In this document: positions 1-64,000 of the stretch, piece by piece
Position numbering within the stretch: position 1 is the stretch's first letter
How the letters are laid out: every line of letters starts with the position of its first letter
DNA from: Candidatus Tectimicrobiota bacterium
Lineage (GTDB): Bacteria > JACPUC01
Direction of reading: 5' to 3'
DNA: 64,000 nucleotides
Assembly (NCBI GenBank): GCA_016192455.1
Contig: JACPUC010000007.1
Coordinates: forward strand, 124,001 to 188,000
Notes under the pieces: model-generated
Told to the model about the DNA's origin: nothing
The model's database searches: none
What the model saw: the letters and a program-made list of their open reading frames with translations, nothing else
Program-made: the position numbers and the translations under genes

Positions 1-1557
1 CTGGTGGCTCGACAGGTTCACCTCCAGGCTGCGGCTCCAGGTCGCCGCATCCATTTCCGCGATACTGCGGCTGGCCGGGAAGATGCCGGCGTTGCTGATG
101 AGCAGATCAAGGCCCCCGAAGGCTTCCACGACGCCCTCGACGGCCGTCGCCACGGCGGACGCATCGGTGACGTCGCAGGTGACGCCGACGGCGTCGCGCC
201 CGGCGAACAGGCGGGTCACCTCGTCGTTCTTGTCGAGGGCCGCGACCGCGGCGCCCTGGGCGCGCAACGCCTCCGCGCAGGCCCGGCCGATGCCGCTGGC
301 GCCTCCCGTCACCAAGGCGACCTTGCCCTGGAAGGGTGCGCTGGCCGCCCCCTTGGCGAGCTTCGCCTGCTCGAGCTCCCAGTACTCGACATCAAAGAGC
401 TCCTCCTCCGGCAGCGCCCGCCACCCCCCCAGCGCCTCGCCCCACTGGATGGCGCGGATGGTGTGGGCGACGATGTCCGCCACCACTAGCGCCTCGTGCG
501 CCGAGCGCCCCAAGGCGAGCGTCCCGTACCCCGGCCACACCGCCCAGCGCGGCGCGGCATCGAGGCGGGTGAGCCGCGGCGCGGCGTGGCGCTCGAAGTA
601 GCGCCGGTAAGCGTCCGCATAGCGCGCCACCTCCTCCTCGGCATCATCCCCCATGATAACGGGGAGGCGCTTGGTGCGAATGATGTGATCCGGCGTGAGC
701 GGACCACGGCTGGCGATGGCGGAGACATCGGGACGCTCGGCGAAGCCGCGCGCCGCCGCGCCCGCCTCCAGCCGAACCACGAGCGGCGCCCCCCGCACCG
801 AGGAGGCGGCGCGCCGGAAGCGAGCCAGCGGCAGCAGGGGGAGCGCGGGCGGCGGCTCGGCGGCCAGGAGCACCCGCAAGACGCCGCGCCGCTCGAGGTA
901 GTCCTCGGCCTCCGACACCAGGCCGATCATGCGCTCGTAGCTGGCGCGCGCCTCGTCGGCGAAGGTGAAGACGCCGTGGTTCAGCAGCACCATCCCCTCG
1001 AAGGCGCTCCAGTCGAGGTCGCGCGTCATCTCGTAGACCCTGCGCGCCAGGATGAAGCCGGGCATGACATAGGGGACGATGAGAACCCGCGCGCCGTAAA
1101 TCTCCCGCATGCGCTCCTCGCCCGCGTCGGTATTGGTGATCGCCACGACGGCATCGGCGTGGGTATGATCGACGTAGGCGCGCGGGATGATGGCGTGCAG
1201 GATGGCTTCCACCGACGGATTCGGCGCGTTGGGATCGAGCATCGCCGCTCGCTGGACGCGCACCATCTCGGCGTCGCTCATGCGCGCCACCCCGGCCATG
1301 CGGCGCAGCACCTGCAGCCGCACCGGCGCGAAGCCCGCCGCCTCGATGGTGGCGAGGTCCCAGCCGCTCCCCTTGACGTAGAGCACCTCTTCAAGATCGC
1401 CGAAGAAGTTGGCGGCTTTCATCTTCAGCGAGGTGTTGCCGCCGCCGTGCAGCACCAGGTCCGGCTCGCGCCCCAGCAACCGCGACGTGTAGACCCGCAG
1501 CGCCAGCGCGTCTCCAGCGCAGGCCCTCGCCTCGTCAGCGTCCCACAAGCTCTTCAC
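1..1557 (-). CDS. Bifunctional class II aldolase / short-chain dehydrogenase (3' end off window)
   Basis: A RhaD/YuxG-like fusion that would cleave a sugar phosphate and oxidise or reduce the aldehyde product. The 519 residues present begin at a GTG (1557-1555) led by GGAGG about six bases upstream. The N-terminal class II aldolase domain carries HGGGNTS, the metal-binding DHTHAD and LNHGVF. After a linker, a Rossmann SDR domain starts near residue 425 with VTGGASGIG and reaches the NAG motif (SNAGIFPAS) before the window edge. Family members are usually about 650-700 residues, so about a quarter, including the catalytic YxxxK, lies outside. The frame is open throughout. The family is clear; the substrate (rhamnulose phosphate or another sugar) is not. 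Confidence 0.88.
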   Translation of the reverse strand, partial: MKSLWDADEARACAGDALALRVYTSRLLGREPDLVLHGGGNTSLKMKAANFFGDLEEVLYVKGSGWDLATIEAAGFAPVRLQVLRRMAGVARMSDAEMVRVQRAAMLDPNAPNPSVEAILHAIIPRAYVDHTHADAVVAITNTDAGEERMREIYGARVLIVPYVMPGFILARRVYEMTRDLDWSAFEGMVLLNHGVFTFADEARASYERMIGLVSEAEDYLERRGVLRVLLAAEPPPALPLLPLARFRRAASSVRGAPLVVRLEAGAAARGFAERPDVSAIASRGPLTPDHIIRTKRLPVIMGDDAEEEVARYADAYRRYFERHAAPRLTRLDAAPRWAVWPGYGTLALGRSAHEALVVADIVAHTIRAIQWGEALGGWRALPEEELFDVEYWELEQAKLAKGAASAPFQGKVALVTGGASGIGRACAEALRAQGAAVAALDKNDEVTRLFAGRDAVGVTCDVTDASAVATAVEGVVEAFGGLDLLISNAGIFPASRSIAEMDAATWSRSLEVNLSSHQ

Positions 1558-1590
1558 GAACCGCCTCCACGCGCGCCCATCTCAAGAAGA

Positions 1591-1671
1591 GAACCACTGA
1601 TGGACACGGATAGACACGGATGATGCAGCATTTTCACTTCTCCGTGTTCATCTGTGTTCATCCGTGGTTCC
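1591..1671. repeat. Imperfect inverted repeat, left flank of GxxExxY element
   Basis: Two arms of about 31 bases, starting GAACCACTGATGGACACGG (1591) and ending TCATCCGTGGTTC (1671), are imperfect reverse complements around a short spacer. Each arm is itself built from a GATGGACACG / GATGAACACG-like 10-mer repeated in tandem. Closely similar arms occur at 2063-2165 and 28292-28355. No coding function is visible. Confidence 0.8.
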
Positions 1672-1688
1672 TTCCTCATCCGCGGTTC

Positions 1689-2156
1689 TCACAGAACAAC
1701 CCTTTTCCATTCGAGTTTCGGACGCTTGAAATTCAGAATGATCCCGACTCTTAATCTTGTGATTTTGAGGTAGTTTAGAATCTGAGCGAGCTCCAGATCC
1801 GTGATCTTCTCGACGGCCTTCGTATCGACAACGATCTGGTTGAAGGCGATCAGATCGGGCACGTAGTCCCCAACTTTCACGCCCTTGTAGATGACATCGA
1901 AGCGAGACTGCTGCTGAACAGGGATGTTGCGCAGACCAAACTCGACGACCAAGGCGTTTTCGTAGGGCTTCTCAAGTAGTCCATGCCCCAGGCCATTTAA
2001 CACTTCCATTGCGCAACCGATAATCTGCCACGTCTCTTCTTCATGCAGGAATGGACCTTCTTGAACCACTGATGGACACGGGTTCACACGGATGTCTTTT
2101 GCAAGAGAACCCTGATCTTTTTCCCGTCCCATAAATCCGTGTCCATCTGTGTTCAT
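1689..2156 (-). CDS. GxxExxY family protein (PD-(D/E)XK nuclease-like)
   Basis: The product has up to 155 residues and contains the family signature as GLLEKPY, followed by a nuclease-like core: YVPDLIAF, VDTKAV, then an amphipathic helix with QILNYLK and VGIILNF. The D...D-x-K arrangement resembles PD-(D/E)XK enzymes. The biochemical role of this family is not established. The ATG at 2156 lies inside an inverted repeat, so about the first 35 residues are translated repeat DNA. The conserved domain begins only at FLHEEETW, so the true start may be internal. The gene sits alone between two copies of an interspersed repeat, as if it travels with it. Confidence 0.78.
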   Translation of the reverse strand: MNTDGHGFMGREKDQGSLAKDIRVNPCPSVVQEGPFLHEEETWQIIGCAMEVLNGLGHGLLEKPYENALVVEFGLRNIPVQQQSRFDVIYKGVKVGDYVPDLIAFNQIVVDTKAVEKITDLELAQILNYLKITRLRVGIILNFKRPKLEWKRVVL

Positions 2157-2165
2157 CCGTGGTTC
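2063..2165. repeat. Imperfect inverted repeat, right flank of GxxExxY element
   Basis: The left arm 2063-2089 and right arm 2136-2165 are imperfect reverse complements of the same family as 1591-1671. The 27 bases at 2063-2089 reappear exactly, as reverse complement, at 28328-28354, about 26 kb away. The right arm contains the annotated start of the GxxExxY gene. Confidence 0.8.
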
Positions 2166-2174
2166 CCTTCCTCC

Positions 2175-2873
2175 CTACCCCGCCATCCAACGCAGGAACT
2201 GCTCGAACAGCGCCTGGCGATCGATGCCCTCGAAGAAGTGCGTGCCGCCTTCCAGGAGGGGGGTCTCGCAGGGTCCGGCGGCGTTGGCGGCGATGCGCCG
2301 CGCGTGCTGGTAGGGAATCGCCGCGTCGCCCTTGCAGTGGACGAGGTAGATCGGCCGCGGCGCAATCGCGGTGACGTTCACCTTGGCGTTCGCCGCGGCG
2401 GTATCGGCGTCGTCCAGCTCGCCGAAACGGTCGCGCAGAATGCCGCGGCTGTCAGGCCGGTCGCGGTAGACGTCCTCCAGGGAGGCGAACGAGGCGAGGG
2501 CGATGCCGCCGGCGATCAGCGGGTCGCGCGCCGTGGCCGTCACCGTCATTGTCCCACCCGTGCTTAACCCCATCATCCAGACCCTGAGGCCCCGTTCGCG
2601 CAGCCAGCCGGCGAGGAAACTCATGTCCCGCGGCCAGGCCGCCAGCTTCGGAGCGCCGGTGGATCGCCCGTAGCCGCGATGCTCCAAACTCAGCACGTGC
2701 GCGCCGCGCTCAGCGAGGTATTCCTGCAGGTCCCGGAACTTGTGGCTTCCACCCCAGCCATGACTGAAGACGACGCCCAGGCCGTCGGCGGCGCGCGGCA
2801 CAAAGAACTTGCAGAAGAGGAAACACCCCTCGTGCTCGAGGTGGAGGTCCCAATGTCGCGGCGGCGGTTTCAT
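2175..2873 (-). CDS. Alpha/beta hydrolase (dienelactone hydrolase-like)
   Basis: A soluble alpha/beta hydrolase of 232 residues. Seen: oxyanion-side motif FSHGWGGS (about 36-43), nucleophile elbow GLSTGG (Ser104), acid candidate in VHCKGDAAIP and late His in GGTHFF, in canonical order. The chosen ATG (MKPPPRHWD) has GAGGG just upstream. An upstream extension to 3047 is open but Arg/Pro/Gly-rich and unlike protein. It could be an esterase, peptidase-like or dienelactone hydrolase; the sequence does not distinguish. It lies between the GxxExxY element and the DsrE gene, all on the minus strand. Confidence 0.85.
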   Translation of the reverse strand: MKPPPRHWDLHLEHEGCFLFCKFFVPRAADGLGVVFSHGWGGSHKFRDLQEYLAERGAHVLSLEHRGYGRSTGAPKLAAWPRDMSFLAGWLRERGLRVWMMGLSTGGTMTVTATARDPLIAGGIALASFASLEDVYRDRPDSRGILRDRFGELDDADTAAANAKVNVTAIAPRPIYLVHCKGDAAIPYQHARRIAANAAGPCETPLLEGGTHFFEGIDRQALFEQFLRWMAG

Positions 2874-2962
2874 GCTGCCCTCATGGCGGGGGGGACGCTC
2901 CGCGTCCCTCGCGCGCGAGGCATGGCGTATGCCGGGGCGGCGCTTGCCCCGCCCGCTTACTG

Positions 2963-2985
2963 CGTCTCTCGCGCGCGCAGAGACG
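2963..2985 (-). terminator. Hairpin downstream of the DsrE-like gene
   Basis: CGTCTCT and AGAGACG form a perfect 7-bp stem around a CG-repeat loop, 26 bases after the stop of the DsrE-like gene. There is no U-tract, so intrinsic termination is uncertain; it could equally protect the 3' end. Confidence 0.4.
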
Positions 2986-3010
2986 GCTCGTGGGGCCGGC
3001 TGGCGACGCG

Positions 3011-3382
3011 TCAGAAGGAGACCACCTTCTCCGCCTCCACGACCCACCTCACGAGGTCCTGCATGGAAGCGATCTCGGCGCCCTCAATCATCTCACCCTG
3101 TTCCAGAGCACGCTCCGCCGCGCAGACCCCGCACAGCTTCACGCGCACCCCTTGCGCGAGGGCGGCCTTCATGAGCCCCTCGCAGTTCGGCATGCGCTCA
3201 TCCGCAAGAAAGGGCATCTCCTTCGGCGCCTGACCTTTCTTGCAGACGAGCACCGCATCCTCGAACAGGAAGAGGTTCACCTCGTGGTTCTCGTAGCGTG
3301 CCGCCAGGACGAAGCGCAGGGTGGTGTAGAGCCGCTCCTTGCCGTACGGCGGCTCCCCAACAATCACCGTAATGGTTGCCAT
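3011..3382 (-). CDS. DsrE/DsrF-like sulfur-relay family protein
   Basis: A small soluble protein (123 residues) of the DsrE fold. It starts with a beta strand (ATITVIVGEPPYG), continues with AARYENHEVNLFLFEDAV, and has cysteines at VCKKG, PNCEG and LCGVCAAER. The last is the position of the persulfide-carrying cysteine in this family. Start ATG is preceded by AGGAGGTGC. Likely role is sulfur transfer or a trimeric accessory protein; no dsr or tus partners are adjacent, so the pathway is unknown. Confidence 0.8.
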   Translation of the reverse strand: MATITVIVGEPPYGKERLYTTLRFVLAARYENHEVNLFLFEDAVLVCKKGQAPKEMPFLADERMPNCEGLMKAALAQGVRVKLCGVCAAERALEQGEMIEGAEIASMQDLVRWVVEAEKVVSF

Positions 3383-3763
3383 GCACCTCCTCCTTCGTCA
3401 CAGCTCGGCAGCGTCACCTGGCAGCGAATGAGGGGATGCTTCCACGGCGGCAGCCCAAAGAGACTGACCGGGACATCGCGGGCGTGGTTCGGGACCGGGA
3501 GGCGGCCGGCATCCTCCCCGGCGCCCCCTGGGATCACAGGCAACGCCAGATGGTGTGGCGGCTCGCCGTCTCGGCGGCGTATTCTTGCATGCTGGAGGGG
3601 CAAACTCAACGGCGCTCCGGGCGGCACGGCGAGCGGCACAGGCCCGCGCCAGCGCGCGCATCCCGGAGGCCGCGATCGGCAGGCGCAAGACCGCGCCGAC
3701 GGCGCCGCGCCCTTGCGCGCCGCCACCACACGCTCAGCGGCATGGCGCCGATAGCGAAGCCTG
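3383..3763. other. Intergenic region, no gene seen
   Basis: Divergent spacer between the DsrE-like gene and rplC. Open frames here are low-complexity Arg/Ala/Pro translations of GC-rich DNA with no recognisable domain. A promoter for the DsrE-like gene must lie here but no convincing sigma70 pair was found. Confidence 0.6.
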
Positions 3764-3792
3764 TTGCTTTTCCTTTGCTCATAACGTATATT
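3764..3792 (+). promoter_or_regulatory. Candidate sigma70 promoter for rplC
   Basis: TTGCTT (3764-3769), a 17-base spacer and TATATT (3787-3792) lie about 90 bases before the rplC ATG in a locally AT-richer stretch. The -10 matches the consensus at five of six positions. Confidence 0.6.
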
Positions 3793-3883
3793 GCGCCCCG
3801 TGCCCAAGGCCGGAGTGTGCTGGAGCGACAGGCGGCGGAGCATCTTTCTTTCCTGGATGCGGCGACTCACTCGGAGCAGAGCA

Positions 3884-4549
3884 ATGGCGTTAGGATTGAT
3901 CGGCAAGAAACTCGGCATGACGCATATCTTCGACTCGGAGGGGAACCCGATCCCCATCACGCTCATTGCCGCCGGGCCGTGCAAGGTGGCGCAGGTGAAG
4001 TCGGTGAAGCGGGACGGCTACCGCGCCGTTCAACTGGCTTTCGAGGTCATGCGTGAAAAGCGCCTCTCCAAGCCGGAGGGGGGACATCTCCGCAAGGCGG
4101 GCATCGAGCCCATGCGGGTGCTGCGGGAATTTCGCCTCGACGCTTCGCAGCAGCCGGAGGTGGCGCCGGGAGACACGCTTGACGCCAGCCTCTTCAAGGT
4201 GGGCGACCTCGTCGATATCATCGGCACATCGAAAGGGCGCGGCTTTACGGGCGTGATCAAGCGGCACGGATTCAGCGGCACCGCCAGCAACACGCATGGC
4301 TCCCATGAGTATTTCCGGCATGGCGGCTCCATCGGTGGCCGTTTCCCTCAGCACGTCATCAAGGGGGTGGGGATGCCGGGGCGCTACGGCGGCAGCCGCG
4401 TCACCATGCAGAACCTGCAAGTGGTGGATGTGCGCCCGGCGCAGAACCTCCTGGCGGTGCGGGGAGCCGTGCCCGGCTCCCGCAACGGCTATGTCTTCAT
4501 TCGCCCTGCGAAGAAGGGACCGGCCCCGACCTCAACCTCCGGCTCGTAG
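3884..4549 (+). CDS. rplC: 50S ribosomal protein L3, stand-alone gene
   Basis: L3 binds 23S rRNA near the peptidyl transferase centre and is an early assembly protein. The 221-residue product starts MALGLIGKKLGMTHIF, the canonical L3 opening, and has GTSKGRGFTGVIKRHGF, the loop region HGGSIGGRF and MPGRYGG, then VVDVRPAQNLLAVRGAVPG. Start ATG has GGAG eight bases upstream; an in-frame extension to 3791 is not L3-like. Oddity: rplC normally follows rpsJ and precedes rplD in the S10 operon, but here it has its own promoter and hairpin and no ribosomal neighbours. It is either relocated or a second copy. A short Pro/Thr/Ser tail ends the protein. Confidence 0.93.
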   Translation: MALGLIGKKLGMTHIFDSEGNPIPITLIAAGPCKVAQVKSVKRDGYRAVQLAFEVMREKRLSKPEGGHLRKAGIEPMRVLREFRLDASQQPEVAPGDTLDASLFKVGDLVDIIGTSKGRGFTGVIKRHGFSGTASNTHGSHEYFRHGGSIGGRFPQHVIKGVGMPGRYGGSRVTMQNLQVVDVRPAQNLLAVRGAVPGSRNGYVFIRPAKKGPAPTSTSGS

Positions 4550-4551
4550 AA

Positions 4552-4574
4552 GCGCCATCGCTGGCGATGGGCGC
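4552..4574 (+). terminator. Hairpin after rplC
   Basis: GCGCCATCG pairs with CGATGGGCGC (one bulged G) around a CTGG loop, two bases after the rplC stop. There is no T-run, so it is a GC-type terminator or stabilising hairpin at best. Confidence 0.5.
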
Positions 4575-4749
4575 GGCGCCGTGGGGAGGGGGTGTTTTCC
4601 CCGCGCCCAGCCCGCCGCCGTACCCCACCGCCGCGAGCTTCGCAGGCGCGGCACCACGGAGCATGGGGGTCAATGATCCCCGCCACGCGCCTTCCCTCTC
4701 CTACCGCTCTCCACACCTCCGATGCCCCGGCGGGTGCCGCAACTTGCCG

Positions 4750-5979
4750 CTACGGCGCAGCGCGCAGCGCCTCAAAGCTTTCCGGCCGTTGCAGCATGGA
4801 GTCATAGGAAAAGAGGACGATCAGGCCGGGCCGCAGCTCCTCCACCACGTCGAGCTGGCGGCGCAGTTGGCCGAGGTCGTCGAGCAGCATGTACGCCCCC
4901 AGGCCGATAGCGGCCCGCGAGCGACCCCCTACCGCCAGCGCCTGCCGGCTGAGGTGGCGAACGAGCTGCGTATCCGTCGAGTACGCCATCACCACGGCGA
5001 AATCGAGCAGCCCCTCATCCAACCATCCCCGCCAGTCCTGAAACGCCGTCAGGTACGCCCGATCGGCCCAGGCCAGCACCGCCGCCGAGAGCGCCATGTC
5101 GGGGTTCGCTTGCTTCACGAGCCGGTGCGCCCGGCGCACAAAGGCGTTCACCTGCCCGCGCCGCCACTCGTCCCAGCCCTTGGGAGCGATGAACCTGCCC
5201 TCCTGCCTGGTGAAGCGCCGCTGGCTCTGCCGCTCGAAGCGCTCCCGACTCTCCACGCCATAGCCGAAGTCCACCCCCGCGGCGAAGCGCACACCCGGGT
5301 TGATCGGCACGACGTACGGGTAGCGGAGGAAATCGAAGTGCACCCCATCAAGCTGCGGGTGGAGATCGATCAGCTCCGCCACGATGGCCAGGAGCTCCTG
5401 CTGCACCCGCTCGCTGCCGGGATCGAGCCAGTAACCGGGGGTGCCGAGAACGAAGTAGCGGCCCAGCTCGCCGGGGATGCGGAACTCCTCGTAGTCGAGC
5501 ATGGAGCGACCGTAGTTATCGACGAGCACGGCCTCGCGGCCGAGCCGCCGCAAGATCGGCGCCTGCCGATTCGCGGCGATGCGGAAAACGTTCACCCAGG
5601 CATGGACGCGCAGGTTGCGGCGGTGGGCCTGCTCGAGGATGTAGGCGAGAGGGCTGCGATACCCCGGGATGGCGGCGCGGCGGCTCGGTTCGTCATCGGC
5701 CAGCTTCGATGGGTACCAGGAGCGGTTGCCGCGGTAGACCTGCACGAACAGGTCATGCACCCCTGAGCTTTCGGCGCGGCTCAGCATCTCATCGATGCGG
5801 GCCTGCGAGTCGAGGGTGCGGTTGCTCCCCTCGTTGAGCACCCACCAGCCGAGCCGCGGCGGCAGGAGAAGGCCGCAGCCGCTGAGGAAGAGGCTGGAAA
5901 GAAGCAAAAGCAGCGCGGCGCCGCGGGCCCTGCACGCAGCGACTCGAGAGGCGGGGCGAGGGACGAACGACTCCTCCAT
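4750..5979 (-). CDS. GHL10/DUF187-family lipoprotein (glycoside hydrolase-like)
   Basis: A 409-residue exported lipoprotein. The N-terminus has positive residues, a Leu-rich stretch and a lipobox LFLSGC (Cys near 35). The mature part resembles the YngK-type glycosyl-hydrolase-like 10 TIM barrel: VHDLFVQVYRGN, HAWVNVFR, LDGVHFDFLRYPY (typical strand with acidic residues), and FAVVMAYSTD near the end. The family is thought to act on envelope polysaccharide or peptidoglycan-related sugars, but no substrate is proven. The ATG at 5979 fits the signal sequence; the longer open frame to 6435 runs into the nitrilase gene and is a shadow. Confidence 0.87.
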   Translation of the reverse strand: MEESFVPRPASRVAACRARGAALLLLLSSLFLSGCGLLLPPRLGWWVLNEGSNRTLDSQARIDEMLSRAESSGVHDLFVQVYRGNRSWYPSKLADDEPSRRAAIPGYRSPLAYILEQAHRRNLRVHAWVNVFRIAANRQAPILRRLGREAVLVDNYGRSMLDYEEFRIPGELGRYFVLGTPGYWLDPGSERVQQELLAIVAELIDLHPQLDGVHFDFLRYPYVVPINPGVRFAAGVDFGYGVESRERFERQSQRRFTRQEGRFIAPKGWDEWRRGQVNAFVRRAHRLVKQANPDMALSAAVLAWADRAYLTAFQDWRGWLDEGLLDFAVVMAYSTDTQLVRHLSRQALAVGGRSRAAIGLGAYMLLDDLGQLRRQLDVVEELRPGLIVLFSYDSMLQRPESFEALRAAP

Positions 5980-6047
5980 CCTCGCTACTCCACGTCGGGG
6001 ATAGGCGGCTGAGAGGAGGGCCGGAGCAAGGAGATGCGGCGGCGGGC

Positions 6048-6079
6048 CGCGCCGGCAGGAGCAGCCCCCTGCCGGCGCG
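6048..6079 (-). terminator. Strong 12-bp GC hairpin after the nitrilase gene
   Basis: CGCGCCGGCAGG (6048-6059) and CCTGCCGGCGCG (6068-6079) are perfect complements around an 8-base loop, 22 bases beyond the nitrilase stop. Very stable, but lacks a U-tract. Confidence 0.5.
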
Positions 6080-6100
6080 CGGGGCCGCCAGCGCCGGGCG

Positions 6101-7189
6101 CTACCACGTCGCCTGCAGCTCTTGGTGCTTCGCCTCGAGCTGCTGCTCGAGTGTCTGAATGCGGCTGCGCAGCTCCTCGAGATCGATGAGCTGTTCACTG
6201 CTGCGGCTGGCCGCGGCAGAGGTGGTGTAGCGCAGCGGCGTGAGCCGCTCGGGGTTGTAGTTGAGGCTGAGGACATCGTAGCGGCCATAGTTGCCCAGGA
6301 TGTCATGCGTCCACTTCGCCTCGACGACGTCCTCGAAGTCGGCATCGGCGTAAAGAATGCCTTCCCCATCCTCCTTCGGACCCGCCCGGAACTCCCCGTT
6401 CGGACCGATGATGGCGGTGCAGCCGCCGCCATCAATGATGCGGGCCTTCTCTTCCGGCGTGTCGCACAAGGCGTCGATAGTCGCCTGGTCCATATAGCCG
6501 GTGGAGCTGATCAGGAAGAGCTTCCCCTCGTGGGCATGCTGGCGCACCCGGAAGAGAACGCTTTCGCGCTGCAACGCCGGGAAGAGGTTGCAGGGGAAGG
6601 CCGGCCAGCCTGCCACGTGAATCTTCTCGCCGCGCGCAATGAGGCAGAACTTCGCCAGGCTGTTGGCGTGCTCGCCGCAGAGCAGTCCCCCGAGCTCGCC
6701 ATACTCGGTGGGGAAGACATGCAGGTGGCTGCCATCGCCGCGTCCATAGATGAGCTTCTCGATGATCGTCGGCTGCAGCTTGCGGTGCACGCCGAGGATG
6801 TCGCCGGCGGGATTAATGAAGAGCTGGGCATTGTAGAGCGTGCCGAGGCTGTGGCGATCACGCTCGTTGATGCCGCAGACGACGTACATATGCGCGGCGC
6901 GCGCCGCCTGGCAGAGGCGATCCGTCGCCGGGCTGGGCACCTCGATCCCCTCCCGGACGATGGCGCGGAAACGCCTCCCCTCCTCTTCCAGGAACGGGTT
7001 CGTCAGCTTCGTGAAGTACCAGAAGGGCGGGCCGGAGATATGGAACTCTGGAAACCCGATGATCTTCGCGCCGTGGTCCGCCGCCTCCTCGATGAAGCGG
7101 CAGGTCTTCTCGATGGTCGCCTCGCGATCCATGTAGACCGAGGCGATCTGCGCCGCCGCCAAACGCACGCGTGGAAATACGTCGCCCAT
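6101..7189 (-). CDS. Nitrilase superfamily carbon-nitrogen hydrolase
   Basis: Likely converts a nitrile (or amide) to the acid and ammonia in the cytoplasm. The 362-residue protein has the catalytic triad in order: Glu48 (GFPEF), Lys137 (HRKLQP) and Cys171 (LLCGEHAN). The GEHAN/GENTN-type cysteine context is that of the aliphatic/aryl nitrilase branch rather than omega-amidases. The last 35 residues (LIDLEELRSRIQTLEQQLEA) form a heptad-like coiled coil, longer than in most relatives, which could affect oligomer or filament assembly. Start ATG is preceded by GGAGGGAGAG. It is divergent from the GS-like/amidohydrolase pair; with them it fits nitrogen release from organic compounds. Confidence 0.9.
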   Translation of the reverse strand: MGDVFPRVRLAAAQIASVYMDREATIEKTCRFIEEAADHGAKIIGFPEFHISGPPFWYFTKLTNPFLEEEGRRFRAIVREGIEVPSPATDRLCQAARAAHMYVVCGINERDRHSLGTLYNAQLFINPAGDILGVHRKLQPTIIEKLIYGRGDGSHLHVFPTEYGELGGLLCGEHANSLAKFCLIARGEKIHVAGWPAFPCNLFPALQRESVLFRVRQHAHEGKLFLISSTGYMDQATIDALCDTPEEKARIIDGGGCTAIIGPNGEFRAGPKEDGEGILYADADFEDVVEAKWTHDILGNYGRYDVLSLNYNPERLTPLRYTTSAAASRSSEQLIDLEELRSRIQTLEQQLEAKHQELQATW

Positions 7190-7525
7190 CTCTCTCCCTC
7201 CTCACCGAAATATCCCTGGAACGGGACATGCCCACCACCCGCCGCCGCGTTCTCTCATCTATAGCAGCCGCGGCGCCGGGAGACAAGCCGCAGGTTGTTG
7301 CGAACCACTTCCCGACGGCCCACCGCCGCAGCGCTTTTCTTGACACCTTGCGGCGGCGCTGGCAGAAGGAAGGCCAGGCTGGCGAGAGATCGGCAGCGAC
7401 GGGCGGGAATTCCTTGCGAGGCGGCGGGTGTCGCTCCGCAAGGTACGCAGAGCGGCGGCTCCGCCATACCTCCTCCACCTTCAGGCGGGCCCGCTCCACG
7501 GCGCCCCCCTTCAGGCGGCGACACC
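7190..7525. other. Intergenic region, no gene seen
   Basis: Upstream region of the nitrilase gene. It contains an isolated TTGACA with no matching -10, and GC-rich stretches with short mirrored motifs. No protein-like frame was found. Confidence 0.55.
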
Positions 7526-7609
7526 ATGATGCTGGAAGCCGGGGTTCTCATCATTTTTTTTGCCGTGCTGGTGGTCTGCATCCTTATCATGATGTACGTG
7601 CGCCCCTGA
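7526..7609 (+). CDS. Possible 27-residue single-TM peptide
   Basis: An ATG-ATG start opens a short frame encoding MMLEAGVLIIFFAVLVVC and a basic end MMYVRP. About twenty consecutive hydrophobic residues would span a membrane once. The composition differs sharply from the Arg/Pro/Ala noise of surrounding frames, which is the only reason to list it. There is no strong Shine-Dalgarno and a T-run (tttttttt) falls inside it. Function unknown; it may be chance. Confidence 0.3.
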   Translation: MMLEAGVLIIFFAVLVVCILIMMYVRP

Positions 7610-7653
7610 AGACTATGCCGCGGCGGCACGGAGGCCGGCGCCGAGCATTCGAG

Positions 7654-7683
7654 TTGACCTCGTTTCGCGGCGCACCGTATCAT
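7654..7683 (+). promoter_or_regulatory. Candidate sigma70 promoter for the GS-like gene
   Basis: TTGACC (7654-7659), an 18-base spacer and TATCAT (7678-7683), each five of six to consensus, lie about 95 bases before the GS-like ATG. Confidence 0.6.
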
Positions 7684-7778
7684 AGCTGAGCAGCTCGCGC
7701 CGCATCGGGGGGGAGCCTCGGCGGACTAAGTCCCAGAGCCGGGCCGCGCGCTAACCTCGCCGGCAGGGAGCCGCAAGC

Positions 7779-9128
7779 ATGGATGTCCATGCCGTTCTGA
7801 AGATGGCACGCGACGCGGGCGTGCAGATGGTTCGCTTCCTGTACTGCGGCAATGACGGCGTCATCCGCGGCAAGGCCACCCACATCGACTACCTGGAGCA
7901 CCGCTTGGAGGCTGGGTTGGGGCTGACGGTGGCCATGCAGTCGTTCACCATGCTCGACCAGCTCGCCGAAGGCGCCAGCTTTGGGCCGGTGGGCGAGGTG
8001 CGCCTCATCCCCGACCGGGAAACGTTCCGCATCGTCCCCTACGCCCGCAGCTCGGCCCGCCTGCTGTGCGACCTCTACACGCTCGAGCACGAGCCCTGGG
8101 AGGTCTGCCCGCGTTCCTTCTTGAAGCGCATGATCGCCCGCGCCGCCAGCCAGGGCTACCTGATGAAGGCGGCGTTCGAGAACGAGTTCTACCTCGCCCG
8201 CCGGACGGAGCAGGGCTTCGTCCCGTTCGACACCAGCCCCTGTTTCAGCTCGATCGGCATGGACTCCGCCGATGCCGTCATGAGCGACATCATTGCGGCC
8301 TTGAACAAACAGCACGTCCATGTCGAGCAGTACTACCCCGAGCTCGGTCCGGGGCAGCAAGAGGTACCGGTGCGCTATGGGGATGCCCTCGGCGCCGCGG
8401 ATAACCAGCTCATCTTCCGCGACACGGTGCGCGGCGTCGCCGCCGCGCACGGCCTGCTCGCCAGCCTGGCGCCCAAACCCTTCGCCAAGCAGGCGGGCAA
8501 CAGCTCCCACCTGCACTTCAGCATCTGGGATGGAGAGGGGCACCGCAACCTCTTCTTCGACGCTCAGGGTCAGTATGGCCTCAGCGACCTCGGGCGGCAC
8601 TTCCTGGCCGGGGTGCTGCATCACCTTCCCGCCCTCCTGGCGCTGACGGCTGCGAGCGTCAACTCCTATCGGCGCCTGCAGCCGCGTTTCTGGAGCTCCG
8701 CCTATATCTCCTATGGGCCGGATAACCGCGAGGCCTCGATCCGCATCCCCTCGAAGTACCGGCAACGCGAGATGGAGAGCACGAACCTCGAGCTGAAGCC
8801 GGTCGATTCCAGCTCGAACCCCTACCTGGCGCTTGGCGGGGTTCTCGCCTGCGGCCTCGATGGCGTGGCGCGCCGCCTGCCCCTGGGCGAGCCCGCGCGG
8901 CAGGACCCAGATGCGCTGCCGCCCGAGGAGCGCCGACGCCTCGGCATCAGCCGCTACCCGCTGAACCTCGCCGAGGCCCTTGCCGCCCTGGAGGCCGATG
9001 CCGTGCTCCGCGACGCCCTTGGCGCTGCCCTGCACCGTGAGTACCTGATCGTCAAGCAGGCGGAGTGGAAGGCCCTGAGCGAGATGGATGAAGCCTCGGA
9101 GATTGCCGCGCACTTCTACAAGTATTGA
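7779..9128 (+). CDS. Glutamine synthetase family protein (gamma-glutamyl ligase-like)
   Basis: An ATP-dependent ligase of the GS fold, 449 residues, probably joining glutamate or a related acid to an amine other than ammonia. Active-site features are kept: AAFENEF (Glu134, Glu136), the metal/glutamate region EQYYPELGPGQQE, HLHFSIWDG, and the nucleotide/arginine block YGPDNREASIRIP. The adenylylation-site sequence of GlnA (NLYDLP) is absent, as is usual for gamma-glutamylamine ligases. It is the first gene of a pair with the amidohydrolase 130 bases downstream. In fungal FluG and related bacterial proteins the same two domains are fused, so the products probably work together. Confidence 0.88.
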   Translation: MDVHAVLKMARDAGVQMVRFLYCGNDGVIRGKATHIDYLEHRLEAGLGLTVAMQSFTMLDQLAEGASFGPVGEVRLIPDRETFRIVPYARSSARLLCDLYTLEHEPWEVCPRSFLKRMIARAASQGYLMKAAFENEFYLARRTEQGFVPFDTSPCFSSIGMDSADAVMSDIIAALNKQHVHVEQYYPELGPGQQEVPVRYGDALGAADNQLIFRDTVRGVAAAHGLLASLAPKPFAKQAGNSSHLHFSIWDGEGHRNLFFDAQGQYGLSDLGRHFLAGVLHHLPALLALTAASVNSYRRLQPRFWSSAYISYGPDNREASIRIPSKYRQREMESTNLELKPVDSSSNPYLALGGVLACGLDGVARRLPLGEPARQDPDALPPEERRRLGISRYPLNLAEALAALEADAVLRDALGAALHREYLIVKQAEWKALSEMDEASEIAAHFYKY

Positions 9129-9259
9129 GCCGCTCGACCCTCCGGCGCCTCGAGCCTGAACTGCGAGGTGTTGAGCGTGCGGGCGGCATGGCCGTCAGGA
9201 GCCGCCCGACCACCAGAGGCTGGGGGTGCGGCGTTGCCCCCGCTTTCCAGTTGCGCTCC

Positions 9260-10414
9260 ATGCCCCTCGATCTCTCTCCCCTGCCGCTGATCGACGCGCA
9301 CTGCCACAGCCTTCTCCGCGACTTCACCCAGCTCGACGAGGCGGCGTTCCTCGGCCACTTCAGCGAATCGAGCGATCCTCAGCAGCTCCTCCACCACGTG
9401 CCGCACAGCCTCTTCTGGCACGGCGCGCAGCGACTCCTCTCCTCCCTCCACGGCTGCGCGCCGGAGCTGCCGGCGCTCCTCGAAGCGCGCCGCAAGACGG
9501 CGCCGGCCGAGCTCATTACTCGGCTGCTCAGCGGTCAGGGGTATCAGGCGATGCTCGTCGATCGCGCCTATCCGCCGCACGGCCTTCCCCTGGAAGAGCT
9601 CCAGGCGCTCCTCCCCGCGCGGCTCTACGAGGTGGTGCGCATCGAAGCCGTCGCCGAGGAACTGTTGCCGCAAACCTCCGGCTTGCGCGCCTTGCAGCGC
9701 GCCTTCGGGGAGGCCCTGCGGCGCGCCGTCGAGGCCGGCGCGGTGGCGTTCAAGAGCATCATCGCCTACCGTGCCGGCCTGCGCCTCGACGCGCCGTCGG
9801 AGAGCAAGGCGCGGGCCGCGTACAAGCGCGAGATTGAGGCGGCCGAGCAGAGCGGCAGGGTGCGTCTCCAGGAGGCCCCCCTACTTGCCATCCTGCTGCG
9901 CCAGGCCCTCGAGATCGCGGCGGAGCATGGCTTGCCGTTCCAGTTCCACACCGGCTTTGGAGATCAGGACCTCGACCTGCGGCTCGCCGATCCGCTCCAC
10001 CTGCGGCCGATCCTCCGCGACCCCGGCCTCGCCGGCGTGCCGATCGTGCTCCTCCACGCCGGCTACCCCTACGTGCGTCAGGCCGGCTACCTGGCGAGCA
10101 CCTACCCGCAGGTGTACGTCGACTGGTCCCTTGCGGCGCCCTTCCTGCACCTGGGGCTCGAGCCCCTGCTGGCAAGCCTGCTGGAGCTGGCGCCGTTTTC
10201 CAAGCTCCTCTTCGGCTCCGACGCGCATGGCATCCCGGAGCACTGGTTGCTGGCGGCGCGCTGGAGCAAACGCGCCCTTGGGCAGGTGCTCAACCGCTAC
10301 GTTGAGCGCGGCTGGTTGAGCACCAGCCAGGCCTCTGACGCCGCGCACCTCATGCTCTGGAAAAACGCCGCCATCCTCTTCCGCCTGCCGTCGAGTCCGT
10401 CAGCGCGCGGCTGA
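9260..10414 (+). CDS. Amidohydrolase family protein (FluG N-domain-like)
   Basis: A TIM-barrel metal-dependent hydrolase of 384 residues. Metal motifs: DAHCHS (His14, His16), QFHTGFGDQD, VLLHAGYPY and the late LLFGSDAHG. This is the amidohydrolase_2 pattern. Probable role: hydrolysis or decarboxylation of a product or precursor shared with the preceding GS-like enzyme. The start is uncertain. The ATG at 9260 gives a natural N-terminus but has no clear ribosome-binding site; a TTG overlapping the previous stop (9125) and an ATG at 9188 are in frame, but the extension is not family-like. Translational coupling to the upstream gene is possible. Confidence 0.83.
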   Translation: MPLDLSPLPLIDAHCHSLLRDFTQLDEAAFLGHFSESSDPQQLLHHVPHSLFWHGAQRLLSSLHGCAPELPALLEARRKTAPAELITRLLSGQGYQAMLVDRAYPPHGLPLEELQALLPARLYEVVRIEAVAEELLPQTSGLRALQRAFGEALRRAVEAGAVAFKSIIAYRAGLRLDAPSESKARAAYKREIEAAEQSGRVRLQEAPLLAILLRQALEIAAEHGLPFQFHTGFGDQDLDLRLADPLHLRPILRDPGLAGVPIVLLHAGYPYVRQAGYLASTYPQVYVDWSLAAPFLHLGLEPLLASLLELAPFSKLLFGSDAHGIPEHWLLAARWSKRALGQVLNRYVERGWLSTSQASDAAHLMLWKNAAILFRLPSSPSARG

Positions 10415-10941
10415 GATGCCGCTCCGCGGCCCACGCGACGTCCCAGAGACCCGCCCGCGACGCTTGCCGGCGCTTCGGCGGCGCCTGGGGGGGCCGCGCG
10501 GCGGGCTGGGAGGAGACTGCGGCGGCGACAGCACGCTGCGGGGCGCCGCTGGAGAGCCGAGAAAATAATGTGAATACTGTAACGAGGCAGGAGCTTGGTA
10601 GTCTAATATAGACCGTAGGTGTGCGGCGAGGGTCCCGAAGAAGTTTGCGGCAGGGCGCGGAATTGGCCATACTGTGGCGCAGTCGAGTGCGGCTCCTGCC
10701 AACGGGCGCGAAGGCCAGAGAGCGGTAAGCTCTCTGTCTGCGTTCGGGGCGGCTGGCCGAGGGGCACGTCATGGCGCCGCCCGGATGTTCTCCTGGCGAC
10801 AGCCGCGCCTGTCCTCTTACCATCACCTCATGTGCCAGCTCTCGCAGTTACCAGTCTCACGATCGCAGAGGCGCGGGGACGCGTAAGGGTCTTGTTGTGA
10901 GAGGGAGAGGAGGGAGGGAGCGGGCCCTCCGAGGAGGTCGC
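10415..10941. other. Intergenic region upstream of the MoxR-type cluster
   Basis: About 0.5 kb without a convincing gene. The first half is GC-rich. Around 10560-10680 base composition turns AT-richer and holds the candidate promoter at 10645-10673 and a TAATAT motif. The last 20 bases contain the GAGGAGG ribosome-binding site for the next gene. A long 5' leader is implied. Confidence 0.6.
10645..10673 (+). promoter_or_regulatory. Candidate sigma70 promoter of the MoxR-type cluster
   Basis: TTGCGG (10645-10650), 17 bases, CATACT (10668-10673). A moderate match in an AT-richer stretch about 270 bases before the first gene of the cluster. Confidence 0.35.
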
Positions 10942-13900
10942 ATGCAACCACCGAGCCGTGCGTATCCCTCTGATTTTCAAGCGGTGCGCGGCTACTTCAC
11001 GCAGCTTGCGCGGCGCCTTCGTAGGCTTGCCGGGCTGCACGTGCTCCTCCTCGCCCTCCTCGGCGCGGCAGCCCTGATCCTCCTTGGTCCGGCCGCCGCC
11101 ACCCTCAAGCACCTTTTCCCCTGGGCCCCGCTGTTCTATGCCGGTCTCGGCCTCCTCCTCGCCGGCGCCTTTCTCGTCCAAGCCTTCCGCTGGTTGCTGC
11201 GACACTGGCGAGCGGAAGACCTCGCCCTGCGGTTGGAACAGCTCTACCCCGGCCTGCGCAACGACGCCATCAGCTCGCTGCAGCTCGAAGCCTACACACA
11301 GCCCGCGCCGGAAGAGGCGGGGAGTGCAGCGGCCCCCGCCCGTCCCGCGGACGGGGAGGCCGAACCGCGTGCCGGCCGCCGGGGCGCGGCACGGCGCGGC
11401 AGCGTCTCCACCAGCCTCATCCACGCTCTCCAACGCGCCACGCGCCGAAAGCTCGAGGCGATCGACGCCCAGGTGCTCGTCCCCATCCGCAACCTCAAGT
11501 GGCTCAGCGTCGCCTGCGCGCTGGGTCTGGCCGCGCTGCTCGTGACGCTGGCGATGCAGCCGCAGACGCTGCGCCTGGCGACGGAACACCTCTTTCACCC
11601 CCTTGCCAGCATGCCGCCGCGCCATTTCACCATCACTATGGAGCCGGGCGACCGCCAGGTGGCGCGGGGGCAGGCCGTCACCCTCACCGCCCAAGCCCAT
11701 GAGCGCCAGCCCGCCAGCATGCGCCTTGCCTTGCGCTTTGCCGACGGCAGCCGCCGCGAGATGGTGATGCAAGCCGCCGCCGCATCCGGGGCTGACGCCG
11801 CCGCGATCGACCCGCAACGCGGCGGTCGCTTCACGCACACCCTGGCGCGGGTTCAGCAGTCGTTCCGCTACCGCGCCGCCTCCGGCGTTTCCCAGTCGGA
11901 GGAGCACGCCATCACCGCGGTGGACCCGCCGCACCTCGGCAACGTGCGGGTGAGCTACGTCTTCCCGAAGTACACCGGTCTGGCGCCGAAGGCGGAGGTG
12001 CCGAGCGGCCACATCCAGGCCCTGGTGGGCTCGGAAATCACCATCCACTTCGACGCCGACAAGGAGCTGCAAAACGGCAAGCTCGCCTTTGACGATGGCT
12101 CGGAGGTACTCCTCGAGGTCCAGAGGGAGGCCCAAGCGAGCGACAGGCCGGCGAACGAGGCCAAAGCTCCGGCGGTGGACTCCTTCCGGGGGATGAGCGT
12201 CACCGGCGTCTTCATCCTGACGCGCAGCGGCACCTATCGGGCCGAGGTCACCGACACCCTCGGTTTCCGCAATCCCGAGCCGGTGGTCTACTCGATGAAG
12301 GCGGTTCCCGACGCCTCCCCGCAGGTGGAGATTCTCGAGCCGGCCACCGATCTCGTAGTCGACGAAGGGCAGAACCTGAACCTCGTCTTTCTGGCTCGAG
12401 ATGATTTCGGCATCAGCCAGGCCACGCTCGTCTACCACAAGGGAAACAAGGAGGCGCAGCGCCTCCCTGTCGAGACGCTGCGCGAGCGCAAGACCCTCTA
12501 CAAGAGCTCGTATACGTGGTCCCTGGCTGGTCTCGGCTTGGAGGCCGGTGAAGAGATCACCTACTTCCTCGAAGTGGAAGACAACGACATCATCTCCGGC
12601 CCCAAGAAAGGTGTCTCGAAGACCTACCGGCTGACGCTGCGCAGTCGCGAGGCGGTCCACGAGGAAGCGCAGAAGAGCCAGGAGGAGATCACCAACGAGC
12701 TCCTCGATCTCCTTGCCGAGCAGCTCGAGATGCAGGCCGACACGGAGAAGCTCGCGACCCAGGCGTTGCCGCGAAGCCTCGATGAGGCCGAGCCGTATCG
12801 CAACCTCCTGGAGCGCGATGCAAGACTCCAGGAGCGCGTCGACCGCCTGAGCCAGAAGGTGTCCGAAGCGCAGCAGCGCATCCAGCAGGACCCCCTCAAT
12901 AACTACGGGGCTTACCTGGATATGAACACCCTGCGGCAGAACCTCCAGTACCTGCGCCAGACGTTGCAGCCGCAGGCCTCCAAGGCCCTCGAAGGTCTCA
13001 GCAGCCGCGAACCGCCGCCCTCTCCGAGCTCCGAGCCGCAGGGGCTGCCGGAAGAGCTGCAGCGGCGCGCCAGCCGGCCGGATGCCCGGGCGGGATCGCC
13101 CCCCCAGCCCGAGCGCCGCTCCGATCAAGCCTTTGAGTCGCGCCTCAACGATCTCCTGTCGCAGCAGGAGCAGGTGACCTCCGAGATCGAGCGCCTCAGC
13201 TCCTTCAGCGAGGAGATGCAGCAGCGGCAGCAGATGTCCGATCTCGGCAACCTCGGCAAGCAGCTCACCAACCTCCAGAACCGGCTCCTCGATCGTCTCG
13301 ACGCCATGCAGAAGGGCATGGACGCGGCCGCTCGCGGCGCCCTCGAGAAGGAGCTGCAGCAGGTCCAGGACCTCATGGCGAAGCTCAGCGAGGCGCTGCG
13401 CAAGCTGCCCAGCCAGCTTCCCGACGAGTTCCTCAACCAAGCCAACGTCAAGGAGCTTGGCCTCGACCAGATTCAGCAGGGGCTCGACGAGGTGCGGCGC
13501 AAGCTCGCCGAGGGAGACCTGGAGGGGGCGCGCCAGGCACTCGAGCGCATGATGCAGAAGCTCTCGCAGATGCTCGCCATGCTGCAGAACGCCCAGCAGA
13601 TGGCGGAGCGGAATGCCATGGGCGGCATGCAGAACTCGGCGCAACGCTCCTCCAGCGAGATGGAGGAGATCATCAAGGAGCAGGGCGACATCCTGCAGCT
13701 CACCCAGGCAGTCGAGAAGGCGCTTGCCGGGCGACTCATGGAGGCGCAGAAGGAGGCGCTTGAGCGCCTTGTCCCGAAGACGAAGGCGCAGCTCGAGGCC
13801 CTCCGCAACATCAACCGCAATGCCTGGCGGGATAGCACGCTCGACCCCAGCTTGCAAATCTGGAGTTTCGACCAGTTCAACGCGGTCGATAAAGCCGTCA

Positions 13901-14694
13901 CCTCGATGAAGGAGAGCCTCGACAATCGCCGCATCGCCGAGTTCGCCGAGCAGGCGCGGGCGGCGCTCGAGGAGTTTGAGCAGCTCGGGCGCGCCGCCGA
14001 GGCCGAGCCGCGCCCGCCGCTGCGCGACGATCCGCTGGAGCCGATGCGCCGTCGCGCCAGCGTGGCGCAGCGCACCCTGAAGGAAATCCTGCAGGCCCTC
14101 GAGGGTCTGGAGGTTTCGCCGCGACGCCTCCTGAGCGAGGCGGAGCTCCAGGCTCTCGAAAAGCTCACGGGCCGCGAAGGCGACCTGCGGGAGCGCACCG
14201 AGCGCTTCCACGAACGCCTGCGCGAGATCGCCAAACTCCTGCCGTTCCTGCCGCAGGAAGTGGTGGATCAGATCGGCGCCGCGGTTCCCAACATGGCCGC
14301 GGCAACCAAGGAACTCTCCCACCAGCGCCCCCGCCAGGCCGCCGTGCAGGAGACGGAGGCGCTGCGGCATCTCTTGCAAAGCCAGCAGAGCCTGCAGCAA
14401 GCGCTCCAGCAGATGGCGCAGCGGGGAACCATGGGTGGCATGGCGATGCCGCTCATCCTGCAGTCCCGGGCGCAGCCGCTCCTCCCCGGCATGCCGAACA
14501 TGCCGCCCATGCAGCCGGGACAGCTCCAGGAGGGGGTGATGGGGGTGAACCGCGAGAACTTCCGGCTGCCGCAAGCGGGGGAGTACCAAGTGCCGAAGGT
14601 CTTCCGCGAGGAGATCATGGAGGCGCTGAAAGAGGGAGTCCCCGAAAGCTTCCGCGAGCAGGTGGAGCAGTACTACCAGAACCTCGTCGAGTGA
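10942..14694 (+). CDS. DUF4175-type large membrane protein with long coiled coils
   Basis: A 1250-residue envelope protein. The N-terminus has two TM segments (about 31-49 and 61-81) and a third near 180-200. Next comes an extracytoplasmic part with beta-rich Ig-like blocks (MEPGDRQVARGQAVTLTA; VRVSYVFPKYTGL; ITYFLEVEDND). From about residue 570 onward it is nearly all Gln/Glu/Leu-rich helix, predicted coiled coil, with a Met/Pro-rich patch (GMPNMPPMQ) near the end. Start ATG follows GAGGAGGTCGC. DUF4175 proteins commonly head MoxR/vWA clusters, as here. Likely a scaffold spanning the periplasm. Function in the family is unknown; the assignment rests on architecture and neighbourhood. Confidence 0.82.
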   Translation: MQPPSRAYPSDFQAVRGYFTQLARRLRRLAGLHVLLLALLGAAALILLGPAAATLKHLFPWAPLFYAGLGLLLAGAFLVQAFRWLLRHWRAEDLALRLEQLYPGLRNDAISSLQLEAYTQPAPEEAGSAAAPARPADGEAEPRAGRRGAARRGSVSTSLIHALQRATRRKLEAIDAQVLVPIRNLKWLSVACALGLAALLVTLAMQPQTLRLATEHLFHPLASMPPRHFTITMEPGDRQVARGQAVTLTAQAHERQPASMRLALRFADGSRREMVMQAAAASGADAAAIDPQRGGRFTHTLARVQQSFRYRAASGVSQSEEHAITAVDPPHLGNVRVSYVFPKYTGLAPKAEVPSGHIQALVGSEITIHFDADKELQNGKLAFDDGSEVLLEVQREAQASDRPANEAKAPAVDSFRGMSVTGVFILTRSGTYRAEVTDTLGFRNPEPVVYSMKAVPDASPQVEILEPATDLVVDEGQNLNLVFLARDDFGISQATLVYHKGNKEAQRLPVETLRERKTLYKSSYTWSLAGLGLEAGEEITYFLEVEDNDIISGPKKGVSKTYRLTLRSREAVHEEAQKSQEEITNELLDLLAEQLEMQADTEKLATQALPRSLDEAEPYRNLLERDARLQERVDRLSQKVSEAQQRIQQDPLNNYGAYLDMNTLRQNLQYLRQTLQPQASKALEGLSSREPPPSPSSEPQGLPEELQRRASRPDARAGSPPQPERRSDQAFESRLNDLLSQQEQVTSEIERLSSFSEEMQQRQQMSDLGNLGKQLTNLQNRLLDRLDAMQKGMDAAARGALEKELQQVQDLMAKLSEALRKLPSQLPDEFLNQANVKELGLDQIQQGLDEVRRKLAEGDLEGARQALERMMQKLSQMLAMLQNAQQMAERNAMGGMQNSAQRSSSEMEEIIKEQGDILQLTQAVEKALAGRLMEAQKEALERLVPKTKAQLEALRNINRNAWRDSTLDPSLQIWSFDQFNAVDKAVTSMKESLDNRRIAEFAEQARAALEEFEQLGRAAEAEPRPPLRDDPLEPMRRRASVAQRTLKEILQALEGLEVSPRRLLSEAELQALEKLTGREGDLRERTERFHERLREIAKLLPFLPQEVVDQIGAAVPNMAAATKELSHQRPRQAAVQETEALRHLLQSQQSLQQALQQMAQRGTMGGMAMPLILQSRAQPLLPGMPNMPPMQPGQLQEGVMGVNRENFRLPQAGEYQVPKVFREEIMEALKEGVPESFREQVEQYYQNLVE

Positions 14695-14845
14695 TTCCCG
14701 AGCGAAACCGGCAATGACCGGCACGGCGTTGGGGTTGGGGTTGGCAGAGGAGGGGCGGGGCGTGCGGACCGCGGTTCACTGGCGATCGGAACATGACGGG
14801 CATCGCAAGGGTCTCGTGGCCGGGCGGGATGCTGCGGCGGGCGGC

Positions 14846-16612
14846 ATGGCCTGCCTCGGCGACCGGCCAGGGTCTGCGTGGCCCCGCAGGCTGCTGCGCG
14901 ATCGACTCCGCGGGCGGACTGCCTGGGCGTTGATCTTCGTCGCGCTGGCGGCTGCCGTCGCCGGCTTTTCGGGGCCGGGACGCGCCTCCGTCCTTGCCGC
15001 CTCGGCACCTTCGGCCGCACCTTCGGCGCCGGCGGGTTCGCCAGCAATCCCCGCGGAGGTCCTCCCTCCCCCGGCGCTGCCGCCCGGGGCGCGCGCCGCG
15101 CTCGACACGACGGAGCGCCGCCTCGAAGCCTGGGACTTGGCGGCCGCCCGAGAGGCCCTGAAGGAGGCCACAGCCGCGGCGCCGCGGCACCCGGAGACGC
15201 TCGTCATGCAGGCGCGCCTGGCCTTCTACGCCGGTGAGTACGAGCGCTCCGTGCAGCTCTTTGAGGAGGCGCTCGCGGCGGGGGAGAAGCGTGCCGAGAT
15301 CGAGTCCTCGAAGGAGTTCGTGCGCGCCACGGGGGAGGCCACAAAATCCCTCACCCGGCGCGAGAGCAGGCACTTCATCCTGGCGCTGGATGAAGCGAGG
15401 GACGGCATCCTGGCCGAGTACGCGCTCGACACGCTCGAACGCGCCCAGGCTGCGCTGGCGGCGATGCTGGGTTTCGAGCCGACGCAGAAGGTGCGGGTGG
15501 AGATTTTACCGGATCACCAGAGCTTCCACGCCGCCTCGAGCCTATCGGTGCGGGATATCGAGGTCATCGGCGCCATCGGCATCTGCAAGTTCAACAAGGT
15601 GATGCTGCTCACGCCGCGGGCCCTGGCGCGCGGCTACCGCTGGCTCGACGCCCTCGCCCATGAGTACGTGCACTACGTGATCGTGCGTCTGTCGAACAAC
15701 CATGCGCCGATCTGGTTCCACGAAGGGCTGGCGAAGTACGCCGAGGCCCTCTGGCGGCTGCCGGCGAGCAACTACCTGGCGCCGGTGAACCAGAACCTGC
15801 TGGCGCAGGCGAGCTCCGCCAACCGCTTCGTCGGCTTCGACCGCATGGAGCCCTCCCTGGTTGATCTCGATACCGCCCAGGAAGCGCAGCTCGCCTACGC
15901 CGAGAGCGCCTCGGCCATCGCCTACATCCTCGAGCGTTACGGCAACGCCGCCCTGCGCCAGGTGCTGGCCGCCATGCGCGAGCAGAAGGAGGAGGGCGCC
16001 GCCCCGGCGATTGCGCAGGTGCTCAAGGTTCCCTTTGAGCAGTTTCAACGCCAGTGGAAGGAGTACGTCGCGCAGCTCAAGTTGAAGCCGATTGAAGGGT
16101 TGGAGCTGCTGACGCTGAAGGTGAAGGGGAATGAGGGCACCGACGAGCGCCAGGAGCTGGCGGAGATCAAGTCGGCGGTGGCGCGCAACCACGTGCGTCT
16201 GGGGGACCGCCTGCGCGACCGCGGTCGCAGCGGCGCGGCGCTGATCGAGTACCGCCGCGCCCTCAGCAAGAGCCCGTACTCCCCCCCCGTCATGGCGAAG
16301 CTGGCGCGCTCGCTGCTGCGGCACGGCAAGGTCGAGGAGGCGTCGGAGCTTCTGCAGCGAGGCGCGTCGCTCTACCCCGACTACGGGCCGCTCCACGTCA
16401 GCCTGGCGGACGCCTTGCACCAGCGGCAGCGCTATGACGAGGCGGCCGAGCACTACCGCGAGGCGGTCGCCATCAACCCCTATGACCCGCTCATCCACCG
16501 CAACCTGGCGGTCATCGCGCGGCTGCAGGGCCGCAGCGACGAGCTGGCGCGCGAGGAGGCGGTGCTGCGCAAGCTCCTCGGCGGGTCGCCGGAGCGCCGC
16601 TCCAGCCCCTGA
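14846..16612 (+). CDS. Peptidase MA-like zinc metallopeptidase with TPR repeats
   Basis: An exported protein of about 588 residues with a signal or anchor segment (ALIFVALAAAVAGF). TPR-like helices (AAREALKEATAAAPRHPETL) precede a gluzincin domain: HEYVHY supplies HExxH, and FHEGLAKYAEA, about 25 residues on, supplies the third ligand Glu, as in peptidase MA/M1-like families. More TPRs follow (RNHVRLGDRLRDRGRSGAAL; LADALHQRQRYDEAAEHY). It probably cleaves or senses envelope proteins. It lies inside the MoxR-type cluster, 63 bases before moxR. Start is uncertain: ATG 14714 is also in frame but encodes a less protein-like leader and has no better ribosome-binding site. Confidence 0.85.
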   Translation: MACLGDRPGSAWPRRLLRDRLRGRTAWALIFVALAAAVAGFSGPGRASVLAASAPSAAPSAPAGSPAIPAEVLPPPALPPGARAALDTTERRLEAWDLAAAREALKEATAAAPRHPETLVMQARLAFYAGEYERSVQLFEEALAAGEKRAEIESSKEFVRATGEATKSLTRRESRHFILALDEARDGILAEYALDTLERAQAALAAMLGFEPTQKVRVEILPDHQSFHAASSLSVRDIEVIGAIGICKFNKVMLLTPRALARGYRWLDALAHEYVHYVIVRLSNNHAPIWFHEGLAKYAEALWRLPASNYLAPVNQNLLAQASSANRFVGFDRMEPSLVDLDTAQEAQLAYAESASAIAYILERYGNAALRQVLAAMREQKEEGAAPAIAQVLKVPFEQFQRQWKEYVAQLKLKPIEGLELLTLKVKGNEGTDERQELAEIKSAVARNHVRLGDRLRDRGRSGAALIEYRRALSKSPYSPPVMAKLARSLLRHGKVEEASELLQRGASLYPDYGPLHVSLADALHQRQRYDEAAEHYREAVAINPYDPLIHRNLAVIARLQGRSDELAREEAVLRKLLGGSPERRSSP

Positions 16613-16675
16613 GATCAGCCGGAGACATGCGTCATCCCTTCAGTTCCCGAGCCTGACGGCAGCCGGAGAATCTCC

Positions 16676-17731
16676 ATGTACGACGAGACCACTGAGCCAA
16701 CAATCCCTGACCTTGAGCCGACGGACGCGGACCTGGCCGCAGTGGCCGACCTGCATGGCAGGCGCGACGCCATCGTGCATGAGCTGCGCAAGGTGATCGT
16801 GGGGCAGGAGCAGATCATCAACGAGCTCCTCGTTGCCCTCTTCTGCCGCGGCCACTGCCTCCTCGTCGGCGTGCCCGGGCTGGCGAAGACCCTGCTCATC
16901 AACTCCCTGGCGAACATCCTCGACCTCACCTTCAACCGCATCCAGTTCACCCCCGACCTCATGCCGTCGGACATCACGGGCACCGATATCCTCGAGGAGC
17001 ATCCCGAAACCGGCCAGCGCTCCTTCCGCTTCCTGAAGGGGCCGATCTTCACGAACATGTTGCTTGCCGACGAGATCAACCGCACGCCGCCGAAGACGCA
17101 GGCGGCCCTCCTGCAGGCCATGCAGGAATACCGCGTGACGGCGGGAGGCCAGACGTACCCCCTCACCCTCCCCTTCTTCGTGCTGGCGACGCAGAACCCG
17201 ATCGAACAGGAGGGGACCTACCCCCTGCCCGAGGCGCAGCTTGACCGCTTCATGTTCCACATCGGGGTGGACTATCCCAGCTTTGACGAGGAGGTGGAGA
17301 TCGTTGCCAGCACCACCTCGCAGTATGAGCCGCGGCTCCAGCACGCCCTCGATGCGCCGCGCATTCTCGATCTGCAACGCTTGATCCGCCGCGTGCCGGC
17401 GGCTCCCCACGTGGTGCACTACGCGGTGCAGCTCGTGCGGCTGTCGCGGCCGAACGCCAGCGACGCGCCGCAGTTCGTGAAGGACTGGGTGAGCTGGGGC
17501 GCCGGGCCGCGGGCCTCGCAGTTCCTCATCCTGGGGAGCAAGGCGCGGGCCGTCTTGGACGGCCGCTTCGCCGCCTCCGTCGAGGACGTGCGCGTCCTCA
17601 CCGTGCCGGTGCTGCGGCACCGCGTGTTGACGAACTTCAACGCCGAGGCCGACGGCATTCAGTCCACCGACATCATCGAGCGCCTGCTCGAGGAGATGGA
17701 GCGCCGTGGCGCGGCGGCACTCGCCGCCTAG
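16676..17731 (+). CDS. MoxR family AAA+ ATPase
   Basis: A cytoplasmic MoxR-type chaperone ATPase of 351 residues. Walker A is GVPGLAKT, Walker B LLADEINR, with sensor 1 ATQNP and the MoxR hallmark YPLPEAQLDRF. The C-terminal AAA lid has LGSKARAVLDGR. MoxR proteins work with DUF58 and vWA proteins to insert metals or mature complexes, or in envelope stress resistance. The DUF58 gene follows after 26 bases, the standard order. No transposition or truncation signs. Confidence 0.95.
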   Translation: MYDETTEPTIPDLEPTDADLAAVADLHGRRDAIVHELRKVIVGQEQIINELLVALFCRGHCLLVGVPGLAKTLLINSLANILDLTFNRIQFTPDLMPSDITGTDILEEHPETGQRSFRFLKGPIFTNMLLADEINRTPPKTQAALLQAMQEYRVTAGGQTYPLTLPFFVLATQNPIEQEGTYPLPEAQLDRFMFHIGVDYPSFDEEVEIVASTTSQYEPRLQHALDAPRILDLQRLIRRVPAAPHVVHYAVQLVRLSRPNASDAPQFVKDWVSWGAGPRASQFLILGSKARAVLDGRFAASVEDVRVLTVPVLRHRVLTNFNAEADGIQSTDIIERLLEEMERRGAAALAA

Positions 17732-17757
17732 CCTCGCTGCCGCGCCGTGAGGCACCT

Positions 17758-18651
17758 ATGCCGCCGAGCCTGACCCAACAGCGCTTCTTCGATCCCCTCG
17801 TGCTGGCGAAGATCGCCAACCTTGCCCTGCGCGCCCGCTACGTGGTCGAGGGGCTGCTCACCGGCCTCCACGACAGCCACTTCAAGGGCTTCAGCGTCGA
17901 GTTCGCCGAGCACCGGGAGTACGCCCCCGGCGACGATCTGCGCCACCTCGACTGGAAGGCCTACGCCAAGTCTGACCGGCACGTCATCAAGCAGTACGAG
18001 GAGGAGACGAACCTGCGCAGCTACCTCCTCCTCGATACGAGCGCCTCGATGGACTACCGCTCGGACGGGGTCAGCAAGTTCGAGTACGCCTCGATGCTGG
18101 CGGCCTCCCTTGCCTACCTGATGCTGAAGCAGCAGGACGCGGTGGGGCTCTTCACCTTCGCCGAGGATGTGCGGCAGGCCGTGCCGCCGCGCTCCGGCCT
18201 CGACCACCTGCAGGCGCTCGCGCACTGCCTGGAGGGCGCCACCCTCGGCGGCCGGACGCACTTCGTCACGACGCTGCGCAACGCCATGAACCGCATCCGC
18301 CGGCGTGGCCTCATCATCGTCATCTCCGACCTCTTCGATGATCCCGAGCGGCTGATCCGCGGCTTGCAGCACCTGCGCCACAAGAAGAACGAGGTGATCG
18401 TCTTCCAGATTCTCGACCGCACGGAAGTCGAGTTCCCCTTCAAGGAGATGACCCGCTTCGAGGACCTCGAGGATGAGCTCTTCGTCAGCACCGATCCGCG
18501 GGTCATCCGCGATGAGTACCTGCGGGCCCTGGAAGAGTTTCAGAATGCCTACAAGACGGCCCTGAACGCCCACATGGTCGAGTACGCGTTGTTCACCACC
18601 CACACGCCCCTCGACAAGGCCCTGGTGCGGTTCCTCTCCCGGCGGCGCTGA
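17758..18651 (+). CDS. DUF58 domain protein (vWA-like MoxR partner)
   Basis: A 297-residue soluble protein. The DUF58 core is visible at VEFAEHREYAPGDDLRHLDW, the typical signature, followed by YAKSDRHVIKQYEEE. A vWA-like fold follows with MIDAS motif DTSASM and later IVISDLFDD. Such proteins pair with MoxR ATPases. Start ATG lies 26 bases after moxR in the same operon. Confidence 0.94.
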   Translation: MPPSLTQQRFFDPLVLAKIANLALRARYVVEGLLTGLHDSHFKGFSVEFAEHREYAPGDDLRHLDWKAYAKSDRHVIKQYEEETNLRSYLLLDTSASMDYRSDGVSKFEYASMLAASLAYLMLKQQDAVGLFTFAEDVRQAVPPRSGLDHLQALAHCLEGATLGGRTHFVTTLRNAMNRIRRRGLIIVISDLFDDPERLIRGLQHLRHKKNEVIVFQILDRTEVEFPFKEMTRFEDLEDELFVSTDPRVIRDEYLRALEEFQNAYKTALNAHMVEYALFTTHTPLDKALVRFLSRRR

Positions 18652-18861
18652 GGGCGGCGGCTCGGCCGCCTCGGGGCGCGCGGAGCGGGGCGCGCCGGTG
18701 AGGCGGCGGGGCGGCAGGCGGCAATCCGGGAGCCGCCGGACGGTCGTTCCGCTGGCGGCAGCAAGAAGTGCGACGCCGCGTCAGCTTGGTAACCTGGAAG
18801 CAGACTTGCCATGGCAGGCGCCGGGCGCTCGCGGGACATCAGGGAGTAGCACGCAGGGACC

Positions 18862-20994
18862 ATGAGCCTCGCCTTCCTCAACCCCCTCTTCCTCTATGGC
18901 TTGGCAGCGGCGAGCCTGCCGTTGCTCATCCACCTCATCAATCGGCGGCGGGCCAAACCCCTGCGCTTCCCTGCCGTGCAGTTCGTTCTGCGCGCCAACC
19001 GGCGCATCGCCCGGCGCTACAAGCTGCGCCAGCTCCTCCTCATGATCCTGCGGACGCTGGCGTTGCTGGTCCTGGCGGCGGTGATGGCGCGCCCCGTGCT
19101 CACGGAAGAGGGCGCCCTGCTGTCGGGCGGCGGCCCGCCGGTGGCCCTGGCGGTGATCCTCGATACCTCGATGAGCATGGGGTACCGCAGCGGCGCGGGC
19201 GACCGCCTCGACCACGCGCGCACCCTCCTCGACAGCTACCTCGCCCAGCTCCGCGGCGAGGACAGTGTCACCCTCATCCCCACCGCGCGCCTCGAGGCGA
19301 CCGGCACGCGGCAGGCGCCGCAGCTCGTCCACGACGGCCGCGCGCTGCAGACCGCCGCCGCCGACCTGCGCCCAACCTTCGGGCGCGCCGACTTCCGCGG
19401 CAGCTTCATGGCCGCCTACGAAGCGCTGGCCGCCTCGGCGGCGCCGCGCAAGCAGATTCTCCTTCTCACCGACCGGCAGCAGGCGGGTTGGGCGGAATTC
19501 GACGCCGCGAGCCTCGGCAAGGTTGACCCCAACGTCCTCATCCACATCCTCCGCCTGGGAGGCGCGCAAGCCGACGAGAACCGCACCGTCGAGCGGCTGG
19601 CCCTGCAGAGCAACGTGGTGGGGAGCGACATCCCGACGGTACTCGAAGCAACCCTCCTCAACACGAGTGGCACGCCGCACCGCCGCGTCTTGGCGCAGCT
19701 TCTCATCGATGGGGTGAAGGTGGACCAGCAGCTCGTCGATCTGCCGGCGGGTGGACGCCTGCCGGTGCGCTTCGAGGTCGCCTTCGAGAAGCCGGGGCGG
19801 CATGCGGGGGTGGTGCAGCTCAGCGCGGACAAGCTGCAGGCGGATGACGAGTACCACTTCAGCCTCGAGGTGAATGACCGGATCGCGGTGCTCGTGGTTG
19901 ATGGTGATCCGCGCACGTCGCTGGTTTACAGCGAGACCTACTTCCTGTCGTACGCCTTGAACCCAGGCGCCGCGATGAGCCGTTCCCTCATCCGGCCGCG
20001 GGTCATCACCGCCTCGGAGCTGGAGGCCGCGGAGCTGGGGCGTTACCAGGTCATCGTGCTGGCGAACGTGCCGAGTCTCGGCGAGGAGCAGCGGCAGCGC
20101 CTTTTCCGTTACGTGCGGGACGGCGGCAGCCTGATCTTCTTCCTCGGCACCCAGACCGAGGCCGCCGTGTACAACGACACGTTCTACGCCTCGACGACGC
20201 GCCTGCTGCCGGTGCCCCTCGTGGAGCGCAAGCAGGCCCCCAGCGGCCAACCGTGGCATATCAGCACGGTGGAGGCGGCGCACCCGGCGCTGCGACTCTT
20301 CCATGACAGCCTCGCCGGCTTGCTGCAGCGCGCCAGCTTCTACAGCTACATGCAGACCTCGTCACAGGCGCTGGCGGGGGGCGGCAAGGCCCTCCTCGCC
20401 CTGGATAACGGCGATCCCTACTTGGTGGAAGGGCAGATCGGGGCGGGCAAGGTCCTGCTCTTCACCTCCAGCGCGGACCGGGATTGGAACGACTTCAGCA
20501 CCAAGACAACCTACCTACCGCTCATGCAGAATCTCGTCCTCTACCTCTCGGGAGCCCAGGCCAATCGGCTGCAGGACAGCCTGGAGGTGGGCGACGCGAA
20601 GCAGATCATCGCCGAGGGACGCTATGCCGGGTCCGAGGTGACGGTGACGGACCCGCGCGGCATGCCCCGCCTGCTGCGCCTGCAGCCGCAGGGGTCGCAC
20701 GCCGAGGCCATCTTCGATGCCAATACGCTGCCGGGTATTTACCTGATCAGCGGCGCCGGCAAGCAGCAGAGCTACCAGGTGAACGTGCCCCTGGAGGAGT
20801 CCAATCTCACGGAGTTCCCGGCGGCGCGCTTGCGCGACAAGTTTCAGCATCTTCCCGTCACCATCTCGGACGTGCCGGAAGAGCAGCCTGAGGTGGCGGA
20901 GCCTGCCGCGCAGCGCTACGACCTCTGGCCCTATTTCTTCGCCACCCTCTTCGGCCTCCTCGTGATGGAGACAATCGTGGCGGCGCGCTTCTGA
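18862..20994 (+). CDS. BatA-like membrane vWA protein
   Basis: A 710-residue membrane protein. It opens with the BatA N-terminal signature (FLNPLFLYGLAAASLPLLIH, LINRRR, LRFPAVQF), a TM near 57-78, then a vWA domain with MIDAS DTSMSM, and a late glutamine-amidotransferase-like segment (RYQVIVLANVPSLGEEQRQRL). A C-terminal TM (LWPYFFATLFGLLVMETI) ends it. The vWA domain should face the periplasm, where it could bind clients or neighbouring vWA proteins. Gap to DUF58 is 210 bases of GC-rich DNA. Confidence 0.9.
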   Translation: MSLAFLNPLFLYGLAAASLPLLIHLINRRRAKPLRFPAVQFVLRANRRIARRYKLRQLLLMILRTLALLVLAAVMARPVLTEEGALLSGGGPPVALAVILDTSMSMGYRSGAGDRLDHARTLLDSYLAQLRGEDSVTLIPTARLEATGTRQAPQLVHDGRALQTAAADLRPTFGRADFRGSFMAAYEALAASAAPRKQILLLTDRQQAGWAEFDAASLGKVDPNVLIHILRLGGAQADENRTVERLALQSNVVGSDIPTVLEATLLNTSGTPHRRVLAQLLIDGVKVDQQLVDLPAGGRLPVRFEVAFEKPGRHAGVVQLSADKLQADDEYHFSLEVNDRIAVLVVDGDPRTSLVYSETYFLSYALNPGAAMSRSLIRPRVITASELEAAELGRYQVIVLANVPSLGEEQRQRLFRYVRDGGSLIFFLGTQTEAAVYNDTFYASTTRLLPVPLVERKQAPSGQPWHISTVEAAHPALRLFHDSLAGLLQRASFYSYMQTSSQALAGGGKALLALDNGDPYLVEGQIGAGKVLLFTSSADRDWNDFSTKTTYLPLMQNLVLYLSGAQANRLQDSLEVGDAKQIIAEGRYAGSEVTVTDPRGMPRLLRLQPQGSHAEAIFDANTLPGIYLISGAGKQQSYQVNVPLEESNLTEFPAARLRDKFQHLPVTISDVPEEQPEVAEPAAQRYDLWPYFFATLFGLLVMETIVAARF

Positions 20995-21305
20995 GACACC
21001 GGCGTGGTGAGAGCGCCGCGGACCGTTCGGCTGGCAAGGGAGTGACGAGCGTGGCGCCCCCTGCGAGGCGTGCCGCGTCGCAGGCCGGGCGACCGTGGCG
21101 GCCCGCCGTTCGCGGTGGCGAAAGACAGGCGGAGCCGACGAGGCGATCACGAGAGGAGTGGTGCCAAGGTATGGAGCAAGTTCGGAGTTCGTTAACGAGT
21201 GGCAGGTCGGACCTTGCCCCCGGGGAGGGGGGATCGTTGCGCCCGGCGCGCTTTCCTGGGGCTCACGATGTGGGCTGGCACGAGGCGCTCGGCGACTCAG
21301 CCCGC
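20995..21305. other. Spacer within the MoxR-type cluster
   Basis: About 310 bases between the BatA-like and DUF4159 genes. The DUF4159 frame is open through much of it (ATG at 21171 and further upstream), so part may be translated. No separate gene or hairpin stands out. Confidence 0.5.
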
Positions 21306-22097
21306 ATGGATCGGCGCACCTTTGGGCGTCGCCTCCTCCTGGCGACCGCAAGCCTCCTAGCCGGCGCTCTCGTCCCCTCTCCGCGGGGCGCTCGAGCCCA
21401 GCTCCAGCCCCAAGAGGGGTTCCAGCCCCGGCCTCGCGTCACCTTCGCGCAACTGCGCACTCGCGGGGCGGAATGGGATGCCCATCCTACCGCCTACGTG
21501 ACCCTCATGGAGGAGGTGCGCCAGCGCACCAGCGTCGAGGCCGGCACGGATCGCAAGGTTCTCGACGTGCTCGACCCGCAGCTCTTCTCCTACCCCTTCC
21601 TCTACCTGAACGGCCGACAGGCGTTCAGCCCGTACACCGATGAGGAGGTGGAGGTGCTGCGCCGCTTCCTCTCCTTCGGGGGGTTCCTGTTCATCGACGA
21701 TGCAGCCGGGTTCAACGGGGTGGGATTCGATCAGCGCGCGCGCGAACTGGTGGGGCGCATCTTCCCGCAACGCGACCTGCGCCGCTTGCGCTCCGACCAT
21801 ACGATCTTCCGTTCCTTCTACCTGGTGCGGCGAGTCGGCGGGCGCCAGCTCATCAGCCCGTTCCTGGAGGGGGTGGACCTCGACGACCGCTCGCCGATCA
21901 TCTACTGTCGCAACGATCTGGCGGGCGCCTGGGCGCGCGATTACCTGGGGAACTGGCTCTACCCCTGCGTTCCAGGCGGCGAGGCGCAGCGCTTCGACGC
22001 CCTGAAGCTGGGGGTCAACATGGTGCTCTACGCCCTCACCGTGAACTACAAGCAAGACAAAATCCACCTCCCCTTCTTGCGCCGGCGCATGGGCTAG
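21306..22097 (+). CDS. Tat-exported DUF4159 family protein
   Basis: A 263-residue periplasmic protein. The N-terminus MDRRTFGRRLLLATASLLAG is a good twin-arginine signal ending before QLQPQEG. The DUF4159 core follows: RGAEWDAHPTAYVTLMEEV, LFSYPFLYLNGRQAF, and FGGFLFIDDAAG with the paired Asp typical of the family, then a GATase-like fold. DUF4159 genes repeatedly sit beside MoxR/vWA genes. Starting at the ATG of 21306 puts the Tat signal at the N-terminus; ATG 21171 would place 45 residues ahead of it. The next gene begins 16 bases downstream. Confidence 0.87.
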   Translation: MDRRTFGRRLLLATASLLAGALVPSPRGARAQLQPQEGFQPRPRVTFAQLRTRGAEWDAHPTAYVTLMEEVRQRTSVEAGTDRKVLDVLDPQLFSYPFLYLNGRQAFSPYTDEEVEVLRRFLSFGGFLFIDDAAGFNGVGFDQRARELVGRIFPQRDLRRLRSDHTIFRSFYLVRRVGGRQLISPFLEGVDLDDRSPIIYCRNDLAGAWARDYLGNWLYPCVPGGEAQRFDALKLGVNMVLYALTVNYKQDKIHLPFLRRRMG

Positions 22098-22113
22098 GCG
22101 GCAGGAGGCGTCC

Positions 22114-24489
22114 ATGCTCAATTGGCTCATCACCCCCGCGGAGGCCAGCTCTCACCTGGTGGTGCGCACGAGCTTGCTGCTGCGCGGCGGCGCGCCGCTC
22201 TGGCTGGCGGCGCTCCTCGGCCTCCTCGCCCTGGCGCTGGTCGTGTATGCCTGGCCCTCGCTGCGGCGGCGCGTGCACCGGCCCCTGGCGCTGGCGCTCT
22301 CCGCGATGCGCCTGCTGGCCCTGCTCTCCATCCTCTTCTTCCTCCTCAACCCGACCCTGCTGCGGCAGACCTTCCAGCGCATGCGTCCGCGCCTGCCGGT
22401 GTTGATCGACGTCTCGCGCAGCATGGAGATCAATGATGGGACCGAGGGACGGACGCGGCTCCAGGATGTCCAGCATTTCCTGCAGGACCCGTCCCTGCGT
22501 TTCTTTGAAGAACTGGCGCAGGACTTCGTCGTCGAGCCGCTGCAGTTCCATGAAGAGGTGGAGCCGTTGCCGAACGAGGGGCTTGGGCAGCTCGGCGTGC
22601 GGGGCAAACGCACCAACATCCTGGGCGCCCTGGCTTCCGTGGATCGCCCCCGGGTCGGCAGCGAGCCGAGCCCTCGCGACACCGCGGCGACGAGCGGGCG
22701 CGAGGTGGCGGGGGTCGCGGCCGATGCGCCGCTTGCCGGCATCGTGGTGATCAGCGATGGAGCGCACAACGCCGGCGTGATGAACGAAGCGTTGCTGCGC
22801 GCCGTGCGGGCGCCCGTGGCGGCCATCGGCGTGGGAGATGCCGCCTCGTTCCGAGACATCCGCCTCGCCGACCTGAAAGCGCCGGGCTTCGGCTTCCTCC
22901 ATCATCCCCTCAGCATCGAAGCGGAGATCGTGGTCGATGGATTCAGCGGCCTGAACCTGCCGGTGGTCCTGAAGCAGGAGGGGACGGTTCTGCAGACCAA
23001 GGTGGTCATCCCGCAAGCCGGCAAACGCAGCACCGCGGTGAGCTTCTCGTACACGCCCACCAGCCTTGGCGAGCGGCACTACTCCCTGTCGATCCCGGTG
23101 CAATCCGGCGAGCGCATCAAGGCCAACAACACCGTCACGTTCAAGATCAACGTGGTGCGCGACAAAATCCGGGTGCTGCTCGTCACCGGCACGCCGTCCT
23201 GGAACTACCGCTTTCTGCGTCGCACCCTGCGCGGCGATCCGACGATCGACCTCATCTCCTTCGTCATTCTGCGCACGCCGTTCGACCAGGTGAACGTACC
23301 CCAGGATGAGCTAAGCCTCATCCCCTTCCCCACCGACCGGCTGTTCACCGAAGAGCTGCAGAACTTCGACATCATCATCTTCGACAACTTCTCGTACCGC
23401 TTCTACTTCCCGCTCCAGTACCTGGAGAACGTGCGGAAATACGTGGAAGAGGGGGGCGCCTTCGTGATGTTCGGCGGCGATCGCTCGTTCTCAGCCGGCG
23501 GCTACGCGGGGACGCCGGTGGACGACCTGCTGCCGGTCACCCTGGAGCAGGTTGGCAGCAGCTACGAAGAGCAGCCGTTCAGGATGGAGCTCACCGAAGC
23601 GGGAAGGCTCCACCCCATCACGCGCCTCGTCGATGACGAGGAGGAGAACGTCTCGATCTGGAGACAGATGCCGAAGCTGGAGGGGTACAACCTTGCCCTG
23701 CGCACGAAGCCGAATGCGACGTTGCTGGGCGTGCAGCCCGGCAAGGCGAACCAGTACGGGCAGTTGCCGATCTTCGCCGTTACGAAGTACGGCAAGGGCC
23801 GCTCCCTGGCGCTGCTCTCCGATTTCTTCTGGCGCTGGAACTTTCAGATGATCGGCGAGCAGAAGAGCAATCGCCCCTACCTGAAGCTCATCCGCCAAAT
23901 GATCCGCTGGCTGATCAATGAACCGCAGTTCCGCCAGGTGCGCCTCTTCGCGGCGAAGGACGCCTATGAGCCCGGCGAGGAAGCGAACCTGAAGGCCTAT
24001 GTGATGCGGGATGACGGCGGCCCGGCGGCGAACGCGGTGCTCGAGGTGGGGGTGACGGACCCGTCCGGCAGGGAGATCAGGGCGCCGTACAGCAGCAGCG
24101 AGCGCCCGGGTGAGTTCAATGTGCCCCTGAAGCTGGCGGAGTTCGGCTTCTATCGGGTGCGGGCGCGCGCCATGGTGGATGGCAAGGAGGTGGGCGAGAA
24201 CTCCCTCGTCGTGGCGGCGCAGACGCCCGACTGGGAGCTGCGGGACGCCGCCATGAACGAGGCCCTCCTGCAACGCCTGGCGCGGCAGACGGGCGGCATG
24301 TACCGGCCTCTGAAGAGTTTCGACCGCGGCGCCCTGCGCGAGCTGCGCCAGGCCCTGCGCACGCAGTTCCAGCCGAAGATCGTCGAGGAGAGCCGCTGGC
24401 GGTTGTGGCACAACGTCGTGACGCTCCTCGGTCTCGTCCTCCTCCTCGGCAGCGAGTGGTACATCCGGCGCCGCAACAGCCTGCTGTGA
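22114..24489 (+). CDS. Membrane vWA / glutamine amidotransferase-like protein
   Basis: Last gene of the cluster; 791 residues. Two N-terminal TMs (about 29-50 and 62-82), a vWA-like domain with DVSRSM and VVISDGAHN, an Ig-like middle (SFSYTPTSLGERHYSLSI), and a class I GATase-like fold (IRVLLVTGTPSWNYRFLRR; FDIIIFDNFSY; GGAFVMFGGDRSFSAGGY). It lacks an obvious Cys-His-Glu triad, so it is probably non-enzymatic. A C-terminal TM (WHNVVTLLGLVLLLGSEWYI) anchors it. It resembles BatA/BatB relatives of planctomycetes and deltaproteobacteria. Confidence 0.88.
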   Translation: MLNWLITPAEASSHLVVRTSLLLRGGAPLWLAALLGLLALALVVYAWPSLRRRVHRPLALALSAMRLLALLSILFFLLNPTLLRQTFQRMRPRLPVLIDVSRSMEINDGTEGRTRLQDVQHFLQDPSLRFFEELAQDFVVEPLQFHEEVEPLPNEGLGQLGVRGKRTNILGALASVDRPRVGSEPSPRDTAATSGREVAGVAADAPLAGIVVISDGAHNAGVMNEALLRAVRAPVAAIGVGDAASFRDIRLADLKAPGFGFLHHPLSIEAEIVVDGFSGLNLPVVLKQEGTVLQTKVVIPQAGKRSTAVSFSYTPTSLGERHYSLSIPVQSGERIKANNTVTFKINVVRDKIRVLLVTGTPSWNYRFLRRTLRGDPTIDLISFVILRTPFDQVNVPQDELSLIPFPTDRLFTEELQNFDIIIFDNFSYRFYFPLQYLENVRKYVEEGGAFVMFGGDRSFSAGGYAGTPVDDLLPVTLEQVGSSYEEQPFRMELTEAGRLHPITRLVDDEEENVSIWRQMPKLEGYNLALRTKPNATLLGVQPGKANQYGQLPIFAVTKYGKGRSLALLSDFFWRWNFQMIGEQKSNRPYLKLIRQMIRWLINEPQFRQVRLFAAKDAYEPGEEANLKAYVMRDDGGPAANAVLEVGVTDPSGREIRAPYSSSERPGEFNVPLKLAEFGFYRVRARAMVDGKEVGENSLVVAAQTPDWELRDAAMNEALLQRLARQTGGMYRPLKSFDRGALRELRQALRTQFQPKIVEESRWRLWHNVVTLLGLVLLLGSEWYIRRRNSLL

Positions 24490-24741
24490 TCCCGGCGTTC
24501 AGTATTTCGGAACAATTCTCCGCGGCGCGGGCTTGGCGCGCATTTCCCGCCGTGCCAGCGGCGCCGCTGCTCGTCATCTCAAGGCTCGCCAGTATCACCG
24601 CCCTACCGCCACGCGAGCGTCCAATCAATCCCGCGATCGGTAGAAAGCTCAGGGTGGATGGTGGGGAGCGGAGCCAAGGCTGGCATCACGTCGGCTGGAG
24701 GTGGGTGAGACGACTCCCTCGAGGCGCGCCTAGTCCGGCCC

Positions 24742-26601
24742 TCACACCTTCCCCGTCAACAGCTTCACCTGCGCCAGGATTTCCCGCACCTGGAATGGCT
24801 TGGCGAGAACGTGGTCGATACCGCTGGCGCGCACTTGGGCATCCTCGATCTGCACCCCCCAGCCGGTGATGAGCATGATCTTCGTGGCTGGCGCCTGGAT
24901 CTTCACCTGCCGCGCCACATCCCAGCCTGAGATGTCGGGAATGCCGAGATCGGTGATGACAACGCCGCAGGGGCTCTCCTGAAACGCGGCGAGGGCCGGG
25001 CGGCCGCGATCGAAGCTGAGGACGCGGTAGCCCTCCGCGGTGAGGAGATCGTGCAGGAAGTCGCGGATGCCGTCGTCGTCGTCGATGAGCATGATGTCGG
25101 AGCGCAACGCAACCTCGGCTTGCTGCGCTGGAGGCTGCATGATCTGGTCGGCGGCGCCCGGATGCTGATGGAAGACAATGTTGACGGTCGTGCCGACACC
25201 AGGCTTGGAGGTGAGGGAAATCTCTCCGCCGTGGCGGTTGACGATGGAGTACGCCATGCTCAGCCCGAGGCCGGAGCCGCGGAGCTGCTTGGTGGTGAAG
25301 AACGGCTCAAAGACGCGCCAGAGGATATCCTCGTCGATGCCGATACCGTTGTCCCTCACCTGCACGTGGAGGTTCTCGGCGTCGGCGAAGGTGAGAATCG
25401 TGATCCGCCCCCCCTGGGGCAGGGCGTCCACGGCGTTGAAAATGAGGTTGGAGATGACCTCGCGCAGCTCCTCCACGTTGCCCCGCAAGGGCCGCAACGG
25501 CTGCGGCTCGAAGCGCAGGTCGATGCTGAGGCCGGCCGCCAGGGGCTCCTGTTTCCAGCGCTGCTCGGTGAGCTGAATCGCCTCTTCGATGAGGGCGTTG
25601 AGGTCCAGCTCCTCATGCACGCGGTCGCGGCGCGTGCGCGTGAACTCCTGAATGCGCCGCACGGTCTTGGCGCCATCGAGGGTGAGCTTCTCGATGATTT
25701 CAAGCCCCTTGCGAAGCTGCGCCTCCTGCGTTTGCATGAGGAGCAACTGGGTGCGGCCGAGTATTCCCCCCAAGATATTATTGAAGTCGTGCGCCACACC
25801 GCCAGCCATTTCGCCCAGGGCGCGCATCTTCTCCGCCTGCACGAGTTGCTGCTCAAAGGCCTTGCGGGCGCTCACATCGCGCAGCACGGCGAGGTAGGCA
25901 TGCTGCTCCTGGTGCTGGAAAGCCTTGAGATGCAGCTCAAACTCAGTGCGCCGGCCACTTCCGTCCTGCAGGGTTAATTGCAGGATGTCCTGATCTCTGC
26001 CGTCCTCCCTCCCCTGCCGCAGGAAGCGTTCCCAGATTTCCAGATGTTCCCGCGCCACCCAGGAGGAGAAGAGCTGCCCCCGCACGGTGTCCGGCGTTCC
26101 TCGCAGGGCCGTGAAAAACGCCCCATTGGCGTAGGCGATGCGTTCGTTCTGGATGACGCAGATGGGATCGCCGATGGCTTCGGCAAGGGTGCGATAAACC
26201 GATACCTCACGAAGCTTTTCCTGGGAGCTGAGCGCCAGGTTCGCCGCCTCTCCAAAGAGGAAGGCCATAAGCTCCTGGTACCTGTCATCCTGCACACCGG
26301 CAATGCGGCCCCCACAGAGGTAGTGGCGTTGACCGTTCAGTTTCTTGCACCAGACGATGACGACGCGGAGTCGCAACGAGCTGGAGTGGGACGCTTCCGC
26401 GGGCTGGCTCGGCATCGCCGGGACCATGAGCTCAAGCTCAATCTCCTCCCCGACCTGGAGTCTCCTCCTGCTGCGGAACGAAATGCCAAAGAGGGACACA
26501 TCCTCGAGCTGCCCCGCCCCATAACGTGACTGATACGACAAAGAGAGTCGCAAGCGGGGACATCTGCGTCGTTCCGACGGCAGAGTGATCTCGTCTTCCA
26601 T
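24742..26601 (-). CDS. PilZ-PAS hybrid histidine kinase with receiver
   Basis: A 619-residue cytoplasmic signalling protein with no TM segment. An N-terminal PilZ domain (about 8-115) keeps both c-di-GMP motifs, RxxxR (Arg12-Arg16, RRCPR) and DxSxxG (DVSLFG, 34-39). A PAS domain follows (about 135-240), then HisKA with His271 (GGVAHDFNN), HATPase with DNGIGID and GSGLGLSM, and a C-terminal receiver with IDDDD, phospho-acceptor in VITDLGIPD, and AKPF. ATG 26601 is led by AGGAC. The expected role is to convert c-di-GMP level into phosphotransfer. No cognate output gene is adjacent; the NtrC-type regulator is 6 kb away. Confidence 0.93.
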   Translation of the reverse strand: MEDEITLPSERRRCPRLRLSLSYQSRYGAGQLEDVSLFGISFRSRRRLQVGEEIELELMVPAMPSQPAEASHSSSLRLRVVIVWCKKLNGQRHYLCGGRIAGVQDDRYQELMAFLFGEAANLALSSQEKLREVSVYRTLAEAIGDPICVIQNERIAYANGAFFTALRGTPDTVRGQLFSSWVAREHLEIWERFLRQGREDGRDQDILQLTLQDGSGRRTEFELHLKAFQHQEQHAYLAVLRDVSARKAFEQQLVQAEKMRALGEMAGGVAHDFNNILGGILGRTQLLLMQTQEAQLRKGLEIIEKLTLDGAKTVRRIQEFTRTRRDRVHEELDLNALIEEAIQLTEQRWKQEPLAAGLSIDLRFEPQPLRPLRGNVEELREVISNLIFNAVDALPQGGRITILTFADAENLHVQVRDNGIGIDEDILWRVFEPFFTTKQLRGSGLGLSMAYSIVNRHGGEISLTSKPGVGTTVNIVFHQHPGAADQIMQPPAQQAEVALRSDIMLIDDDDGIRDFLHDLLTAEGYRVLSFDRGRPALAAFQESPCGVVITDLGIPDISGWDVARQVKIQAPATKIMLITGWGVQIEDAQVRASGIDHVLAKPFQVREILAQVKLLTGKV

Positions 26602-27183
26602 GCTCGTTGTCCTGAAAGGAGATCGCCATGATGCGAAGCGGCTGGCTCCCCCGGCCCAGGAAGCCATGCCTCCATCGTACCAAACTCCTACCGCTGACCC
26701 TTCCCCCTACTATCCTTGTCCATACACTTTAGTATCGGCTTCCTGCACATGAACTTGACGACCGGAGCGAGAAAAACTAAGCCAATGAAGTTGAACAAGT
26801 ACATTCATTATCCTTAACAATCATGCCTTTACCCATATCACAACTCACTTGATACTGGGAGATGCGACGTTCAGCTCCATGATGATGCGGCAGTAACAGC
26901 GGCGCCCTTCAGCTTCCTTGAAGAGCGGTTGCCGAAGTCTTGCGTTGAGGTGCGTGGATGGGGAGAGCGGAGTGCATGGCGATGGGGAGATGGGGGTTCC
27001 ACCTCACCCGGACTGCGGCCTGCCTCTGCCGGTTGGGGCTGCCCGCCGACGCGCCTGTCACCGGCGCGAGGCGCAACGGCATTGAATGCCTCGGCAGACA
27101 CCATAGCCCGCAACCAGGAGAGATCTCCGAAGACGAGCATGGTTGCCTGTGCTGCGCCCCGATCGAGCTCGCCGAGCGCCGCC
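26602..27183. other. Intergenic region, partly AT-rich
   Basis: Between the hybrid kinase and the hypothetical gene at 27184, both on minus. Bases 26690-26870 are clearly AT-richer than the surroundings and probably carry the kinase promoter, but no clean -35/-10 pair was found. The remainder (26930-27180) is GC-rich without a credible frame. Confidence 0.55.
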
Positions 27184-27774
27184 TTACCCTGCGGCTTTCT
27201 GCGCATTGCGCTGCGCTTTGGCAGCTTTTGCCGCGGCCACCTTGGCGGCGATATCAGCCTTCGCCGACTCGTCAAGACCGCCACCCGTGGCCTTTTGAGG
27301 CGCGGCTGCTGCCGGGGTGGGTTTCCCCTTCTCTTTCCTGGACTCGGCGGCTGCCAGCGTAGCAGGATCGACGCGCGGCAATGGGTTTGTTGACTGAATT
27401 GTCACCATCCACTTCGACATGGCGCGTTCATGAATTTCCAGGGTGCTCTCCGTGAGCGACTGCACGAGCTGCTGCAGCTCCGGATAATCGCCAATGTGGT
27501 TCTGCATGCTGCGGAGCTGGCTCGTCTTGTAGTAGATCAAGCCCTCCAGCTTGAAGAGCCCAAGTTTCTCCAGGCGATCGAACCAGGCGAGGATCTCATC
27601 GCGGTGCGCGTCAAAGGAGATGCGCACACGATCGGCAATGGCATCAGGGCAGCCTATGCAGATGGTAGGCTCCCGGAAGGCATGCGTGAGGAACCTGCGG
27701 GTGACGTCGGTCTCGCTGGCCTCCAGGACCTCCTGCGCCAACCGGGCGTAATCGACTGCGGTGGCGTTCCCCAT
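27184..27774 (-). CDS. Hypothetical protein with Ala/Lys-rich tail
   Basis: Not recognised. 196 residues, soluble and largely helical. The first 130 residues look globular (RRFLTHAFREPTICIGCPDA; FDRLEKLGLFKLEGLIYYK; SQLRSMQNHIGDYPELQQLV). The last 50 are low-complexity Ala/Lys/Pro (AAKVAAAKAAKAQRNAQKAA), resembling nucleic-acid-binding tails of bacterial histone-like proteins. ATG 27774 follows GAGG at suitable spacing, and a plausible promoter lies 120 bases upstream. It lies next to a transposase scar. The two cysteines (CIGC) could bind metal, but there is no second pair. Confidence 0.7.
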   Translation of the reverse strand: MGNATAVDYARLAQEVLEASETDVTRRFLTHAFREPTICIGCPDAIADRVRISFDAHRDEILAWFDRLEKLGLFKLEGLIYYKTSQLRSMQNHIGDYPELQQLVQSLTESTLEIHERAMSKWMVTIQSTNPLPRVDPATLAAAESRKEKGKPTPAAAAPQKATGGGLDESAKADIAAKVAAAKAAKAQRNAQKAAG

Positions 27775-27895
27775 GGTCAGCCTCGTCCCTGTCGAATTGG
27801 ATCCATGATGGAAGTAATCAACCGTGCGGAGGTTGAAGAGCTGTATGCGTCTGGGTTCGGTGCCACTAGAACGCCACTGCCCTCTTGGTGGAGAG

Positions 27896-27924
27896 AGTAT
27901 AACCTGCTTCTTGCGGCGAAGCAA
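27896..27924 (-). promoter_or_regulatory. Candidate sigma70 promoter for the 27184-27774 gene
   Basis: On the minus strand: TTGCTT (27924-27919), 17-base spacer, TATACT (27901-27896), leaving a leader of about 115 bases. Confidence 0.45.
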
Positions 27925-27948
27925 ATCGAGACGCTGCCAGGGGTACTG

Positions 27949-28218
27949 TCAAGAGTTTTGTGTGAAAGAGCGTTTGCGAGGGCGGTGCTCCCACTGGGTG
28001 TTGAGATGGTGCGGGACGCGGTAGCTGATGCGCTCCAGGGAGTCCTTGTTGGTGAAGCCTCCCATCGCGCGGCTGCGGCGGCGCGCCTCGCGGCAACAGC
28101 GCTCGGTAGGGTTGTTGGTCCGGAGCGTCGGCCGCAAGGCGGGCGGCCGACGGAAGTGCGCCGGCAGTTCCCCACGGGCCTTCGGCCCACCCGCAAGGTG
28201 ATGAAAATAAGCGGACAC
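27949..28218 (-). pseudogene. IS256-family transposase C-terminal remnant
   Basis: The frame encodes TLRTNNPTERCCREARRRSR followed by AMGGFTNKDSLERISY and HLNTQWEHRP. This matches the conserved end of IS256/Mutator-type transposases (RTTNxIER..xEVRRRTRxM, then an aromatic xxWE block). Only about 90 residues remain; the DDE catalytic part and the insertion-sequence ends are missing, so this is a dead scar. No terminal inverted repeats or target duplication were identified. Confidence 0.65.
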
Positions 28219-28250
28219 TTCTTTCTCGGCAGCCTTTCATCCCATCGACC

Positions 28251-28278
28251 GTAGGGGCGGTTCGCGAACCGCCCCTAC
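28251..28278. repeat. Perfect 28-bp palindrome (REP-like)
   Basis: Half-site GTAGGGGCGGTTCG followed by its exact reverse complement, with no spacer. The same GTAGGGGCG terminus recurs at 28602 and, inverted, at 28680, so this is a repeat family rather than a single operator. Confidence 0.8.
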
Positions 28279-28291
28279 CATCGGCATGCTA

Positions 28292-28355
28292 GGAACCACA
28301 GATGAACACTGATGGACACTGATATTTGTGTGAACCCGTGTCCATCAGTGGTTCC
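28292..28355. repeat. Solo copy of the GxxExxY-flanking inverted repeat
   Basis: Starts GGAACCACAGATGAACAC and ends CCATCAGTGGTTCC, forming an imperfect hairpin of 10-mer units. Bases 28328-28354 are the exact reverse complement of 2063-2089. No gene lies inside. Confidence 0.8.
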
Positions 28356-28376
28356 TTCCCCTACCTTCTAATCGCC

Positions 28377-28434
28377 CTCTGCGTCTCCGCGGTGCACTCC
28401 ATTGAACCGCAGAGACGCAGAGCACGCAGAGGTG
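28377..28434. repeat. Second interspersed repeat family (cgcagagacgcagag type)
   Basis: TCTGCGTCTCCGCGGT (28377-28392) pairs with ACCGCAGAGACGCAGA (28406-28421) with one mismatch, followed by another AGCACGCAGAGG unit. Similar sequences are known as dispersed repeats in many uncultured bacterial genomes. Confidence 0.7.
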
Positions 28435-28601
28435 AAGGACGCTGGCCGCGCGACCGTCAGCCTCATCATCGCGTAAAATCAAACACTTAGGGGTGATTTT
28501 TCCAAACAGTTCCGATGTGCCTCCGGCCCGCCCGCAAGAGCGTGAAAATGGGGTTTACAGTGAGCGACCGTCTCTCATGTCGAAGGGTTCGGCCCCCAGG
28601 T

Positions 28602-28680
28602 GTAGGGGCGCCGCTTGCTGCGCCCCAGCCTGGAGGCTCAAAGAGGGTGACTCAGCGGGCGGGGCAAGCCCCGCCCCTAC
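28602..28680. repeat. REP/MITE-like unit with GTAGGGGCG terminal inverted repeats
   Basis: Bounded by GTAGGGGCG (28602-28610) and CGCCCCTAC (28672-28680). Internal halves GCCGCTTGCTGCGCCCC and GGGCGGGGCAAGCCCC form further stems. It shares its ends with the palindrome at 28251. Confidence 0.65.
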
Positions 28681-29118
28681 GGCTCTGCACATCCCGGCCG
28701 CTGTGACTCGTACGGTGGCAAACCTGCAAGGTCGTCAAATCAACCACTTCGAGGTTCTTTTTCCCAAGCGTGGCGGCGAGGTTCTTCTCCGGGTGCTGCA
28801 GGACCTCGGGGTAGGCAGGGGGCTGAGGCTCCTCCCTGGAGGAACTCTCTCCGGCGCGGCAGAGGGCGCGCCTCGAGAGCGCAGCCTTTGGCGTTCCAGG
28901 CTTGTCCTTCGCCGGCGGCGAGGTTATATTGGTGGGCAGCGAGGTTGTCTGTTGTGACGTGGGGTGGCGCCGGTGGGTGGTGCGCCCCTTTTATCTTCGG
29001 GCAGGCATACTTCCAAAGAGGCGGCGCCTGCCTTCTTGCTGAATAGGGTCGGGTGCGGAAGGGCCAGGCCTTCAGGGTGGGGCCGGCGCGATGTCCTGCA
29101 ATCTGCGGGGGTAGAGCG
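28681..29118. other. Intergenic region, no firm gene
   Basis: Follows the repeat cluster. A plus-strand frame (28493-28957) is open but runs through the repeats and has no recognisable domain. The last bases hold GGGGGTAGAGCG, the ribosome-binding site of the next gene. Confidence 0.5.
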
Positions 29119-29751
29119 ATGCCAACGTTAAAGCAGCAACTCTTTCAACAGAGTGCCGCAGAGAGGGTGAAGCGCCTCGTTGCCGAGTACAAGAAGCGTT
29201 ACGAACCGAAGAAAGAAGACCGCTTTCACTTTGACGGCATCACCTATGAGTTTGGCCCGCCGGTCGCGGCCCAAGGGGGGATCGAGTTTGAGATCAGCTC
29301 GAAGATCCCGCATGAAGAGTTCGTCGATGCCGAGTTTCGCAAGCGCTACTTCAGCGAAGTTCGCAAGATTATGATGAAGGGCGAGAAACGCCCCATCGCC
29401 ATTGACATGGAAAACATCATCCGCGAGCTCGGCAGCGATGAGGTGAAGGCGCGGGAGTATGTCAAGCTTCGCTACTTCTATAAAGACAGCGAGCTCTATG
29501 ACGAGGAGGAAATTCGCTGCCAAGCCGACGACTATCGCAAGCCGGGGAGCAAGAAAACGCCGCCCAAGTACAATGGCATCAACACGCTGGAAGGAAACCT
29601 GCTGGTTGATGCGGTGGCGGAGAAGATCTGCGAGCAGGCCAGGCTGACGATGGATGCCTTGGTAGCCGCCAACCAGGAGGTGCGGGTCAGCCTTGGCAAG
29701 CAGCGCGGCTCGAAGAGCGGCAAGGAAAAAGCGACAACCTCGGCTTCCTGA
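29119..29751 (+). CDS. Hypothetical soluble charged protein
   Basis: Not recognised. 210 residues, rich in Lys, Glu and Arg, no TM or signal. Visible parts: a basic N-terminal helix (ERVKRLVAEYKKRYEPKKED), a mixed alpha/beta centre (RFHFDGITYEFGPPVAAQGG; HEEFVDAEFRKRYFSEVRK), a Tyr-rich acidic helix (YVKLRYFYKDSELYDEEE), a helix near the C-terminus and a Lys/Ser tail. Codon use is like the neighbours, so it is probably a resident gene. ATG 29119 has GGGGG seven bases upstream; the frame extends further upstream without homology. A clear terminator follows, so it is probably monocistronic. Confidence 0.75.
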   Translation: MPTLKQQLFQQSAAERVKRLVAEYKKRYEPKKEDRFHFDGITYEFGPPVAAQGGIEFEISSKIPHEEFVDAEFRKRYFSEVRKIMMKGEKRPIAIDMENIIRELGSDEVKAREYVKLRYFYKDSELYDEEEIRCQADDYRKPGSKKTPPKYNGINTLEGNLLVDAVAEKICEQARLTMDALVAANQEVRVSLGKQRGSKSGKEKATTSAS

Positions 29752-29785
29752 GGGTAGCCGAGTTAACCGCTCACGATAGCGCCGC

Positions 29786-29816
29786 AAACGGGAGGAACTC
29801 CACATCCTCCCGTTTT
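29786..29816 (+). terminator. Rho-independent terminator
   Basis: AAACGGGAGGA (29786-29796) pairs perfectly with TCCTCCCGTTT (29805-29815) around an 8-base loop, ending in TTTT. It lies 35 bases after the 29119-29751 gene and is the best intrinsic terminator in the window. Confidence 0.85.
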
Positions 29817-30071
29817 CGCTGTTCCGGAGTGGTGTTGAGAGCAGGGAATGAAGCCGTGGCGGCAGGCACCTCATCTCGCCAGGCTGCGCCTTCCCGGGTA
29901 GGGAGCGCGGGCGAGGGGCTTCCACTCTTTGTTGATGACGAGACCTTCCGCCGCCGCGGCGCCGCCACCCCGGCGCCAGCCCTCTCCCCCCGAGACCTCC
30001 CCTCCTGACGGCAGCGTTCGTCTCCTCGGCGCTCAACTCCCTGCCGACCTCAGGTGGCCGGCGGGCGTCCC

Positions 30072-30767
30072 CTACCTGCGCCTCGCGTCGCCGTTGCGAG
30101 AGACACGCCTTGCCGTATTCCACATCCGTCCGCTCGCGGTGTGCGCACTCATGGCCCGGCTGACTTTCTTCAAGGCGTTGTTCTGAATCTGCCGCACCCT
30201 CTCCCGCGTCAGCCGCAGGGAACGACCAATTTCCTCCAGGGTGCGCGGCAACGAACCATTCAATCCCAGCCGATGCAGCAGAACATGCACTTCCATGGGA
30301 CTCAGGCCGTCGCCAAGGTTCGTGAGGCGGTGGCGGTTCTTCTGCAGGTAGGCCACAACGCCGGGATGAGAGCTCGGCGCCTGGGGGCCGGAATGACCAA
30401 ACTGCGGACGTCGCGGTATGTCGTACTCGCGCAGGCGAGCGAGGATGGTGGACTTGCTGATTTTGCATTGCTGCGCAATGCGGCTGGCGGTGGCGCCAAG
30501 ATCCTGGTACTGATGCCGCAACCAGCCCTCCTCGACGGCGATCTTCCGGGAGTGCGGCTTGTGCGGCATCTCGATGTCCGCCTCGAACTTCGCCTCATCG
30601 AGGTGCAACGTCTCGATCAAACGGTGTAAACTCTTGCGACTAGGAATGCGGTTCTTCTTCTCGAAATAGTAGATCGTCGTTGCGCTCAGTCCACTGAGCC
30701 GGCTTAACTCCTTTCGTGAGATGCCCAGAACCTTGCGAATTTCCTTCAGCTTCTGATCAATCCGCAT
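30072..30767 (-). CDS. Three-part DNA-binding regulator: XRE HTH, second HTH, sigma70 region 4
   Basis: 231 residues made almost only of DNA-binding helices. N-terminal XRE/Cro HTH (about 5-55: LGISRKELSRLSGLSATTIY). Middle segment (about 78-120) with ATASRIAQQCKISKSTILAR, a recombinase- or resolvase-like HTH. C-terminal segment (about 160-205) with RTLEEIGRSLRLTRERVRQI, the sigma70 region 4 helix-turn-helix that binds -35 elements. No sigma region 2 is present, so it is not a complete sigma factor. ATG 30767 follows a GGGGGTG stretch. A perfect TTGACA promoter lies 165-195 bases upstream in an AT-rich island. Targets are unknown. Confidence 0.85.
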   Translation of the reverse strand: MRIDQKLKEIRKVLGISRKELSRLSGLSATTIYYFEKKNRIPSRKSLHRLIETLHLDEAKFEADIEMPHKPHSRKIAVEEGWLRHQYQDLGATASRIAQQCKISKSTILARLREYDIPRRPQFGHSGPQAPSSHPGVVAYLQKNRHRLTNLGDGLSPMEVHVLLHRLGLNGSLPRTLEEIGRSLRLTRERVRQIQNNALKKVSRAMSAHTASGRMWNTARRVSRNGDARRR

Positions 30768-30933
30768 AGCATTGCACCCCCCAACATGCTTCGCCCAGGC
30801 GATAGCAGGGGACCACGCCCAGCACCTCCAGGCCCGAACCGGGGAACGTTTCGGGGCGCCAGGCTCCTTGATGATCAGGATGAGACTAACGTAAACGTGC
30901 TTGCGGCAGCTTTACAGAAACTTAATTAACGCA

Positions 30934-30962
30934 GGGATAGTTTTGCAGAAAAGTTGTGTCAA
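30934..30962 (-). promoter_or_regulatory. Candidate promoter for the XRE/sigma-4 regulator
   Basis: Minus strand: perfect TTGACA (30962-30957), 17-base spacer, TATCCC (30939-30934). The -35 is consensus, the -10 weak, as for activator-dependent promoters. Confidence 0.5.
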
Positions 30963-31020
30963 GTCAACAAGATTTCCGCATCAATCTTAAGGTAAAATCT
31001 AGGATAACATTGGAAAGATA

Positions 31021-31049
31021 TTGAAAAGTCTGCATAATGTTAATATGTA
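31021..31049 (+). promoter_or_regulatory. Candidate plus-strand promoter in AT-rich island
   Basis: TTGAAA (31021-31026), 17 bases, TATGTA (31044-31049). It would give a leader of about 500 bases for the PilZ gene, or drive an unannotated RNA. Confidence 0.35.
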
Positions 31050-31565
31050 GAATTTCTTCCCTAAGATGCCTTGCCGCTGGGACTTCGAGGAGAAGGGGAG
31101 GAATTGCTGTCAGGGTGACAGCGCTAAACCCTTACAAAATCGGGGAAAAGGTTCAACTGCTCTGGAGCCACGCTCAAGGTCCACGCCGCAGCGTCCGATA
31201 CAACCAGAGGAGGCCGCTGCGCGATTGCCGCTGCCGCGGTCCGCAGGCGTGCCGGGGATCGCACCTCCTGATAGCATGACTGCCATGGCCGCCCGCTCAG
31301 GCAAGACCTCTCTGCAGATAGACAGGAGAGGAGCGCTTCGGTATCGGTCACTGCGGCAGCGCGCCGCCGCCTGGTGGAGACCGCTTCAGACACTCCTCTG
31401 GAGCGCTTCACCCACCAGGCGTCCCCTTCTGGCGTGCCAGTCCCGGCGTTGCGGTGCCGGCAAGGCCAGCAGGTTGAGCCGCGCCCGATTACAGGCTAGG
31501 GTGAAGATGCGAATTCGCCGCCAAGCCGAGAACTCCCCCCCCACGAAGCCACAGGTGTTCCGGAG

Positions 31566-32186
31566 ATGAATGGAGCCTTGCGTCACTTGACCATCGGCGC
31601 CCAGCTTGAGTTGCTGGAGCACCGCCTGCGGGCTACGCAGCAGTATGCCAGCACCCTGATTGGATGGAAACCCGAGACGTTCATCATTGTGGACGTTTCC
31701 GGCGCTTCGCCGGAGAGTCTCGAGCTTCCCCTCGGGGCTATCCTGCACGCGCGCTTTGAGAGGTCCAGCAAGCTCTTCACCTTCGAGACCAAGGTGATCA
31801 GCCTGGAGCCCAAGCCATGTCCCCTGCTCTTCCTCAGCTACCCCAGTCTGGTGAAGGAGCTAGCGATGCGGCGGCATCGCCGTATGCTTACGACGATCCC
31901 GGTCACCATCTTCAGTGTGCTGACGAACAAGGGGACCATCCTCGACCTGAGCGAGGGGGGCGCACTCGTCCATACGGACACGGAGATTCCCTCCGGGAGC
32001 ACCGTCTTCCTCTCCTTCCAGCTCCCGAACGGCGACCGCGTCGAGCATTGCAAGTGCTGGGTACGCCACACCAAGCTGGCTACGGCGCAGCCGGGGTATC
32101 AACTAGGGCTGGAGTTCGTTGACATCGAAAACTCCTTCGAGCGCCGCAGCCTGCAGCCCGAGCCCGGCTACTCCTTCATCGGCTAG
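31566..32186 (+). CDS. YcgR-like PilZ domain c-di-GMP receptor
   Basis: 206 residues. The N-terminal PilZN/YcgR-N-type domain (about 8-90) has IGWKPETFIIVDV and a flavodoxin-like GAILHARFERSSKLFTFETK. The C-terminal PilZ domain (about 100-195) keeps MRRHRR (RxxxR) and DLSEGG (DxSxxG), so it should bind c-di-GMP. YcgR proteins brake flagella; other homologues control pili or exopolysaccharide. No motility gene is in the window. A weak AGGTG precedes the ATG. Confidence 0.88.
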   Translation: MNGALRHLTIGAQLELLEHRLRATQQYASTLIGWKPETFIIVDVSGASPESLELPLGAILHARFERSSKLFTFETKVISLEPKPCPLLFLSYPSLVKELAMRRHRRMLTTIPVTIFSVLTNKGTILDLSEGGALVHTDTEIPSGSTVFLSFQLPNGDRVEHCKCWVRHTKLATAQPGYQLGLEFVDIENSFERRSLQPEPGYSFIG

Positions 32187-32488
32187 CGCCGCGTCTGACA
32201 CGTTCGCTGACAAATTCGATCCGTGGCGCCTGGCAGGTCCCGCGCTGTCCGCGGGCGAGCGCCACAGCGCAGGCTCATGAAGCCGCGCCTCGGCTCGGCT
32301 CTCCTTGCTCCTCGACACCCCCAGGCGCCGCAACGCCTGCTTCCCCAACCGGCGCCGGACCACCCGCCTGAGCGCTGTTCCTCCTCCATCCTACCCCGCC
32401 CAGCAAACTGGGGACCGATCTCGTCCTTTGCGTCCCGGTGTGTCCCGGGCTGGAGAGCGCAACGCCCCTTGGGGTGAACTCGGTTCCT
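32187..32488. other. Convergent spacer, nothing seen
   Basis: About 300 bases between the 3' ends of the PilZ and NtrC-type genes. No hairpin with a T-run, repeat or frame worth calling. Confidence 0.5.
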
Positions 32489-33850
<1,362 letters not shown>

Positions 33851-34049
33851 GGAACCCCCTCTCGCCGCATCCCACCCCTGCCCGCAGCAGCAGAAGCCTC
33901 TCACGCACGGGCCGAAGACGTGCTATCTTGAATATACTCCCATCGTGGGACAAAATGACACATTCTTTTCCCATCTTCAACGTTCAGGAAGCGCCGTTTG
34001 CTCTTTGGGCCGTGCCAGGCCCAGGAACGCAGGTGCGGCGGCGGAAGCG

Positions 34050-34643
34050 ATGCGTATCCAATCGGCAGAGCACGTAGCCAGCGCCGTCTATCCCGGCCAG
34101 TACCCGCGCAAGCCCCTCCCCGAGGTCGCCCTGGTGGGGCGCTCGAACGTGGGCAAGTCGTCGCTGCTGAACGTGCTCATGAACCGCAAGGGGCTGGCGC
34201 GCACCAGCTCGGAACCGGGCAAGACGCGGCTCGTGAACTTCTACGAGGTCAACGGCAGGCTGCGTCTGGTCGACCTCCCCGGCTACGGCTACGCCAAGGT
34301 GCCGGAATCGGTGCGGCGCTCCTGGATGGGCATGATCGAGAAGTACGTGGCGCGCGAAGGATTCCTGCGGGCCGTCCTGCATATCCTCGATGCCCGCCAC
34401 GCCCCCTCGGCCAACGATCTCCTGGTGCGCGACTTCTGCAGCGACATGCCCTACGAGGTGATCACCGTCATCACCAAGATGGACAAGCTCAAACAGAGTG
34501 AACGGCAGCGCCAGGTGCGCCTCATCGCCGATTCCCTGGCGCTAGCCGAGCAGCCAATCTGCTTCTCAGCGGTGACAGGGGAAGGGAGGAGCGTGCTCTG
34601 GCAGGCAATCACGCAGATTCTCGCAGCGGCGCCAAAGCCGTAA
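34050..34643 (+). CDS. engB: Ribosome biogenesis GTP-binding protein EngB/YsxC/YihA
   Basis: An essential TrmE-Era-like GTPase for late 50S assembly, 197 residues, normal length. G1 GRSNVGKSS, G2 Thr in SSEPGKTR, G3 DLPGYGYA, G4 TKMD, G5-like CFSAVTGEG. The EngB-typical PGKTRLVNFY is present. Start at ATG 34050 gives the standard N-terminus (MRIQSAEHV); frames upstream are open but unrelated. Confidence 0.96.
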   Translation: MRIQSAEHVASAVYPGQYPRKPLPEVALVGRSNVGKSSLLNVLMNRKGLARTSSEPGKTRLVNFYEVNGRLRLVDLPGYGYAKVPESVRRSWMGMIEKYVAREGFLRAVLHILDARHAPSANDLLVRDFCSDMPYEVITVITKMDKLKQSERQRQVRLIADSLALAEQPICFSAVTGEGRSVLWQAITQILAAAPKP

Positions 34644-34803
34644 CTGGTTCCGCTGCTCCGGCTCGGCATGGAGAGCAGAGCGGCGGGATTTCCATAGAAA
34701 GGCCGGAAATCGCCTCAGGACGATGCGGGTCGATTCGCCACCTCAGTGGTGAAGCAGGCCCTGCGCGCCTCCTCGCAGTGGAGGCGGTGCAGAGGAGGAG
34801 GTC

Positions 34804-35181
34804 ATGATAAAACTGGATCACTTCCACCACGCCACCCTCCCCATCACCGACAAGGGGCGGGCGGATGCGTTCTATGAGGAGCTGCTCGGCTTCCACCGCT
34901 TGCCACGCCCGCAGCTCAGCTTTGATGGCACCTGGCTGCGGCTCGGCGACATGCAGCTCCATCTCGTGGTGGTTGATGAGGAGGAGATGCGCACGCTGCG
35001 CCAGGGACGACAGGCGGTGCGGCACCTCGCCTTCATGATCAATGACTACGACGCCACCAAGCAGGCGCTGCAGGATGCCGGCATGCCCTTCCGTGAAAGT
35101 GTCGCGGGTACCAATCGCCAGCTCTTCTGCCAGGATCCGGATGGGAATGTTCTCGAGTTCATCCACCCCGGACCGGCTTGA
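34804..35181 (+). CDS. VOC (glyoxalase/dioxygenase fold) family protein
   Basis: 125 residues forming two beta-alpha-beta-beta-beta units. Metal-site candidates: His9 region (LDHFHHATLPI), QLHLVV, HLAFMIND, and Glu in DPDGNVLEFIHPGP near the end. These are standard positions in VOC proteins (glyoxalase I, extradiol dioxygenase, fosfomycin resistance). Substrate unknown. A strong GAGGAGGTC precedes ATG. Confidence 0.9.
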   Translation: MIKLDHFHHATLPITDKGRADAFYEELLGFHRLPRPQLSFDGTWLRLGDMQLHLVVVDEEEMRTLRQGRQAVRHLAFMINDYDATKQALQDAGMPFRESVAGTNRQLFCQDPDGNVLEFIHPGPA

Positions 35182-35381
35182 AGAAAGAGGCTGGAAAAGC
35201 TGGGGTGGGATCGAGGCCAGCCTCGGCGCCGGCGCAAAGCCAGTTCCTCCTTCGAACAGAAGGACTTCCGGTCGGCGGGCAAGGATTCCCCGCCGGGACG
35301 CGCCGCCGCGCGCCTGCATGGCGCCACCTTCCTCCCCGTCACCGCGGCTCCAACTCAGAAGAAGAGTTTCCGGCTCGCTCC

Positions 35382-38300
35382 TTAGCTTCTTTCCGAAGTC
35401 TCCTCAGGCGTGCTTGGTGATGCGTCGCTTGGGGTGCGGTCTGACTTTTGTGGAGCATCGTTCCCCGCCTGCGCGGCAGGGGCGTCGGAGGCCGCCGCCG
35501 CAGGAGAGCCTTCCTCCATCTTGATCGCTTCCGAGGCGACCTTGCCAGCCCTCGTCTTCTCTTCCCTCGGAAGGACGTCTCCGTCCATGGGAGGAGAGAC
35601 CATCACCGACATCGGTGCGCCCTCTGCACGCGCCGCGCGCACTGGCGAGACGCCTGCCTCCTCGCCACCGTCTCGCGCCGCCTGCGCGGGGCCCCTCGCC
35701 GCCTGCCGAAGGGTTCCGCTCACCTCCCAGCCGAGGAGACGCTGCACCCATGAGAGCAGATCATCGAGCACGGCGTAAAAACATGGCAGCACCACCAGCG
35801 TCAGGATGGTGGAGAAGGTCAGCCCCCAGATGATCGTCTGCGCCATCGGCGACAGGAAGCGGGCCTGGCCGGAGGCGAAAAAGGCCAGAGAAAAAAGACC
35901 GCCCACGGTAGTGATGCTGGTGAGGAGGATCGGCCGCATGCGCAAGATGCCTCCCTGCACCAGAGCCTCCTGCAGGCCGACCCCCTGGCGTCGCAGACGG
36001 TTGACGAGATCGACCAGCACCAGGGAGTCGTTCACCACGATCCCTGCCAGGGCCACCAGCCCCAGCATGGAGAGGATGGTGAGGCTCTGTCCCATCACCA
36101 CATGGCCGAGGATGACTCCATTGACGGCAAACGGAATGGCGAAGAGCACCACGAGCGGTTGCAGGTAGGACTTGAACAGGCCGCCCAGGATGAAGTAGAC
36201 GAGGAAGAGAGCCACGATCGAGACCCGCAGCAGCGATTGGAACGATTCCTCCGTCTCCTTGCGTTCGCCCTTCACGATCAGCCGGTAGCCGGGGGAGCGC
36301 CGCTCAAGATCGGCAAATCGGGATAGGACGGCGTTGGTAACCTGCAGAGCATTGCCACCCTTCTGATCAATATCCGCCAGCACGGTGATAGCCCGCTTGC
36401 GATCCCGCCGCACGACCTTGCTCTGGCCCGGCTCCTCCTTCAGCTCCGCCACCTCGTTGAAATAGACCTTCTCCCCGGAGGCGGTGGTGATGAGCAGGTC
36501 CTCGATGGAGCGCAGCGTCCGCCGCTCGGCCTCCGGAAACTTGACCACGATCGGGATGTCCTCGTAGCTCGTCTGGATTTTCGACGCCTCCTCCCCGTAG
36601 AAGCTCTGGCGCACCTGCCTGGCGATCTCCGCCACGCTAAGACCGAGGTTCCAGGCGCGCTCCTTCGGATAGATCTTCACCTCGGTCTTCCCCGGCGTGT
36701 AGTCGTCGCGGATATCCTTCACGAAACGGAACGAGGCGAGCTGCGCCTTGAGCTGCGTGGAGAGGTGCTGCAGAACCTCGTAATCTTCGCCGACGATGAC
36801 GACTTCGATCGCCGCGCCGACCGGCCCGGCCTGCAGCTTGACGACCTGCAACTTTCGCAGGCCGGAGACCGCCCGCAAGCGTTCCCGCACCTCCGCGATG
36901 ATCTCCTCGCTGCTGCGTTTGCGCTGGGTGACCTCGCGCAGTTCAACGATAAGCTGAGCCAGGTGCGAGCCCAGTTCGAAACGGTTTGAATCGAGGTAGG
37001 TCACGCCGGCATTCGTGGAGACGGAGACGAGCTCCTCCGGCGGCAGGCTGCGGAAGAGCAAGCTCTCGATCGGTCTCACGCGCTCGGCGGTCGCTTCCAG
37101 GCTGGAGCCGATGGGGGTTTCGACGTTGATGAAAAACTGCGTCGCCTCGAACTCGCTGAAGAGCTGGAAGGGCAGATGCACGAAGGCGAAGAGGACGAAG
37201 AGCACCGTGATGCAGACGGAGATGACGACGCTGACGTAGCGCCAGTCGAGCAGGCTGCGCAGCATCCTGGCGTAGAGGTCGAGGGCACGCTTGAAACGCC
37301 GTTTCGAGCTCTGAAAGCGTTGCCGCACCTTTTCGCCATTCACCCAATCGGCGAGGTGCGAGGGGAGGATGAAGAGCGCCTCGAAGAGCGAGGCCGCCAG
37401 GGCAAAGCTTACCACGATCGGGATGACCTGCATGAACTTCCCCAAGTTGCCGGTCATCAACAGCATCGGCAAAAAAGCGGCGATTGTCGTGGTGACCGTG
37501 GCGATCACCGGCCAGGCCACCTCTTGCACCCCGCGCACCGCCGCCGCGGCGGGTTCCATCCCCTCCTCGATATAACGGTAGACGTTCTCGCCAATGACGA
37601 TGGCGTCATCGACGATCATGCCCAGTACCAGGATGAGGCTGAACATCGACAGCATGTTCAGGCTGATGCCGGTGAAGTTCATCAGCACCAGGGCGCCGAG
37701 AAAGGCGAAGGGGATGCCGATGACCGTCATCAGCGCCAGGCGCAGATCGAGCACCAGGTAAAGGATGACCAGGACGATCACCAGACCGACGGCGCCGTTG
37801 TTCTTCAACGTGTTGAGCCGGTTGCGCAGGTAGATGGAGAAATCATTGAAGACGCCCAGTTCGACGCCGGGGGGCAGCTCCCGCTGCAGTCGCTGGGCAA
37901 GGTCGCGCACTCGCCTGGCGATCTGGATGGCGTCGCCGGCCTTCGTCTTGGTGACCGTGAGGTTGATGGCGGGCTTGCCGTTGAAGCGGCCCAGCGTCGT
38001 CGGCTCCTCGAAGGTGTCGTGCACCCTGGCAAGATCACGCACGTAGAGGTGGTTGCCGAGGGGATCGGCGCGGACGATGAGGTTCTCCACCTGCGCCGCG
38101 GCCGTCACTTCACCGACGGTGCGCACGAGCAGCTCGCCGCGCGCCGTCTTCAGCGTACCACCCGGCACGTTGAGGTTGCTGCTCAGCAGGGCGCGGCGAA
38201 CGTCCTCGAGACTCAACTGGTAGCGCTGCAGCGCCGCCGGCACCACCTCCACCCACACCTCGCGCTTGCGCAGGCCGGCGACGCCGACCCGAGCCACTCC

Positions 38301-38795
38301 CGCTAGATCGCTGATGCGCCGCTCGGCCTCGTCGGCGATGCGCTTCATGGTCAGCTCGGGGAGGTCGCCGAAGATGGACACGGTGATGACCGGGAAGCGG
38401 GCTTTCAGCTCGCTCACCTTCGGGTCTTCCGCGTCGGCCGGCAGGTCGTCGATGGTGTCGATCTCCGCCTTGATGTCATCGATGGCGCGCGCCACCTCCT
38501 CGCCATGCTTCAGCTTCACCACGATGGTGGAGAGCGATTCCTGCGAGGTGGACTCGATGGACTCGATGCCGTCGACCCGGTCGATCGCATCCTCGAGCTT
38601 GATCGTGAGGAGCTGCTCGACCTCCTCCGCCGAAGCGCCGCGATACTCGGTCACCACGCGAATGGCATCGAAGGAGAACTCCGGGAAAATCTCCCGCGGC
38701 ATGGTGAGGTACGTGACCACACCCGCCACCATGATGACCACGAAGAGGAGGTTGACGAGCACGGAGTTGGCGATGACGGTACGGAAGACGGACAT
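35382..38795 (-). CDS. RND efflux transporter, HAE1/AcrB-like
   Basis: Inner-membrane proton-driven pump. 1137 residues with twelve TMs and two large periplasmic loops. Recognisable segments: VNLLFVVIMVAGVVTYLTMP near the N-terminus, the TM4 block GMIVDDAIVIGENVYRYIEE with its paired Asp for proton relay, and LVALAGIVVNDSLVLVDLVN in the second half. Typical length is about 1020-1050. Here about 115 extra residues follow the last TM, rich in Ala, Pro, Glu and Ser and probably disordered. ATG 38795 starts the usual RND N-terminus. The adaptor gene lies just upstream in the same operon; no outer-membrane channel gene is in the window. Substrates cannot be read from sequence. Confidence 0.95.
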   Translation of the reverse strand: MSVFRTVIANSVLVNLLFVVIMVAGVVTYLTMPREIFPEFSFDAIRVVTEYRGASAEEVEQLLTIKLEDAIDRVDGIESIESTSQESLSTIVVKLKHGEEVARAIDDIKAEIDTIDDLPADAEDPKVSELKARFPVITVSIFGDLPELTMKRIADEAERRISDLAGVARVGVAGLRKREVWVEVVPAALQRYQLSLEDVRRALLSSNLNVPGGTLKTARGELLVRTVGEVTAAAQVENLIVRADPLGNHLYVRDLARVHDTFEEPTTLGRFNGKPAINLTVTKTKAGDAIQIARRVRDLAQRLQRELPPGVELGVFNDFSIYLRNRLNTLKNNGAVGLVIVLVILYLVLDLRLALMTVIGIPFAFLGALVLMNFTGISLNMLSMFSLILVLGMIVDDAIVIGENVYRYIEEGMEPAAAAVRGVQEVAWPVIATVTTTIAAFLPMLLMTGNLGKFMQVIPIVVSFALAASLFEALFILPSHLADWVNGEKVRQRFQSSKRRFKRALDLYARMLRSLLDWRYVSVVISVCITVLFVLFAFVHLPFQLFSEFEATQFFINVETPIGSSLEATAERVRPIESLLFRSLPPEELVSVSTNAGVTYLDSNRFELGSHLAQLIVELREVTQRKRSSEEIIAEVRERLRAVSGLRKLQVVKLQAGPVGAAIEVVIVGEDYEVLQHLSTQLKAQLASFRFVKDIRDDYTPGKTEVKIYPKERAWNLGLSVAEIARQVRQSFYGEEASKIQTSYEDIPIVVKFPEAERRTLRSIEDLLITTASGEKVYFNEVAELKEEPGQSKVVRRDRKRAITVLADIDQKGGNALQVTNAVLSRFADLERRSPGYRLIVKGERKETEESFQSLLRVSIVALFLVYFILGGLFKSYLQPLVVLFAIPFAVNGVILGHVVMGQSLTILSMLGLVALAGIVVNDSLVLVDLVNRLRRQGVGLQEALVQGGILRMRPILLTSITTVGGLFSLAFFASGQARFLSPMAQTIIWGLTFSTILTLVVLPCFYAVLDDLLSWVQRLLGWEVSGTLRQAARGPAQAARDGGEEAGVSPVRAARAEGAPMSVMVSPPMDGDVLPREEKTRAGKVASEAIKMEEGSPAAAASDAPAAQAGNDAPQKSDRTPSDASPSTPEETSERS

Positions 38796-38889
38796 GCTTC
38801 GCTCTACCCGAGCTTCCTGTTCAGCAAGCGCGACGGGGAAGCCCGCCTCATCTCCCAGGGTTCGGCTTGCTCTCTCCCGGCTTGGCCGC

Positions 38890-40290
38890 TCACGGCCTGG
38901 AGTCGGTCGGCGCCACCGGCGCCGCGGCACCCACGCCAGGAGCCGCCGGGGTCCCCTGCTCGGAGCGCTCCCTGCCGCGCGCCGCCGCGGCGCTTCTGCC
39001 GCTGCGCTGCGCGTCGCCCGCGAACGAGGGGCGCGCGCCATCCTGTCGGCTCAGCACCTCGATGAAGTCCCCATCGGTAAGGAGCTCCTGGCCTGCGGAG
39101 ACGATGCGTTCTCCCGGCCGCAGCCCGCTGCCGACAAGGTACTGCGTCCCGAACCTTGGGCCGAGGGTGATGAAGCGTTTGACAGCGACCTGCCGCTCGA
39201 GGTCGGCGACAAACAGGTAGGCGCTTGAATCAGCATCCTGCATCACAACGTGCCGCGGGATAAGGAGCGCCTGCGGGTAGTCGCGCACCTTGATGCGCAG
39301 CTCCACGAACATGCCGGGAAGCAGCGTATGCTCGGCATCGTTCGGCACCAACACCTCAATGGGGAAGGTGCGGCTGCGCAGGTCGCTCTCCACGCCGATG
39401 TTGTCAAGCACCCCCGAAAAGCGACGCGGCGGATTCCGCTCCAGTACCGCCACGACTTCTTGACCGGAGCGAAGCAGGGCGACGTCCTGCGCCGAGACGG
39501 TCGCCACCCCCTTGACCTTCGAGAGATCGACCACCGTGAAGAGAAGTTGGCCGATGGCGACCCGATCGCCGACGTTGACCCGCTTCTCACTCAGGAACCC
39601 CTCGAAAGGGGCATGCACCCTGGTATCGCGCAGGGCTTCGTCGGCCCGGTCGAGGTCGGCCTTGGCGGAGGCCAGCTCGGCCTCAACCAGGCGCAGCCGG
39701 GCATCGCCCCCCTCGAGGTTGGAGACGGCCTGCTCGTACTCCCAGCGCGCATTTTCCAGGTCGCGTCGGGCGAGGTCCACGGCCTGCCGCGACACGAAGC
39801 CGCGCTCCTCCATCGCCAGTTTGCGCTGCAGCTCCGTCTGCGCCAGCTTCAGCTTCTCCCGGGCGATTTCGAGCAGCTTCTGCTTGCGGCGCAGCTCGGT
39901 TTGCTCCAGCTCCACACTCGCTTGCTGGCGAGCCAGGAGGGCGCGTTTCTTGTCGCGATCGATGCGGAACGGCACATCCTTGATCTGCAGGAGGAGCTGC
40001 CTGGGGCGCACGCGAGCCCCGAGTTCGACGCCGGGCGGCATCGCCACCACTTCCCCCGGCACCTCCGCGGCCAGGCGCGCCCGGCTGAGCGGCTCCACGG
40101 TGCCGTTGACGCGCACGTACTGCGTGAAGGGGAGCTGCTCCACCTGCTCCACCTGCACCGCGACACGGCGCGGCGGCGGCGCAACAGAAGGCGGCGGCTG
40201 AGGCTTCAGGGTGACGATGAGATACCCGCCCACCCCGGTGGCCAGCGCCGCCGCACTCATCAGGAGACCGCTCAGCACCCTCTTCGTCAT
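38890..40290 (-). CDS. RND periplasmic adaptor (membrane fusion protein)
   Basis: 466 residues. N-terminal anchor (LLMSAAALATGVGGYLIV), split lipoyl/barrel-sandwich halves (VNGTVEPLSRARLAAEVPGE and THE-like DTRVHAPFEGFLSEKRVNVG), a long alpha-hairpin between them (about 120-220: VELEQTELRRKQKLLEIARE), then beta-barrel and membrane-proximal domains. The last 60 residues are Ala/Pro/Gly-rich. Start ATG follows AAGGGACG. First gene of the pump operon. Confidence 0.95.
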   Translation of the reverse strand: MTKRVLSGLLMSAAALATGVGGYLIVTLKPQPPPSVAPPPRRVAVQVEQVEQLPFTQYVRVNGTVEPLSRARLAAEVPGEVVAMPPGVELGARVRPRQLLLQIKDVPFRIDRDKKRALLARQQASVELEQTELRRKQKLLEIAREKLKLAQTELQRKLAMEERGFVSRQAVDLARRDLENARWEYEQAVSNLEGGDARLRLVEAELASAKADLDRADEALRDTRVHAPFEGFLSEKRVNVGDRVAIGQLLFTVVDLSKVKGVATVSAQDVALLRSGQEVVAVLERNPPRRFSGVLDNIGVESDLRSRTFPIEVLVPNDAEHTLLPGMFVELRIKVRDYPQALLIPRHVVMQDADSSAYLFVADLERQVAVKRFITLGPRFGTQYLVGSGLRPGERIVSAGQELLTDGDFIEVLSRQDGARPSFAGDAQRSGRSAAAARGRERSEQGTPAAPGVGAAAPVAPTDSRP

Positions 40291-40692
40291 CGTCCCTTGT
40301 ACTCGCCTCGCACCTCTTCCCCCTCTTCTGTCTCGTGATCACCGTGCAGGGCGTCGGTGCCTGCTCCTGACAGAAGGGCTGCAGCGATGCGACGTTGCCC
40401 TCTCCTGGCTTTCTCCAACCTCCCTTGCAGGCAGTTGCCGGCGATGGGATAATCCTTTTCTACTCCTGAATGTTGCACCGCCGTGGGGTGGCCGCCAGCG
40501 CAAAGCGCGCGGCAGGAAACCGAAGCCGGGTGGGGCGACGCGGTGCTGGCGCCGCGAGCGGCAACCGGCGCCGCAGGAGAGGCCGGCAGGAGAGGGAGAT
40601 CAACGCGTCCCAGGGGGGTGAACCGCGCCTGTGGCACGTCCCCTCGCCGGCGCCCCGCGTAGCGGTCCTTGAAGCCTACCTCAGGACGCGCC
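40291..40692. other. Divergent promoter region
   Basis: About 400 bases between the divergent adaptor and DUF72 genes. It contains the candidate promoter at 40425-40453. The rest is GC-rich without a credible frame; no operator palindrome for an efflux repressor was found. Confidence 0.5.
40425..40453 (+). promoter_or_regulatory. Candidate sigma70 promoter for the DUF72 gene
   Basis: TTGCAG (40425-40430), 17 bases, GATAAT (40448-40453; five of six). About 240 bases before the ATG. Confidence 0.45.
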
Positions 40693-41703
40693 ATGGAAAA
40701 CGTTGCGCTCCCCTTTCAAAACCCGCGCGCCGCGGAGCTGCAGGCCTTGGCCGAGTCCCTCAGCCCTCTCCTCTTCTTCGGCACCTCCACCTGGACGTAC
40801 GAGGGCTGGCAGAACCTCGTCTACTTCCGCTCCTACGCCCGGCATGAGTTTGCGCAGCGTTGCTTGGAAGAGTACGTCCAGTTTCCGCTCTTCCGCACCG
40901 TCGGCATCGACCGCTTCTTCTACGCCCCTCCTGAGCGCGCCGACCTGGAGCGTTACGCCGAGCAGCTCCCCGAGGGGTTCCCCTGCGTCATCAAGGTCTG
41001 GGAAGAGATCACCGTGCCGCGCTTCGCAAAGCTCCCGAAACGGTACGGCGAGCGCGCCGGCAAGCCCAACCCGAATTACCTCAACGCGGACCTCTGCTGG
41101 AGCGCCGTCCTGCAGCCGTTTGCGCGCTTCCTGCCGAAGCAGCCGAAGGTCTTCGTGTTTGAGTTCCAGCGCGCCTTCCCCGGCTGGGACGCGGATTTGC
41201 CGGAGTTCCTTGACCGTCTCGATCGCTTCCTCGGCGAGCTGCCGCGCCGCTATCGCTATGCCGTCGAGCTGCGCACCGCGGCGTTCCTTCACCCTGACTA
41301 CGTCGCGTGCCTGCGCCGGCACAATGTGGCCCACTGCTTCAACCACTGGACCCATATGCCGCCGCTGGGCGAGCAGCGCCGGCGCCTTGGAGAGGCTTTC
41401 GGCAAGGTGCCCGGAGGGTTCCTCCTCTGCCGCCTCCTCACCCCCGTCGGCCTCGAGTATCGCGATGCCGTGGCTCGGTTCGAACCCTACGAGCGTTTGC
41501 AGCTCGATCTCCCCTCCATGCGGCGCGAGGTGCTCGAACTCTGCGCCGAGGCCGCCCAGGACAAGCTGCCGGCCTTTGTCCTGGTCAACAACCGCTCCGA
41601 AGGCTGCGCGCCGCTGACCATTGAAGCGCTGGCGCACCTGGCCCTCGCCTATGAAGCTGCCGATGGAGCGACGCTGTTGGCACGGAAGAGGGTCGAGCGC
41701 TGA
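40693..41703 (+). CDS. DUF72 (YecE-like) family protein
   Basis: 336 residues, TIM-barrel-like DUF72. Signature pieces: LLFFGTSTWTYEGWQNLVYF at the start, FPLFRTVGIDRFFYAPP (the usual F-N-T-V-E-x-N-x-x-F-Y position), FVFEFQRAF, YRYAVELRTAAF, and FVLVNNRSEGCAPLT near the end. The reaction of DUF72 is unknown; a nuclease-like or sugar-binding role has been suggested. ATG 40693 with AGGA six bases upstream is preferred over a TTG at 40669. Confidence 0.88.
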   Translation: MENVALPFQNPRAAELQALAESLSPLLFFGTSTWTYEGWQNLVYFRSYARHEFAQRCLEEYVQFPLFRTVGIDRFFYAPPERADLERYAEQLPEGFPCVIKVWEEITVPRFAKLPKRYGERAGKPNPNYLNADLCWSAVLQPFARFLPKQPKVFVFEFQRAFPGWDADLPEFLDRLDRFLGELPRRYRYAVELRTAAFLHPDYVACLRRHNVAHCFNHWTHMPPLGEQRRRLGEAFGKVPGGFLLCRLLTPVGLEYRDAVARFEPYERLQLDLPSMRREVLELCAEAAQDKLPAFVLVNNRSEGCAPLTIEALAHLALAYEAADGATLLARKRVER

Positions 41704-41947
41704 GGCTGGGGCGGCGAAGAGATTCGCTGCGGACCGCTTCGGTGGGCCAGCCCGCTTCTGGCAACGCCGCGCGCCGCGCGGATGGAGAGGAGCTGAGCCG
41801 GCAGCGGGCACCCCGAGGATTGCGAGAGCCTGCTCTCCCGAAGCTGCGCCGCTCCGGGATGCAAAACGCCGACGGTCAGGCGGAACACGGCGGCGGGGGA
41901 GCCGTTCGAGCTTCGTCAGCCGCCGCCCCCCGGGCGCGCCAAGCGAC

Positions 41948-41975
41948 AGCGCCGCCACGGCGACGTGGCGGCGCT
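41948..41975. terminator. Bidirectional 11-bp hairpin between convergent genes
   Basis: AGCGCCGCCAC and GTGGCGGCGCT are perfect complements around a 6-base loop, between the 3' ends of the DUF72 and PaaA/PaaC-like genes. There is no T-run on either side. Confidence 0.5.
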
Positions 41976-42004
41976 GCATCCCCTCGATCTCCGCGGCGCG
42001 ACGA

Positions 42005-42754
42005 TTACCCCATGGAGAGATTGCACTGCGGAGGCACGTCGATATCGAGTTCCTCTCGCCTCGGCAAGCGCAGGCCCGCTCTCTTCAGGACGGGGCGCAC
42101 ATCGTCGAGCCAGGCGGCGGCGATCTCGCCGCTATCGCGCGTCTTCAAGCCGACCTCCAGACAGTAGCGGTTGCCCGGCGTGCCGGCGCGTCCGAAGATG
42201 CGCATGGCGCCGACGAACCAGGTCTTCAGCCGCGCCTGGAACTGGGCGCGCACCGCTGGGTCCTTGCAGAGTTCCAGCAGGCACGCCTCGCCAAAGTTCT
42301 GGTGCCCCTCTTCTTCGGCGACGATGCTGCGGTTGGCTCGCGCCAAGGGCTCGTAGGTCCCCTTCACGTACTCGCTGAGCTGGAACGTGGCCGCCCGATC
42401 AATGAAGAAGTTGAAGAGGGTCGCCTCGATCCAGTCATGGATCTGCTCATTCGCGGGGTCGTGCGTGAAGCGGCTGCCGGCAGGGAGGCGGTTCTTCAGG
42501 TAGGCGTCGATGTCAACGCCCAACTCCGCCATGAGATCCGCGATTGCCTTGAAGTGCCGGACCTCCTCCCCGGCGAAGCGCAGGAGGCGGAGCTTATCCT
42601 CCACCGTCGGCGCGAACTGCAGACACTGACCAAAGACCTCGGAGGTGGAAATTTCCCGGCTCGCCTGCCGGTCCATGAGGGTGATCACCATCTTCCGATA
42701 GGCGTCGGTCATCTCCCGCGGCTTCGTGATCATTTTTTGGGTCGCTTGGCTCAT
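42005..42754 (-). CDS. PaaA/PaaC-like ferritin-fold protein
   Basis: 249 residues of the phenylacetate-CoA epoxidase A/C superfamily, a four-helix bundle. Two ExxH iron motifs are visible: EEVRHFKAI (near residue 87) and EEEGHQNFG (near 150), with further acidic residues in EISTSEVFGQ and HDWIEATLFN. Keeping all ligands suggests a catalytic diiron site like PaaA, although the length is nearer PaaC. No paaBCDE, ligase or hydratase genes are nearby, so the phenylacetate pathway cannot be inferred. ATG 42754 follows GGGAGCGTG. Confidence 0.8.
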   Translation of the reverse strand: MSQATQKMITKPREMTDAYRKMVITLMDRQASREISTSEVFGQCLQFAPTVEDKLRLLRFAGEEVRHFKAIADLMAELGVDIDAYLKNRLPAGSRFTHDPANEQIHDWIEATLFNFFIDRAATFQLSEYVKGTYEPLARANRSIVAEEEGHQNFGEACLLELCKDPAVRAQFQARLKTWFVGAMRIFGRAGTPGNRYCLEVGLKTRDSGEIAAAWLDDVRPVLKRAGLRLPRREELDIDVPPQCNLSMG

Positions 42755-42849
42755 CACGCTCCCTTCCCTTTCGCAAGGATTGCAGAATGCATCAGGTCGT
42801 TGGCGCCGCAACACACCAAACTCCAATGACGCGGGTTCACAAAGTTGTT

Positions 42850-42878
42850 AGTGTAGGAATTTGAGCCAGACCCGTCAA
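42850..42878 (-). promoter_or_regulatory. Candidate sigma70 promoter of the PaaA/PaaC-like gene
   Basis: Minus strand TTGACG (42878-42873), 17-base spacer, TACACT (42855-42850), giving a leader of about 90 bases. The remaining 42879-43117 holds only the HisC-type gene's ribosome-binding site (GAGGTT) and no frame worth calling. Confidence 0.6.
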
Positions 42879-43117
42879 GCTGCTTGCAACCTTGGAACGC
42901 GTTCCTTCGCCAGCACTCCGGCGCGGCGTTGTCCCACTTCGCGCCCGCGGCAAGCGTGGCGCGCTCGTTCTCCTGGCGAACGATGAGCGGCTTCGGTATC
43001 CTCGATCCCCGTGCCAGCGCAGCGGCTTGACCCGGGCGTCCACGCGTGACCTTCCCCTGCGCCGCCGACGTTTCCATCGTGAACGCTGGATCGACGCTCT
43101 CCGTTGAGGTTCCTGAC

Positions 43118-44266
43118 ATGCCCCTGCCGACGCCTTTCTTCAAGCGAGAGCTGTTCAGCGGCATTCGCGCCGTGGAGCTCTATGTGCCAGGCCGCGGCAA
43201 TGACGAGGTGGCGAAGGAGTTTGGACTTGATGCCGCGACGGTTCTGAAGCTGGCCTCGGCCGAGAACCCGCTGGGACCCTCCCCCCTCGCCCTGGCGGCC
43301 ATGCAGCGCGCCCTTGCCGGCGCGCACCAGTACCCCGATATGCAGCAGCAACGGCTGCGCGAACGAGTCGCGGCGTACAATGGCATCGACCCCAAGAACG
43401 TGTTCGCCGGTGCCGGCGAGACCGAGATCATGTCGCTCATCATCCGCACCTTCTCTACGGAGGCCCAGGAGGTGCTCACACCGTTGCCGGGATTCCCGAT
43501 GTACGAGCTCTACACCCGTGCGCTGCGCCGGCGTCCCGTCCACTACCCTCTCGATGATGCCTTCGACCTTGAGGTGGAGGCCCTGCTCAGCGTCGCCGGC
43601 GAAGAGAGCGCCATCGTCTTCATCACCACGCCGAACAACCCCACCAGCAAGACGGTGCCGCGAGCGACCATCGAGGAACTCATCGAGCGCTTGCCGAATC
43701 ACGCCGTTCTGGTGGTTGACGAGGCTTACAACGACTACTCCAACCAGCCTCCCTGCCACGATCTCGTGCGCCGCTGCGAGCGGCTCATTGTCCTGCGCAC
43801 CTTCTCAAAAGCGTTCGGCCTGGCTGGGATGCGGGTTGGCTATGCAATCGCCGACGCGCAAGCGATCGACCTGCTGCGGCGCGCCTCGAATGCCTGGAAC
43901 CTGAGCACCCTGGCGAGCGCCGCGGCCATTGCGGCGCTGGACGACACCGAGCACCTCCGGCGCAGCATCGACACCGTGCGTCTGAGCCGCAGCCGTCTTG
44001 TCGAGGCCTTCGCGTCGCACCCCTCCTTCTCCATTGTGCGCGAGCCCGAGGCCAACTTCATCCTCGTGAAGAGCCTTGAGCCGAGGTGCACCTCAGTGGC
44101 GCTCTTCAAGGCGCTCCTGAAGCTCGGCGTCATCGTCAAGGACTGCGCCGTCGGGTACCGGGGCCTGGGCCGCTACCACCTGCGCATCGACGTGCCGCGT
44201 CCCGAGCGGATCGATGAGCTGATGGGGCGCCTTGACCGTGCCCTGGCAGGCATTCCGAAGTACTGA
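43118..44266 (+). CDS. hisC: Histidinol-phosphate aminotransferase-like PLP enzyme
   Basis: Class I/II aminotransferase of 382 residues. Visible: substrate loop ASAENPLGPSPLA, GAGETEIMSLIIRTF, FITTPNNPTSKTV, VVDEAYNDY, and the PLP lysine in RTFSKAFGLAGMRVGY. The NPLGPSPKA-like and FSKAFGLAGxRxGY blocks are those of HisC. Not next to other his genes, so an aromatic or cobalamin-related (CobD-like) role remains possible. ATG 43118 with GAGGTT upstream. Confidence 0.85.
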   Translation: MPLPTPFFKRELFSGIRAVELYVPGRGNDEVAKEFGLDAATVLKLASAENPLGPSPLALAAMQRALAGAHQYPDMQQQRLRERVAAYNGIDPKNVFAGAGETEIMSLIIRTFSTEAQEVLTPLPGFPMYELYTRALRRRPVHYPLDDAFDLEVEALLSVAGEESAIVFITTPNNPTSKTVPRATIEELIERLPNHAVLVVDEAYNDYSNQPPCHDLVRRCERLIVLRTFSKAFGLAGMRVGYAIADAQAIDLLRRASNAWNLSTLASAAAIAALDDTEHLRRSIDTVRLSRSRLVEAFASHPSFSIVREPEANFILVKSLEPRCTSVALFKALLKLGVIVKDCAVGYRGLGRYHLRIDVPRPERIDELMGRLDRALAGIPKY

Positions 44267-45250
44267 GCGCCCAGGCCCCTTCCTGCTTGAGCGAAGTTCC
44301 GCCGGAGATCAGCCCAGCGGGCGGCAGTCGCTCAATCCCCCCGTCAGTGGACCGGCGGCAGGGAGGTCGAGCGCTCGAGCACCACTATGCTCAACGCCCA
44401 CCTCCGTCGGCGCCTCCCCGCCTACCTTGCCGGACTCGGCACGCTGCTAGCCGAGGGCGGCGAGACCGAGAGCAGCGGCGTGGCGTCGTTCAACGTCGTC
44501 AGGTCGAACGACGGTTTCAGCGCCGCGCGCCAGGCCCCGAAGCTGCCCGCCCACCTCGGTGAGTCCGGCGTCGCGGAAGTTCTCTTCCTGCCGCTGGTCG
44601 AGTTTGAGCGTAGGCGAGACTACCGCGCAGGCTGGCGAAGCCGCACGCTCCGGGAGCGAGCCTTCATCCCGCACCTGCGTGTCGGTAATGGCACGCAGAC
44701 AGGTGCAACAGCCAGGCAGGCAAGGGACGCGATCTTTCGCGGCACGACGTCTAGCAAGGGCGGTAACCAACGTTATGCCCGCTTCCAGAAACTTGTGAAA
44801 ATTCGCGTGCATAGCATAATTCTATGTATGAGAGTATCGTTGAAATCTTCGACCTCTTGGGGAGTGCTGGAGACGGCGTCCCGAGGGGCGTTACCCATGA
44901 TCGCAAACGTTCTCGTTGGAGAGGTGGCAGCCGTTCGAGATTCCCATCAAACGTCGATGGGGCGCGGTCTGTCGCAAAAAATGCTTCAACCTGCCTGCGT
45001 GAGATGGGGGAGGACAGGACCGCAAGGATATGTCGTAACGAGGGGGGCTGAGGAGAAAGGCGCCAAGGTTCATGACTGGCACGTTGAGATGTGGTGATGC
45101 TGACACTGCCTGTCGGGGACAGCGCGGGGTGAGCTTGCGCCCCGATCTCCTGTCGGCAGTTGTAGCGGCGGCCTGCCTTGCTACCCACGTGCTCGGGTCT
45201 GGGGGCCGCCGGATCCCCCTCTCTGAAAGCCTCATCGGGAGGATGGAATC
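44267..45250. other. Long region without a recognisable gene
   Basis: Nearly 1 kb. Several frames on both strands are open (for example plus 44387-45097, minus 44447-44812 and 44751-45188), but none shows a known motif, signal or good ribosome-binding site. Bases 44785-44850 are AT-richer, with TTGTGA and CATAAT 16 bases apart on plus. The end contains GGAGG for the next gene. It may hold a decayed gene or a noncoding RNA. Confidence 0.5.
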
Positions 45251-46102
45251 ATGGCGAACAGTTCGGCTCAGCCTGGGAGCTCAAGCTATGGCCAACTCTT
45301 TGCGCGCGAGTGTATTCGCGCCGTGCCATGGCTTGTCATGTCTTTCATCATCCTCATCCTGGCCTATGCGATTGTGGTGCGTCCCATCAACAACGCCTAT
45401 CAACGCACCGTTGGCCAGTTCATCTCCTTCGCGATCGGCAAACCCGTGGACGGGCTGACGCCACTGAACGCGGCGCAGATCAAGGAGGTTCGGGAGAACC
45501 TCAAGACCGCGTTCAGGTACGCAGCCGCCACCCCCATGCAGCAGGTCCTCACCTTCCTCGACAACAAAGAGAACCGCCAGCGCCTCGAAAAGAGCATGCG
45601 ACGGGCGATTCGCATCGCCCTGACGGCCGGCCTCGAGGAGTCAGCCAAGGTGGTCAGGAAAAAGAATCTCGTCCAGCGCGCCAGCACGAAGGCAAAGAAA
45701 GGCCTTGAATTCGCCGCCAGCACGATGTTCGGGGAGGCCGCCGAAAAGGTGCCCACCGCGCTCGTGCCGAAGGTGAAACAGGCGATGAGAGAGAACATCG
45801 AATTCACCCTCGACACGTTCCTGCGCGGTCTCCAGACCTCGCCGCTGCTCCCAAAGGCAAAGCAGAACACGAAGGAAGCCATCGAGTTCACCAGCGAGAC
45901 GCTGTTCCGCAAGATGCGCCACGTTTTCCTCGGCGACCCCAAGTTCGTCCAGGAGATGAAGCAGAACTTCAAGGAAGCGATTGACTTCGCCGCCCAGCGC
46001 TGGGCAGACTACATGCTGGAAGACTTCCAGGCGGCGCCCGCCGAAGGGGACAAGCAGCCTCAACGGAATGCCCCAGGTGGAAGGGCGACTCCAGGCAGGT
46101 AG
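45251..46102 (+). CDS. Single-TM protein with four helical repeats
   Basis: Not recognised. 283 residues: short cytosolic N-terminus, one TM (about 23-44: CIRAVPWLVMSFIILILAYA), then a long extramembrane helical part. Four related amphipathic units recur, each with basic residues followed by (I/L)(E/D)F: KKGLEF (near 150), RENIEFTLDTFLRG (181-193), KEAIEFTSETLFRK (208-221) and KEAIDFAAQRWADY (241-254), spaced 28-33 residues. The pattern resembles apolipoprotein- or LEA-like surface-binding helices. Low Cys, no enzyme motif. Strong GGAGG upstream of ATG. Ala/Pro/Gly-rich C-terminal end. Confidence 0.75.
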   Translation: MANSSAQPGSSSYGQLFARECIRAVPWLVMSFIILILAYAIVVRPINNAYQRTVGQFISFAIGKPVDGLTPLNAAQIKEVRENLKTAFRYAAATPMQQVLTFLDNKENRQRLEKSMRRAIRIALTAGLEESAKVVRKKNLVQRASTKAKKGLEFAASTMFGEAAEKVPTALVPKVKQAMRENIEFTLDTFLRGLQTSPLLPKAKQNTKEAIEFTSETLFRKMRHVFLGDPKFVQEMKQNFKEAIDFAAQRWADYMLEDFQAAPAEGDKQPQRNAPGGRATPGR

Positions 46103-46190
46103 CACGGCCGCCATCCATGCCCACCCACGACGGGAAGAGGGCGCCGCTCTCCGGCAAGCACCGCACCCTGGGCCGGACGGGCGGAGCGGC

Positions 46191-46898
46191 TCAGCCCTCG
46201 GCGCGCAGCAAGGCGTTGGCTTGCCGCAAGTCATCGCGGGTATTGATATTGAAGAGCGAGCGGCGTAGGACGGCGAGTCGGGCGACGCCGCCCCAGGCAG
46301 GATCAACCGCATCGACGACGCGCGTCGCCACCATCGCGTAGAGGACGTCAATGCGCAGTCGCCGCGCCTCCAGGAGGTGCTCAACGGCGGGCAGACAGCG
46401 GCGGTGATAGAAGGCGTGGAGCGTGTGGAAGCGACCGTCAACGAAGGGGACGACCACGTCCGGGAGCGTTGCCTCTCCACGATCGCACCAGGAAGGCTCC
46501 GGCGCGGCGGCTGCGGCGCTGGGCAGCGGCGTTCCGCGGCAGGCCGCCAGGGCGCGGACGGCGTCCGCTGCGAGGAAGGGCATGTCGCAGCCGACGATGA
46601 AGCACCAGGGACTGTCGGCATGCCGCAACGCGGTGTAGATGCCACCGAGTGAGCCGAGCCCGGGACGGTCATCAACCACACTTGGGATGCGGAGCGAAGC
46701 ATAGACCTCCGGCGTATTGGTGACGAGGAGCTGGGCGCGAAAGAGCTCGCGCAGCACGCGCGCGACGCGCTGCGCCAGCGGCATGCCGGCAAGGGGTTCC
46801 AGCGCCTTGTTGCGACCGAACCGGCGGCTCTGGCCGCCGGCAAGGATGACGCCGGTGCAGTCATCGAGAGCTGGAATACTCCTTCCGCGGCTGGCCAT
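46191..46898 (-). CDS. mobA: Molybdenum cofactor guanylyltransferase
   Basis: Attaches GMP to molybdopterin. 235 residues. The nucleotide-binding signature is GVILAGGQSRRFGRNKAL, followed by VVDDRPGLGSLGGIYTAL and the metal motif GCDMPFL. C-terminal NINTRDDL matches MobA ends. ATG 46898 is led by GAGGATT. A Mo enzyme gene occurs 7.4 kb away; XDH-type enzymes usually need the cytosine (MocA) form or plain cofactor, so a link is not proven. Confidence 0.9.
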   Translation of the reverse strand: MASRGRSIPALDDCTGVILAGGQSRRFGRNKALEPLAGMPLAQRVARVLRELFRAQLLVTNTPEVYASLRIPSVVDDRPGLGSLGGIYTALRHADSPWCFIVGCDMPFLAADAVRALAACRGTPLPSAAAAAPEPSWCDRGEATLPDVVVPFVDGRFHTLHAFYHRRCLPAVEHLLEARRLRIDVLYAMVATRVVDAVDPAWGGVARLAVLRRSLFNINTRDDLRQANALLRAEG

Positions 46899-47040
46899 GG
46901 GGGAATCCTCAGGAGCGCCGCCGTGCCCTCTGCGCGCTGGGCCGGCAGGCGCCCGTGCCTGTAGTATGGCATGAAGCAGCCGCTCCGCAAGGCGAGAATC
47001 GAACGCCGCCGCGCCTTGCGGCGTCTTCGAGGGAGGGACG

Positions 47041-47490
47041 ATGGACGCCTCGCCAACAATCTTCGATGACGCCATCCCGGTGGGCACCACGTTTCCACCC
47101 TGCGAGTTCATCCTGGAGCCGGAGCGGGTGCGCCATTACGCCGCCGCGGTGGAGGCCGACAACCCCCTCTACCATCAGGCGGCCGTCGAGGCTAGCGGGC
47201 CGCACCCCGGCGCCGTCGCCCCACCGACCATCGCGGCAATCTACGTGCGGCACGCCTACAGCAAGGCTGCCAGCCCCATCCCCGGCACCGTCCATGCCAG
47301 GCAGGCGTACCGTTTCCACCGTCCGCAGCGCGCCGGGGACCGCTTGACCCTGACCGCAACGCTGGTGGAGCGCTACGTTCGGAAGGAGCGCATCTACGTC
47401 GTCATCAGGACTGTCGCTACAAACCAGCATGGCGAGCTCGTCACCGAGGCAACGAACACGGTCTTTCTGCCGCACAAGAAGGCGACGTAG
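47041..47490 (+). CDS. FAS1-like/MaoC N-domain dehydratase subunit
   Basis: 149 residues, single hot-dog fold (MaoC-like N-terminal dehydratase). Typical pieces: FILEPERVRHYAAAVEADNP, AVAPPTIAAIYVRHAY, HARQAYRFHRPQRAGDRLTL. It lacks the hydratase D-x-x-x-x-H motif, as expected of the non-catalytic partner (HadA/HadC-like) of a heterodimer with the following MaoC gene. Acts on acyl-CoA or acyl-ACP. Confidence 0.85.
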   Translation: MDASPTIFDDAIPVGTTFPPCEFILEPERVRHYAAAVEADNPLYHQAAVEASGPHPGAVAPPTIAAIYVRHAYSKAASPIPGTVHARQAYRFHRPQRAGDRLTLTATLVERYVRKERIYVVIRTVATNQHGELVTEATNTVFLPHKKAT

Positions 47491-47637
47491 CGGCGTCGCC
47501 GCGGCGGCGCTGCCAGGAGAGTCAACGTTGGCGACGTGGTCTGGCGCAGCCGCGGCGCCGGCCCGCGGACTGCTCTCCCGTCGGGCGACAGCGGCGAGGT
47601 GCTCCAACGACGCGGAAACCAAGCCAGGAGAAGCGCG

Positions 47638-48045
47638 ATGTTCACCGAGTTTGTCGCTGGGACCCCTCTCCCGGTGCGGCAGCGCCTGGTGACGCAGGAG
47701 AAGATCAACGCCTACGCCGAGGCGTCGGGAGATCATAACCCCATCCACACCGATCCTGAGTTCGCCAAAACGACGATGTACGGCGGCACCATCGCGCACG
47801 GGCTCTACACCCTTGCCTTCCTCTCGGAGATGTTGGGGAGCGTTTTCGGGCCGGCGTGGCTCAGCGGCGGAAGTATCGACATCGCTTTCTTGCGCCCCGT
47901 GCGCCCCGGTGACACGATCAGGACCGGCGGCGCGGTCACCCGCGGCGAACAGGTCGAGGGAAAGCAGAGGCTGCTGTGCGAGGTCTATTGCGAAAACCAG
48001 CACGCCGAAAAAGTCCTTGCCGGCTCCGCAACCATCGAGTACTAG
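47638..48045 (+). CDS. MaoC-type enoyl hydratase subunit
   Basis: 135 residues, hot-dog fold. Catalytic hydratase-2 motif YAEASGDHNPIHTDPEFAK holds the Asp and His; YGGTIAHGLYTLAFLS follows, as in R-specific enoyl-CoA hydratases. AGGAGAAGCGCG precedes ATG. Located 147 bases after the partner subunit; together they resemble HadAB. Confidence 0.9.
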   Translation: MFTEFVAGTPLPVRQRLVTQEKINAYAEASGDHNPIHTDPEFAKTTMYGGTIAHGLYTLAFLSEMLGSVFGPAWLSGGSIDIAFLRPVRPGDTIRTGGAVTRGEQVEGKQRLLCEVYCENQHAEKVLAGSATIEY

Positions 48046-48177
48046 CAGGCGCCGCAGCAGAAGCGGCTCAGAGCCGACTGTAACGGATGGTGAGCAAATT
48101 CCCTCCTGGCACTGAGAAAAGACATCGGATCGACTTCGCGGCGCCGGGTCCACCCTCTCCTTTTCGGGTCGGGAGGT

Positions 48178-48213
48178 GATCCGCAGATTGCGCAGATTTC
48201 ACGGATTGAATCG
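48178..48213. repeat. Third interspersed repeat family (gcagattgcgcagatt type)
   Basis: Contains GATCCGCAGATTGCGCAGAT then TTCACGGATTGAATC, tandem GCAGATT units related to dispersed repeats known from many uncultured bacteria. Only one copy is in the window. Confidence 0.5.
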
Positions 48214-48500
48214 GCGTAAGAGGATGATCCGCCCCGTCAGTCTTCCTGTCATCCTCCTCTCACGAGAGCAACTCGGTACCTCCTGTCGCCGCGCGGCGCG
48301 TCCCGTCAAGAACTCCGCCATCAAAAACCTCGTGTAATATCTTAAATTTACACTCGTATACTATTGATGTAATTGATATCTAGTTCAAGTTTTTTACTGC
48401 CGTGTTAGGGCTTTGAGTAGCTGTGCTTCTGCCGCTCAGTTGCTTCTCGAGGAGTGCGCCGCCGAACTGTTCCCGGCGATGCCTCGACTCGTGAGGAGAT

Positions 48501-48551
48501 TGTTACAGGGATGTCACGCGGCGTTCAAGGAAATGTCACACGGGTGTGAGA
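48501..48551 (+). promoter_or_regulatory. Two tandem Pho-box-like sites upstream of pstC
   Basis: Box 1: TGTTACA-4 bases-TGTCACG (48501-48518). Box 2: TGTCACA-4 bases-TGTGAGA (48534-48551). Each has the 7+4+7 direct-repeat geometry of PhoB sites, and their starts are exactly 33 bases apart (three helical turns). A TAGGCT at 48555-48560 could serve as -10. Expect activation under phosphate limitation. The upstream region 48214-48500 contains an AT-rich block (48310-48400) and no gene. Confidence 0.65.
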
Positions 48552-48706
48552 TAGTAGGCTCTCGGCGGCAGCCAGCGACCCCTCTCCGGGATCACCGTCT
48601 GCCGATGAGCCTTGCTTGGACGTTCAGGATGCAGCGAGGTAGGCTCGTTGCGGCGCGCCCCTTGTGCCGCAGGCACAGCCGCCACCTCACGGAGAGTGTT
48701 CCAGCC

Positions 48707-51031
48707 ATGGGGCAGCGACGGCGCAGTGCTGATCTCATCGACTCGCTGGCGCGGCACGTCATCTCCGTTGGCGGGCTTTGCGTCATTGTGGCCGTGCTTG
48801 CCATCATCTTTTTTATCCTGCGCGAGGGCTTGCCCCTCTTCTACCCAGCCAAATCATCACCCCAGCCTCCCTTGCCAATCCCCCTTCAAGCCGGCCAAGG
48901 AGCGACATCACTCCTCGTCACCTCGGACGAGTACCGTGAGTTCGTGGTCACCCTGGATCGCGACGGCGTCGTGCGTTTGCGCTCCCCGCAGGACGGCGCG
49001 TTGAAGCAGGAACTCCGCACGCCGCTCCTGAAAGGAGAGGTGCTGACTGCTGCGTCCGAGCCGACCATGGGCAGCTTCATCGCCGCCACCGAGAGCGGGC
49101 TGGTTGTGCCGCTGCGCTTGCAGTTTCAGGTCCGCTGGGAAGGAGGGCGGCGAGTCCTCCAGCCAAGGCTTTCCGGCGGTCCGGTGCTCGATTTCGAGCG
49201 CCCGGAAGACCCCATCCGCAAAGTCTCCGGAGCCAGGCTCGAGGGGGGAGGTGCGCAAGCCGCCATCGTCACCGCCTCGGGCGAGCTCCTTTATGGCGTC
49301 TTCAATGCCGTGGAAGAGAAAACCACCATCTTCAGGCTAACCGACGAGGTCTCGCCACGACGCCTCAGTGCGCTCGCCATGAGCAGCAACGGCGAGTGGC
49401 TCGTCGCCGGAGCGGAAGAGGGCACGTTCAACGTCTGGCAGCTCGAGGCGGGTGAAGCCCCCAGCCGCATCCAGTCGAGCGAGGCGAGCGCCGCCCCCAT
49501 CACCGCCCTGGCGTTTCTCCTGGGGGACGAGTCGCTCATCGTGGGAGATGCGGCTGGGGGCGTTGCCGTATGGTTTCCCCTTCGCTACCTTCAGGTTGCG
49601 AATACCGCCGAGGCGCCGGTGCGCTTTGAAGGCACCCTCCTCCGTCCCGGTGAGCAGCAGCGCATCCTGGACCGTGGCTATGCCACTGAATACAGCCATA
49701 TCCCCGCCCTCACCTTCACGACTGCAGGCCGCTCATTCCGCAAGATCCACACCTTTGCCCCCCACCCCCACGGCGTGACGGCGCTGGCTGCCTCGTCCCG
49801 AAACAGGGGATTCATCTCAGCCGACACGGCCGGCGGGGTTTGGCTGCGCTACGCTACCACCGAGAGCACCCAGGCGCGGCTTCACGCCGGCAAGGATGCG
49901 ATCCGAAGCGTGGCCTTCAGTCCGCGCCTGGATGGCATCTTCGCCCTCGATGCCGCGGGCCGCGTGCATCGCTGGAGCCTGCAGAACTCCCACCCCGACG
50001 CCACCCTGGAGAACCTCTTCACGAAGGTGTGGTACGAAGGCGCCATGGAGTCGGCGCACGTCTGGCAATCGACGGGCGGCAGCGACGCCTTCGAGCCGAA
50101 GTACGGCCTCTGGCCGCTCCTCTTCGGGACCTTCAAGGGCACCTTCTATGCCATGATCTTTTCCGTGCCGCTGGCGATCGTGGCGGCCCTCTACCTGTCG
50201 CAGCTCGGCCCTTCGCGCCTGCGCGACGTTTGCAAGCCGGTGATCGAAATCATGGCGGCGCTGCCCAGCGTGGTGGTGGGATTCCTGGCGGCTCTCTGGT
50301 TCGCGCCCCTGGTCAGTCAACACCTGGCGACCGCTCTCCTCTGGCTCCTCCTCATGCCCCCCTGCTTGGGAGCGGCGCTGGGAGTCTGGTACCTCACCGC
50401 AAAGGTGCTGCGGGCAACGCTGCGTCCCGGGGTGGAGCTCGTCTTCATCTTCGCGGCCTTCGTCGTCGCCTTCCTCATCGCCTCCTCCCTGGGGCCGTTC
50501 CTCGAGAACGCCTTCCTCGGGAAGGACCTGGCGACCTGGCTCTTCGAGCGCTTCGGCATCGTCTACGATCAGCGCAACAACATCGTCGTGGGGGTGGCCT
50601 TGGGGTTCGCCGTCATCCCGCTGATCTTCAGCATCTGCGAAGACGCCATGTGCAGCGTCCCCCCCGCTTACACCTCCGCCGCCTTGGCGCTGGGCGCGAG
50701 CAAGTGGCAGACCGCCATCTACGTGGTGCTGCCGGCGGCGAGCCCGGGGATTTTCGCCGCCATCCTCCTTGGGCTGGGGCGCGCGGTCGGCGAGACGATG
50801 ATCGTCCTGATGGCCACCGGCAACACGCCGATCCTCGACCTCTCGCCGTTCACCGGCATGCGCACGATGTCGGCCACCATCGCGGTGGAGATTCCTGAAG
50901 CGGCGTATGGGGGAACCTTGTACCGCGTACTCTTCGCCACCGGCTTCCTCCTCTTTGCCATCACGTTCATGATCAATACGATAGCCGATACAGTGAGCTA
51001 CCGGCTGAGGCGTCGCTATGGTCGATACTAG
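48707..51031 (+). CDS. pstC: Phosphate ABC transporter permease PstC, long form
   Basis: 774 residues. TM1 (about 17-45: ISVGGLCVIVAVLAIIFFIL) is followed by a 420-residue insert resembling a WD40-like beta-propeller: repeats such as ALAMSSNGEWLVAGAEEGTFNVW, SVAFSPRLDGIFALDAAGRVHRW. From about 467 the standard PstC permease follows: ten-residue loop YTSAALALGASKWQTAIYVV (EAA motif) and FATGFLLFAITFMINTI at the end. Long PstC forms with such inserts occur in gammaproteobacteria and others. Start 48707 is judged from TM1; earlier in-frame ATGs would place the Pho boxes within the coding region. Overlaps pstA by 14 bases. Confidence 0.88.
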   Translation: MGQRRRSADLIDSLARHVISVGGLCVIVAVLAIIFFILREGLPLFYPAKSSPQPPLPIPLQAGQGATSLLVTSDEYREFVVTLDRDGVVRLRSPQDGALKQELRTPLLKGEVLTAASEPTMGSFIAATESGLVVPLRLQFQVRWEGGRRVLQPRLSGGPVLDFERPEDPIRKVSGARLEGGGAQAAIVTASGELLYGVFNAVEEKTTIFRLTDEVSPRRLSALAMSSNGEWLVAGAEEGTFNVWQLEAGEAPSRIQSSEASAAPITALAFLLGDESLIVGDAAGGVAVWFPLRYLQVANTAEAPVRFEGTLLRPGEQQRILDRGYATEYSHIPALTFTTAGRSFRKIHTFAPHPHGVTALAASSRNRGFISADTAGGVWLRYATTESTQARLHAGKDAIRSVAFSPRLDGIFALDAAGRVHRWSLQNSHPDATLENLFTKVWYEGAMESAHVWQSTGGSDAFEPKYGLWPLLFGTFKGTFYAMIFSVPLAIVAALYLSQLGPSRLRDVCKPVIEIMAALPSVVVGFLAALWFAPLVSQHLATALLWLLLMPPCLGAALGVWYLTAKVLRATLRPGVELVFIFAAFVVAFLIASSLGPFLENAFLGKDLATWLFERFGIVYDQRNNIVVGVALGFAVIPLIFSICEDAMCSVPPAYTSAALALGASKWQTAIYVVLPAASPGIFAAILLGLGRAVGETMIVLMATGNTPILDLSPFTGMRTMSATIAVEIPEAAYGGTLYRVLFATGFLLFAITFMINTIADTVSYRLRRRYGRY

Positions 51032-52727
51032 GAGCGCCAGCGGCGGCGACGCCGCCGAGGCGAGGACGCTGCGGGCCGCCAGCCGGCCCTCGGGCGAAGG
51101 GGCGCCTTATATCTGGACCACCAGCCTCGCCGTGGTGCTCGTGCTCGTGATGCTGGTCGGCATCGTCGTCCTCATCCTGGTGAATGGCTTGCGCACCTTT
51201 TGGCCGTCCCCCCTCGTGGAAGTTCTGCTCAGGGATGGAACGCGTTACCTGGGAGAGGTCCACGCCCAGGAGGCCAAGCCCCAGGCCCAGCGCACCGGGC
51301 GCGCCGGCGCGCCTGCCGAGTACCGCACGAAGCTGAAGATCGGCAACCGCGATCTCGGCGCGGCGGATTTCGTTTGGATTGACAATGCAAGTATCAAGGC
51401 GCAGCGCCCGCCGAGCGACGCCCTGGTGTTCGAGCGCCTGGAGTACGGCAACTTTTACGGTCGCCTCAAAGAGGTACGGGCGGGCGAACGACCGGTTGCT
51501 GGTGGCGGAGAAGAGGGCATCGCAACGCTGCGCCGCTTCCACCGCACTGCCGCCGGCAAACGGCAGAAACTTGACGATCTGCGCCGTGAGCAGCTAAACA
51601 TTCGCCAACCACTCACGAACCTGGAACGGGAAATCAGCGCCCTCAGAGGGAGCCGCTTTGCCGTCTCCGAGGAGGGGGCCGCTGAACTTCGCCGCCTGGA
51701 GCCGCAGCTCGGGCCCTTGCAGAACCAGCTCAATGAGAAGGTGCGGCCTCTGGTGGTAGAGCAAGAGCGCCTGCGGCGTGACCTCGAGGGCCTGCGCGTG
51801 GTGATGGAGACGGCCAACGGCAAGATCGCCTCCATCGCCCTCGCCGACATCGTCCGTGTCACACAACCCAACACGATGGGAATGCATCACAAGGTCCTTC
51901 ATTACCTCGGCAAGCTGATCGAGTTCATTTGGCAGCAGCCCCGTGAATCGAATACGGAGGGAGGCGTCTTCCCCGCCATCTTCGGCACCGTTCTCCTCGT
52001 CTTCCTCATGACGATTGCGGTGGTGCCGTTCGGCGTCGTTGCCGCCGTCTACATGCACGAGTATGCCCGACAAGGACGGCTCTTGCGCATCGTGCGCGTG
52101 GCCGTGAACAACCTCGCCGGCGTTCCTTCCATCGTCATCGGCATGTTCGGACTCGCCTTCTTCGTCTATGGGGTCGGAGGCACCATCGACCAGCTCTACT
52201 ACAGCCGCTACCTCCCCACCCCGACGTTCGGCACCGGCGGCATCCTCTGGGCGTCGTTGACGCTTGCTCTCCTGACGCTGCCGGTGGTCATCGTGGCGTC
52301 GCAGGAGGGCCTGGCCGCCGTTCCCCAGGCGTATCGCGAAGCTTCCCTCGCTCTCGGCACAACGAAGTGGCAGACGATCCATCGCGTGGTGCTGCCGAAC
52401 GCCACACCCGGCATCCTGACAGGAATCATCCTGGCCATCAGCCGGGCCTCGGGGGAGGTGGCCCCCCTGATGATCACCGGGGTGGTGAAACTCGCTCCCT
52501 CGCTGGCCATTGATGGAAGCTGGCCTTTCCTCCACCTCGATCGCAAGTTCATGCACCTCGGATTCCATATCTACGACGTGGCCATGCAGTCGCCCAACGT
52601 CGAGGCCGCCATGCCGATGGTTTACAGCACCACGGCGCTCCTCCTCCTCCTCGTGCTGGCGCTCAACTCGGTGGCCACCATCGTGCGCGGGAAACTTCGC
52701 CAGCGCTACGCCGGCTCGAAGCTCTAG
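51018..52727 (+). CDS. pstA: Phosphate ABC transporter permease PstA, long form
   Basis: 569 residues against about 280-300 for the short form. TM1 (about 36-58: [19 protein letters not shown]), then an insert of about 250 residues that includes a coiled coil ([37 protein letters not shown]), then the permease proper from about 315 ([18 protein letters not shown]) with EAA loop [20 protein letters not shown]. Overlaps pstC, so translation is coupled. The matching long insert in PstC suggests the inserts meet outside the membrane core. Confidence 0.92.
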
Positions 52728-52770
52728 ACACCGCCAGGGAGTGGCGCAACGCGTTCCAGGAGTATCGGTG

Positions 52771-53619
52771 ATGGCAGGAAGCACCCTCGAGAAGCTCACG
52801 ACGGGCATGCAAGAAGCGGCCAGCGAGACCTCGTCGAGGTCGCCGCAGGCGCACCGCCCCGAGCACCTCGCAGCTATCCACTGCGAAAATCTCTCCGTCT
52901 TCTACGGAGCGCAGCAGGCCCTCTTCAACATCTCCATGGATATCCCCCGGCATCGCGTGACCTCCTTCATCGGCCCTTCCGGCTGCGGCAAGTCCACCCT
53001 CCTGCGGAGTTTCAACCGCATGAACGACGTCATCGAGAACGTCCGCCTGGAAGGCAAGGTGCTCATCGAGGGAGAGAACATCTATGAGCCCGGCACGCAC
53101 CTCCCCACCCTGCGCAAGAACGTCGGCATGGTGTTCCAGAAATCCAACCCCTTCCCAATGTCGGTCCGCGACAACATCCTCTTCGGTCCACGCCGCCAGG
53201 GGGTGAAGAACCGCGCGCTCCTCGAGCAGATCATTGAAGACTCGCTGCGAAGAGCGGACCTCTGGAATGAGGTGAAAGACCGCCTGCACACCTCCGCCCT
53301 CGACCTCTCCGGCGGGCAGCAGCAGCGGCTCTGCATCGCCCGCGCCCTGGCAAACTCGCCGCGCATCCTGCTCATGGACGAGCCGGCGTCCGCCCTCGAC
53401 CCCATCTCCACCGCCAAGATCGAGGAGACGATCTACGAGCTGAAGGATGAGTACACGGTCGTCATCGTCACCCATAACCTGCAGCAGGCGGCGCGCTGCT
53501 CCGACATCACTGCCTTCCTGTACCTTGGCAAGCTCATCGAGATGAATGAGACGGCCAAGGTATTCCGCAACCCCTCGAACAAACAGACCGAAGACTACGT
53601 CTCCGGCAGGTTCGGATAG
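52771..53619 (+). CDS. pstB: Phosphate ABC transporter ATP-binding protein PstB
   Basis: 282 residues. Walker [11 protein letters not shown]-loop [12 protein letters not shown] (PstB-typical KxNPFP), signature LSGGQQQR, Walker [14 protein letters not shown], His switch VTHN. N-terminal 40 residues are extra and polar. ATG 52771 with AGGAG nine bases upstream, 43 bases after pstA. No phoU follows and no pstS precedes. Confidence 0.96.
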
Positions 53620-53769
53620 TTCATCCTATACTGAAGGCGTGACCTTGGTTTCCGCTCCGAGCTTACGAGGAGGGGCGCGGTGGCGTGCCCTTCGTGTGCT
53701 CTTCCCGCGTCCCGTCGTGCGCGATTCATCCCTGAAGCGCGGCACGCGAGACGCGAGGGGTCCCACGCC

Positions 53770-54045
53770 ATGATCTGTCCGAAATGCGGCGCGCAGATGG
53801 CGCGGGCGCGCGAAGCTGACGCGGCTGCCGCAGCGCTCTCCCCGCCCCGCCAACCAGGCGAACAGGGCGACGAGTCTGAGACCAAGCCGCACGCAGCGGA
53901 GAGTCGTTGGCGCTGCCTTCGTTCGAGTTGCGGCTTCGAACACCGGCTTGCCACACCTGACGAGCAGCGCGCGCAGACCCAAGCAAGCGCCGATCACTTC
54001 GCCGCCAGAATGCTCGACCGCGATCCGCCCATGTTCGAAGGCTGA
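53770..54045 (+). CDS. Small zinc-ribbon protein
   Basis: 91 residues. Two Cys pairs, CPKC at 3-6 and CLRSSC near 52-57, would form one zinc ribbon. The rest is polar and probably disordered. Similar small ribbons occur as unassigned ORFs. Lies 150 bases after pstB. A 90-base in-frame extension upstream is possible. Confidence 0.55.
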   Translation: MICPKCGAQMARAREADAAAAALSPPRQPGEQGDESETKPHAAESRWRCLRSSCGFEHRLATPDEQRAQTQASADHFAARMLDRDPPMFEG

Positions 54046-54279
54046 CCCTGCCGCCGACGCCAGGGAGTCTCCCTCCTCCACACCTCAGGACTCCCATGGT
54101 GCAATGGAGCGCAGGCACCATGCCTGCCCCCCACAATCGCACCTGGCAGGGACCGTTCCGCCCACCCTTGCGGATGTTCGGCCAATCCTGCCTCTATCCG
54201 GCCTGCCTTCTTGACCTGGCACGCCGCACTGTCTACCATCCCTCGTAATCGTGACGACTTTCAGGGGGGATAAGCAGGC

Positions 54280-56676
54280 ATGACCTACCAGGTCATCGGG
54301 CATTCAGTGGCGCGGCGTGATGGAGTAGAGAAGGTGACCGGCCTGGCGGCCTATACCTCAAACCTCAGCCTGCCGCGCATGCTGCATGGCAAGATTCTCC
54401 GCAGCCCCCTGCCGCATGCCCGCATCGTCGCCATCGACGCCTCGCGGGCGCGGCGTCTGCCGGGAGTGAAAGCCGTCTTGACGCGCGACACACTCCTCGG
54501 CGACGCCTCGCTCACCTATCGTTACGGCCACGTCCTTGCCGATCAGGCGATTGTCGCCGTGGACCGCGTGCGCTTCGTGGGAGATGCCGTGGCGGCCGTC
54601 GCCGCCGTTGACAGGGACGTTGCCGAGGAGGCGCTGAGCCTGATCGATGTCGAGTATGAGGAGCTGCCGGCGGTCTTCACGGCGGAGGAATCGTTCGGGC
54701 CCGCCGCCCCGCTCATCCACGAGACCCCGCCCGAGGTGCAGGCGCGCGCCGCCATGAAGTTCGATGGGCCGCGGCCCGGAACGAACATCTGCGCCTCCCT
54801 GCACATTCGGCACGGCGACATCGACCGCGGCTTCGCGGCGGCCGACTTCATCTTCGAGGATACCTACAGCACACCGATGCAGGCGCACTGCCCCTTGGAG
54901 CCCCACGTCACGGTCGCCGACTGGCATCCCTCGGGGCGCCTCACCGTCTGGTCCTCGACGCAGATGCCGTTCCAGGTGCGGGATCACCTGGCGCGCATCT
55001 TCCGCCTGCCGAAGAGCCAGGTCTGCGTGCTGGTGGACAACGTGGGCGGCGGCTACGGCGCCAAGACGGGCATCAGGCTGGAGCCGATCACCAGCCTCCT
55101 GGCGCGACTCAGCGGCTGCCCGGTGAAGACGATGCTGAACCGCGAGGAGGTCTTCCTCACCCTGACGCGGCACGGCAACACCTTCTGGGTGCGCACCGGC
55201 GTCAGCAGGGACGGCCGACTGATCGCCCGGCACATCCGCATCCTGTGGGACACCGGGGCCTACGCCGACGCCGGCCCGATTGTCATCTTCAAGGCCGGCT
55301 ACACCGCCAGCGGGCCGTACAACATCCCCAACGTCGTCATCGATTCCTACTGCATCTACACGAACAAGCCACCCGCCGGGCCGCTGCGGGGCATGGGCGT
55401 GCCGCAGACCACCTGGGCCTACGAGCCCCATCTCGACCGCATCGCCGCGGAGCTTGGCTTCGACCCCATCGAGCTGCGGCGCCAGAACATCTACCGCAAC
55501 GGCGACACCTTCGTGAGCGGCGAGACGCTGCACAGCATCGATCTCGCCGGCTGCTTCGACCGCGCCTTGGAGACGGACGACTGGCAGCCCCTCGGCTACG
55601 GACGGCGGAGAACGTCACCGTCGAAGGCGGCGAGCTTGGAAGCGGCGAACACGGCAGGCTCAAGCGTGGCGCGCGGCCGCGGCCTGGCCTGCGCCCTGAA
55701 AAACACCTCGACGCCCTCCTACAGCGGCGCAACACTGAAGATGAACGAGGACGGCACGGTGGTCCTCTTGACCGGCGCGGTGGAGATCGGCCAGGGATGC
55801 AAGACCGCCCTGGCGCAGATAACCGCCGAGGCGCTGAGCCTGCCCCTGGAGCGGGTGCGTGTGGCGACGACGAACACCGACGTGGTCCCCTTCGACTGGG
55901 GCACCATCAGCGGCCGCACCATCTTCCATGTCGGCAAGGCCATCCAGGAGGCCGCCGCGCAGCTTCGCGAGCAGCTCATCGCCCTGGCCGCCGATGTGCT
56001 GGAGGCGGCGCCGCAGGACCTCGAGCTGGCGCAGGGGCGGATCGTGGCGCGGGGTGCGCCGGACAAGGGGATCACCTACGAGGATGCCCTGCTGCGGCGC
56101 CTGGGGATCAAGGGGAGCGGCCTCATCGCCCACGGGGAGTTCCGCACCCACTGGTACAAGGCGGACCCCGGAATCGAGGGATGCACCTCGCCGTTCTGGG
56201 ATGTGGGGCTGGGGCTCGCCGAGGTGGAGGTTGACCGCGACACGGGCAAGGTGCGTCTCCTGCGTTACCGGTGCGTTGCGGATGTCGGCACCGCCGTCAA
56301 CCCGGCGCTCTGCCGCGGGCAGCTCAGCGGCGCTACCCTCATGGGGCTCGGCCAGGCGCTCTTCGAGGAGATGCTCTTCGACAACGGCCAGCCGATCAAC
56401 CCCTCGCTGGTGAACTACAAGATTCCCTCCTCGCGCGACATCCCCGAGGTCCTCGAGGTGAACTACATCGAGAGCGGCCACCAGGAGGGGCCGTACGGCG
56501 CTAAGGGTATCGGCGAGATCGGCGTGGCGCCCGCCGCGCCAGCCGTCGCCAGCGCCATCCATGACGCCCTCGGGGTGTGGATCGTCGATCTGCCGATCAC
56601 GCCGGAGAAGATCCTGCGCGCCCTCGAGGCGCGCGAGGCGACTCTGCGGCGAGAAGCCGGAGCCGGCGCCGGGTAA
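54280..56676 (+). CDS. Xanthine dehydrogenase/aldehyde oxidase family Mo-binding subunit
   Basis: Large subunit of a molybdenum hydroxylase, 798 residues. The N-terminal a/b hammerhead begins VEKVTGLAAYTSNLSLPRML. Mo-cofactor regions: GGGYGAK, GPLRGMGVPQTTWAYEPHLD, AVEIGQG, and the catalytic Glu in KGIGEIGVAP. The CO dehydrogenase loop (AYRCSFR) is absent, so it is not form I CoxL. Substrate probably an aldehyde or N-heterocycle. No FeS (CoxS-like) or FAD (CoxM-like) subunit is adjacent on either side, which is unusual. ATG 54280 with GGGGGG upstream. Convergent with the methyltransferase/ABC/hydantoinase genes. Confidence 0.92.
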   Translation: MTYQVIGHSVARRDGVEKVTGLAAYTSNLSLPRMLHGKILRSPLPHARIVAIDASRARRLPGVKAVLTRDTLLGDASLTYRYGHVLADQAIVAVDRVRFVGDAVAAVAAVDRDVAEEALSLIDVEYEELPAVFTAEESFGPAAPLIHETPPEVQARAAMKFDGPRPGTNICASLHIRHGDIDRGFAAADFIFEDTYSTPMQAHCPLEPHVTVADWHPSGRLTVWSSTQMPFQVRDHLARIFRLPKSQVCVLVDNVGGGYGAKTGIRLEPITSLLARLSGCPVKTMLNREEVFLTLTRHGNTFWVRTGVSRDGRLIARHIRILWDTGAYADAGPIVIFKAGYTASGPYNIPNVVIDSYCIYTNKPPAGPLRGMGVPQTTWAYEPHLDRIAAELGFDPIELRRQNIYRNGDTFVSGETLHSIDLAGCFDRALETDDWQPLGYGRRRTSPSKAASLEAANTAGSSVARGRGLACALKNTSTPSYSGATLKMNEDGTVVLLTGAVEIGQGCKTALAQITAEALSLPLERVRVATTNTDVVPFDWGTISGRTIFHVGKAIQEAAAQLREQLIALAADVLEAAPQDLELAQGRIVARGAPDKGITYEDALLRRLGIKGSGLIAHGEFRTHWYKADPGIEGCTSPFWDVGLGLAEVEVDRDTGKVRLLRYRCVADVGTAVNPALCRGQLSGATLMGLGQALFEEMLFDNGQPINPSLVNYKIPSSRDIPEVLEVNYIESGHQEGPYGAKGIGEIGVAPAAPAVASAIHDALGVWIVDLPITPEKILRALEAREATLRREAGAGAG

Positions 56677-56888
56677 GGCCCGTCGCCGAGCCGGCGCTGC
56701 CGCTGGGGATTTTTCGCGGCTCGGAATACGACAGGCGGGGCATCATGCGGGGGCTGACGAAGCACACCATTGCCCTGGCGGCTGGGATGCGGAAGCGGGC
56801 GGGCGGGCCGGCTCATGCATGACCATGGGGAGAAAGTTCTGCAGCCGCCATGCTACGAGGAATGCAGTACGCAACAAAGGAAGAGCAT

Positions 56889-57596
56889 TCACGTTTGTCG
56901 AAGCGAAGCTTGCAAGAGCTCAAATTTGACCGGGTAAGAATGCGGAATCTCCATCGCCGCAATTATTGTTACAGCAAACCCTGTTTGCCTCAGCAGATTC
57001 CTTAGCACGTCTTCCTGGCCAAGCGTTGGGGAGAAACAGAGCAGGAGTCTCCCTGATTCCTTCAGGTGCCGTGGTGCTCCTGAGAGGAATTTCTTGATCG
57101 ACCGATAGCCGGGATCAAAAATGGCCTTTTCCATCATCAAAACTTCCTGACGATCGGTATAGCCGGAAGGTATATTCCAGAAGATCGTGTCAAAGGTCGC
57201 CGCGGGAGCCAGCGCGTCGTACACGTCCCCAACAAACGCACGAAGTTTGCCAGCCACGTTGTGAAGCCGACCGTTTTCGAGCGTGTTCTGCACGGCGCGC
57301 GGATTGATATCGATGGCCACGGCGCGGCCTGCTCCACGCAGCAGCGCGAAGACCGAGGCGACGCCCGTGCCGCAACCAATCTCCAGGAATTCTTCACCCT
57401 GGCGGATGGACATTTCCCGGACGCTGAATTCGGTATCGGCAAAGTATTTTGGCGAGAAGACGCCGGCACGGACGACAAATGTCTTCGAGAGAACTTTGCA
57501 GGTGTACTGCTCAGGTTCCTGCTGGCTTGCTTTCAGAATCTTGCCATATCGAAGCAACCGCGCAGTGTGCCTGAACGCGTCGCGATCCGTAGTCAT
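56889..57596 (-). CDS. Class I SAM-dependent methyltransferase
   Basis: 235 residues from ATG 57596. Motif I is LEIGCGTGVASVFAL, motif II VAIDINPRAVQNTLEN, and motif IV FWNIPSGY, an NxPxx-type site like that of PrmC/RsmC/small-molecule N-methyltransferases. Located 92 bases after the permease gene on the same strand, so perhaps the last gene of the transporter operon. An extended frame to 57734 would overlap the permease gene and looks less like protein. Confidence 0.83.
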   Translation of the reverse strand: MTTDRDAFRHTARLLRYGKILKASQQEPEQYTCKVLSKTFVVRAGVFSPKYFADTEFSVREMSIRQGEEFLEIGCGTGVASVFALLRGAGRAVAIDINPRAVQNTLENGRLHNVAGKLRAFVGDVYDALAPAATFDTIFWNIPSGYTDRQEVLMMEKAIFDPGYRSIKKFLSGAPRHLKESGRLLLCFSPTLGQEDVLRNLLRQTGFAVTIIAAMEIPHSYPVKFELLQASLRQT

Positions 57597-57687
57597 GGGT
57601 GAGCACCCGTCCAGTCCAAGAACGAAAATTCCTTGCTGCACCCTTACGTGCTGCAATGCGGCTCGCACGTTATGGAGACAGCGGGGT

Positions 57688-58488
57688 TCATTTTTGCGAG
57701 GCGCCGCGATGCCAGACCATGAGGCGTCGTTCAACCTTCTCGAACAAGAGGTTCAAAAGGTAACTGAGCAGAGCAAGCGTCGCGACGCCGGCATAGGTCT
57801 CCGCAATCTTAAAATCACGCTGGCTCCTTAGAATGAAGACGCCGATGCCGTTCGAGCTGCCGACCATCTCAGCCGTCACCACCAGGATGAGCGCAATCGG
57901 CAGGCTAACCCGTAGGCCACTCATGATATAGGGTGACGCCGCCGGCAGCACGATCTTGCGCAGCGTGCTCCAGCTCCGCAAGCCAAAGATGCGCGCCGTA
58001 TCGAGCAGCGCTGGATCGAGATTGCGGGTGCCGTCCATTGTATTCACCAGGATAGGAAATCCGCAAGCAAAGAAGATGACGAAGTAGCGCATCCACTCGT
58101 TGACCCCAATGAAAAACATGGCGAAGGGAATGATGGCCGGCGGCGGAATCGGGCGCAAGAACTCGACGAGGGGCTCGAGATAGTTGTAGGTCGGCGTGTG
58201 GTAGCCCAACAAGATGGCTGGCGGCACCAGCAGCACGATGGCGAGCAGGTAGCCGACCATCGCCCGCCCCAGACTGATGCCGAGGGCACTCGGCAGGCTC
58301 AAGTCGGCCGCCAGCCTGCCGAGCGCTTCCAGAACCTTGGTGAAGGGCGGCAGGTATGACGAATCCAGCAAACCCGCGCGAACGATCACTTCCCACATCA
58401 GCAGCAAGAAGAGGATGAAGGCGAAGCCGAGGGCGCGTTCGAGCTTCAGCCGACCCCACCTTGGCGTGGTTGCGATCAGAGCGGCCAT
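57688..58488 (-). CDS. ABC transporter permease, SsuC/TauC type (second)
   Basis: 266 residues, about six TMs (FAFILFLLLMWEVIVRAGLL; VGYLLAIVLLVPPAILLGYH; etc.). EAA-like loop: LDTARIFGLRSWSTLRKIVL. Same family as its upstream neighbour, from which it is separated by 19 bases. The two may form a heterodimer, as in nitrate/sulfonate/taurine-type importers. ATG 58486-58488 with GAGGAGG 11 bases upstream. Confidence 0.9.
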   Translation of the reverse strand: MAALIATTPRWGRLKLERALGFAFILFLLLMWEVIVRAGLLDSSYLPPFTKVLEALGRLAADLSLPSALGISLGRAMVGYLLAIVLLVPPAILLGYHTPTYNYLEPLVEFLRPIPPPAIIPFAMFFIGVNEWMRYFVIFFACGFPILVNTMDGTRNLDPALLDTARIFGLRSWSTLRKIVLPAASPYIMSGLRVSLPIALILVVTAEMVGSSNGIGVFILRSQRDFKIAETYAGVATLALLSYLLNLLFEKVERRLMVWHRGASQK

Positions 58489-58507
58489 CTCGCACTCAAC
58501 CTCCTCA

Positions 58508-59341
58508 TCAGCGCTGCAGGGCAGCGAGGTTAGCCAGGCGCACGTGCCAGCCAAGGATGCGGCGCTCACTGTACAGGAAAAGGCGGTTGAGGAGGTAGCC
58601 GAGGATGGTGATGGTGAACAAGCCAGCAAACATCTCCTTCACTTCGAGGGCGCGCTCCGCATCAAGGATGAAGAAACCAAGGCCATTGTCACTCACGACC
58701 ATCTCGGTGATGACCACAAAGATCCAGGCAATCGAGAGACTGACGCGCAGGCCGCTCAAAATGAACGGCAGCGATGACGGGACGATGATCTTGCGGACGA
58801 TGCTCCAAGGCCCCAGGCCGAGCACGCGGCCGGTCTGCACCAGGATGGGATCAACACCGTGCACCGCATCGACCGTATTGATGAGCACGGGCCACATCGC
58901 ACCCCAGACGATCACCGCAACGTTCAAACGGGTATCAAGCCCGAAGAAGAGCAGAGCGATCGGTATAAGGGCGACCGCCGGTAACGGGCGCAGCAGCTCG
59001 ATCAGGGGCTTGAGCAGCGCGTAGGCGAATCGCCAGGACCCCATCAGCACGCCGAGGATGATGCCTACTAGGATACCGATGGAGTAGCCAAGGAAGAAAC
59101 GCATCAAGCTGATCAAGATATTCTGAAGCTGCCGCGGCGTGCCGAGGCTGGCGGCGAAAGTCTGAGCGATAGCGGAGACCGGGGGAAAGAAGAACTGATA
59201 CTCCGTAACAAGGCGGGACAGGACTTCCCAGAGACCAAGGAGGAAGAGAACAACCAGGTAGCCTGAAATGCGGCTCTGTCCCTTGAGAATGTGCAGGATC
59301 ACGTGGTTTCCGTCGTGGCGCTTGCCCGTTGAGGAACTCAT
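58508..59341 (-). CDS. ABC transporter permease, SsuC/TauC type (first)
   Basis: 277 residues from ATG 59341 (an in-frame GTG lies at 59362). TMs include YLVVLFLLGLWEVLSRLV and FFLGYSIGILVGIILGVLMG. EAA-like loop: VQTGRVLGLGPWSIVRKIIV. Follows the substrate-binding gene after 389 bases. Confidence 0.9.
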   Translation of the reverse strand: MSSSTGKRHDGNHVILHILKGQSRISGYLVVLFLLGLWEVLSRLVTEYQFFFPPVSAIAQTFAASLGTPRQLQNILISLMRFFLGYSIGILVGIILGVLMGSWRFAYALLKPLIELLRPLPAVALIPIALLFFGLDTRLNVAVIVWGAMWPVLINTVDAVHGVDPILVQTGRVLGLGPWSIVRKIIVPSSLPFILSGLRVSLSIAWIFVVITEMVVSDNGLGFFILDAERALEVKEMFAGLFTITILGYLLNRLFLYSERRILGWHVRLANLAALQR

Positions 59342-59730
59342 CAGGAGGATGCAGCGCTCCACCCGGCCAGCCAGGGTTTCCCGTCGCCGGGAGATGGGGA
59401 GGCCGCGGCGGCAGGCTTACCCGTAGCTTCAGGACGAAACCCCGCGGCGCACCACCACTCCGTTTCCGACCTTCAAGGTGGGCTGCGACCCCACCGAGGC
59501 AGCGCCCTCCTCACCTCCCCGGCATGAGCACGGAAACGGGCACCGCCGTACCCCGAGTGAGGCGAGGAAGGTTTCGCCGGCGCCGCCTCCTTCCCCACGG
59601 CAAGGGGCCTGCCACTGCTTCAGCCTGGCGAGAACCTCGGCTCGTCTCCCTGCGCGGCGATCCTGGCGTTTTGCCAACCAGTGAGGGTGCGCCCCTCAAG
59701 CCTCCTCCCTCAGCTTCGCGGCAGACTTTC
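59342..59730. other. Spacer inside the transporter operon
   Basis: 389 bases between the binding-protein gene and the first permease, unusually long for this operon. A minus frame 59429-59677 is open but Arg/Gly-rich and unlike protein. It could contain a processing site that lets binding protein be made in excess, but no clear hairpin was identified. Confidence 0.5.
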
Positions 59731-60717
59731 CTAGTTGACCTTGGCATGCCGGCTTACGAGCTTCCGCATGTCCATCTTTTTGTCAATAAACTTCAGCTCG
59801 TGCATGAAGTTTTGCATGCCCTCGAGCAGGTTCAATCGCACGCCTTTCCCCCAGCTCGTCAAGTTGATCTTCTGCGCCAGCGGGGCCTCGATCCGGGTGA
59901 ATTTCGGCAGCACCGCGCGCGCCTCCGTCTCCTTCTGCTGCGTAAAGTCCACCCCCTTATCGTAGGCGCGGATGAAGCCCTTCACGATCTCGGGGTTCGC
60001 CTCGATCCATTTTTCCCGGCCGAAGTACACCGCGATGCTCCAGGTGCGATCGGTGTCCCCCGTCAAGTACCCCAGCACGCGGCCGATCTTGAGTTGATCT
60101 TTGTAGAGGGTGACGAAGGGTTCCACCTGGGCGATGGTGTCCACCTGCTTCTGTTTCAACGGCGCGGCCATGCGCGGGAAAGGCACCTCGAAGAGCTTCA
60201 GCTTCTTCCAATCGGCGCCGTTATCGATCATCCAGCCATAGGTCATCATGGTCATGATGGCGCCGGCATTCGCCGTTCCCAGGGTCTTGCCCTCGAGGTC
60301 CTTGGCCGTCTTGATCGGTGAATCCAGCGGCACCATTAACGCAGTCGCCTTCGAGGTGCGGGCCTGACCCACCGAGGCCTCGGCAATGACCTGGAAGTCA
60401 AACCCCTGGATGGCCCCGGCGATGACGTTGTTAGTGGAGAAAGCCCCCATCTGGGCGGAGTCGGAGGCCACCGCCGTGCCCTGGTTCACCCCGCCGCCGC
60501 CGGGGGTGTCCTTCAGGGTGATCTTGATGCCGGCCTCGGCGAAGTAGCCCTGGTCGATGGCAACGTACATCGGCAGGAAATCGCCGATCGGCAGGTAAGC
60601 CATGATGATCTCTTTCAGCGGTTGCTGGCTGAGGGCGGGCGTGCGACCGAGCAGGAGACCAACGCCGCCGAACAGAACAAGGACCATGCAAGCGAGTACA
60701 CGACGCTGCGCTTTCAT
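59731..60717 (-). CDS. NMT1/SsuA-type ABC substrate-binding protein
   Basis: 328 residues, exported. Sec signal MKAQRRVLACMVLVLFGGVG ending near ALSQQ. Mature start IIMAYLPIGDFLPMYVAIDQ then GYFAEAGIKITL is typical of the NMT1/thiamine-precursor/alkanesulfonate binding family; KDLEGKTLGTANAG follows. Ligand unknown: nitrate, taurine, pyrimidines and hydantoins are all bound by relatives. Excellent AAGGAGG Shine-Dalgarno. Upstream hydantoinase genes suggest a cyclic amide. Confidence 0.92.
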   Translation of the reverse strand: MKAQRRVLACMVLVLFGGVGLLLGRTPALSQQPLKEIIMAYLPIGDFLPMYVAIDQGYFAEAGIKITLKDTPGGGGVNQGTAVASDSAQMGAFSTNNVIAGAIQGFDFQVIAEASVGQARTSKATALMVPLDSPIKTAKDLEGKTLGTANAGAIMTMMTYGWMIDNGADWKKLKLFEVPFPRMAAPLKQKQVDTIAQVEPFVTLYKDQLKIGRVLGYLTGDTDRTWSIAVYFGREKWIEANPEIVKGFIRAYDKGVDFTQQKETEARAVLPKFTRIEAPLAQKINLTSWGKGVRLNLLEGMQNFMHELKFIDKKMDMRKLVSRHAKVN

Positions 60718-60771
60718 CGGAGACCTCCTTCCCTGCCGAAGCTGTTGCTCCGGACCCTCTCCAGCGGCGAC

Positions 60772-61560
60772 TCAACCGGGCATCACGGGATGCTGCCGCT
60801 CACCACGGATCTTGGCATAGAGGTGGTGCCGGTACTCTATGAATTTCGTATTCTCACGCGTCGCCAGTTGATCGCGCGGTCGAGGCAAATCAATGGGGAG
60901 CTCGTCCACCACCACCGAGGGGTGGGTGCTGAGCACGATGACGGTATCGGAGAGGTAAATCGATTCATCAATATCGTGGGTCACAAAGAGGACGGTCTTG
61001 TCAAAGCGCCGCCAGACATCCAGCAGCAAATCCTCAAGGTCTTCCCGGGTTTGGGCGTCGACGGAGGCGAACGGTTCGTCCATAAGCAGAATCTCGCACT
61101 GGTAAGCGAGGGCGCGGGCGATGGCGGCGCGCTGCTGTTGCCCGCCGGAGAGCTGCCAGGGGTACTGCTGCTCGAATCCCTTCAACCCCACGCTGGCAAT
61201 GGCTTGCATGGCGATCTCGTGCTTCTCCGCCTTCGTCAGCCGCGGCTTTTCCTCCACCCCGAGCAGGGTATTCTTCAAGAGAGTGCGCCAGGGCAGCAAC
61301 GAGCGGTTGTAGTCCTGAAAGACGAGCACCATCTCCGGCGGGGGGCTGGCCACCTCGTTGCCGTTCAGCAGCACCCGGCCCGTCGTCGGCCTGAGAAGTC
61401 CGCAGACGCATTTCAACAAGGTCGTCTTGCCGCATCCAGACGGACCGACGATGGACACGAACCGCCGGCGCTCAATAACGAAGGCGACCTCCTTGAGGGC
61501 GACGACGGCGCGGCCGGAAAAGGGCTCGTACTGCTTCGAGAGCCGATCCACGGTCAGCAT
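60772..61560 (-). CDS. ABC transporter ATP-binding protein, SsuB/TauB type
   Basis: 262 residues. Walker A GPSGCGKTT, Q-loop LVFQDYNRSLLPWRT, signature LSGGQQQR, Walker B ILLMDEPFASVD, His switch FVTHDIDE. The LPWxT after the Q-loop is typical of SsuB/TauB/NrtD. ATG 61560 has AGGGA close upstream; ATG 61572 and a TTG at 61635 are also in frame. Confidence 0.93.
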   Translation of the reverse strand: MLTVDRLSKQYEPFSGRAVVALKEVAFVIERRRFVSIVGPSGCGKTTLLKCVCGLLRPTTGRVLLNGNEVASPPPEMVLVFQDYNRSLLPWRTLLKNTLLGVEEKPRLTKAEKHEIAMQAIASVGLKGFEQQYPWQLSGGQQQRAAIARALAYQCEILLMDEPFASVDAQTREDLEDLLLDVWRRFDKTVLFVTHDIDESIYLSDTVIVLSTHPSVVVDELPIDLPRPRDQLATRENTKFIEYRHHLYAKIRGERQHPVMPG

Positions 61561-61638
61561 GGTCCCTACCATTTCGCGTCGCCCGGGTCGGCCGCGCCGC
61601 CAGCGGCGCGCGGGGTTGGGGTTGGCGCTGGGCAAGCG

Positions 61639-63423
61639 TCACGCCGCGGCGGGCTGGTCTCGCCCGCCCAGGTGGCGACGGCGCGCCCTGGTTGCTTCCT
61701 CATCCACCTCGAGCGTGCCATCCCGCAGCACCACGCCGTAGTCATCGCGGGCCTGCTCGCGGGAGACATAGCCATCCAACACATCGCGGCGCACGCTCTC
61801 GACGTCGCGCTCCCAGGCCGGCCCATAGCCGCCGCCGCCAGGCGAGGAGAGGGTGACGACATGCTGCGGCTGCAAGGGATAGTTGACGAGCTTCAGCGCC
61901 AGCTCTTCTTCGGCGGCTTCGGGATGGCGGCGCAAGGTGACGCGGTTCACCTTCCCTTCCCCGCCTCCCGCCAACCCCCAAGGCGGCGCCTGGACGCGCT
62001 CGTACTGCCCCATGTACTCGCACGGAGCCAAGGCTTCCGTGGCCCGCACCACGCCGAGACCGCCGCGAAACCTGCCGGGTCCGCCGGAGTCCTGGCGCAG
62101 GCGGAACTCGCGCACGCGCACCGGGTAGGTGGTCTCCTCCGTCTCCACCGGCAGGTTGTGCACATCCCCCTGATTGAGGGAGACCACCGCATTCATGCCG
62201 TCGTGCTTGGAGGTCGCGCCCCAGCCGCCGATCTCCGGGTCCATGATGTGGAACCGGCGTCCGCTGCGCGGGTTCACCCCCATGAACATCGCCCCCGAGA
62301 TGTTCGCGTAATGCCCGGCGGTCACCTGCTCGGGGATGGCTGGGTGCAGGGCTTTGAGGATGAGATCGATGACCGAGACGATCGGCATCATCCACCAGCC
62401 CATGGCGGCATTCTCGTCGGCGCTGAGGATCGTGCCCTCCGGCGCCACCACCTTGAGGTTGCGAAAACAGCCGTCGTTCGCCGGCAACATGGGACAGGTG
62501 AGGCACTTGAACGCCACCCGCGCGGCTCCCACCGCCCCCCGGGAGTTATACGGCCCGCTCACCTGGCGCGGCATCTCGGAGAAGTCGACGGTCATCTCGC
62601 TGCCCTCGACGATGACGCGCACCTTCAGCGGGATCGGCTGCCGGAGGTTGACTCCATCATTGTCCAGGAAAGTTTCGGCCATGAAGATGCCATCAGGGAT
62701 GGCTTCGACGGCGCGCCGGGTCAGCAGCTCGGCCTCATCCCAGATGCGCTGGATGCACGCGAAGACCGTCTCCTTGCCGTATCTCGCCACCAGCTCGGTG
62801 AACCGTTTCTCACCCAGGCGGCAGGCGGAGATTTGCGCCCGCATGTCCCCCAGGATGAGATCAGGGAAGCGCACGTTGTGCCGGATGATGCGCACGATAT
62901 CCTGATCGGGGAGACCGCGTCGATAGACCTTGACCGAGCGGAGCTGCAGCCCCTCCTCGAAGATCTCGCGGCTGTCATGGGCTAGGGAGCCGCTCACCTT
63001 GCCCCCCACGTCGATCCAATGGGCGCGGACCGCGGGGAACGCCAGCAGCTCGCCGGCCACGAAGATCGGTGAGTGCGCCACGACGTTGTTGAGGTGCTGT
63101 CCGTTCACTCCCGAGTAGTTCGAGAGGAGGACGTCGCCCGGTTCGAGCCCCTCAGGCCCGTGGAGGGCCAGGCTATCCGCGATTGGCGGCCCAAGGTCGG
63201 CGAGGAATACCGGCAGGCCGGCGAGGGTCTGCGCGATGGAGCGCGCCCGCGCGTCCACGAAGCCGACCCCGAAGTCCTTGATCTCAGAGATGATGGGGCT
63301 ATAGGAGGTGCGGGTCAGATTGCTCGTCATCTCATTGACAATGGCGATGAGAGCGTTGCGGACCACCTCCAGCGTCACCGGATTGACCGCCAGCTCCTGG
63401 ATTGCCGCCTGTGGCGCGCTCAT
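61639..63423 (-). CDS. hyuB: Hydantoinase B / N-methylhydantoinase B subunit
   Basis: 594 residues. Family blocks: NPVTLEVVRNALIAIVNEMT at the N-terminus, SEIKDFGVGFVDARAR, PGDVLLSNYSGVNGQHLNNV (metal-binding-like D and H), PYNSRGAV, and C-terminal SSPGGGGYGPAWERD. With HyuA it opens hydantoins, N-methylhydantoin or 5-oxoproline in an ATP-dependent way. Its ATG overlaps the hyuA stop in TGATG, so the two are translationally coupled. Next gene downstream is the ABC ATPase. Confidence 0.94.
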   Translation of the reverse strand: MSAPQAAIQELAVNPVTLEVVRNALIAIVNEMTSNLTRTSYSPIISEIKDFGVGFVDARARSIAQTLAGLPVFLADLGPPIADSLALHGPEGLEPGDVLLSNYSGVNGQHLNNVVAHSPIFVAGELLAFPAVRAHWIDVGGKVSGSLAHDSREIFEEGLQLRSVKVYRRGLPDQDIVRIIRHNVRFPDLILGDMRAQISACRLGEKRFTELVARYGKETVFACIQRIWDEAELLTRRAVEAIPDGIFMAETFLDNDGVNLRQPIPLKVRVIVEGSEMTVDFSEMPRQVSGPYNSRGAVGAARVAFKCLTCPMLPANDGCFRNLKVVAPEGTILSADENAAMGWWMMPIVSVIDLILKALHPAIPEQVTAGHYANISGAMFMGVNPRSGRRFHIMDPEIGGWGATSKHDGMNAVVSLNQGDVHNLPVETEETTYPVRVREFRLRQDSGGPGRFRGGLGVVRATEALAPCEYMGQYERVQAPPWGLAGGGEGKVNRVTLRRHPEAAEEELALKLVNYPLQPQHVVTLSSPGGGGYGPAWERDVESVRRDVLDGYVSREQARDDYGVVLRDGTLEVDEEATRARRRHLGGRDQPAAA

Positions 63424-64000
63424 CACGCCGCTCCCTCCACGTGCACCACGATGTACCCGAACTCATTCACTTCCGCGGCATCGCCGGGGCCGAGGACCAG
63501 TGTCGAAGCGTATTCCTCGACAATGGCCGGCCCCGTAAAGCGATCACCGCCAAGAAGGCTGCGCCGGTCGTAGATCGGGCATTCCACGAATCCCAGCCCC
63601 GGATAGTAGACGAACCGCCGGGCGGCCTTGATCGGCGCCGCGGCGGCGGGGCCGCCGCGTCCCGGCAACTTGGCAAAGGCAGGCTTCTGGCCCTTGCCAA
63701 GCGCAATCACCCGTGCATTCACCACCTCGACCGGCACCTCGCTGAAGGAATGACCGTAGCGCACCTCGTAGAGCCGATCAAACTCGGCGCGCGTGCGGTC
63801 GCGATGCTCAGGAGTGATGGTGTCGCCGCCGAGGGGGGTGGTCACGGCGTATTCCTGCCCGACGTAGCGCAGGTCAAGGAAGGCGGCGCAGGCGATGTTC
63901 TTCGGCGCGACCCCCTCGGCGCGGAGCCAATTCCGCCCCTCCTCCTTCAGCTCCGTGAGAAGCGCGTTCAGGTCCTGGAACGCGTCCCCCGAGAACGGCC
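63423..64000 (-). CDS. hyuA: Hydantoinase A / N-methylhydantoinase A, C-terminal part
   Basis: 192 residues present; the 5' part lies beyond the window. Recognised by VAPKNIACAAFLDLRYVGQE, YEVRYGHSFSEVPVEVVNAR, PIYDRRSLLGGDRFTGPAIV and EYASTLVLGPGDAAEV, all conserved at the end of HyuA. The ATP-binding half is not visible. First known gene of the minus-strand hydantoinase/ABC operon. Confidence 0.92.
   Translation of the reverse strand, partial: PFSGDAFQDLNALLTELKEEGRNWLRAEGVAPKNIACAAFLDLRYVGQEYAVTTPLGGDTITPEHRDRTRAEFDRLYEVRYGHSFSEVPVEVVNARVIALGKGQKPAFAKLPGRGGPAAAAPIKAARRFVYYPGLGFVECPIYDRRSLLGGDRFTGPAIVEEYASTLVLGPGDAAEVNEFGYIVVHVEGAA

Follow-up and report, generated by a model that had tools for sequence, protein, structure and literature searches.

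GxxExxY genes framed by inverted three-box arrays look like tiny selfish DNA elements that encode a predicted end-recognising nuclease

A small gene of the GxxExxY family in the window (the whole 64,000-nt stretch of DNA analysed here) lies between two palindromes built from arrays of three 7-bp boxes, and inverted arrays of this kind bracket GxxExxY genes across phyla. The unit resembles a tiny selfish DNA element of a hitherto undescribed kind, one that supplies the nuclease recognising its ends. The explanation that we favour, and consider probable, is a minimal selfish element with a nuclease that would act on the ends of the element and serve gene-less copies in trans.

The window element sits between protein genes; its neighbours are an alpha/beta hydrolase, a DsrE protein and an ORF that was judged to be dehydrogenase/aldolase-like by eye instead of by profile. 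The element and the related copies in the window comprise the following features.

1689–2156, reverse strand: GxxExxY ORF (TIGR04256/PF13366), 155 amino acids from the ATG at 2156
1698–2039, reverse strand: predicted conserved RecB/Cas4-like PD-(D/E)XK domain, residues 40–153, from alignment, fold model and structural matches
1591–1671: left palindrome, imperfect, in which a forward and a reverse arm face each other
1595–1621, forward strand: tri-box arm of the left palindrome, CACTGAT-GGA-CACGGAT-AGA-CACGGAT, spacers 3,3
1640–1666, reverse strand: tri-box arm of the left palindrome, CACGGAT-GAA-CACAGAT-GAA-CACGGAG, spacers 3,3
2063–2166: right palindrome, imperfect, overlapping the N-terminal end of the GxxExxY ORF
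2067–2093, forward strand: tri-box arm of the right palindrome, CACTGAT-GGA-CACGGGT-TCA-CACGGAT, spacers 3,3
2135–2161, reverse strand: tri-box arm of the right palindrome, CACGGAT-GAA-CACAGAT-GGA-CACGGAT, spacers 3,3
28293–28354: solo (gene-less) palindrome of the version found at the window gene, with arms at 28297–28323 (forward) and 28324–28350 (reverse)
28408–28431, forward strand: arm of another version, CGCAGAG-A-CGCAGAG-CA-CGCAGAG, adjoining the solo palindrome
48182–48206, forward strand: lone arm, CGCAGAT-TG-CGCAGAT-TT-CACGGAT, spacers 2,2, like those in the arms at a second GxxExxY gene of this genome (L002)

The arms of the two palindromes share one plan, AAC followed by three CACNGAT boxes with 3-nt spacers between them, and a block-shuffle control yielded a mean of 0.4 arms per window. 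The outer arms (1586–1621 and 2135–2170) are 86% complementary over 36 nt; between the two palindromes, the left halves are 91% identical and the right halves 97% identical. A sequence-only reading of this DNA had proposed that imperfect inverted repeats bracket the gene. The bracketing stands, with palindromes at 1591–1671 and 2063–2166 around the reverse-strand gene at 1689–2156, and the order is corrected: each side carries a whole palindrome, giving forward arm, reverse arm, gene, forward arm, reverse arm. Likewise, the 27-base segment that had been taken as the half-site belongs to a longer three-box arm. The proposal that part of the repeat is read as the N-terminus of the protein agrees with the positions of the start codons, as the right palindrome contains both in-frame ATGs (at 2156 and near 2132) and also, near 2067, the closest in-frame pair of GTGs, and the conserved domain begins only at about residue 40. 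Either the repeat is partly translated, therefore, or translation truly starts right at the border of the arm. The gene-less copy that had been placed at 28292 proved to be the solo palindrome, with two arms of the same version as those at the gene.

Profile searches assign the window protein to TIGR04256 (E = 1.5e-39; 134.9 bits against a cut-off of 35) and to PF13366, PDDEXK_3 (E = 1.2e-36; 126 against a cut-off of 22). Its ORF carries the motif residues G59, E62, Y65, D101, D111-T-K113 and Q125xxxY129. An alignment of 36 sequences shows no variation at G59, E62, Y65, D101, K113, Q125 and N142 and very little at Y129 or at E111, which is D in the window protein; the order D, ExK, QxxxY is that of RecB/Cas4-type nucleases. 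An AlphaFold2 model places 113 residues at a pLDDT of at least 90, with the first 39 residues at low confidence, and the best Foldseek matches to it are Cas4 SSO0001, the exonuclease LHK-Exo, the Cas4-family protein ACE1 and AddAB, at weak E-values (best 2.8e-3) and with a probability of 0.99 for Cas4 SSO0001. The protein is under purifying selection, because dN is 0.12–0.24 with synonymous sites saturated. The PD-(D/E)XK fold first suggested from the letters is thus upheld by conserved residues, fold model, structural matches to Cas4 and exonucleases and a weak Cas4 profile match of a relative, and the modelling supports a predicted RecB/Cas4-like nuclease. Phage defence is a known role of PD-(D/E)XK nucleases, Rpn among them (PMC10327210), a point in favour of reading the unit as a defence or toxin–antitoxin cassette whose nuclease attacks foreign DNA and which is exchanged between recombination-prone repeats. 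We give that reading very little credence: the window protein had no PADLOC match at E ≤ 0.1, a relative matches only Cas4 profiles, and these weakly, and solo arms vastly outnumber genes.

Bracketing extends well beyond the window. We assembled 80 GxxExxY loci from about 20 phyla (L064–L143) by scanning named genomes, a set that is biased towards the LGPGLLE subgroup since the scan pattern was drawn from this closer subset after a first cross-family alignment had proved too diverse. Inverted repeats with a score of at least 20 frame 53 of 79 GxxExxY genes, compared with 11 of 1,833 random positions on the same contigs (p = 4e-72). Under a strict three-box pattern, 51 of the 80 loci have a left arm, 53 a right arm and 40 both, whereas in the control windows 1.2% of sides have an arm and 1 window in 1,245 has both. 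The arm logo reads TTTMAC and then three CRCNRAG boxes with spacers of 1–3 nt, the arms being inverted and pointing inwards. Sequence information is at background level beyond position −7 outside the arm, and this fall therefore marks the edge of the element. At some loci, such as L118, L119 and L104, no recognisable bracket was found. GxxExxY genes across phyla nevertheless retain their association with the repeat, so that neither refuting condition set with the sequence-only reading, a repeat confined to one locus or related genomes with the gene and no repeat association, counted against the proposal. Carriage on plasmids is rare (8 of 72,556 records). The box sequences had no match in the open-licence literature, an earlier description elsewhere being possible, and the name GxxExxY receives only passing mention in the available parts of that literature.

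Within the window genome (4.46 Mb), the half-site AACCACNGATGNACACNGAT (20 bases, 2 mismatches) has 174 matches and its reversed-pattern control has none, so the window repeat is not a product of chance; it is dispersed, not confined to a single locus as it might have been. The genome holds three GxxExxY genes against these 174 half-sites. Such an excess of repeats would also fit genes that had landed by chance in repeats already common in each genome, but family-wide bracketing and the equal spacing of the two arms contradict this idea, as does the finding that GxxExxY genes and four-helix-bundle genes sharing a genome have different box classes, and we grant it almost no probability. The other two GxxExxY genes are bracketed as well, by different versions of the array: by inspection, L001 has CGCNGAT boxes with spacers 2,3 and L002 (contig C27) CGCAGAT boxes with spacers 2,2, each alike on both sides. 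When arm covariation was examined, the palindromes of this genome (14 units of shared ancestry) showed fixed left/right differences.

The surroundings of the copies in this genome are themselves repetitive. Solo palindromes, including the one in the window (mosaic at 28240–28431), sit between a CGCAGAG-type arm and a GGTAGGGGCGGTTCGCGAACCGCCCCTACC palindrome, in a mosaic that recurs at many sites. Because solo palindromes sit inside these larger mosaics, some copies may have spread together with other repeats. Runs of half-sites at regular spacings of 172 bp and about 240 bp occur at C26:30209–30744 and C27:2964–3462, which suggests tandem duplication of palindrome-containing units. A single Y1_Tnp domain match in the genome (C2:40511–40744; L256) lies on another contig, inside an open frame of 1,399 amino acids. 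A search of the genome for the four-helix-bundle family PF05635 gave no match, and the controls in the same search also went without a match.

Gene-less arms accompany GxxExxY genes in other genomes. Nineteen of 20 genomes with a bracketed gene hold 2 to 125 CAC-type arms, against one match overall for the reversed-pattern control. AACC-type arms are present in 41 of 241 genomes spread over the domain, and by hand tally GxxExxY was found in 33 of the 41 genomes with arms and in 25 of the 200 without. Among genomes with at least 10 arms, 17 of 18 carry GxxExxY (also a hand tally). The exception, G008, has 29 arms with spacing 2,2, and no GxxExxY gene was detected in it; the same genome has 19 partial PF05635 matches, many of them as divergent pairs a few hundred bases apart. 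A hand count of listed arms in five genomes showed that 58 of 59 solo arms share the spacing of the sampled gene of their own genome. The best support for the proposed pairing of an autonomous copy with solo repeats comes from G118, a single complete chromosome of what looks like a cyanobacterium: its one GxxExxY gene carries the same exact arm version on both sides, and that version has 131 matches genome-wide (control, 0), most of them single 27-mers without an inverted partner.

Several local arrangements were recorded in these genomes. Single arms of G118 (L257–L286) are often flanked by arrays of heptamers, (GGCAAGA)n and, in inverted orientation, (TCTTGCC)n. A replication-strand bias of arms was considered and dropped, as the full list shows mixed strands. 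G049 holds seven near-identical gene-less copies of ~170 bp at different sites; copies there (L204–L220) have further outer inverted ends (TTGA.TCCTG) with possible TA flanks, and often adjoin another repeat (cgcggcta/tagccgcg). On contig C1 of G211, a genome in one contig, about ten matches to GxxExxY, of which several are partial, fall within about 42 kb (about 786000–828000).

Empty sites were sought in 52 genomes of the genus of L126, a locus whose record is named Methylotenera. Its GxxExxY element (9936–10400) lies between two genes of the same direction, which we take to be trpE and trpG; many congeners lack the element. In many of these relatives, alignments of the flanking genes end at the left arm and restart past the right arm, the pattern of a site without the element. 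Sequence comparison resolved 16 such empty sites, at which about 20–70 bp of ordinary intergenic DNA stands in the place that the element has in L126; the neighbouring sequences in G061, G075 and G076 are mostly 83–97% identical. The solo copy found at L126:12887 has no counterpart in G066, G075 and G076, so that empty sites are present in Methylotenera for gene-bearing and solo copies alike. These copies replace short intergenic stretches and are not clean insertions. Across 39 elements, no target-site duplication was enriched at k = 2–8 within 0–15 nt outside the arms. Taken together, the sequence comparisons support an element and its mobility, for which the nuclease would be the mobilising enzyme.

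How the arms are read can be gauged from the paired arms themselves. Spacer lengths are identical in both arms of 39 of 40 elements (shuffled mean 11.7, maximum 22), but the spacer bases are no more alike between paired arms than after shuffling (0.54 versus 0.52; 0.45 versus 0.43). Box positions 2, 4 and 5 are more alike than shuffled (p < 0.001), positions 1, 3, 6 and 7 being set by the search pattern and hence no evidence. Since spacing is matched and spacer bases are unpaired, the arms appear to be double-stranded boxes read by a protein, not a hairpin. A test for RNA hairpin selection on the arms found none, with unmatched spacers and with transition discordances that split 62:60 between wobble-compatible and wobble-incompatible. 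This result bears on the possibility that the arms form a transcript hairpin and the unit is an RNase III-cleaved intervening sequence of the 23S rRNA type. Although the four-helix-bundle family that includes the intervening-sequence protein has the same bracket architecture, and the Methylotenera copies lie between genes that read the same way, the unmatched spacer bases and the lack of wobble asymmetry leave such an RNA origin highly improbable.

Recognition of DNA by the protein would also be expected if the arms were operators of their own gene and the dispersed copies decoys or a regulon, and matched box spacing and protein–arm covariation fit that account. Autoregulation is nonetheless decidedly improbable, given that an equally spaced, inverted array also lies downstream of the gene, that the nuclease residues are conserved and that solo copies show presence/absence polymorphism.

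Arm features (box letters, spacers and prefix) track protein distance (Mantel r = 0.33, p = 0.001), and the correlation holds for cross-phylum pairs alone (r = 0.31, p = 0.0005). With phylum labels assigned from record titles, the mean arm distance is 2.99 within and 3.01 between phyla. The arm thus travels with the protein and not with the host, because covariation holds across phyla and phylum does not predict the arms. Such covariation is unexpected if GxxExxY is cargo between the ends of a miniature transposon that an ordinary transposase moves. That alternative draws on the terminal inverted repeats and gene-less copies usual in MITEs, on the outer inverted ends and possible TA flanks in G049 and on the one Y1-transposase domain match in the window genome. 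We consider it unlikely: besides the covariation, no target-site duplication was found in the 39 elements, arm-rich genomes nearly always have GxxExxY, and paralogues within one genome each have their own arm version.

A second protein family shows a parallel architecture. Genes of the four-helix-bundle/23S-IVP family (PF05635; L144–L173, from genomes G001–G040) are framed by inverted arrays with a period of about 7 bp in 15 of 20 cases, against 0 of 327 controls. The array sequences are unrelated to GxxExxY arms and differ at each locus, even within one genome; the two-box motif CRC..A[GT] was found within 500 bp of 1 of 30 PF05635 genes, on one side only. Because GxxExxY and PF05635 genes use different box classes in genomes that hold both, the protein family and not the genome sets the class of box. 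Cyanobacterial short tandem heptamer repeats (STRR) are arrays of 7-bp repeats, and in this they resemble the 7-bp arrays beside the G118 arms and around PF05635 genes; no link of these heptamers to a protein family was found in the open-licence literature.

Known systems share parts of this design. REPIN–RAYT systems (PMC3116915, PMC2817692) likewise combine one or a few repeat-framed gene copies with many version-matched, gene-less inverted doublets outside genes. RAYT, however, is a Y1 HUH transposase that acts on hairpins, whereas GxxExxY has a predicted PD-(D/E)XK fold and its arms have unpaired spacers; lacking both a Y1 transposase and a conserved hairpin, the element is not a member of that group. 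MITEs and insertion sequences also have inverted ends common to gene-bearing and gene-less copies, but the GxxExxY element has no DDE or serine transposase and its ends are three-box arrays. GxxExxY is the sole gene between the window arms, with no known transposase there, and the element is not an ordinary MITE or insertion sequence because it shows neither a transposase nor a target-site duplication. The 23S rRNA intervening sequence with its S23 protein (PMC4990558) is likewise small and selfish, has a single ORF and about the same length, and its protein family, PF05635, has the same kind of bracket; its site is within rRNA, from which RNase III excises it, whereas the GxxExxY units examined lie between protein genes and encode an unrelated nuclease fold. 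No rRNA family matched at 1400–2400 of the window, where Rfam returned only sub-threshold animal RNA families. Cas4/RecB-family nucleases share the fold and the order of the D, ExK and QxxxY motifs; GxxExxY differs from them in being very small and stand-alone (a domain of about 115 amino acids) and tied to its own repeats. Rpn proteins (YhgA-like; PMC5350276) are of the PD-(D/E)XK type too, occur in several copies and have been tied to the mobilisation of DNA; they belong to another Pfam family, and abstracts on them mention no flanking repeat arrays.

In the selfish-element model that we favour, the unit would consist of the GxxExxY gene and its brackets, about 0.4–0.6 kb in all. Each end would be an inward array of three 7-bp boxes (CRCNRAG; CRCNGAT in the window genome), preceded by TTTMAC and with element-specific spacing. 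The small PD-(D/E)XK nuclease, probably as several protomers, would recognise the arrays as double-stranded DNA and may cut or nick there, and host repair or recombination of the cut DNA could place copies of the whole unit, or of a part, at new sites. We infer, in short, that the GxxExxY protein attaches to the arms, cuts them and thereby sets off copying. Gene-less palindromes (about 60–170 bp) and single arms would be by-products, and one or a few gene-bearing copies could multiply gene-less copies in trans, much as RAYTs do with REPINs, because recognition would need the arrays only. Weighing against the model are the lack of target-site duplications and the replacement of intergenic DNA in Methylotenera, the arms of G008 where no gene was detected, the unpartnered single arms of G118, the mosaic setting of solo palindromes in the window genome, the weak Foldseek E-values and the loci at which no bracket could be recognised. 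More tentatively, at somewhat short of an even chance, these units may represent a new class of transposase-free mobile DNA, in which a Cas4/RecB-like nuclease spreads a gene and gene-less families by means of three-box arrays, an unrelated four-helix-bundle/IVP family shares the architecture, and 7-bp boxes might explain the cyanobacterial heptamers.

GxxExxY has been annotated without a function in very many environmental genomes and now has a testable role. If the model is true, a nuclease is paired with a readable DNA code, of three boxes and their spacing, that varies with the protein, and a set of small nucleases comes with matched natural target sequences. It would also provide an origin for dispersed repeats of many phyla and a way for DNA to spread without a transposase, and the four-helix-bundle parallel suggests that the design is a general one, shared by proteins of more than one fold.
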